30,989 nt of DNA from a virus, in IMG/VR virus record IMGVR_UViG_3300044972_000048, positions 1 through 30,989 of that record. The stretch is one strand, 5' to 3'. Of the stretch, positions 1 through 30,989 are shown piece by piece. The notes under the pieces were generated by a model. The model was not told where the DNA came from. It saw only the letters and a list, made by a program, of their open reading frames with translations, and did not search any database. Each line of letters starts with the position of its first letter. Position 1 is the stretch's first letter. A program made the translations under genes and the position numbers.

Positions 1-1
1 C

Positions 2-673
2 ATGGGAGCGGCTGGACATCCACGAGACGGACAATGGGTAACCTTAATTGGTATGGACCCTGCTATGGCAGGAAAGACTGCGCTAGTTGTTTATGCGATT
101 GACCGTCAGTCTGGTAAGCGTCTAGTCCTAGATGCCTACAATATGTCAGACCCAACACCTGGCAAGATTCGTGCAATCATTGAAGACTGGATTAACACCT
201 ACCGCCCAGTAGAACTGCGTATTGAAATCAACGCCCACCAGAAGATGTACGAGGTGGACGAAGAGTTCCGCCAGTATCTGGCTAATAAGGGCGTACGGTT
301 CTCCAGTCACTTCACTGGTAAGAATAAGTGGGACACTGACTTCGGTGTGGCTGCTATGCAGGGCTTGTTTGGTACCATGACAAGTAACAAGCACAACCGA
401 GATAACCTCATTGAACTACCAGACCCTCAGTACCACGAGGGTATCAAGGCTCTAATCAATCAGTTGATTACTTGGAAGCCTGGAACTCGTAACCCTACAG
501 ACGTTGTAATGGCTCTGTGGTTCTGCGAGATTAAAGCCAAAGAAATGATTCAGCACTCTGGGAATCAAATCTGGCACGCAACTAGCCGCTTTGTTACTCA
601 ACGACAGATGGCACAGCAAGCAGTTGTTAATCTTGACGATTTAGCAATGGAACAATTTACAACTTATCTTTAA
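2..673 (+). CDS. terL: Terminase large subunit, C-terminal nuclease domain (5' partial)
   Basis: The visible 223 residues match the RNase H-like nuclease half of a phage large terminase, which cuts concatemeric DNA during packaging into the prohead. Acidic residues fit the metal-binding set: D19 in GMDPAMAGKTALVVYAI, E75 in LRIEIN and D167 in NPTDVVMALWF. The N-terminal ATPase half (Walker A and B) is absent because the gene runs off the left edge; the first ATG at base 2 is probably internal. It is followed nine bases later by the portal gene, the normal order in packaging modules. The identification rests on motif spacing plus gene order. Confidence 0.85.
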   Translation: MGAAGHPRDGQWVTLIGMDPAMAGKTALVVYAIDRQSGKRLVLDAYNMSDPTPGKIRAIIEDWINTYRPVELRIEINAHQKMYEVDEEFRQYLANKGVRFSSHFTGKNKWDTDFGVAAMQGLFGTMTSNKHNRDNLIELPDPQYHEGIKALINQLITWKPGTRNPTDVVMALWFCEIKAKEMIQHSGNQIWHATSRFVTQRQMAQQAVVNLDDLAMEQFTTYL

Positions 674-681
674 GGATATTC

Positions 682-2481
682 ATGGCACTCTCAATGGAAC
701 AGGTCGCTGACAAGGTACTTTACCTACGCCAGCGATACTCAGTACGTGACCAGCGTATGGCTGATATCACTGCTGTACGCCGTGGTGACATGGTATCGGT
801 ATACCCAGACATGTTCCCAGAGGGCATGAACAAGCCGATGATTGCCAACTTCGTTGACGTTGTTGCTCGTGACTTGGCTGAAGTATTGGCTCCACTGCCA
901 TCGTTTAATTGTCAGACACCTGACGTAACATCTGACAGGGCAAAGAAGAACGCTGACTTGCGTTCCATGATTGTCAACAACTACGTTGAATTTTCTGGGT
1001 TACAAACCCAGATGTATACAGGCGCAGACTGGTATAACACATATGCCTTCCTGCCGTTTGTTGTAGAGCCTGACTTTGAGGCTCGTATGCCACGCATTCG
1101 TGTAGAAAACCCATTGGGTGCTTACCCAGAATATGACCGCTACGGACGATGTGTTTCATATAGCAAGCGTTACCTAAAGTCCATTGGTGAACTACTTGTA
1201 GAGTTCCCAGAGTACGAACGCCAAATCCTTGGTGGAGATGACCGCAGAGATATTGACCTCGGCACTCTACTTGATTTGATTCGCTACGAAGACAAAGACC
1301 AGGTAATCCTGTTCCTCCCACAGCGAGGAAACCTTCCCCTGCGCAAGGCAAAGAACCCACTAGGTAAACTAAGTGTGCGTATTGCTAAGCGTCCAGGCAT
1401 TGACACCGAAGACCCACGTGGTCAGTTTGATGATGTCATCTGGGCACAGATTGCTCGTGCTCGCTTTAGCCTTCTTGCCATGGATGCTGCTGAAAAATCA
1501 GTTAATGCACCTATGGTTGTACCACAGGATATGCAAGAGTTTGCATTCGGTCCTGATGCAGTTATGCGTACTGCAAACCCACAGGGTGTTCGCCGTGTTG
1601 GTCTAGAAATTCCTATGGGTGCCTTCCAAGAACAACAGATTCTTGAGCAAGAAATGCGCATGGGTGCTCGTTACCCAGAAGGTCGCTCAGGTAGCGTAAA
1701 TGCATCCGTAATTACGGGTTCTGGTGTTCAGGCACTTCTTGGTGGCTTTGATTCCCAAATCAAGGCTGGTCAGCAAATCCTTGCGGAAACATTGCAGGAT
1801 GTCATGGCACTAGCCATGGAGATGGACGAGAAGTTATTCGCTGGTGAAAAGTCAACACAGATGACTTACAACGGTGCACCTTACATTCTTAAGTACAGCC
1901 CAGAAAAAGACATTAAGAGCGACTACAGCGTAAATGTACGCTATGGTCTTATGTCAGGTCTTGACCCATCTCGTGCCCTTATCTTTAGCCTTCAGGCTTT
2001 ACAGGCAGACCTAATTTCACAAGAGTTCGTCATGCAGGAACTACCTTGGAACGTAAATGTATCCAAGGAGATTGAACGCATTGACATTGAAAAAATGCGT
2101 AGTGCATTAATGGGAGCACTAAGCGCAACGTCACAAGCAATCCCACAAATGGCTGCTCAGGGTCAAGACCCTTCAGACATTGTCATGAAGATTGCTCAGA
2201 CGATTGAAAACCGCCGTGGTGGTAAGAGTGTGGAAGATTCTGTTATGGAGGCTTTCAAAGCCCCAGAACCAGAGCCAACACCTGAGCAACCACCAGCACC
2301 AGAGATTCCAGGAATCCCAGGTACACCAGGCGTAGGAATCCCACCACAGTCCGCTCCAGGTGTGGAGGCTCCAGTTGAAGCACAGGCATCCGCAACTATG
2401 GGTGGTGCTCCTGTAGAAGCCCAGCCTGGAGCAACCCCTCCAGTAAACATTCAGGAAATCTTAGCCAGACTAGGTGGATAA
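682..2481 (+). CDS. Portal protein
   Basis: A 599-residue protein of typical portal size directly after the terminase. Portals form the twelve-subunit ring at the capsid vertex through which DNA enters and leaves. The N-terminus (MEQVADKVLYLRQRYSVRDQ, and NKPMIANFVDVVARDLAEVL near residue 55) resembles portals of podovirus-like phages in my recollection. The last 80 or so residues are unusual for the family core: rich in Pro, Glu and Ala, with PGIPGTPGVG and two APVEAQ repeats, ending in a short helix-like VNIQEILARLGG. This looks like a flexible tail with a terminal docking peptide. The start has AAGGAT six bases upstream. The stop overlaps the next ATG by one base (TAATG), suggesting coupled translation. 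Confidence 0.85.
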   Translation: MALSMEQVADKVLYLRQRYSVRDQRMADITAVRRGDMVSVYPDMFPEGMNKPMIANFVDVVARDLAEVLAPLPSFNCQTPDVTSDRAKKNADLRSMIVNNYVEFSGLQTQMYTGADWYNTYAFLPFVVEPDFEARMPRIRVENPLGAYPEYDRYGRCVSYSKRYLKSIGELLVEFPEYERQILGGDDRRDIDLGTLLDLIRYEDKDQVILFLPQRGNLPLRKAKNPLGKLSVRIAKRPGIDTEDPRGQFDDVIWAQIARARFSLLAMDAAEKSVNAPMVVPQDMQEFAFGPDAVMRTANPQGVRRVGLEIPMGAFQEQQILEQEMRMGARYPEGRSGSVNASVITGSGVQALLGGFDSQIKAGQQILAETLQDVMALAMEMDEKLFAGEKSTQMTYNGAPYILKYSPEKDIKSDYSVNVRYGLMSGLDPSRALIFSLQALQADLISQEFVMQELPWNVNVSKEIERIDIEKMRSALMGALSATSQAIPQMAAQGQDPSDIVMKIAQTIENRRGGKSVEDSVMEAFKAPEPEPTPEQPPAPEIPGIPGTPGVGIPPQSAPGVEAPVEAQASATMGGAPVEAQPGATPPVNIQEILARLGG

Positions 2482-2990
2482 TGACAACAATCATTGCCAT
2501 CAAAAAGGGTAAGAACTTTACATTTGCAGCAGATGCACAAGTAACTGATACTGAACGACCATACATGCACAAGAGTATGAAGAAGGTTGTTGAAGTTGGT
2601 GACTATGTTATGGCTGGTGCAGGTAACTCACGATGCTGTGATGTTATCTTGTACGGCTGGGAGCCACCATACTATGACGGAACAGAACACTACACCTTTA
2701 TGGTGTCAAAGTTTATTCCAGAGATGCGTAAGCAACATGAAGATGCTGGCATTACTTTAAAAGAAGATGAAGACTTTGTTTTCCTAGTTGGTTTCAACGG
2801 GAGAGTATTTCATGTTGCTGGTAATTATGCGGTACTAGAAACCAATACTGGTTTGTATGGCATAGGAACTGGCGCAGCGTACGCACTTGGTGCCCTTGCT
2901 CAAGGTGCAACCATTCCAGAAGCAATGAACATTGCTAAAAAATTTGATATTAATACTGGTGGAAAAATCCAGATAGTTGAAAGAGGATAA
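2481..2990 (+). CDS. Proteasome beta/HslV-like Ntn-hydrolase, probable head maturation protease
   Basis: The 169-residue protein looks like an HslV or 20S proteasome beta subunit of nearly normal HslV length. After removal of Met1 the new N-terminus is Thr-Thr-Ile-Ile. With that Thr as residue 1, Asp falls at 17 (in FAADAQVT) and Lys at 33 (in SMKKV), the family's catalytic positions. The GIGTGAAYALGA segment puts Thr at 129, where Ser129 normally sits. Members of the family use the N-terminal Thr as nucleophile and assemble into rings. No HslU-like or Mpa-like unfoldase is in the window. The position between portal and scaffold/capsid is where phages keep their prohead protease, so cleavage of scaffold or capsid is the likely role (inference). 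It is tightly coupled to the portal gene by TAATG. Confidence 0.85.
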   Translation: MTTIIAIKKGKNFTFAADAQVTDTERPYMHKSMKKVVEVGDYVMAGAGNSRCCDVILYGWEPPYYDGTEHYTFMVSKFIPEMRKQHEDAGITLKEDEDFVFLVGFNGRVFHVAGNYAVLETNTGLYGIGTGAAYALGALAQGATIPEAMNIAKKFDINTGGKIQIVERG

Positions 2991-2992
2991 TC

Positions 2993-3433
2993 ATGGCAAG
3001 AGGTGGATATCGCAAGCCAGCCAATCCTGCTCCAGTATCGGGTCCAGGTAAACTTTCTCGCCGTACTGATGGCGGACCAACGCAAGGCATGAAGAACATA
3101 GCAGCAGATGGTGTCTATGGTGAACGTAAGGCTCTAGCGGAAATGCAAAGTTCAGCACCTATGCAAGGAAACCCAACTCCTTCCATGCCATCACCACAAG
3201 TTTCTGCCACTGCTCCTGCAGCACCACAGCCTATGGCTGGGTTGTTTGACCCAACTCAACGACCAGAGGAACCAATTACTGCAGGTATGCCTTTTGGCGC
3301 AGGTAGCAACTACCCAACTGCAATGCCAGTTCAGATTGATGACACTGCAGCACAAATTCGTGCAGCCTATGCTTTATACCCCAATGAATCTCTTCGTGTA
3401 CTTCTTAATGCCCTAGAGAACGAAGGTCGCTAG
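2993..3433 (+). CDS. Small Pro/Ala/Gly-rich head-region protein, unknown function
   Basis: 146 residues, not assigned to a family. The N-terminus is basic (MARGGYRKPANP). A long low-complexity middle is rich in Pro, Ala, Met and Gln and is probably disordered. The end is a short helix-like stretch (AAQIRAAYALYPNESLRVLLNALENEGR). It starts three bases after the protease stop, and its TAG shares a base with the GTG of the giant downstream gene, so it belongs to the head operon. A minor virion or assembly protein is plausible; nothing in the sequence gives the function. Confidence 0.7.
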   Translation: MARGGYRKPANPAPVSGPGKLSRRTDGGPTQGMKNIAADGVYGERKALAEMQSSAPMQGNPTPSMPSPQVSATAPAAPQPMAGLFDPTQRPEEPITAGMPFGAGSNYPTAMPVQIDDTAAQIRAAYALYPNESLRVLLNALENEGR

Positions 3434-6400
3434 TGGCTAAAAAGAAAAAAAGTCTTTTTCAGCCAAAGGGTACTTTATTCACCTATGAGGACTGGAAGCC
3501 AAGCGGTAACAATCCTTTTGAGACACGACAGTATTCTCAGGAAGAATTAATTGACCAGTACAAAAAGATTTACTCGCAGACAGACTTGCCAGTTATCTTG
3601 TCACGTTACGCAGATAGTTTTCCACAGAACCCAGACATTGCTTTAAGTCTTGCCAAGAGTGGAACATCTGGCGATGCAGTAGGTGCAGCATCACGTCTTC
3701 AGACAATCCTTAACGAATCTATGTCTAGTAAGCCATGGGAAAGCAAAGATGGTCAAGTTAATAACATTGACTACAATGAATACCTAAAAGGTTTAAACAA
3801 AGACGAAGATACTGCAACTGAGCAAGACAAAGAAGATGCTGCATGGTTTGCTGCAATTAAACGTACATCACGTACTTTTTTAACACCTTTGTTTTCAGGC
3901 TACGAAGCCGCCGTAAACGTTATTCGTCAGATTGACGGTTATGCAAACCTAGATGAAAAGGGCATTAATTCACTTACCGACCCAGATAACGTTATAGTCG
4001 GTGGAGAAGATGCAAGTGACTTCACACGTATTTACAAAAACACAACACTGTATCAAAACACGGTTGAAGGTTTAGATATTGGAACTGGATTTATTCCAAG
4101 TGGTGAAGCGTATCAAACCAAGGAAGCGTTAACATCACGTGTAGCACGTGTTCGTTCTGCAAAGACTGGGCAGGAATACTTCTACACTCCTGGTCGTGGC
4201 ACAATTTCCGCACTAACAACTCTTGACCCAGAAGATACTGCATACAAAATTATCTCTGGAATTATTGACGGATTTTTTGCTGTTAGACTTGACCCAAGTA
4301 TTATTGGTGGCAAAGCAGCAGCAATTCGTTCTGCAAAAAAAGCAACTGAAAATCTACGTGGAGCAACAACTGCTGGAGGGGTTGCAAAAGCAACTGCAGA
4401 TGTAGCAGAAGAAATTGCAACTTATCGTGCTAACCTACCAAGTCGTGAGGCTCTTGAAGCACTAGAAAATCAAAAGTCTGCAGCAGCAGAACTTGATGAA
4501 GTGTATGCAAAAATTGCAGAGCAAAGAAATATTCTTAACAATGCAATTACTGAGGGAACTGTTGCAGAGCAACCTAAGGCTGTACAAGCCGCTATTGCAC
4601 GTTCTGGCTTAACACAGTTAAACGAAACTAAAACATCGTTATTGCAAAAGGTTGAAGACCAGAAAGTTCTCGCTACTGGTGTGGTGCTTGACCCTGCCAC
4701 TGGAACTCCAATGTCCAAGGCAGATTCACTTAAGTATCTTAAGCAGGAAATTAAGTCTGTTGATGACCAAATCAATACTGCACTTGATGGTATATACGTT
4801 ACAAGATTTAAAAAAGTTCGTGATACTTTAGAACTTAAAAAGTCTGCACTACAACAGGCAACAGACAATCTTGCACAAAAGTACAAAGAAGTTCAAGAGA
4901 TTGGCACTCCAGAAGCAAAGCAACGCTTTATTATGGAAGAACGTGCTGGTCTTCTTCAGGCTTCTGATGGCTACAAAGTAAATAAAGAAAAAGCCATTGA
5001 GTGGATTTTTGGAAAGAATGCAGATATTGTTCTTCAGCGTATTGCTGAAACTGAATCTCCTTCACAGATTATGCGCTTGTCAAAGAATAACTTTGACGCA
5101 GACCTTGCTAAAGAACTTGCCGCAGCGAAAACTGTAGATGAAGTTGAGGTCTTACTTCTTGGTCGTATTGGCATAGATGTTAATACAGCAATGCCACGTA
5201 CAGCCATTGGTCGTTACGTAGTTAACTCTAACCCTAACTTCATCATGAAGCCAAAGTCTTCTGTGCAAAATTTAACAAAATTTGGTCAGGCTTTAAAGTT
5301 CCTTGGAACTAGAATGCCAACACAAATGAGCATCAAACTTGATGACACAAATAAACTTGTTGAAGAAGTACGCAGGTGGATGATTGCCGCTCGTTACAAT
5401 GTTGATGATATTGATAAAGTTATAGATAACATTGTTAATGTAGACGAACTAGATTTTACAAATCGTCAGCGTGTAATTACAGGTATGCTTGATGATACAG
5501 TTCAAATGTACGCCAAGCAACAAAACATTAGCCCAAAAATTTTAGAAAAACTAACAGACTATACAACGGCTTATGACACCGCTTCAACTGGTGCTAAAGA
5601 ATACACATCACAAGCAATAGGTGACGTAGTAGGAAACCGAATAATTATTGATGGTGTTAAGTTTGATTTAACTGACCTGCCAACTTCAATTACTCAACTT
5701 GCTAATGAAATTTCACTACCAAATGTTTATGCAGTTCGTGAATTAACTGGCATCATGGCACGTACATCACGTTCAGTTGACAATATTATTGCCAAGGATT
5801 CAAGAATGGCAGAGCGTGCCACATTTGCTGCTACAAGATTTACTCGTAGTGTAACTGATGGCTTCTTGCGTAGCGTTCTTCTTGTTGGTCGTGTATCTTA
5901 CGAGATACGTAACGTTGCAGAAATGCAAATACGTATGTTTCTTGCTGGTGGCATAGGACTATTTACTAATCCAGTTAAATTTACTGCGCTAATTATGTCC
6001 AATCCAGAGTCTGCAAAAGCAATCGTAAAAAAGGCTGCAGCCAAAGACCCTTATCTTGTTGACATAAACGGAAAAGCATTTATGGGTGCAGAGCGCTTTG
6101 TCGCTGATGATACTCAAGCGTTCCATGATTCATTTGTTAATGTCATGGCAGAACGTGGATACTCACTTGAAGCACAAAACGTACGTGCTGCCCAGCGCAG
6201 TGGTGAGTACAACTTAATTAAATTAGATATTGCAAAGAATGGCACCCCAAGAAACGCTCAAGAGTATGCAGAAGCGGTGGCATCACGACTACTACAGCAT
6301 CATGCTGACCCAATTAAAAGAGCAATCGCCGTTAATAACGTAGATACATTGCCAAAGGGACTAGCCAAGGCAGTAAAAGAAAATCGCATGACCTACGAAG

Positions 6401-8757
6401 AAGCATTAATCCAGGCTATTCGTGATGGTGCATTCAAGAGACAAATTGATATCCTAGGTAAAGCAGAACCACAGTTACAAAAATTGTTTTCAATGGACAA
6501 TGGTATCCGAACCTTACTTTTTGGAAATACATCACGCTCTTACGCTCGTGAAATATCAGATGAAACTCTAGGCATTACAGAATTACGTGAGTTTATATCA
6601 ACTGGTAAAGTTGTTGAAAGAAAAGAAGCACTTGTAGACGGTGCATCCACCATTCAAGAACGTGTAGTCTTTGAAATGAGCAATGACTACATAAAGAACC
6701 ACCGTAAACTTACCAACATAATTAAAAACCAATTAATTGCTGATGATGTAGCAAAGACAAACGCATCTAGCCTATTCATGCCACATTCAAAGGGCATGGA
6801 AACTAGGAAACGTGAGAACTTCAAGAGTTACAACGCATTCGCAGACGCTTTCTTCCGTCAAGCAGCACGTGTTGAAGTTAGAACCGTATATGGTCCAGAG
6901 TATCGCATTGCATACTGGGAAGCCGTTGCTGAAATGGCTCCTATTATGTCAAGAGAAGCAGCCAGAAGCGTATTAAAAAATGCCGAAGACATCAAGAAGA
7001 CTAGGGTCGCAATAGAAGGTGAAGATGGTGTTATCACTTACCAGCCTTGGACCGAACTTAATCCTGCATTTAACGATATTATCCAAGCATCTAAAGATGG
7101 TGTTGGTAGATTAACAGTTAAAGATATTGATGCCTATGCACGAGATAAGGCTGCTAATAGAATTGCATCTTTGTTCTATGACGCAACTCAAAAGAATAAC
7201 CTTACCTATGCAGCACAGTTAGTTCTTCCATTTGTTAACGCCTGGGCTAATACCATCCGCAAGTGGTCGCAACTAGGAACAAATCCTAGCCGTCTTGCTA
7301 CTCGTGTTGCTCCTGCAACTAGGTTGTATCAGAACTTATTAAGCGAAGAAACTTCTGCAATATACGACTTTACTGGTACACCGCATGACCCAATGCAGGG
7401 ATTTATTTGGAATAACCAGTATGGAGATAAAGTATTTACTGTCCCTTTGAGTGGATACTTACGTACATTGTTTGGTCTGCGTGGCAATCCAGAAACAGCA
7501 GACGTTGCTATTCCACTTAAGTCGTTGAACCTTGCGTTTTCTGGTGCTGAACTTGCGGATAGTGACCTAGGTATTCTTCCAGGTTTTGGTACCGTATGGA
7601 ACATGGCATATGGTTCTCTAGATAATGAGATTCAAAACAAGGTACCTGATGTAATTGCTCAGATGATTGCGCCATATGGTACATCAGAAGGTAAGTACAT
7701 TGGCTTCCTACCAGCATGGATTCAAAAGATTGCTGCTGCATTGGTTGAAGATGAAAAGGCTTACGGTAAAACCGCTAAGCCAATCATGGCTTGGGAAGCA
7801 ACAACTAACCCTAAGTATAAAGTTCTTTACGATGGAACACCTTTAACCCCTGAAGACCGTGCAGCACTACAGGCTGACCTAGCAGGTTACGGTCTAAGTC
7901 GTGCACGTTTTGCATACTTAATGCAGGGATTGTTACAGAACGTATCACCAGGTACACCACTTTACGAATACTACGCACAGAACGAAAATGGCGATACGTT
8001 CATGCAGTGGCAAATGGCTGATTCTTTCAACAAAATTGTTGAACAACATGATGGAAACTTTGAAACCGCATGGGCTGAGTACACTGCAGTATGGGGACGT
8101 AACGCAGTCCTTATTGGTTTCAGCGATAACAAGAACCAAGTCTTTGCAAACGATGATGCTTGGAACTTTGGAAAGAATAACCCATCATTGTTCGGTGCTT
8201 ACGGAGACGTAATCCCTTACTTCTTTACTGGTGGAGACTTCTCTTCAGAGTACCGCAAGGCGATGGAACGCCGTGGCAAGGGTGACCGCTTAACTCCAGA
8301 AGAAGTATTAAAGGAAGCGGACCGTCTATCCATGACAGCAATGCGTGGTCAGTTGGCTATTGAAGCAGTATACAATGGCTTTGATGCTAACTGGATTGAT
8401 GACCAGATGAAGGCTTACAAGTCTGATGTCTTGCAGGGATACGAGCCAGAAGTAACAATTAATGTTGGTGCTCGTGACCAAAAGATTATGCGTATTCAGT
8501 CAGCACTAAAGAAGCCAGAGTTTGCTAACACTGATGCTGGTCAGGTTGCGTTAATTTACTTTGCAGAACGTGATAAGTGGCTTGAGCAATCCAGATTGTA
8601 CTACCCAGACCGTGATAAGCCATCACTATCTGGTCAAGATAATGCCGAAGCACGTTATCGTTTGCGAGTAATGGCAGAACAATTAAGCGCAAATAATGAT
8701 GACTTTAAAAATATGTTTATTCGTGTTCTTGCACAAGAACTCAGGGAAGAGGATTAG
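3433..8757 (+). CDS. Giant (1774-residue) virion protein, probable internal/ejection protein
   Basis: The largest gene here, about a sixth of the window. It starts with GTG, with GAAGG a few bases upstream. Features by residue: Lys-rich start (AKKKKS); an Asp/Glu-rich region near 110-140; long Ala/Glu/Lys/Gln helices, probably coiled coil, about 300-480; a basic then hydrophobic segment about 800-855 (FLRSVLLVGRVSYEIRNVAE, then FLAGGIGLFTNP), the longest candidate membrane-interacting part; an aromatic-rich C-terminal half. No protease, lysozyme or polymerase motif was recognised. Podovirus internal (ejection) proteins are often of this size, and no tape-measure gene exists elsewhere in the window, so an ejection protein is the best guess. 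A large minor head protein is the alternative. Confidence 0.75.
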   Translation: MAKKKKSLFQPKGTLFTYEDWKPSGNNPFETRQYSQEELIDQYKKIYSQTDLPVILSRYADSFPQNPDIALSLAKSGTSGDAVGAASRLQTILNESMSSKPWESKDGQVNNIDYNEYLKGLNKDEDTATEQDKEDAAWFAAIKRTSRTFLTPLFSGYEAAVNVIRQIDGYANLDEKGINSLTDPDNVIVGGEDASDFTRIYKNTTLYQNTVEGLDIGTGFIPSGEAYQTKEALTSRVARVRSAKTGQEYFYTPGRGTISALTTLDPEDTAYKIISGIIDGFFAVRLDPSIIGGKAAAIRSAKKATENLRGATTAGGVAKATADVAEEIATYRANLPSREALEALENQKSAAAELDEVYAKIAEQRNILNNAITEGTVAEQPKAVQAAIARSGLTQLNETKTSLLQKVEDQKVLATGVVLDPATGTPMSKADSLKYLKQEIKSVDDQINTALDGIYVTRFKKVRDTLELKKSALQQATDNLAQKYKEVQEIGTPEAKQRFIMEERAGLLQASDGYKVNKEKAIEWIFGKNADIVLQRIAETESPSQIMRLSKNNFDADLAKELAAAKTVDEVEVLLLGRIGIDVNTAMPRTAIGRYVVNSNPNFIMKPKSSVQNLTKFGQALKFLGTRMPTQMSIKLDDTNKLVEEVRRWMIAARYNVDDIDKVIDNIVNVDELDFTNRQRVITGMLDDTVQMYAKQQNISPKILEKLTDYTTAYDTASTGAKEYTSQAIGDVVGNRIIIDGVKFDLTDLPTSITQLANEISLPNVYAVRELTGIMARTSRSVDNIIAKDSRMAERATFAATRFTRSVTDGFLRSVLLVGRVSYEIRNVAEMQIRMFLAGGIGLFTNPVKFTALIMSNPESAKAIVKKAAAKDPYLVDINGKAFMGAERFVADDTQAFHDSFVNVMAERGYSLEAQNVRAAQRSGEYNLIKLDIAKNGTPRNAQEYAEAVASRLLQHHADPIKRAIAVNNVDTLPKGLAKAVKENRMTYEEALIQAIRDGAFKRQIDILGKAEPQLQKLFSMDNGIRTLLFGNTSRSYAREISDETLGITELREFISTGKVVERKEALVDGASTIQERVVFEMSNDYIKNHRKLTNIIKNQLIADDVAKTNASSLFMPHSKGMETRKRENFKSYNAFADAFFRQAARVEVRTVYGPEYRIAYWEAVAEMAPIMSREAARSVLKNAEDIKKTRVAIEGEDGVITYQPWTELNPAFNDIIQASKDGVGRLTVKDIDAYARDKAANRIASLFYDATQKNNLTYAAQLVLPFVNAWANTIRKWSQLGTNPSRLATRVAPATRLYQNLLSEETSAIYDFTGTPHDPMQGFIWNNQYGDKVFTVPLSGYLRTLFGLRGNPETADVAIPLKSLNLAFSGAELADSDLGILPGFGTVWNMAYGSLDNEIQNKVPDVIAQMIAPYGTSEGKYIGFLPAWIQKIAAALVEDEKAYGKTAKPIMAWEATTNPKYKVLYDGTPLTPEDRAALQADLAGYGLSRARFAYLMQGLLQNVSPGTPLYEYYAQNENGDTFMQWQMADSFNKIVEQHDGNFETAWAEYTAVWGRNAVLIGFSDNKNQVFANDDAWNFGKNNPSLFGAYGDVIPYFFTGGDFSSEYRKAMERRGKGDRLTPEEVLKEADRLSMTAMRGQLAIEAVYNGFDANWIDDQMKAYKSDVLQGYEPEVTINVGARDQKIMRIQSALKKPEFANTDAGQVALIYFAERDKWLEQSRLYYPDRDKPSLSGQDNAEARYRLRVMAEQLSANNDDFKNMFIRVLAQELREED

Positions 8758-8759
8758 TA

Positions 8760-9953
8760 ATGGGTAAAGAAATAATGCCTGATGCTACCGAGGACAAGTT
8801 TGTTATTGGACAAAAAGTAGTTAAACTTCCACCTAGAGTAAAGCGTATCCCAGTTGATGACGGTAAAGGCTCACAATTAGTAACGCTGCCAGGTAAGACA
8901 ACCATTGACACATTCCGTGCTCAAAAAATTTACACTAATCCAACTGTAATGGCTAAGAATGAACTTGGAAAAATTCCTGAAGGTGCTTCTTTAGCAAGAA
9001 TACAAATTCAATTATACAATGCTGGGTTTTATGATTCTAATGATACTCCAGGAACTGGCATAAGAACGCAATCAGACTTTGCCGCAATGGGTAGAGCAAT
9101 GGAAGCCGCAAATGCTCGTGGTGTAACCTGGCAAGACCAGGTTGCATTCCAAGTAAATATGCAAGCAAATGGTGCATCTCCCGTTGCTCCTGGTGCTGGA
9201 ACTACTCGTAGTAGTAGTGGTGGTAATGCAGAAGTAAACAAGAGTTTAAATATCACTGGACCAAAAAGTGCACGTTCAATATTTGATGTGATGAACCTTA
9301 AGTATACATCTAAAAAATCAACAGATACTGAGTTTTCAAAATTCTATGATGACCTTGTTAAGGCTCAACAAAAAGCCCCAATCAAGTATGAAAAGAAAAA
9401 AATTGGTGGCACCTGGTATAACGTTCAAACATCCGATGGCGTGAATGCCGAAGAGTTTGCAGAGACCTATATCTTTAACAAGATTAACTTTGCAGACGAA
9501 AATCTTGGTGGTGCTGCAGGACAGAATCTAACCGCAGTTGGCGAACTAGCAAAAATGTACGACGTTAACCTTTCTCTTGCGGAAAGAGGAAAGTTAGCAA
9601 AGGCTTTAACAACTGGGGCTGACACAGACAATGACATACGAAAGACTCTTGCAGATAAGGCTAAGTTAAAGTACAAAATGTTAGCCGATGATATTACTGA
9701 AACTGTTACAGTTAAAGACCTACTTGCTGAGCAACTTGCTGCTTACAGTAGAACCCTTGAATTAAATCAAGCAGATGTAAATATTTCGGATATTGAATCC
9801 TACGCATTCAAAGAAGGTAAGTTATTAAATACCTCTGAAACTATTCAAAACATTAAAAACAACAACGTTGCTTACCGAAGCACTGCTCAGGCTAACCAAG
9901 AAGCAGCCTCATTCGCATTAGGTCTTGCTCGTTCTATAGGATATGGTGTTTAA
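8760..9953 (+). CDS. Unknown virion-module protein (397 aa)
   Basis: Not recognised. An N-terminal region (about residues 70-130) reads IQIQLYNAGFYDSNDTPGTGIRTQSDF, then a helix with MGRAMEAANARGVTWQDQVAFQ. Its layout is faintly like the helical repeat of peptidoglycan-binding-1 domains, but too weak for assignment. A Gly/Ser linker (TRSSSGGN) near 155 separates it from a Lys-rich, mostly helical C-terminal part. It begins two bases after the giant gene and ends in a TAATG overlap with the next gene. The three probably act together, perhaps as the internal core or ejection complex (inference from order only). Confidence 0.75.
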   Translation: MGKEIMPDATEDKFVIGQKVVKLPPRVKRIPVDDGKGSQLVTLPGKTTIDTFRAQKIYTNPTVMAKNELGKIPEGASLARIQIQLYNAGFYDSNDTPGTGIRTQSDFAAMGRAMEAANARGVTWQDQVAFQVNMQANGASPVAPGAGTTRSSSGGNAEVNKSLNITGPKSARSIFDVMNLKYTSKKSTDTEFSKFYDDLVKAQQKAPIKYEKKKIGGTWYNVQTSDGVNAEEFAETYIFNKINFADENLGGAAGQNLTAVGELAKMYDVNLSLAERGKLAKALTTGADTDNDIRKTLADKAKLKYKMLADDITETVTVKDLLAEQLAAYSRTLELNQADVNISDIESYAFKEGKLLNTSETIQNIKNNNVAYRSTAQANQEAASFALGLARSIGYGV

Positions 9954-10822
9954 TGGCTACCGATAGTCAAACTTTTGCTAAAATTTTTGGAAGCATTACT
10001 GGTATTAATGTCAGTCTTCCAGAAAACTCTTGGGCTAAAGACTTGTGGAATATTGCTGCTCCTATTGTTAACTCAGGTCAGATTCAATCAGGAGACCCAC
10101 TGCTCTATGATTTAATCCTTGCGGATGATAAAGCGCCACAGTCATACAAGGACCGATTTTCTGCAGTTACGGAACTAAAAAAGAAAGCCCCAGAAATGGG
10201 TATGACTGTTGCTGAATACTTAAAGCAAGAAAACCAATACAAACAGTTATTAAAGTCTGCTGGTATGGACAACCTTGCTAATGCTAATCAGATTAAAAAG
10301 TTTTTCTTAAATGAGGTTTCTTATGATGAGGCTGCGTCACGTATTAATTCTGCATTCGGTGCCATTGATTCTGCTGATGAGCCTACTCGCAAGGCTTTGG
10401 CAGAACGTTTCCCAACCTTAAACAAGGCTGACCTTGCACAAGGTTTATTGCTTGGTAAAGATGGAACTTACGAGATTGAAAAGAAGGCTGCTGCAGCACA
10501 AGTTGCTGGTGCTGGTCTATCTCAAGGATTCCGTACAAGTCTTACCGATGAACAACTTGTTGCTAGTGGATTTGGAACTTCTTTAACTGGTAGAAAGGCT
10601 GCACAAGAAGCCTTTGGTAAGGTTGCTGCTGAACAGACTGGCTTAAGTCAGGCTGCACGTATATTTGGTGGACCTAGTAACATTGTTCAACAGGCTGAAA
10701 AAGAAGCAGTCCTTGGTCAAACTTCTACTGAAGCCAGAAGACTTCGTTCACAAGCACGTGCACAGTTTGCTGGACAGTCTGGAATTACAACTGGTTCGCT
10801 AGGTCGCAAGAAACAAACATAA
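9953..10822 (+). CDS. Unknown virion-module protein (289 aa)
   Basis: Not recognised. Ala-rich, predicted mostly helical, without transmembrane segments or known motifs. The C-terminal third is rich in Ala, Gln, Arg and Gly (ARRLRSQARAQFAGQSGI) and ends in a basic GRKKQT tail. It overlaps the preceding gene by TAATG and is the last gene before a 121-base gap with two hairpins. Its position next to the giant protein suggests an internal virion or core component rather than an enzyme. Confidence 0.72.
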   Translation: MATDSQTFAKIFGSITGINVSLPENSWAKDLWNIAAPIVNSGQIQSGDPLLYDLILADDKAPQSYKDRFSAVTELKKKAPEMGMTVAEYLKQENQYKQLLKSAGMDNLANANQIKKFFLNEVSYDEAASRINSAFGAIDSADEPTRKALAERFPTLNKADLAQGLLLGKDGTYEIEKKAAAAQVAGAGLSQGFRTSLTDEQLVASGFGTSLTGRKAAQEAFGKVAAEQTGLSQAARIFGGPSNIVQQAEKEAVLGQTSTEARRLRSQARAQFAGQSGITTGSLGRKKQT

Positions 10823-10826
10823 AACT

Positions 10827-10897
10827 CTCGGTGGATTAACCGCCCCCACTGAGTAAAAGAGCGGTAGTACATACCAGCCTACATACCCCTGTGTAGG
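10827..10897 (+). promoter_or_regulatory. Two hairpins in the leader before scaffold/capsid genes
   Basis: The gap 10823-10943 is long for this genome. Hairpin 1: CTCGGTGG (10827-10834) pairs with CCACTGAG (10846-10853), 8 bp with one G-T pair and an 11-base loop. Hairpin 2: CCTACAT (10878-10884) pairs with GTGTAGG (10891-10897), loop of six. Neither has a T-run, so they are poor classical terminators. RNA processing or stability elements that raise scaffold/capsid messenger levels are more likely. No convincing -35/-10 pair was seen. Confidence 0.5.
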
Positions 10898-10943
10898 AGT
10901 GAGACATGTACGAACAACAACTAATGTAAGGGAGATAGTTGCG

Positions 10944-11447
10944 ATGAGCAACAATAATCAAGACTGGTTAGACGAAGATGACTTTGACTTTGACGATGAT
11001 GTAGAGGAAACCTCTTCACGTGGTCGCAATAGCGATGACGTTTTGAAGAAGGTACGCCGTGCAGAACGTGCGAAAGACAAACAACTCAAAGAGTTGCAAT
11101 CCGAATTGGAAGCATTGCGCAAGTTCCAACGGGAAGCAACAATCAGCCAAGTCTTGGCGGAGAAAGGTGTCAACCCAAAGGTTGCCAAATTCATTCCAGC
11201 AGATATTGAAATGTCCTCGGACAGCATCAGTAACTGGCTGACTGACAATGGTGAACTATTTGGTGTTGCTGCACCTGTACAACAATCAGCAGAACAAAGT
11301 GAAAACTTTGCTGCTTTGCGTCAAATAGATGCAGTAACATCTGGGGCTATTTCTCCAGATGATGTTAATGATGCATTCAACATCATGAATAACGCTGGCT
11401 CTGCAGAGGAGTTATTAAACTTCCTCTACAGCCAAGGCGTTGAATAA
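10944..11447 (+). CDS. Scaffolding protein
   Basis: 167 residues with the layout of phage scaffolds: a strongly acidic N-terminus (DEDDFDFDDDVEE), then a charged helix likely to form a coiled coil (about 30-65, KKVRRAERAKDKQLKELQSE), then a short C-terminal helical domain. It lies directly before the major capsid gene, the usual place. It would guide prohead assembly and then be removed, possibly cut by the proteasome-like protease (inference). The frame is open to a GTG at 10899, but ATG 10944 is preferred because GGGAG lies just upstream and the extra N-terminal residues do not look like the family. Confidence 0.8.
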   Translation: MSNNNQDWLDEDDFDFDDDVEETSSRGRNSDDVLKKVRRAERAKDKQLKELQSELEALRKFQREATISQVLAEKGVNPKVAKFIPADIEMSSDSISNWLTDNGELFGVAAPVQQSAEQSENFAALRQIDAVTSGAISPDDVNDAFNIMNNAGSAEELLNFLYSQGVE

Positions 11448-11481
11448 TCGCAAATCAATCTAACCCCTAAGGAAATATACT

Positions 11482-12492
11482 ATGCCGAATACAGGCTTAT
11501 CAGGTGGTAGTGCCGCAACTAACGGTGGTCTTGGTGGTGGCGCTTACGCTTCCGCTAACAACGTTGGTGCTTTCACTCCATCAAACGCCGCAGGTCTAGT
11601 TCAGAAGGCGTACGACCGCCTTGTTGAATTTGAACTACGTGCAACCCCATTGCTACGTTCAGTAGCAGACAAGAAGCCAGCACGTCAGGCAATGCCTGGT
11701 TCAAGTGTTGCGCTACAAATCTACAACGACATGGCTGTTGCTAAGACTGCCCTTTCAGAAGATGTAGACCCAGCAGCAGTATCACTTGCTACTCCAGACA
11801 TCGTTAACGTAACTCTAAATGAGTACGGTAACGCAACTGTAGTAACTCGCAAGTTGCAGTTGCTATCTCTTGCTGACGTTGACCCTGCTGTTGCAAATAT
11901 CATTGCATTCAACATGGCTGACAGCATTGACGAACTAGCACAGGATGCACTACTTGCAGGTACTAACGTACTTTACGCAACTGGTGGAACAACAACCGCA
12001 ACAACAACCTCAGGTATCACTGCAGATGACACAATCACTGCTGCTGACATCCGCAAGGCTGTTGCTAAGTTGCGTACCAACAAGGCTAACGGACGTAAGG
12101 GTTCAATGTACTGGTGTGGTATTCACCCAGAAGTTTCCCACGACCTTCGTGCCGAAAGTGGTTCAGCCAACTGGCGTTTGCCACACGAGTACTCAGCACA
12201 GAGCAACATCTGGGCTGGCGAAATCGGAAACTTTGAAGGTGCTTACTTCATTGAATCCCCTCGTCTACGCAAGGCTGCAAATGGTGCAGACAGCATCAAC
12301 ACCTACGCAACATTCCTTGCAGGACAGCAAGCACTTGCTGAGGCTGTAGCCGAAGAACCACACGTGGTTATCGGTCCAGTCGTTGACAAGTTGATGCGTC
12401 AGCGTCCAATCGGTTGGTACGGTGTTCTAGGACACGCTATCTACCGTAATGATGCGCTGTTCCGCATTGAGTCTGCTTCAAGCATTGCTTAA
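11482..12492 (+). CDS. Major capsid protein (HK97-fold type)
   Basis: 336 residues, directly after the scaffold. The N-terminus is Gly/Ser/Ala-rich (about 1-35), then a helix (LVQKAYDRLVEFELRATPLL). Beta-rich stretches follow (VNVTLNEYGNATVVTRKLQL), a long helix (NIIAFNMADSIDELAQDALL) and a late VDKLMRQRPIGWYGVLGHAI. This resembles N4-gp56-like and other actinophage capsid proteins from memory. AAGGAAA precedes the ATG. Two hairpins follow the gene. The identity is strong from context and fold pattern, but the exact family was not checked. Confidence 0.85.
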   Translation: MPNTGLSGGSAATNGGLGGGAYASANNVGAFTPSNAAGLVQKAYDRLVEFELRATPLLRSVADKKPARQAMPGSSVALQIYNDMAVAKTALSEDVDPAAVSLATPDIVNVTLNEYGNATVVTRKLQLLSLADVDPAVANIIAFNMADSIDELAQDALLAGTNVLYATGGTTTATTTSGITADDTITAADIRKAVAKLRTNKANGRKGSMYWCGIHPEVSHDLRAESGSANWRLPHEYSAQSNIWAGEIGNFEGAYFIESPRLRKAANGADSINTYATFLAGQQALAEAVAEEPHVVIGPVVDKLMRQRPIGWYGVLGHAIYRNDALFRIESASSIA

Positions 12493-12508
12493 TTAGCGAC
12501 ACTAATCT

Positions 12509-12540
12509 CACTCCTAAGTCATATAACGGGCTTAGGGGTG
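12509..12540 (+). terminator. Hairpin after the capsid gene, possible partial terminator
   Basis: CACTCCTAAG (12509-12518) pairs with CTTAGGGGTG (12531-12540), a 10-bp stem with one G-T pair and a 12-base loop, starting 16 bases after the capsid stop. The following GGGTTATGTTTCT is only moderately T-rich, so read-through into the neck genes is likely. It may lower their expression relative to the capsid or protect the capsid messenger's 3' end. Confidence 0.55.
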
Positions 12541-12543
12541 GGG

Positions 12544-12573
12544 TTATGTTTCTAAACTAGAAGGAAAACATAA
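12544..12573 (+). promoter_or_regulatory. Hairpin enclosing the ribosome-binding site of the 83-aa gene
   Basis: TTATGTTT (12544-12551) and AAACATAA (12566-12573) are perfect inverse complements, 8 bp. The last A is the first base of the ATG. The 14-base loop contains the purine-rich ribosome site (AGAAGGA). Translation of the next gene could therefore depend on opening this stem. Confidence 0.45.
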
Positions 12574-12824
12574 TGGCTTATCTATTCGTACCACCCACAG
12601 AGGACCAAGGTCCTGCAGGTGGACACTGGTTATTCTGGCGGTACACGCTAAAGCGTGGTATTACTGTCTACAAAATTGACAACCAGTGGTACGAAGAGCA
12701 ATACCCATCGCAAGATGATTTAGATATTGCCGATGTTTACTACCTAGGTGGACACGAATACACAGTAACTGAAGCCGAGAAGGATGACCTTGAGGCTGCT
12801 GGCTACGAGGTGTTTACAGTATGA
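12573..12824 (+). CDS. Small neck/head-associated protein, unknown
   Basis: 83 residues, acidic and aromatic-rich (GGHWLFWRYTLKRGITVYKI, YYLGGHEYTVTEAEKDDLEAAGYEVFTV), resembling short proteins that follow capsid genes in actinobacterial phages from memory. No enzyme motif. It lies behind an RBS-enclosing hairpin and overlaps the next gene by ATGA. Probably a minor structural protein; the function is not readable from the sequence. Confidence 0.7.
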   Translation: MAYLFVPPTEDQGPAGGHWLFWRYTLKRGITVYKIDNQWYEEQYPSQDDLDIADVYYLGGHEYTVTEAEKDDLEAAGYEVFTV

Positions 12825-13048
12825 CACTGTTAGAGTCGTTAACTGTTGTATCGTTAGCCCTAGGTATTATAGCCGCATTGGGTAAGTTCCTAATTGTTAA
12901 TCCATTGAAGGCTTACATCAAAGACCAGACACATCCTATCCAGCCCACTAGTAATGGTGGACGCTCCCTCAGAGATGTATCAGAAACCGTAGCAAGAATT
13001 GAAACCCGTTTAAACGAACACATTGATTTCCACCTGAAGGATAAATAA
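12821..13048 (+). CDS. Small membrane-anchored protein with C-terminal coiled coil
   Basis: 75 residues. One hydrophobic segment (about 5-27, LESLTVVSLALGIIAALGKF) is followed by a hydrophilic tail whose end (SETVARIETRLNEHIDFHLK) has a heptad-like pattern. This single-TM plus coiled-coil layout recalls DUF2746-like small phage proteins, which are of unknown role; a holin or membrane adaptor is possible. It overlaps both neighbours by a few bases (ATGA before, TAATG after). Confidence 0.7.
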   Translation: MTLLESLTVVSLALGIIAALGKFLIVNPLKAYIKDQTHPIQPTSNGGRSLRDVSETVARIETRLNEHIDFHLKDK

Positions 13049-13388
13049 TGAGTGGTAAGTACAACATTGTAGCCGAACAAGGTGCTACCTTTAATCTTAA
13101 CTTTACTGTTCAAACAGATGGTGTTCCTTGGGACTTTACTGGGTACACTGCTGCAATGCAGGTTAGACGGTCAACAAGTTCTGCAACAACTTTGCTTAAC
13201 TTATCAAGTACTAATGGCGACATAACAATGAACTCTTCTGGTGAGGTTTCAGTAACTGTTTCAGCAACTGAAATGACTTCGCTTCCTTCTGGAAGATGGG
13301 TTTATGATATTGAATTTACCTCTCCTAGCGATGAGGTGACACGTTTATTAGAAGGTCGTTTCATTGTATCTGCTGAGGTTACTCAATA

Positions 13389-13389
<1 letters not shown>
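13048..13389 (+). CDS. Ig-like baseplate/fibre-attachment protein (BppU N-terminal-like)
   Basis: 113 residues, wholly beta-rich. [20 protein letters not shown] at the start, [15 protein letters not shown] in the middle, and [20 protein letters not shown] followed by FIVSAEVTQ at the end match the pattern of the N-terminal immunoglobulin-like domain of phage baseplate upper proteins. It sits directly before the collagen-like fibre, sharing a base through TAATG, so it may anchor that fibre to the particle. Confidence 0.65.
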
Positions 13390-14969
<1,580 letters not shown>

Positions 14970-14977
14970 GAAAATTT

Positions 14978-15187
14978 ATGATTAAAAATTACATTGTTAC
15001 TTGCAAAACTTCGGGATGTATTGCAGAAAATGTCTCACTTCCCCAGACACTAGACCCATACTCTTACATTGACCCAGAAACCGAAGAGCAAATTATTATT
15101 CCAGACGAGAATGGTAATGCTATTTACACTTGCTATTGTGGTCCATGTGGAACTCTTATTGAAGACTTAGTTGAGGTTACTGAGTAA
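14978..15187 (+). CDS. Cysteine-rich small protein, zinc-ribbon-like
   Basis: 69 residues with cysteines at 9, 14, 52, 54 and 57 (CKTSGC near the start, CYCGPC near the end) separated by an acidic middle. Four of them could bind zinc in a ribbon. AGGA lies eight bases before the ATG. The stop overlaps the start of the next cysteine-rich microprotein by one base. No family recognised. Confidence 0.7.
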   Translation: MIKNYIVTCKTSGCIAENVSLPQTLDPYSYIDPETEEQIIIPDENGNAIYTCYCGPCGTLIEDLVEVTE

Positions 15188-15282
15188 TGGCTTGCCGCAC
15201 AGGATGTCCAACACAGGACTGTGAATCATACGCAGACTGCTGCAAGGGTGTAGCAATTAATAAGTCCTCACTACGCCCATAG
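15187..15282 (+). CDS. 31-aa cysteine-rich microprotein (CRTGCPTQD family)
   Basis: This tiny gene starts at the A of the previous TAA (TAATG) and ends with TAG. The peptide has five cysteines at 3, 7, 12, 18 and 19 within CRTGCPTQDCESYADCC. I recall near-identical short peptides beginning CRTGCPTQD in many actinobacterial phages, which supports translation, but no role is known to me. Zinc binding is plausible. It sits between a zinc-ribbon-like protein and the glycosyltransferase. Confidence 0.7.
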   Translation: MACRTGCPTQDCESYADCCKGVAINKSSLRP

Positions 15283-15304
15283 GCTAGTGTGCTAGGATTA
15301 TAGC

Positions 15305-16369
15305 ATGGTTAAGATTGCAGTCTATGCTATAGCCAAGAATGAGGCTAAGCACGTTAAACAATGGGTAGAGGCAACCAAGGGTGCTGATGTCCGAATTGTC
15401 CTAGATACTGGGTCAGAAGATAGCACCTATGACCTACTCCAGAAGTACCCCGTAGAAGCCCACAGAGCCACGCTAAGCGACTTTAGGTTTGATGTGGCTA
15501 GGAACATGGCACTGGACCTTATACCTGCTGACGTGGACGTGTGTGTCTCCTTGGACATGGACGAGGTTCCTGACCCTGACTTCTTTGACAAGATACGACA
15601 GGCTTGGCAGCCTGATACTGGTAGGGCTTGGGTCATGTGGGACACGGGCAATATCTGGGCTAACAACAACCGTGTCCATGCTAGACATGGATACAGGTGG
15701 CGTTATCCTTGCCACGAGGTTATCCAACCTGATGGTCCAGATAACTTGATAGTCGTTGAGACCTTGGTTACCCATAAACCAGACAACGACAAACCACGTA
15801 GTAGTTATCTAACACTGCTAGAACTGGGACACAACGAAGACCCAACTGACCACCGTATGATTGTCTACCTAGCCCGTGAGTATTACTTTAAAGGTTTGTG
15901 GCGAGAACTGATTGACGTTGGCAAGAAGTTGGAAGATATTCCTGGTTGGAATGTTGAACGTGCTCAGACTTGGCGAGGTATAGGCGAAGCCTATTGCAAG
16001 TTAGGTAATGACCGTGAAGGTCTTCACTGGTATCAACGTAATGTTGAAGAAGCACCTAACGACTTAGAGGCTTGGATGCCTTTGGCTTTCTACTATTACG
16101 AACGTAAGATGTGGAACCACTGCTACCAAGCAGCAATTAAAGTAACTGAACTTTCCCTTGAGTCCCATAACCATTATGTGGCTGACCAATCAATGCCATG
16201 GAGAATGTACGACTTGCTCGCTGTTGCATGCTGGAACCTAGATAAAAAAGGTTCTGCTAAGAAGTATGCACGTAAAGCAGTTGAACTTAATCCTGATGAT
16301 GAACGTCTAGTTAAAAACTATGAGTTCATTGTAACGCAGACGGCTAAACAATTCAAGGATAAACAATGA
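15305..16369 (+). CDS. Glycosyltransferase family 2-like protein with TPR tail
   Basis: 354 residues. Residues 1-110 look like a GT-A glycosyltransferase: VYAIAKNEAKHVKQWVE at the start, DTGSEDST at 34-41 for nucleotide-sugar binding, and the metal-binding DMDE at 84-87. From about 195 to 345 there are helical TPR-like units (WRGIGEAYCKLGNDREGLHW, and YDLLAVACWNL followed by AKKYARKAVELNPDDERL). This GT2-plus-TPR architecture also occurs in enzymes that glycosylate proteins. Placed between fibre and neck genes, it may modify a virion protein or host surface glycan (inference). It starts 22 bases after the microprotein with AGGA upstream, and overlaps the next gene by ATGA. Confidence 0.85.
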   Translation: MVKIAVYAIAKNEAKHVKQWVEATKGADVRIVLDTGSEDSTYDLLQKYPVEAHRATLSDFRFDVARNMALDLIPADVDVCVSLDMDEVPDPDFFDKIRQAWQPDTGRAWVMWDTGNIWANNNRVHARHGYRWRYPCHEVIQPDGPDNLIVVETLVTHKPDNDKPRSSYLTLLELGHNEDPTDHRMIVYLAREYYFKGLWRELIDVGKKLEDIPGWNVERAQTWRGIGEAYCKLGNDREGLHWYQRNVEEAPNDLEAWMPLAFYYYERKMWNHCYQAAIKVTELSLESHNHYVADQSMPWRMYDLLAVACWNLDKKGSAKKYARKAVELNPDDERLVKNYEFIVTQTAKQFKDKQ

Positions 16370-16743
16370 CACATAGTCATACCGCAAAGATTCTTACTTG
16401 GAAACTTGACGAGAACTTTAACTACAAACCAGGCTCTTATGGTTGCACGGATTGCTCAGAGACCTTTACCGAAGCACCAAGCAATGAAAACATAGTAGTT
16501 GAACATTCACATACTTCCTATGTGGCAGGTTGTTTTGCTTGCAAGATAGGAACACTTCAGTTAAACACTGGAGATGCTAACGGTGGTAGGGACATGTCTC
16601 AGAAGAAGTGGGACAAGGAACTAGACCTATATCGTTCGGCTCGCAAGCAAGGAATACAACCAGAAGGTACAACTACCGACAAGATTCGTAAGGCTCTTGA
16701 CGTATCAGACAAGACAGGACACGCATATGGCTCAGCCCTCTAA
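16366..16743 (+). CDS. Small zinc-binding protein, unknown
   Basis: 125 residues. Likely zinc ligands occur in the first half: C27-x2-C30, H47-x-H49 and C56-x2-C59 (in GCTDCSETF, EHSHTSY, GCFACKIGTLQL). The second half is charged and helical (KKWDKELDLYRSARKQGI). I recall similar CFACK..TLQL proteins in actinobacterial phages, without known function. It overlaps the glycosyltransferase stop by ATGA, and the next gene starts inside its 3' end. Confidence 0.75.
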   Translation: MTHSHTAKILTWKLDENFNYKPGSYGCTDCSETFTEAPSNENIVVEHSHTSYVAGCFACKIGTLQLNTGDANGGRDMSQKKWDKELDLYRSARKQGIQPEGTTTDKIRKALDVSDKTGHAYGSAL

Positions 16744-16948
16744 ACCAAAGATGGGTAAGAAAACACCTAAGGTAAATGCTAAGGCATTAACTTCTACAAG
16801 GAAGTCAGATAAGGCAGCAAACCCTAAGTCCCCAAGAAACCTTCGTGACATGAAAATTACGAAAGAACGCTTGGCATACGAAAAAGGATTTAATGATGCT
16901 ATGAAAAAGAAGAACAGCGCAAAAGTTTTAGGCGGAGGTACATACTAA
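16727..16948 (+). CDS. Small lysine-rich basic protein 1
   Basis: 73 residues, very basic (KPKMGKKTPKVNAK, TSTRKSDKAANPKSPRN), with a short helix (KERLAYEKGFNDAMKKK). ATG 16727 is chosen over an upstream start at 16697 because AGGAC lies just before it and the upstream codons fall deeper in the preceding gene. It overlaps that gene by 17 bases. First of five consecutive small basic proteins; DNA or RNA binding is possible but not shown. Confidence 0.65.
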   Translation: MAQPSKPKMGKKTPKVNAKALTSTRKSDKAANPKSPRNLRDMKITKERLAYEKGFNDAMKKKNSAKVLGGGTY

Positions 16949-17100
16949 TGTGTGCTAACTGCGGATGTAACCACATCAACTACCAACATGAAATGCCAAA
17001 GGTTGAAGGCTCGTCCTTCACCCCCCAAGAAGTAAACTACAACATGCCAAAGGTACCAGCAGTTCCTGCTATGCCTAAGTCAACTAAGAAGGGTAAGTAA
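16948..17100 (+). CDS. 50-aa CxxCxC microprotein
   Basis: It starts at the A of the previous TAA (TAATG). The N-terminus MCANCGCNH has C2, C5, C7 and H9, a compact metal-site pattern. The rest is rich in Pro, Met, Lys and Val with two near repeats (NYQHEMPKV, NYNMPKV) and a basic end (STKKGK). I recall similar short phage proteins starting with MCxxCGC. No known role. Confidence 0.6.
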   Translation: MCANCGCNHINYQHEMPKVEGSSFTPQEVNYNMPKVPAVPAMPKSTKKGK

Positions 17101-17101
17101 C

Positions 17102-17251
17102 ATGAGACGACCACCTAAACCACCAGTTGGACCAAAGTCATCAGGGGCTTCTAATCCAATGGCAAAAACAACAAAACTTCCTAAACCAGTAACAACAAAA
17201 ACACCTAAGCCGAAGAAACGCCAAAAGCGTGTAACGAAAGTGATGTATTAA
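17102..17251 (+). CDS. 49-aa Pro/Lys-rich basic peptide
   Basis: It begins one base after the previous stop with ATG, and ends TAA two bases before the next gene. The composition is extreme: RRPPKPPVGPKSSG at the start, then alternating Lys, Pro and Thr, ending KPKKRQKRVTKVMY. It is probably unstructured and nucleic-acid-binding or virion-packaged. Support is the exact fit between neighbours and the shared composition; no homology was recognised. Confidence 0.55.
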   Translation: MRRPPKPPVGPKSSGASNPMAKTTKLPKPVTTKTPKPKKRQKRVTKVMY

Positions 17252-17253
17252 TT

Positions 17254-17727
17254 ATGGCACGAGCATCAATGAAGAAGCCAGTAGCAAAGACTAAGACTAG
17301 CGCAAAGCCAAAGGCTAATCCATCAAAAGATTACATGAAGCCAGTTGGCGGATACAGGCAAGAGGGTTACGTAAGCCCTAATGGAAGTTTGTTTGACGTT
17401 AGAGCAGACCGTAAAAAAAATAGTTATGGTGGAACTGTAACACGCCGAACTGGGCGAGGCGCTGGACAGCCAAAACTTGGTACCAGAGATATACCAGGTT
17501 GGGTACCAACTGGTGTTAATCCAAAGGCTATGAAGGCATCTTCTGGAAATCCTAAGCCAACTACTGCACAACTTGCTGCAGGTAAGAAGGCTAGTGCTAC
17601 CGCTAAGGCTAACGCAGCCGCTAGAGCAAAGGCTAAGGCTGCTGCTGATAAGGCTGCTAAGTTGAAGGCTGCTAAGACAGCAAAGAAGCCAACAACTGGA
17701 CAGTACAAAAAGGGAACTCCAGGTTAA
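17254..17727 (+). CDS. Lys/Ala-rich histone H1-like basic protein
   Basis: 157 residues. The start is basic (RASMKKPVAKTKTSAKPKAN), the middle (30-95) is Gly/Tyr-rich and more ordered-looking (YRQEGYVSPNGSLFDVRADR). From about 105 there is a long Ala/Lys repeat (KASATAKANAAARAKAKAA, then DKAAKLKAAKTAKK), like the tail of H1-type DNA-condensing proteins. Such tails bind DNA through charge. A packaged DNA-condensing protein is possible; low-complexity similarity alone cannot prove it. Confidence 0.65.
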   Translation: MARASMKKPVAKTKTSAKPKANPSKDYMKPVGGYRQEGYVSPNGSLFDVRADRKKNSYGGTVTRRTGRGAGQPKLGTRDIPGWVPTGVNPKAMKASSGNPKPTTAQLAAGKKASATAKANAAARAKAKAAADKAAKLKAAKTAKKPTTGQYKKGTPG

Positions 17728-17729
17728 TC

Positions 17730-17996
17730 ATGGTAGCAAAGAAGGACCCACGACTAACACGTGCAGGTGTTTCTGGCTACAACAAGCCGAAGCGTACACC
17801 TGGACACCCAACAAAGTCACACGTTGTTGTGGCTAAAGAAGGTACACAGGTTAAGACCATTCGCTTTGGTCAACAAGGTGTGACGGGTGATAGACAACCT
17901 ACCGCAAGACAGGCTTCGTTTAAAGCCCGTCACGCCAAAAATATCGCTAAAGGCAAGATGAGCGCAGCATACTGGGCAGACAAGGTTAAATGGTAA
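17730..17996 (+). CDS. Conserved small basic phage protein (DUF6321-like)
   Basis: 88 residues, basic, starting two bases after the previous gene. The segments KDPRLTRAGVSGYNKPKRTP, KTIRFGQQGV and FKARHAKNIAKGKMSAAYWA match, from memory, a family seen in cyanophages and other aquatic phages (DUF6321). The function is unknown to me. The wide occurrence in marine and freshwater phages supports a real gene. It shares one base with the next start (TAATG). Confidence 0.75.
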   Translation: MVAKKDPRLTRAGVSGYNKPKRTPGHPTKSHVVVAKEGTQVKTIRFGQQGVTGDRQPTARQASFKARHAKNIAKGKMSAAYWADKVKW

Positions 17997-18895
17997 TGGC
18001 AACATTCGGTTCAATGACTGATGAGGTTGTACGTAAACTAGCAGGGTTTACGCTACGTCAAGACCGTCAGACACATCTCACTGCTGCAGCAAATGCCACG
18101 GCAACAACAATTAGTGTTGCATCCGCACAGAACATCTCAACTGGTATCATTCAAATTGATGATGAACTAATCTATGTAGACTCCTATGACCGTACCTCTG
18201 GTACTCTTAACATCCCACCATATGGTCGTGGCTACAATGGTACACAAGCATCAACGCACCAGAGTGGTGCACGTGTAATTATCTCTCCTACATTCCCATC
18301 TGTGGATGTCAAGGGTGCAATCAATGAAACCATTGAAGCAGTATTCCCTGACCTATACACCACAGGTACACACACCTTCTCGTTCTCTCCATCTAAGTCA
18401 ACCTATGCGTTGCCTGAAGAAGTAGAAACAGTATTGGCGGTTGCTTATGAAACTACTGGTCCTTCTAAAGAATGGCTTCCTGTTCGTGGTTATCGGATTG
18501 ACCCTATGGCTAATGTTGATGCTTTCAATAGTCGCAATAGCATTACTCTGCTATCTGGTGTTGAGTCTGGTCGCACTGTCCAAGTATTCTATACCTCTGC
18601 TCCTGCCGTAATGGACACCAATGAAGATGACTTTGAAACAGTTACAGGTTTACCTGCATCTTGTAAAGATGTCATTGTCCTTGGAGCATCCGCTCGTCTA
18701 GCATCATTCATTGACCCAGGACGTTTGACCTTTGGTTCTGCTGAGTCAGACCAACAGTCACAGATTGCTGGTCGTGCTTATGGTGCTGGTACTAACGCAT
18801 CTAAATATCTTCTTGCCCTGTTTGATAAGCGTCTTGCTGAAGAGACACGCAAACTACAAGACCGTAACCCAATCCGTATCCACTTCACCCGATAG
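17996..18895 (+). CDS. Head-to-tail adaptor/neck protein candidate
   Basis: 299 residues. ATG 17996 overlaps the previous stop (TAATG) and is preferred to the ATG two codons upstream. The N-terminal part reads FGSMTDEVVRKLAGF, then a small beta module (ATTISVASAQNISTGIIQID, GRGYNG) of a kind used in phage tail proteins. The second half has VDVKGAINETIEAVFPDLYT and a helical CKDVIVLGASARLASFIDPG, resembling podovirus adaptors that plug under the portal. Assigned by pattern and by its place ahead of the tail genes; moderate certainty. Confidence 0.6.
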   Translation: MATFGSMTDEVVRKLAGFTLRQDRQTHLTAAANATATTISVASAQNISTGIIQIDDELIYVDSYDRTSGTLNIPPYGRGYNGTQASTHQSGARVIISPTFPSVDVKGAINETIEAVFPDLYTTGTHTFSFSPSKSTYALPEEVETVLAVAYETTGPSKEWLPVRGYRIDPMANVDAFNSRNSITLLSGVESGRTVQVFYTSAPAVMDTNEDDFETVTGLPASCKDVIVLGASARLASFIDPGRLTFGSAESDQQSQIAGRAYGAGTNASKYLLALFDKRLAEETRKLQDRNPIRIHFTR

Positions 18896-18902
18896 GTAAA
18901 TC

Positions 18903-19529
18903 ATGGCAGCCCGTCAATATCGTTCAACCGTTGAGGCTAAGACTCTTAGCACAGGAATTAACAACAGTGTCACAAGTATGACACTTAACAGTGTAACAAC
19001 ACTACCATCTACATACCCATACACATTGGTTGTTGACCCAGATACTGCAAGTGAAGAAATTGTAACGGTTACCGCTAATGCTGGTGGTAGTGTACTAACA
19101 ATTACTCGTGCTCAAGATGGTACATCGGCACAGACACATGATGCTGGTGCTGTAGTTAAACACATGATTACCGCTCGTGACCTACAGGAACCACAAGACC
19201 ACATTGCTGCATCATCAGCAGTTCATGGTCTAACTGGTTCAGTTGTTGGTACATCAGATACACAGACACTAACCAACAAGACTATTGGATTAACTACTAA
19301 TACTCTTACTGGAACTATTGCTCAGTTTAACACCGCATTATCGGATGCTGACTTTGCAACTGCATCAGCACTTTCAACACACGAAGCAGATACAACAAGT
19401 ATTCATGGTATTACTGATACATCTAAATTAGCAAGGTTTGGAAGTGCTAGTGCAGGTAGAACTATATATGTTCAATCTTCAACACCTAGTGGAACTTTTG
19501 TTATTGGTGATATCTGGATTGATTACTAG
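18903..19529 (+). CDS. Tail fibre-type structural protein
   Basis: 208 residues, Thr/Ser/Ala-rich. It has a beta module (SMTLNSVTTLPSTYPYTLVV, EEIVTVTANAGGSVLTITRA) followed by TSAQTHDAGAVVKHMITARD. This is a common motif in phage fibre or minor tail proteins, where DAGA-VKH ends an entry domain. QTLTNKTIG and a C-terminal YVQSSTPSGTFVIGDIWIDY follow, also typical of fibre ends. Probably a virion-surface protein. AGGT lies before the start. Confidence 0.7.
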   Translation: MAARQYRSTVEAKTLSTGINNSVTSMTLNSVTTLPSTYPYTLVVDPDTASEEIVTVTANAGGSVLTITRAQDGTSAQTHDAGAVVKHMITARDLQEPQDHIAASSAVHGLTGSVVGTSDTQTLTNKTIGLTTNTLTGTIAQFNTALSDADFATASALSTHEADTTSIHGITDTSKLARFGSASAGRTIYVQSSTPSGTFVIGDIWIDY

Positions 19530-19537
19530 GAGTTATT

Positions 19538-20236
19538 ATGGCAGTACCTAGTGCTCCAACATTATCCGCAACTGTTATAAGTTCTTCACGAATTGATTTA
19601 TCATGGAGTGAACCATCTGCATTTCCTCCCATTGTACGTTATGAATTACAGGCTTCTTCAACAAGTTCTACAACAGGATTTTCTGAGATTTTTGATGGTA
19701 GCACTAGAAGTTATAGTTACACTGGACTTCCAAAATACGAACAATTTTGGTTTAGAGTTAGAGCAGTTAATTCTGATGGGGATGGTGCTTGGAGCGTTGT
19801 AAGAACTGCAACTACGCTTGCCACTGTTCCAGGTGTTCCCACTTCCTTTACTGCAACTCCTTCTACATCAAGCGTCTTTCTTGATTGGAATGCTCCAAGT
19901 GATACTGGTGGCATTGGTCTTGATGAGGCTACTGACTATGTGGTTAAACGTGGTGCAACAACACTTGGTTTTACTGGAAGTGGAACTTCATTTACAGATA
20001 CTGGATTGTCTCCTGTTACTGCATACTCATACACAGTTGCTGCCGTTAACTCTATTGGAACTGGGTCTACTGCATCTGTATCAACTACCACTACTGGTGG
20101 ATTTGTGCGTGTTTGGAACGGTACTAACTGGACTACATTAACTGGAATGCCACAAGTTTGGAACGGTACTAACTGGACAACGTTTGATGGTAAAGCACGT
20201 GTCTGGAATGGCACTGAATGGAAGTATGGAATTTAA
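19538..20236 (+). CDS. Two-domain fibronectin type III protein with WNGTxW repeats
   Basis: 232 residues. Two FN3 domains: about 4-93 (SAPTLSATVISSSRIDLSWS ... FWFRVRAVNSDGDGAWS) and 97-186 (VPGVPTSFTATPSTSSVFLD ... YSYTVAAVNSIGTGS). The C-terminus carries three copies of VWNGT(N/E)W, starting at residues 191, 206 and 221, exactly 15 apart. FN3 domains in phages are usually surface modules that may bind host glycans weakly. The aromatic repeat could be a small sugar-binding or oligomer tip (inference). A strong AGGAG precedes the start, and the stop shares a base with the next gene. Confidence 0.8.
   Translation: MAVPSAPTLSATVISSSRIDLSWSEPSAFPPIVRYELQASSTSSTTGFSEIFDGSTRSYSYTGLPKYEQFWFRVRAVNSDGDGAWSVVRTATTLATVPGVPTSFTATPSTSSVFLDWNAPSDTGGIGLDEATDYVVKRGATTLGFTGSGTSFTDTGLSPVTAYSYTVAAVNSIGTGSTASVSTTTTGGFVRVWNGTNWTTLTGMPQVWNGTNWTTFDGKARVWNGTEWKYGI
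20108..20230 (+). repeat. Three 45-base tandem units coding VWNGTxW
   Basis: Units begin at 20108, 20153 and 20198. The first two share an exact 23-base core (20111-20133 and 20156-20178). The third codes the same motif with several changed bases, so the array is old at one end and recently homogenised at the other. Confidence 0.8.
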
Positions 20237-22515
20237 TGACAGTTAATAATGACATTACGGAATCATCTAGCAGTTATACCTACAAAACGGCACCAGTAAC
20301 AGCAGTATCTGGTAATGGAACAACTATAACCTACACTGCAGCAAATACTTTTAGTGCTGGAGATGTTATTGATGTTACTGGTTCAGACATATCTGGATAC
20401 AATGTAACTGATGCAACTGTAGTCACCGCTAGTGCCACACAGTTCACTGTGACTAACTCTGCTACTGGTACTAACACTTCAACTAATGTTATTGCATTTA
20501 CTGCATCTTCTGTTACCCCAAACATTGATGCGGTAGTTGATTTAAGTTACACGTCTAGTGGAACAAACTTTGACCTAACAGATGTTGCTTATGATGTTTC
20601 CTTTGACAACGTGCCATTCATCTTAAAGGTTGATAACCAAAACCCTTACCGCCGTGAGACTGCTCAGTACAAGAAGGACCAGTTTGACAACAGTGCCGAA
20701 CCAGGTGAGCAATCGCTTACTGGTTGGTGGGTGCGTTCACAAACCTCTTGGCACAACGGTGCTGGTATTGAGTTCTACGAACCAGGTTCTGACTACGAAC
20801 ATGTAAGCCATAGGTTCTATGACTCTCGTGGTATTGATGTGTGGACTGTTGGTGAACTACGTTTACACAAAAAGGTATTTCATGCTTACTCCAGTGAATC
20901 AGGTGCAGGAAATATAAACGCTGCTACTGGTAATGATGGAACTAATGATGTTCTTATATCTGGTGATGCTAAAGGAATCTTGAGGAAGGTTACTCTTAGT
21001 GGCAACAGTAGTGCAACCACAGCAAACTATGTAGTACCTGCTGGTTCATATCCAGACGGTCATAGTGGAACTGACTTTCCATTTTACTCAGTAACAACTG
21101 ATGGTAACACTTACTATGCTGCATGTTCACGTTGTATCCACAAGGGTACCATTGGAACCCTAGCATCTGATGATGTTTTCTTTAAGCATAGCACAACCAG
21201 TAACGCTAATATTTTAGTCAAGTATGCAAAGGGTAATGTCTTTGTTGGAACGGGTAGAACTTTTGGTTTACTTCCCACTACTATAACAACTCACACACAT
21301 ACCACTGGTGCGGTTGATACGTTTACCAACTCAATGAACCATATCAATACCAGTTGGAACTGGGTTGATGCCGCTGGTTCGCCTGGTCCATTGTTCTTTG
21401 CTGGTAACGGTGGCAACAATGGTGAAATTTGGTCAGCAACCATTGACCCAAATGAATCACCAGCAACGAGCGCCATTAACCTAGCAGGTGCAACCATGGT
21501 CATCTCGTTGCCAGATGGTGAACTTGTTAAGGCTATACATTACTACCTTGGGTTCCTAGTTATTGGAACCACAAAGGGTGTACGTGTTTGTCCAGTAGAC
21601 GGTAATGGTAATCCAGTTCTTGGTCCACTACTTGTTGAGACAAGTTACCCAGTAAATGGTTTTGCTGAACGTGGCACATACCTTTATGCTGCAACTAAAG
21701 TTCTTGATGGTGCGGATACCAACGGTATTTTAATTCGCATTGACTTGTCGCAACAGTTTAATGATGGAACATTTGCATACGCCTATGACCTTGAGTATGA
21801 ATCATCTTTAGATGGTGACAGTTCTGATTGCACTGAAGTGTACGATATAAATAACCGTTTAGTAATGGTGATTCAAGAAGAAAGCGACATCACAAAAGGT
21901 GAGTTGCAAGTAGAACACACCACTGATTACCGTACCTCTGGCTGGTTACAGACAGGAAGAATCCGTTACTCCACTGTTGAGCCTAAGTTCTTTAAGTACT
22001 TACAAACTCGTGGCTTAGCATCAACTGGTGACAGCATTGCAGTTCAAACTATTGACTATGCTGGCAATGAGTACGACATCATCACATTAGATGCCATATC
22101 TTTAGGTCAGAATGTTGGACTATCACAACCTGTTGGTGGTCAAGAGTTTATCTCTATTAAGTACACACTTAACAATGGCTCACCCATAACAGACTACCCA
22201 ATCTTACAGTCATATCAGTTGAAGTCTATTCCTGGTGTACCTCGTCAGAGAATGTACCAGTACCCACTGTCATGCTTTGACATTGAAATGGATAAGTACA
22301 ACTCACAGTTCGGCTACAAGGGTAGAGCCTATGATGTTGTTCAAACTTTAGAGGAACTTGAAATTACTGGTGACTTTGTAACGATAAAAGATTACCGCAC
22401 AGAGGAATCATTCCAAGGTGTAATTGAAGAGGTTCGTTTCACTAACGAATCTTCCCCAGATAAAGACAGCAATGGCTTTGGTGGTCTATTGCTAGTAACA
22501 GTTAGGAAACTATAA
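20236..22515 (+). CDS. Tail nozzle/beta-propeller-like tail protein
   Basis: 759 residues from the ATG that overlaps the preceding stop (TAATG); the open frame extends six codons upstream but those lie inside the FN3 gene. The N-terminal 100 residues are a Thr/Ser/Val-rich beta module (TYTAANTFSAGDVIDVTGSD). Next comes an RRETAQYKKDQFDNSAEPGE segment with LTGWWVRSQTSWHNGAG, seen from memory in phages of this type. The large middle and end are beta-rich with repeated short strands, as in propeller-like podovirus nozzle proteins. The C-terminal 100 residues (YKGRAYDVVQTLEELEIT) look like a final beta domain. It is the last structural gene before lysis. A fibre protein is the alternative. Confidence 0.65.
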   Translation: MTVNNDITESSSSYTYKTAPVTAVSGNGTTITYTAANTFSAGDVIDVTGSDISGYNVTDATVVTASATQFTVTNSATGTNTSTNVIAFTASSVTPNIDAVVDLSYTSSGTNFDLTDVAYDVSFDNVPFILKVDNQNPYRRETAQYKKDQFDNSAEPGEQSLTGWWVRSQTSWHNGAGIEFYEPGSDYEHVSHRFYDSRGIDVWTVGELRLHKKVFHAYSSESGAGNINAATGNDGTNDVLISGDAKGILRKVTLSGNSSATTANYVVPAGSYPDGHSGTDFPFYSVTTDGNTYYAACSRCIHKGTIGTLASDDVFFKHSTTSNANILVKYAKGNVFVGTGRTFGLLPTTITTHTHTTGAVDTFTNSMNHINTSWNWVDAAGSPGPLFFAGNGGNNGEIWSATIDPNESPATSAINLAGATMVISLPDGELVKAIHYYLGFLVIGTTKGVRVCPVDGNGNPVLGPLLVETSYPVNGFAERGTYLYAATKVLDGADTNGILIRIDLSQQFNDGTFAYAYDLEYESSLDGDSSDCTEVYDINNRLVMVIQEESDITKGELQVEHTTDYRTSGWLQTGRIRYSTVEPKFFKYLQTRGLASTGDSIAVQTIDYAGNEYDIITLDAISLGQNVGLSQPVGGQEFISIKYTLNNGSPITDYPILQSYQLKSIPGVPRQRMYQYPLSCFDIEMDKYNSQFGYKGRAYDVVQTLEELEITGDFVTIKDYRTEESFQGVIEEVRFTNESSPDKDSNGFGGLLLVTVRKL

Positions 22516-22764
22516 ATGAGCAAAAAGCAAGTTAAAGATATCTCTGGTCGCATGGTGGCTGTAGTCATTGCATCCGTCATGGGTACCCTTGGTGCTGGTG
22601 CAATACTAGGCATTGACACTTGGAAGTCTGCTGCCCTAGCAGCAATCATGGGTGTTGCAGTTGTATCTGAATCTCTAGCACGTGGGTTCCTAACTGATGG
22701 CAAACTTGACCAAAAAGAAATTGACGATGCGTTCGCTAAGGCAAACGAGAAGAAGTCTAAGTAA
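22516..22764 (+). CDS. Holin candidate (two hydrophobic segments)
   Basis: 82 residues: a short charged start (KKQVKDISGR), a hydrophobic segment about 13-33 (MVAVVIASVMGTLGAGAILG), a second about 37-53 (KSAALAAIMGVAVVSES), then a charged tail (DGKLDQKEIDDAFAKANEKK). Size, topology and location just upstream of the endopeptidase fit a holin, the protein that opens the membrane at lysis. I recall close relatives in actinobacterial phages. TAGGAAAC precedes the start. Confidence 0.75.
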   Translation: MSKKQVKDISGRMVAVVIASVMGTLGAGAILGIDTWKSAALAAIMGVAVVSESLARGFLTDGKLDQKEIDDAFAKANEKKSK

Positions 22765-22767
22765 TAA

Positions 22768-23700
22768 TTGAAAAGGAAACTCCGCTTAGGGATTGTTTCT
22801 TTTATTGTAGGTTCGTTCATGGTGTTTACACCAACCAATGCGTTTGCTGAACAGGCTCTTGCTGAGGTTACATGTGCTAAAGGTGACGGAACAGAACAAA
22901 CATTTTCTATTGGCTGGGATAACAGTAATAGTTTCTTTGATGGTAAGGGCGAGATACCTCGCCTCTACTGTGAAGGTGGATTTGCACAACCTTACAATTT
23001 CTATGTAAGAGATAACCTACCTTTAGATTCTCCACTACGTTGGTACAATGGTGTAGTCCCGTTACCTACGCCTAGCCCTGAACCAGTCGTAAGCGTTGAA
23101 CCAACGCCAGTAGTAACACAGACTCCAGAGCCTGAACCTACTGCAAGTGTTGAACCAACTCTGGACCCAGAGCCAACGCCAATACCTGAACCTACTCAAA
23201 CTGAATCACCTTCTCCAGAACCTACAGTAGAACCTAGTCCAACTCCAACAGTTGAACCTACAATGGAACCAAGTCCCACCCCTATAGTAACGCCAGACGT
23301 TACCCCTGTCGCTGAGCCTACACCATCCCCTTCCCAGGAGAGTGTCGTACCAGTACCAGTAGAGCCAACTCCAGAAGTTGTACAAGAATCTGTACAAGTT
23401 GAGCCTACCCCTTCCCCTAGTCCTACGATAGAATTAGCCCCAGAAATAACCCCAGAACCACAGCCTACAATGGCTGTTCCTGCCCCTGTAAGCCCCGTAG
23501 ACGAGTTTTTAGCAGAGATTAGTATAGAACTACCCTCTTACCTAGAAAACGTACCTGGTGCCGTACAGGTTGCAAAGGCTGCTGAGGCAATCATGGCTAT
23601 TGGTAGTGACATGACACCTGAACAAAGAGAAGAATCTCAGGGTGTTGTGGTTGCTGCCGTTATCGTAGGTCAGTTAGCCCAAGTCAGGAGACTTAAGTAG
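22768..23700 (+). CDS. Secreted Pro/Thr/Glu-rich protein in the lysis block
   Basis: 310 residues from a TTG start, chosen because it gives a complete signal peptide: KRKLR, a hydrophobic core (LGIVSFIVGSFMVF), then AFA before Glu28 as a likely signal-peptidase site. Residues 28-98 are a small domain with two cysteines (C36, C68) that may pair outside the cell. Residues about 99-258 are a rigid Pro-rich rod (PTPSPEP, VEPTP, EPSPTP units). The last 50 residues are helical with a hydrophobic stretch (VVVAAVIVGQLAQV) and a basic RRLK end. It may span the cell wall. It could assist lysis, as spanins do, or alter the surface to block other phages. The role is inferred only from location. Confidence 0.75.
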   Translation: MKRKLRLGIVSFIVGSFMVFTPTNAFAEQALAEVTCAKGDGTEQTFSIGWDNSNSFFDGKGEIPRLYCEGGFAQPYNFYVRDNLPLDSPLRWYNGVVPLPTPSPEPVVSVEPTPVVTQTPEPEPTASVEPTLDPEPTPIPEPTQTESPSPEPTVEPSPTPTVEPTMEPSPTPIVTPDVTPVAEPTPSPSQESVVPVPVEPTPEVVQESVQVEPTPSPSPTIELAPEITPEPQPTMAVPAPVSPVDEFLAEISIELPSYLENVPGAVQVAKAAEAIMAIGSDMTPEQREESQGVVVAAVIVGQLAQVRRLK

Positions 23701-23883
23701 TTGTTTAACAGGCTAAAGAAATACTTGAAAGAAATCACAGCAGAGACATACACCCTAGTCGGTCTCAGCATTGCTTACTTCACGTTAGACGGCAGTGCCA
23801 AGAAGGTAACAGGAATACTTATAGTATCTGGTTTCCTTGTATGGTTAGTAACAATACCCCTAAGAGAAGAGGATGAAGACTAA
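23701..23883 (+). CDS. Small membrane protein, second holin/antiholin candidate
   Basis: 60 residues from a TTG directly after the previous TAG, with AGGAG about ten bases upstream. A basic N-terminus (FNRLKKYLKE) is followed by two hydrophobic stretches about 16-29 and 36-53 (KVTGILIVSGFLVWLVTIPL) and an acidic tail (REEDED). It overlaps the endopeptidase ATG by one base. Small two-segment proteins beside an endolysin are usually holins or antiholins. Confidence 0.7.
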   Translation: MFNRLKKYLKEITAETYTLVGLSIAYFTLDGSAKKVTGILIVSGFLVWLVTIPLREEDED

Positions 23884-24287
23884 TGGCTTCACCAATGCAA
23901 GATAAAAAGTATAAGGTCACGACACCCTTCGGTGTCAAGGGACGTATGTGGTCCTCTGGACGCCACGAAGGAGTGGACTACGCAGCACCAGTAGGTGCAA
24001 TCGTTGTTGCTCCATGCGATGGCAAGGTTGTAAAGGTAGGTCAGGTATGGGGTGCTGCTTTTGGAAAGCATTCGGTATTGATGAAGGTTGAAGGTGGACA
24101 CCTTCTCTTTGCTCACCTATCCTCATTTAAGGTCAAGGTTGGACAAATGCTTAAGGCTGGAGATTTCATCGGTAAGGTTGGGAAAGAAGGCAATGTCACA
24201 GGTCCCCATCTTCATATGGAACTACAGGCAGGACCAGGCTGGAAGCGTGGCGGTGGCTTAGACCCTGCAAAGGTTATCGCATCATGA
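23883..24287 (+). CDS. M23-family (LytM-like) zinc metallopeptidase, endolysin candidate
   Basis: 134 residues covering one M23 domain with the zinc ligands H28-x3-D32 (GRHEGVDYAAP) and H109-x-H111 (GPHLHME), plus the catalytic-site H78 (LLFAHLS). M23 enzymes cut peptide bonds in peptidoglycan cross-bridges. No signal peptide or wall-binding domain is present, so it would need the nearby holin for release. The position after two small membrane genes makes it the likely lysis enzyme; a virion role in cell entry is less likely. ATGA overlap with the next gene. Confidence 0.9.
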   Translation: MASPMQDKKYKVTTPFGVKGRMWSSGRHEGVDYAAPVGAIVVAPCDGKVVKVGQVWGAAFGKHSVLMKVEGGHLLFAHLSSFKVKVGQMLKAGDFIGKVGKEGNVTGPHLHMELQAGPGWKRGGGLDPAKVIAS

Positions 24288-24676
24288 GTGACATTTTATT
24301 CAAAGATGATTCAGGTAAAGCAAAGCAAACCATTAAGCCTAAGACTTGGACTTACGTAAAGTTTCAAAACAAAGACAAGTTCGTAGTTCCTGAAAATGGT
24401 ACATGGCAGTGGACTGTAGTTCTACGTGTTGAGTACCCAAAGGGTGCTGGAGATGTACTACGTGGTCGGTTATGCCGTTATCCAGGAACAGATAAACTAG
24501 ATGAGACTGGTCACGATGACAAGAACACATCAGGTTGGGCTGGAGAAACTTACCATTCGCATTGGACTCATACCATTAGTTGTAATCCTAAGATGCCTAT
24601 TGGTTTTTGGGTATGGCATAATGGTACTGCACCTATAGTACTTGATGGTCGCCAGATTAAGGCTAAGAAAGTATAA
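24284..24676 (+). CDS. Beta-rich protein after the lysin, unknown
   Basis: 130 residues, rich in Trp, Tyr, His and Lys and in alternating strands (TWTYVKFQNKDKFVVPENGT, TWQWTVVLRVEY, MPIGFWVWHNGTAPIVLDGR). A jelly-roll or carbohydrate-binding fold is possible, but no family was recognised. It overlaps the endopeptidase by ATGA and is the last plus-strand gene before the bidirectional terminator. It could be a wall-binding partner of the single-domain endopeptidase (inference). Confidence 0.65.
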   Translation: MSDILFKDDSGKAKQTIKPKTWTYVKFQNKDKFVVPENGTWQWTVVLRVEYPKGAGDVLRGRLCRYPGTDKLDETGHDDKNTSGWAGETYHSHWTHTISCNPKMPIGFWVWHNGTAPIVLDGRQIKAKKV

Positions 24677-24693
24677 GTTATACATAAAAATTT

Positions 24694-24735
24694 CCCCCTT
24701 GGTAGTTTAAACGCTACCTTGGGGGTTATTTTTTG
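24694..24735. terminator. Bidirectional intrinsic terminator between convergent arms
   Basis: CCCCC-TT-GGTAG (24694-24705) pairs with CTACC-TT-GGGGG (24714-24725): two 5-bp stems separated by a TT/TT bulge, loop TTTAAACG. On the plus side it is followed by TTATTTTTTG. On the minus side it is followed by TTTTT read from AAAAATTT at 24686-24693. It therefore can stop transcription from both sides, the plus-strand lysis genes and the minus-strand replication operon. Confidence 0.85.
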
Positions 24736-24750
24736 TGTCTAAATTTAGTG

Positions 24751-24870
24751 CTAAATTTTGTGCTGACAGTAGCAACCTATGTAGTTGCACTTAGCATGGA
24801 GCATGGCAGATACCTGAGCCATGTCTATCTTGCTTGCATCTCCTGCATCACGACAGTTCTTGCATATCAT
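24751..24870 (-). CDS. 39-aa zinc-type microprotein (CxxC...CxCQH)
   Basis: It codes a 39-residue peptide with C3, C6, C28, C33, C35 and H37 (ICKNCRDAGDASK at the start, CNYIGCYCQHK at the end), suited to bind one zinc. I recall actinobacterial phage peptides beginning MICxxCRxGGD and ending CxCQH, which strongly supports it. AAGG lies about ten bases upstream on the minus strand. It is the last gene of the minus-strand operon, before the shared terminator. Function unknown. Confidence 0.7.
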   Translation of the reverse strand: MICKNCRDAGDASKIDMAQVSAMLHAKCNYIGCYCQHKI

Positions 24871-24872
24871 TA

Positions 24873-24944
24873 CTACCACACCCTTATTGCCACAACGCAA
24901 GGGTCTCCACCCTCGTCAAACTCTTCTAGTTCTTCTTCTGTCAT
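24873..24944 (-). CDS. Possible 23-aa acidic peptide
   Basis: A short open frame between the sigma-like gene and the zinc microprotein, ending two bases before the latter's ATG. The start is strongly acidic (TEEELEEFDEGGD). There is no clear ribosome site. It may be only a leader that carries ribosomes to the next gene. Confidence 0.3.
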   Translation of the reverse strand: MTEEELEEFDEGGDPCVVAIRVW

Positions 24945-24978
24945 ATTTAACCACTCGTGGGTACTGCACGTAGGTGCA

Positions 24979-25713
24979 CTAACCCACTTGCGGTTCATCC
25001 CGAAGTTCAACCACATCCAAAACATCTTGCTCTTCATTTATTACCTCCTCGTTATCATCATCCCTGTATGGTGGGAAACCACCAAGGTTTCTTACTATTT
25101 TATTCAATGCACGATTGGCAGCCATAGCCGTAGCCTTAGCAGTTGGTCGTTCACTGTTTGTATCCTCATGTAACTGTGTTGAGTCTACATCCTGAGCATA
25201 GAACAAGAACACAAGGTTCTGTTCAACCTCATCTAGTTTACCAAAGGCATCACGAATGTCTGCACCATAAGCCATCCAGTCACCAGACTCTGATGGAGCC
25301 TTGGTGCTACGACCCATGTTAGTCATTGCTGTTTCTAGTTTCTCCCAGTTGTCCGTAAGGACACCAGGAATAAGCATCTTAACAAAGTCTTTGCTGTACC
25401 AGAAGTTATCTGTTGCGTTGTAGCCCTCGGCTACTGCCTTCTCCTTGACACAGTAATCAAGAGCAGCGTTACGTAGGGACTTAGCAATCAACTTGTCACA
25501 GGACTTCTCGTCCTGCTCCAACTTCCACCTAGCAATGTTGTTAGGGTGCTCAGCAAACCATAACCATAGTTCTTGTTCAATGTCTGCACGTTCCACCATC
25601 TGGTACTTGTTACGGTACTCACTGGCAATCTGTTGCACCATGTCGTAGTAGTCGTTGACTTGCTGTTCTTGTAATCTTTGGATGCGACTAGCATCCTCTA
25701 CTTGGTTACACAC
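24979..25713 (-). CDS. Divergent sigma-70-like transcription factor
   Basis: 244 residues from a GTG that overlaps the phosphoesterase stop. Residues 30-95 resemble sigma region 2 (IASEYRNKYQMVERADIEQE with LWLWF, and later IAKSLRNAALDYCVKEKA). Residues about 165-225 resemble region 4 (FGKLDEVEQNLVFLFYAQDV, then a helix ending AANRALNKIVRNLGG). The tail is acidic. Such a factor would direct host RNA polymerase to phage promoters, probably for the convergent late genes (inference). The helix-turn-helix is weak, so another DNA-binding role is possible. Moderate confidence. Confidence 0.55.
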   Translation of the reverse strand: MCNQVEDASRIQRLQEQQVNDYYDMVQQIASEYRNKYQMVERADIEQELWLWFAEHPNNIARWKLEQDEKSCDKLIAKSLRNAALDYCVKEKAVAEGYNATDNFWYSKDFVKMLIPGVLTDNWEKLETAMTNMGRSTKAPSESGDWMAYGADIRDAFGKLDEVEQNLVFLFYAQDVDSTQLHEDTNSERPTAKATAMAANRALNKIVRNLGGFPPYRDDDNEEVINEEQDVLDVVELRDEPQVG

Positions 25714-26456
25714 TATTTACCCCAAACCTTTCCATCAACAACGAACGTTCCGTCCTTGTGGATAGGAATAAGTTTAGGTGTAACCTTTTGACCATCAATG
25801 TATAGCACACCGATAGCCTGTTGCCAGTTGGCGATGCCACCCTTTAGGTATGATGCTTTCTTCTGGTCCATTAGGTTACCTACCTCTAGTCCCCAGATGG
25901 TACGGGTGGATACACCTGATACGGATTCGGTGTAGTGCAATAGCCCTGCTCTATGTGTATGACCACATACCACGGACATGCCAGTCTTCTTAGCCAAACC
26001 AAGGGCTGTCTGCCCACCAGTTTGATTCACAGAACCTTCATCGCCATGTAAGAGCAGCCACTTAGGTGCAACTTCCCACGGTTTCTTGTGGTAAGTAATG
26101 CCTAAATCTTTTAGCCGAAGGAAGTTCTCTAATTCAAACTCAGGGGCACCAAGTAGACCAGGTGCTCGCTTCATAATTGTGTTGTATAAACGGTCAGTGT
26201 GATTACTACGTGTCATGTGTGTAACCTGTAAGTCTTCTAGTACCTGAACAGTTGCGTCACGGTCACGACCAATGCTACGTTCGTACTCCATTGGTGTACC
26301 CATAGACCAGCGACTGATAGTCTGCATGTCCATCTCGTCACCAACAGATACCACGTCATCAGGTTTAAACGCCTTAATGAACTTGGCTACGTTAGCAACA
26401 GCACGCTTGTCATGGTATGGAACTTGCAGGTCACTTACAATTACTTTAACTTTCAT
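25713..26456 (-). CDS. Calcineurin-like metallophosphoesterase
   Basis: 247 residues with the ordered metal motifs of the family: D9-L-Q11 (usually DxH), GDEMD at 39-43, SNHTD at 84-88 (usually GNHE), LLLHGDE with H137, and CGHTHRAG with H166 and H168. It hydrolyses a phosphoester; the substrate (nucleotide, nucleic acid or protein) cannot be read. The Gln in motif one and Ser in motif three are departures. The gene overlaps the upstream Nmad1-like gene by 11 bases, suggesting joint work in nucleotide metabolism. Confidence 0.85.
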   Translation of the reverse strand: MKVKVIVSDLQVPYHDKRAVANVAKFIKAFKPDDVVSVGDEMDMQTISRWSMGTPMEYERSIGRDRDATVQVLEDLQVTHMTRSNHTDRLYNTIMKRAPGLLGAPEFELENFLRLKDLGITYHKKPWEVAPKWLLLHGDEGSVNQTGGQTALGLAKKTGMSVVCGHTHRAGLLHYTESVSGVSTRTIWGLEVGNLMDQKKASYLKGGIANWQQAIGVLYIDGQKVTPKLIPIHKDGTFVVDGKVWGK

Positions 26457-26964
26457 TGTAGTCCTTCGCCTCAGGGAACGTGTTATCTAAAATCATAACA
26501 CCAATAACCCCATAGTTGGCGATGTCCACGAACGTGTCCCTAAGGGACTCATTCTCTGGCTTAACCCCTGATTCTATAAGGTTAATCAGCCGTGACATCT
26601 TGTCGTACAGTCGTACCTGTAGCCCATTGAGCGGTCCACCTGGCGCATTGCGTATGTTGTTAGGACCATAGTCGCTTTGCTTCTTGATTAGGATATCCCA
26701 TAGTTCTTCATACACATCAAGGGAATCTAACTCAAAGTCCTCAGGGTATAGGTCTTCCCATGCGGTAAAGGTAACACACGCTTCGCATATGCAGTCATCC
26801 TCTATCTCAAAGGCATCCTTGTTATCTCCAATGTTAAGGTCTCCCTTGACTCTGTTAAGCCAACTCTGGAAATCTTTAAGCCCATCTCCGAAAGCCTCCC
26901 AATCAGAAACGTTATCTCTTCCTGACTGAACGTAGTCATCCCACTCATCCTTCATATGGCTCAT
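26446..26964 (-). CDS. DUF1599/Nmad1-type (MazG-like fold) protein with cysteine cluster
   Basis: 172 residues. The C-terminal part (about 85-160) carries ILIKKQSDYGPNNI, LYDKMSRLINLI and LRDTFVDIANYGVIGVMIL. This matches the all-alpha DUF1599 (nucleotide modification associated domain 1) pattern, with acidic residues for metal binding. The family is linked to nucleotide or base-modification gene sets. The N-terminal 80 residues are acidic with C58, C60 and C63 (CICEAC), probably a metal site. ATGA overlap with the TOPRIM gene; a second ATG three codons in is possible. Confidence 0.75.
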   Translation of the reverse strand: MSHMKDEWDDYVQSGRDNVSDWEAFGDGLKDFQSWLNRVKGDLNIGDNKDAFEIEDDCICEACVTFTAWEDLYPEDFELDSLDVYEELWDILIKKQSDYGPNNIRNAPGGPLNGLQVRLYDKMSRLINLIESGVKPENESLRDTFVDIANYGVIGVMILDNTFPEAKDYNES

Positions 26965-27578
26965 GCTGATACCTTGCTCCTTAAATAGTCATACCCTTGT
27001 GATAGGTACATTGAATTAACGTCTTCACCCTCTGGCATCTGCAGTGTAACTACTGATGAAAGTTCTTTGGCGAGGTTCTTTGCGAAGTCTGACCCTGGTT
27101 GGTCACCGTCCGCAAAAACATAAACCGTTTCAAAGTCTTGGAGGATGCGTGAGTAATGTTTCTTCCACGAGTTCGCACCAGGTACACCCACAGCAGGGAT
27201 GCCACACTTGTAATGCAAAGTAATCGCATCAATCTCACCCTCACATACTGCAATGTAATCTCCTGCTGATTGTAGTGCTGTTACGTTGTATAAACGGGTA
27301 GAAGTCCCTGGTAAACCCATGTATTTGGGTTCGCTGTTGTCCATGCTACGGAACCTAATGTCAACCACACCTGTTGGTGTGATGTACGGAATAACCAAGC
27401 GACCAACGTATGCCTCGTGACTAGGTAGAGGTTCTGCGACTACTCCGAGGTGGGCTGTAGCCCCGTCTTCTAGAGATAATCCCCTCTTGGCTAGATACCC
27501 TTCGGCTAGATGAATGTTTGCCTTGTATGTTGCCACGGCTTTCGCCAGTGATTGCTTCTGCGATTGTGATAGCCTCAC
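26961..27578 (-). CDS. DnaG-type primase, TOPRIM catalytic part
   Basis: 205 residues. The TOPRIM signature is clear: E113-G-E115 in AVCEGEIDAITL and D157-G-D159 in VFADGDQPGSDFAKN. Upstream lies a primase-typical linker (YLAKRGLS, then GRLVIPYITPTGVVDIRFRS). It makes RNA primers for lagging-strand synthesis together with the helicase encoded upstream. The GTG start has AAGGAG nine bases before it, although both lie inside the CHC2 gene. The two frames overlap by 158 bases, so the primase is either split into two chains or fused by frameshifting. Confidence 0.85.
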   Translation of the reverse strand: MRLSQSQKQSLAKAVATYKANIHLAEGYLAKRGLSLEDGATAHLGVVAEPLPSHEAYVGRLVIPYITPTGVVDIRFRSMDNSEPKYMGLPGTSTRLYNVTALQSAGDYIAVCEGEIDAITLHYKCGIPAVGVPGANSWKKHYSRILQDFETVYVFADGDQPGSDFAKNLAKELSSVVTLQMPEGEDVNSMYLSQGYDYLRSKVSA

Positions 27579-27792
27579 GGAATCCCACTCCTTCTTTCTC
27601 CATAATTATTTTATAGGTGTCACCCTTGACTCCGCAAGCATGACATGCGAACACGTTCTCTGTTACGTTGACACTAGCAGATGCGGTTGAATCCTCGTGA
27701 ACTACACACTTAATCTTTTGCCAGCCCCATGTTTCACGTATGTTCGTTGCACCGTAGTGTTCAAGCACAGGTTGTATGCTGTGCTTTTCCAT
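27421..27792 (-). CDS. Primase CHC2-type zinc-finger part
   Basis: 123 residues. Zinc ligands C29-x2-H32 (KCVVHED) and C50-x2-C53 (FACHACG) are spaced as in the CHC2 finger of DnaG primases, followed by the usual GDTYKIIMEKEGVGFREAIT helix. After about residue 83 the sequence becomes Arg/Ser-rich (SSSRRVSSQEG, SRRRGYSPPRSSRRTST) and does not look like a primase. This is exactly where the TOPRIM frame is already open. The tail may simply be the read-through of a split gene or a basic DNA-binding tail. It starts in a TAATG overlap with the Hjr-like gene. Confidence 0.85.
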   Translation of the reverse strand: MEKHSIQPVLEHYGATNIRETWGWQKIKCVVHEDSTASASVNVTENVFACHACGVKGDTYKIIMEKEGVGFREAITIAEAITGESRGNIQGKHSSSRRVSSQEGIISRRRGYSPPRSSRRTST

Positions 27793-28127
27793 TAGTACCC
27801 TGCTTCTTCTAGTAGTTTAAACCACTCAGACACTGGCATAGTAGCGTACCACTTGCCAACGTCTAGTGTTCCTGTCTTCTTGTGTATGACAACGCCAGTC
27901 TCAGCCTTGTCATTAGCCATCTCCACCTCAAGTTCCTTGAGCCATGCAGATAACTTCATCTCTTTGTGATTCTTGACCTCAATGACAACGGCAGGTAGAC
28001 CAGCGATATCACCACGGTCATTGACACCGTTGAGTGCACGTCTCTCAACGTGCTTACGTCCCTGACTTACAAGCCAATTAACCACAGCAGTCTCGGCAGA
28101 TGTACCTTTAATCTTGCTCTTATTCAT
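27792..28127 (-). CDS. Holliday-junction-resolvase-like PD-(D/E)XK nuclease
   Basis: 111 residues, with the resolvase-like active site: E12 in KGTSAETAVV, D40 in DRGDIAGLP, and E50-V-K52 in AVVIEVKNHKEM. This set binds metal and cuts DNA in archaeal Hjc and many phage nucleases. The size fits a single-domain dimeric resolvase. It probably resolves branched replication or recombination DNA before packaging. Linked to the primase gene by TAATG and overlaps the preceding gene by eight bases. Confidence 0.85.
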   Translation of the reverse strand: MNKSKIKGTSAETAVVNWLVSQGRKHVERRALNGVNDRGDIAGLPAVVIEVKNHKEMKLSAWLKELEVEMANDKAETGVVIHKKTGTLDVGKWYATMPVSEWFKLLEEAGY

Positions 28128-28314
28128 GTCTTATCCCATCCGCTATCATTGAGAACTGTAACTGTTCTGCCACCCACTCTAGCGCACTGCACGCTTCATG
28201 TAAGTCCTGCTCACAGAAGTCTTCGCTGATGTCACGGATAGCCTTGATGATTTCATAGAAGGATACGTACTGTTCCCCGTCATAGAACACACGAGATATG
28301 TGTCTGCTGTCCAT
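28120..28314 (-). CDS. Small acidic protein, unknown
   Basis: 64 residues, acidic and helical (SFYEIIKAIRDISEDFCEQD followed by LHEACSALEWVAEQLQF), two cysteines, no known motif. Its ATG follows the stop of the membrane microprotein directly with no spacer. Position within the replication operon is the only clue to function. Confidence 0.65.
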   Translation of the reverse strand: MDSRHISRVFYDGEQYVSFYEIIKAIRDISEDFCEQDLHEACSALEWVAEQLQFSMIADGIRHE

Positions 28315-28392
28315 CTAGTAATCATCTCTGTCCATGTACATAAGTAGTGCGAGGATACCAACTAGCCCTAGTATGACTAACCATTCCACCAT
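28315..28392 (-). CDS. 25-aa single-span membrane microprotein
   Basis: A very short gene with strong signals. GGAGGA lies six bases before the ATG, inside the end of the preceding nuclease gene, and the TAG touches the next gene's ATG. The peptide is nearly all one membrane span (VEWLVILGLVGILALLMYM) with a charged DRDDY end. It fills what would otherwise be the operon's only gap of this size. A regulator of a membrane protein or a small toxin-like peptide are possibilities; none is shown. Confidence 0.65.
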   Translation of the reverse strand: MVEWLVILGLVGILALLMYMDRDDY

Positions 28393-28880
28393 TGCTCGTC
28401 CTCCAAGTTCTTTATGAACACTATAAGTTCTTCCCATGGTATGCAATGTTCTATGTCAACAACATAGAAGTTATCATTGTGTCCACGGTATTTGTCGTGC
28501 AGTTGCTTGCTTACCCACTTGTCCTTAGTGGATGTGAGTAGTCCAAACATACCCTTAGTCTTGGTAGATACCATGACGTATGCGTATGGCTTCTGCAACT
28601 TAGCCTCATACCCTGACACAGTATCAACTATGATGTTGCCCCAAGGGAAATCCTTTAGTTCAGTGAACTCTATGTTGCGTGACTTAACCTCAAGGCACTC
28701 ACCTGAATCATCAAGGATGATGTCCTTCTCGGTGGCTGTCATCTCTGGTATCTCTTCACGTGACTGCACTATGTACAAGTCAGGTACGGTGCAACGTACA
28801 CCGTTTAAACGTAAGCGTTCTGCAACTATGTCACCATACTTGTGACCCTCAGTCATAGATGCTACGTAATCAAATGTCAC
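28377..28880 (-). CDS. PD-(D/E)XK-type nuclease candidate
   Basis: 167 residues from GTG 28880, chosen because it overlaps the helicase stop as GTGA and has AGAGGA upstream; the open frame reaches 28934 but that part lies inside the helicase gene. Candidate active site: E21 (GDIVAERL), D53 (EKDIILDDSG) and E64-V-K66 (ECLEVKSRN). The spacing and the strand before each fit a restriction-like fold. The C-terminal half is mixed alpha/beta without further motifs. Role in DNA processing is likely; the exact substrate is unknown. Confidence 0.6.
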   Translation of the reverse strand: MTFDYVASMTEGHKYGDIVAERLRLNGVRCTVPDLYIVQSREEIPEMTATEKDIILDDSGECLEVKSRNIEFTELKDFPWGNIIVDTVSGYEAKLQKPYAYVMVSTKTKGMFGLLTSTKDKWVSKQLHDKYRGHNDNFYVVDIEHCIPWEELIVFIKNLEDEQWWNG

Positions 28881-29659
28881 CGAGCATCCTCTAAGTCTGC
28901 AATGAACATATATTCTGGCAAGAACTGCAACCACACTGGGCTATTACCCGAAGGGTCAGCCTTACCATAACGGTTCTTGACACTGGCAACACCAAGCATT
29001 CCGTCTTGCTGTCCAACTGTAAGGATTAGTGCAGGTAACTGGTTAACCATACCCTGTACTGCGCTACGTGGTTGGCATGGTGTGCCTGAGTAGCCTTCCT
29101 TGGTGTGGTGTAGCACTACAACGGCAGCGTTGGTATCTCTTGCAAGATACTTGAGTTCCTTGAGCGCACTACGCATAGCACCGAACTCCTCGCCACCGTC
29201 CATGTTAATATCCATTAGGTTGTCAACAACTATTAACGCAGGACTTTCGCCAAGCATTTCTTCAAGGGCAGTAACCTCATCATCCAAGTCGCTTAGACTA
29301 GGTGATGAATCAAATGACCAGTAAATGTGTCGTGCTTGTGCTAACTTTTCCTTAGCCAAGTCAGGTTGCTCGGAGATAATCTTCTCTGCATCTGTCTGTG
29401 ACACACCCTCAATCATGGAATACAAACGCATTGCCATGGTGTGAGCATTGGTATCTGCTGATACGTACAGTGTTGGTGCTTGCATACGCAAGGCTAGTGC
29501 TAGGGCAAGCGTTGACTTACCTGCACCAGGTGTGCCAGCAATTAACGATACCTCTGAACGTCTAAAGATAATCTTATTCTGTTCAAACGTACGAAATACT
29601 GCTGGCATTGGCTCGCCACCAATGTCTGAACGTCCTACCGAACGGCTTAATGTTTTCAT
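28877..29659 (-). CDS. DnaB-like replicative helicase (RecA-type ATPase core)
   Basis: 260 residues. Walker A GTPGAGKST at 42-50, Walker B ALIVVDN at 141-147, VVVLHHTKE at 180-188 and KNRYGKADPSG at 228-238 (compare KNRxG in DnaB). The N-terminal DnaB domain is missing, so it is a core-only form like RepA or phage DnaB-like helicases. It would unwind DNA and pair with the split primase downstream. A perfect AAGGAGG lies five bases before ATG. Confidence 0.85.
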   Translation of the reverse strand: MKTLSRSVGRSDIGGEPMPAVFRTFEQNKIIFRRSEVSLIAGTPGAGKSTLALALALRMQAPTLYVSADTNAHTMAMRLYSMIEGVSQTDAEKIISEQPDLAKEKLAQARHIYWSFDSSPSLSDLDDEVTALEEMLGESPALIVVDNLMDINMDGGEEFGAMRSALKELKYLARDTNAAVVVLHHTKEGYSGTPCQPRSAVQGMVNQLPALILTVGQQDGMLGVASVKNRYGKADPSGNSPVWLQFLPEYMFIADLEDAR

Positions 29660-29757
29660 TTTTCCTCCTTGTTAAGCGTGGGATGCACCGACTTGCACGA
29701 TGAGTAGGCTTTCTGACCTACACCCCTATCCGTATTGACTGGCTTCCCCTCCAGCAA
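29656..29757 (-). CDS. Possible 33-aa protein coupled to the helicase
   Basis: An open frame ending in TGA that overlaps the helicase ATG (ATGA). It codes a Lys-rich peptide (LEGKPVNTDRGVGQKAYSS, then CKSVHPTLNKEEK) with protein-like composition. No ATG is available; TTG 29757 is the most credible start, with only a weak TAGG upstream. It accounts for most of the 138-base gap between helicase and the upstream gene. An alternative is that the region is an RNA leader. Confidence 0.4.
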   Translation of the reverse strand: MLEGKPVNTDRGVGQKAYSSCKSVHPTLNKEEK

Positions 29758-29784
29758 TACAGACCTATATTTAGTTATGGTTTC

Positions 29785-29801
29785 CTAGCACCCGATGCTA
29801 G
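29785..29801 (-). promoter_or_regulatory. Small hairpin at the stop of the 148-aa gene
   Basis: On the minus strand CTAGCA, loop TCGGG, TGCTAG: a perfect 6-bp stem, overlapping the TAG of the upstream gene. No T-run follows, so termination is doubtful. With the 138-base gap after it, this is the one place in the operon where messenger processing or internal control could act. No clear promoter was found in the gap. Confidence 0.4.
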
Positions 29802-30244
29802 AAACTGTTCCACTCTGGTGTGTTGCGGTTAGCAAACGTTGGTGAGCACTGGTCTGCAGTGCCCTTAGGTGTTGGGCAGAAAAATGCTCGCCATTCTCCC
29901 TTAGCACCGTTGCCTGTTCGCTTAACCATTGCACCGTGAATGCACATCTTATCGCTACCTGCTGGTGCAGATACTCCTACTGGTGGTGCCTTAGGTGCAA
30001 ACGCTGGTACTTCTGCAACAACTTCCCCACCTAGGGATGCCTGAACCATAGCAACGGGGTCCGTTGCTAGTACACGTGGTGATGATACACCAGTGAATGC
30101 TTCTTCCAGTGTGCTGATTGCATCAGGTCCACCCTGTGCTACCAAGTCATTGACGTTAGCGATTAACTCTTCGGCACTGTCACCACGTGCTGTGATGATT
30201 GTGCCCTTGCTTGTCTTTACGTTTACAACGTAGTTCTTTTCCAT
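29798..30244 (-). CDS. Zinc-site protein linked to the exonuclease, unknown
   Basis: 148 residues. The N-terminal 50 are a small alpha/beta unit (YVVNVKTSKGTIITARGDSA, then AEELIANVNDLV). A Pro/Ala-rich linker (about 75-96) follows. The C-terminal domain has C101-x-H103, C123 and C133 within MCIHGAMVKR, RAFFCPTPKGTADQCSP, a likely zinc site. I recall this end next to Cas4-like exonucleases in actinobacterial phages. Single-stranded DNA binding or recombination help is possible (inference). Joined to the exonuclease by TAATG. Confidence 0.75.
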   Translation of the reverse strand: MEKNYVVNVKTSKGTIITARGDSAEELIANVNDLVAQGGPDAISTLEEAFTGVSSPRVLATDPVAMVQASLGGEVVAEVPAFAPKAPPVGVSAPAGSDKMCIHGAMVKRTGNGAKGEWRAFFCPTPKGTADQCSPTFANRNTPEWNSF

Positions 30245-30903
30245 TACTTATCTCCATTCTGATACTTACAATCGTTACTAAAATTACACATCTTGCAGTG
30301 GTCAAAGTTAGGTATAAAGATACCAGCCCTCCGAGCCTTGTCAAACATTCCTACAATCTCTGACACCGTTTCACGTGTCCACTTATCTAGGTTGATTAAC
30401 TCTGATGTTGCGCCCTTACGTGCATCCCAGTATAGCCCATACTTGGGACGGACACCGAATACTTCCTCCATGGCTACCGCATAGATACCCAACTGGAAGT
30501 CTGATGAAGGCATACGTGCACCAGACTTAATGTCTAGCACCACAAGGTCACCGTTAGGTAGCACCATCATGCGGTCAAGTGCACCCTTAACCATGACACC
30601 ATCTAGGTTCATGTTGAATACAAGTTCAATGGCAGGTACACCCTGAGGTGTGACCCATAGTTCTAGGTTGTGTTCCGCATTGCGGAAGTTAACCCAGTTG
30701 TTCACCATGTTTAAACCGTTTGCTTGCCACCAGTCCCCGTCTTCCTTATTGGGATTGGCTATGGTTGCACGACCACCAGCACGCCACGTGGATGTGTCTT
30801 CCTGCCCCTGTACGCCACGCTGACGGGTTAAATTGGCTTCCCAGTAGGTAGACCACAACTCTTCAGGCGTAGCCTGTGTAGGGATTAGTTCTTGTTGTTC
30901 CAT
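30244..30903 (-). CDS. RecB/Cas4-like exonuclease, catalytic part
   Basis: 219 residues with the catalytic motifs D110 (VKGALDR), D124-I-K126 (VVLDIKSGAR) and Q137-x3-Y141 (QLGIYA), and C203, C206, C212 near the end (HCKMCNFSNDCK), three of the four cysteines of a Cas4-type iron-sulfur site. The upstream part that normally carries the fourth cysteine and the GGxxxH motif is not in this chain but in the preceding open frame. GAGGGA five bases before the ATG supports real initiation. The family degrades DNA ends; here it probably serves phage recombination. Confidence 0.8.
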   Translation of the reverse strand: MEQQELIPTQATPEELWSTYWEANLTRQRGVQGQEDTSTWRAGGRATIANPNKEDGDWWQANGLNMVNNWVNFRNAEHNLELWVTPQGVPAIELVFNMNLDGVMVKGALDRMMVLPNGDLVVLDIKSGARMPSSDFQLGIYAVAMEEVFGVRPKYGLYWDARKGATSELINLDKWTRETVSEIVGMFDKARRAGIFIPNFDHCKMCNFSNDCKYQNGDK

Positions 30904-30989
30904 TATCGTCCCTCAAGTTCCCATAGTTGACGGTCATAGGCTTCGGTTGCTTCGTGAACAGCAACACCACCAGCCAACCACCATGTCTG
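30903..30989 (-). CDS. RecB/Cas4-like exonuclease, N-terminal part (partial)
   Basis: The last 28 codons of an open frame that enters from the right edge and ends in TAA overlapping the next ATG (TAATG). The peptide TWWLAGGVAVHEATEAYDR matches the N-terminal GGxxxHxxxE motif of RecB/Cas4-like phage exonucleases, where His helps bind metal. It then stops after WELEGR, where the family continues. This indicates a nuclease split between two frames, or a sequence error. The start and the expected first cysteine lie outside the window. Confidence 0.65.
   Translation of the reverse strand, partial: QTWWLAGGVAVHEATEAYDRQLWELEGR

Follow-up and report, generated by a model that had tools for sequence, protein, structure and literature searches.

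What does a proteasome-like protein do in the head gene module of a phage? The question is raised by a viral stretch of 30,989 nucleotides (IMG/VR record IMGVR_UViG_3300044972_000048, positions 1 to 30,989; hereafter the window), in which a plus-strand open reading frame at 2481..2990 encodes a putative proteasome/HslV-type Ntn hydrolase of 169 aa (hereafter Ntn) directly behind the portal gene. The position behind the portal is where many phages keep their prohead protease. The reading frame is intact, with an ATG at 2481 whose A is also the final letter of the portal's TAA stop, 169 codons and a stop at 2988-2990. Given this one-base overlap (TAATG), the two proteins are probably translated together.

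The neighboring genes, all on the plus strand, are those of a head module. The portal protein (682..2481) ends in the one-base overlap described above, and g146 (2993..3433; PHROG 8200, function not assigned), which has homologs in Streptomyces phages, forms the downstream border of a variable slot. It is followed by a 1774-aa protein (3433..8757) that by synteny is probably an internal or ejected virion protein, a scaffold-like protein (10899..11447; PHROG 7813, with weak head-scaffold matches), and the major capsid protein (11482..12492). The preliminary description placed Ntn between portal and scaffold, which is literally so, although four other genes intervene before the scaffold. Further downstream, the window contains a collagen-like tail fibre (13389-14969) whose G-P-T/G-X-T repeats are long and, downstream of the capsid genes, a region in which TPR repeats adjoin a weak glycosyltransferase-2 match (15305-16369). 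The primase on the minus strand (26961-27792) consists of two ORFs overlapping by 158 bases. In Streptomyces phages Dennebes and Manuel the primase is likewise encoded by two CDSs, which overlap by 149 bases and stand in an identical frame relation; a conserved frameshift or overlapping genes are possible explanations of the split. PADLOC gave no match.

Sequence profiles and the predicted structure agree on the fold, and we therefore assign the ORF at 2481-2990 as a predicted Ntn hydrolase of the HslV/BPH type. Residues 1-167 match PHROG 1040, the "peptidase HslV family", with an E value of 3.4e-34. The NCBIfam HslV models are matched at ~1e-8, with 34.3 of 137 bits and 33.1 of 157.75 bits, far below the curated HslV equivalog cut-offs, and the Pfam Proteasome model is matched weakly and under its cut-off (0.0055; 16.8 of 22.4 bits). 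BPH is also matched at the sequence level. When the family profile was compared with known structures, HslV (3.5e-13) and BPH (7e-12) were found well ahead of the actinobacterial proteasome subunit PrcB (only ~1e-4). Hallmarks of PrcB are missing from the window protein, which starts with MTT and has no propeptide. The AlphaFold2 model (pLDDT 88.8) predicts the Ntn fold, a beta-sheet core with two flanking helix pairs. A Foldseek search with this model returned BPH and HslV as the best structures (E ~1e-10, TM 0.7-0.78), along with many phage proteins, mostly unnamed. The earlier proposal of a complete protein of the proteasome/HslV type, made from the sequence without database searches, thus holds up in the intact ORF, the profiles and the model.

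An inspection of 128 distinct homologs indicated that the active site is kept. The nucleophile Thr1, which would be exposed once the initiator Met is removed, is a threonine in 127 homologs and a serine in one, Asp17 is present in 128/128, and Gly47 in 126/128. The position of Ser129 holds T in 72 and S in 55, and the Ser169-like position T in 105, C in 11 and S in 9. The preliminary description had placed the proteasome catalytic residues at Thr1, Asp17, Lys33 and a Thr at 129; the first two are nearly invariant and position 129 is T/S, whereas the lysine was off by one. Mature Lys33 (residue 34) varies among homologs (A/V/R/K/T/P), and the lysine found in 128/128 of them is residue 35, mature position 34, owing to a one-residue insertion. 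Only 12 of 200,000 composition shuffles of the window Ntn reproduced the T/D/K/G pattern. Against 13 relatives the dN/dS of Ntn is ~0.05-0.13. These comparisons point to purifying selection on Ntn and to retention of its catalytic residues, which argues against a dead decoy.

Proteasome homologs of phages are already known, both published (PMC8665760) and catalogued (PHROG 1040). Fuchs, Alva and Lupas (2021) described the AAH and PPH proteins of phages, for which no function is known and no AAA+ partner was found (PMC8665760). Like the window Ntn, these are compact group I proteasome homologs carried by phages (PMC8665760). PPHs comprise ~140 aa and lack H2 (PMC8665760), whereas the window protein has 169 aa and a helix in the H2 position, helices 50-59 and 70-88 both being present in its model; by these two features it is not a PPH. 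As a further difference from PrcB, nothing follows the final core strand in the model, where the proteasome subunit has the C-terminal S12/H5 elements. AAH, with which the window Ntn was compared by description only, is reported to be absent from actinobacteria-specific phages (PMC8665760). The window Ntn shares with BPH and HslV its best fold and profile matches as well as Thr1, Asp17, the lysine and Gly47, but it is only ~20-24% identical to them and scores far under the HslV cut-offs. No HslU partner ATPase was found among the genes searched in the window, itself a fragment, in line with the earlier remark that no unfoldase lies nearby. BPH has no apparent unfoldase for its action either, as we propose for the window Ntn. 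The proteins of PHROG 1040, matched over nearly the full length, share fold and catalytic residues with the window Ntn; in the annotated phages examined they are accessory and lie outside the head genes. The window gene differs from them in its position between portal and g146, its late operon, and its occurrence in freshwater actinobacterial phages. Our literature searches yielded no work on what a phage HslV-like protein does, and the papers found report no function for any phage proteasome homolog.

The window portal and capsid proteins are ~45% and ~55% identical to those of Streptomyces phages (Beephvirinae), and 55% and ~60-66% identical to those of phages E7 and F5, whose isolation host was Ca. 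Planktophila LanE-43 (PMC10202952). E7 and F5 (OX376640, OX376641) carry an Ntn ortholog of ~35% identity directly after the portal, as in the window; unlike the window, they have an extra small ORF between Ntn and g146, and their host is known. The E7 capsid protein (L058:17567-18757) has a large insertion near the C-terminal third that is absent from the window capsid. Two scans of genome contigs, based on alignments of Ntn and of the portal, yielded no confirmed relative. Because its relatives infect Ca. Planktophila and Streptomyces, the window phage likely has an actinobacterial host.

Many actinobacterial species have proteasomes. With sister phages infecting actinobacteria, Ntn might therefore co-assemble as a decoy or modifier with the host proteasome (PrcA/PrcB) or a related particle and redirect it. 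We consider this unlikely, since the family matches HslV/BPH far better than PrcB, a propeptide is missing, the strictly conserved catalytic residues would be needless in a passive decoy, and homologs occur in phages of hosts outside the Actinobacteria, the Ntn relatives found including those in phages of E. coli, Salmonella, Vibrio and Geobacillus.

Is the gene a fixed part of the head module? We surveyed the slot behind the portal in contigs retrieved by portal similarity only; all counts refer to the matches listed and are not population frequencies. Among these, 45 of 90 informative aquatic contigs have no Ntn after the portal. Sorted by portal identity, again among the matches listed, Ntn occupies the slot in 13/13 contigs at an identity of at least 80%, in 16/52 at 60-80%, in 16/25 informative ones at 50-60%, and in 0/43 below 50%. 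Where Ntn is lacking, g146 either follows the portal immediately or is separated from it by a small ORF; the Streptomyces phages have unrelated tiny ORFs and no Ntn in this slot. At L207:6749-6982 (77 aa) and in L058 after 8033, a small ORF of no assigned family takes up all or part of the slot, and a similar one is apparently found in E7 alongside the Ntn gene.

Some relatives apparently lack the gene altogether, and others carry it elsewhere. Whole-record searches with the family profile, PHROG 1040 and Pfam found no Ntn in G002 (39.3 kb, near-complete) and G006 (37.4 kb), metagenomic records without end repeats in which a copy may have been missed. Both hold structural and replication genes, including a capsid protein 84-85% identical to that of the window. 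In three further records (G003, G004 and G005) the whole-record search located Ntn and the portal on opposite strands, with an M23 lysis gene and a sigma factor near Ntn in the first two. A divergent homolog in G001 lies in the replication module between a DnaB-like helicase and a nuclease. As judged from these genomes, Ntn is an optional and apparently swappable accessory gene at several genomic sites in related phages.

These distributions bear directly on the earlier suggestion of a self-assembling head maturation protease, which would cut the scaffold, the portal or capsid N-termini as the head assembles. The location directly behind the portal with the TAATG overlap, the presence of Ntn in every portal-derived locus listed at 80% portal identity or above, and the lack of another head protease among the window genes searched all fit such a role. 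G002, however, has no detectable Ntn, yet its scaffold is homologous and its capsid protein, of 85% identity, shares the N-terminal extension of the window protein, while E7 carries Ntn but has a short capsid N-terminus. Ntn is likewise not retained with the homologous portal, scaffold and capsid set of the Streptomyces phages or with the homologous head genes of G006, and other relatives encode it on the opposite strand in other modules. We considered the capsid N-terminal extension as a protease-linked pro-region; it is absent from the Streptomyces phages but is kept in the Ntn-less G002 and short in the Ntn-bearing E7 and G015, and is thus independent of the presence of the gene.

More distant family members point the same way. 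Psychrobacter phage D'Alembert encodes an Ntn homolog together with an S49-type head protease, and the HK97-type contig L130 one together with an S78 head protease. In annotated phages the homolog lies by the RNR, DHFR and thymidylate synthase genes (Salmonella phage S124), ThyX (Microbacterium phage Pumpernickel), PhoH (Vibrio phage 166E36-1) or WhiB (actinophage DSL-LC01), or in the early strand (VpV262). All of these are distant relatives, which inform on the family and are not proof for the window. Given the close relatives with a missing or relocated gene and the two phages with an S78 or S49 enzyme, we regard a head maturation protease as unlikely; it keeps some probability because, in the close clade of the window, Ntn is invariably present and its start overlaps the portal stop.

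The gene also has a history of its own. In L036 the portal is close to that of the window (dS 0.26) and the Ntn distant (dS 1.08), whereas in L045 the portal is distant (dS 1.67) and the Ntn closer (dS 0.68). In L009-like loci Ntn is 95% identical, yet the adjoining giant protein has no detectable match. This discordance in dS and the swapped neighbors indicate that Ntn recombines independently of the portal. The 1774-aa ORF (3433-8757) is unmatched in most of L009-L023, whose Ntn proteins are 86-95% identical, likely reflecting a wholesale swap of this probable internal virion protein.

The replaced neighbors also bear on the idea that Ntn is not a general peptidase but a processing or ligating enzyme with one specific substrate. 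The monomeric ligase connectase belongs to the same fold family (PMC8665760), and no unfoldase was found nearby, as would fit such an enzyme. The model, however, shows no clear insertion of the connectase type between strands 3 and 4, and since neighbors are replaced while Ntn remains ~95% identical, the neighboring protein is unlikely to be the specific substrate. We give this idea little credence.

We therefore favor, as the probable explanation, a catalytically competent, horizontally exchanged accessory threonine peptidase of the HslV/BPH branch that acts inside infected cells with no unfoldase dedicated to it. This accounts for the fold seen in profiles and prediction, for catalytic residues that are conserved, for purifying selection, and for a gene that is optional, lies at several locations and is exchanged independently. 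In the window phage, expression would probably be late, as Ntn lies directly behind the portal gene. Removal of the initiator Met would expose Thr1, and the subunits would probably form a closed or ring-like particle, as in HslV or BPH. Inside the infected cell, and without a dedicated phage unfoldase, such a particle could degrade host or phage proteins that are unfolded, damaged or specifically targeted, and may in this way benefit the phage. What speaks against a purely accessory gene is that in the close clade of the window Ntn is always found directly behind the portal with translational overlap, which suggests a tie to late expression.

New here are the occurrence of Ntn in a clade of freshwater actinophages, its place between portal and g146, and its clear mobility. 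A bolder idea, which we hold to be doubtful, is that actinophages have repeatedly acquired a stand-alone, ATP-independent mini-proteasome at several sites, here under late head-operon control, that would clear or process host or defence proteins. The clade offers a natural comparison between related phages with Ntn behind the portal, elsewhere or absent, to which the two isolates on a cultured host, the Planktophila phages E7 and F5, can be added. As Ntn illustrates here, a location in the head module does not make a head gene.
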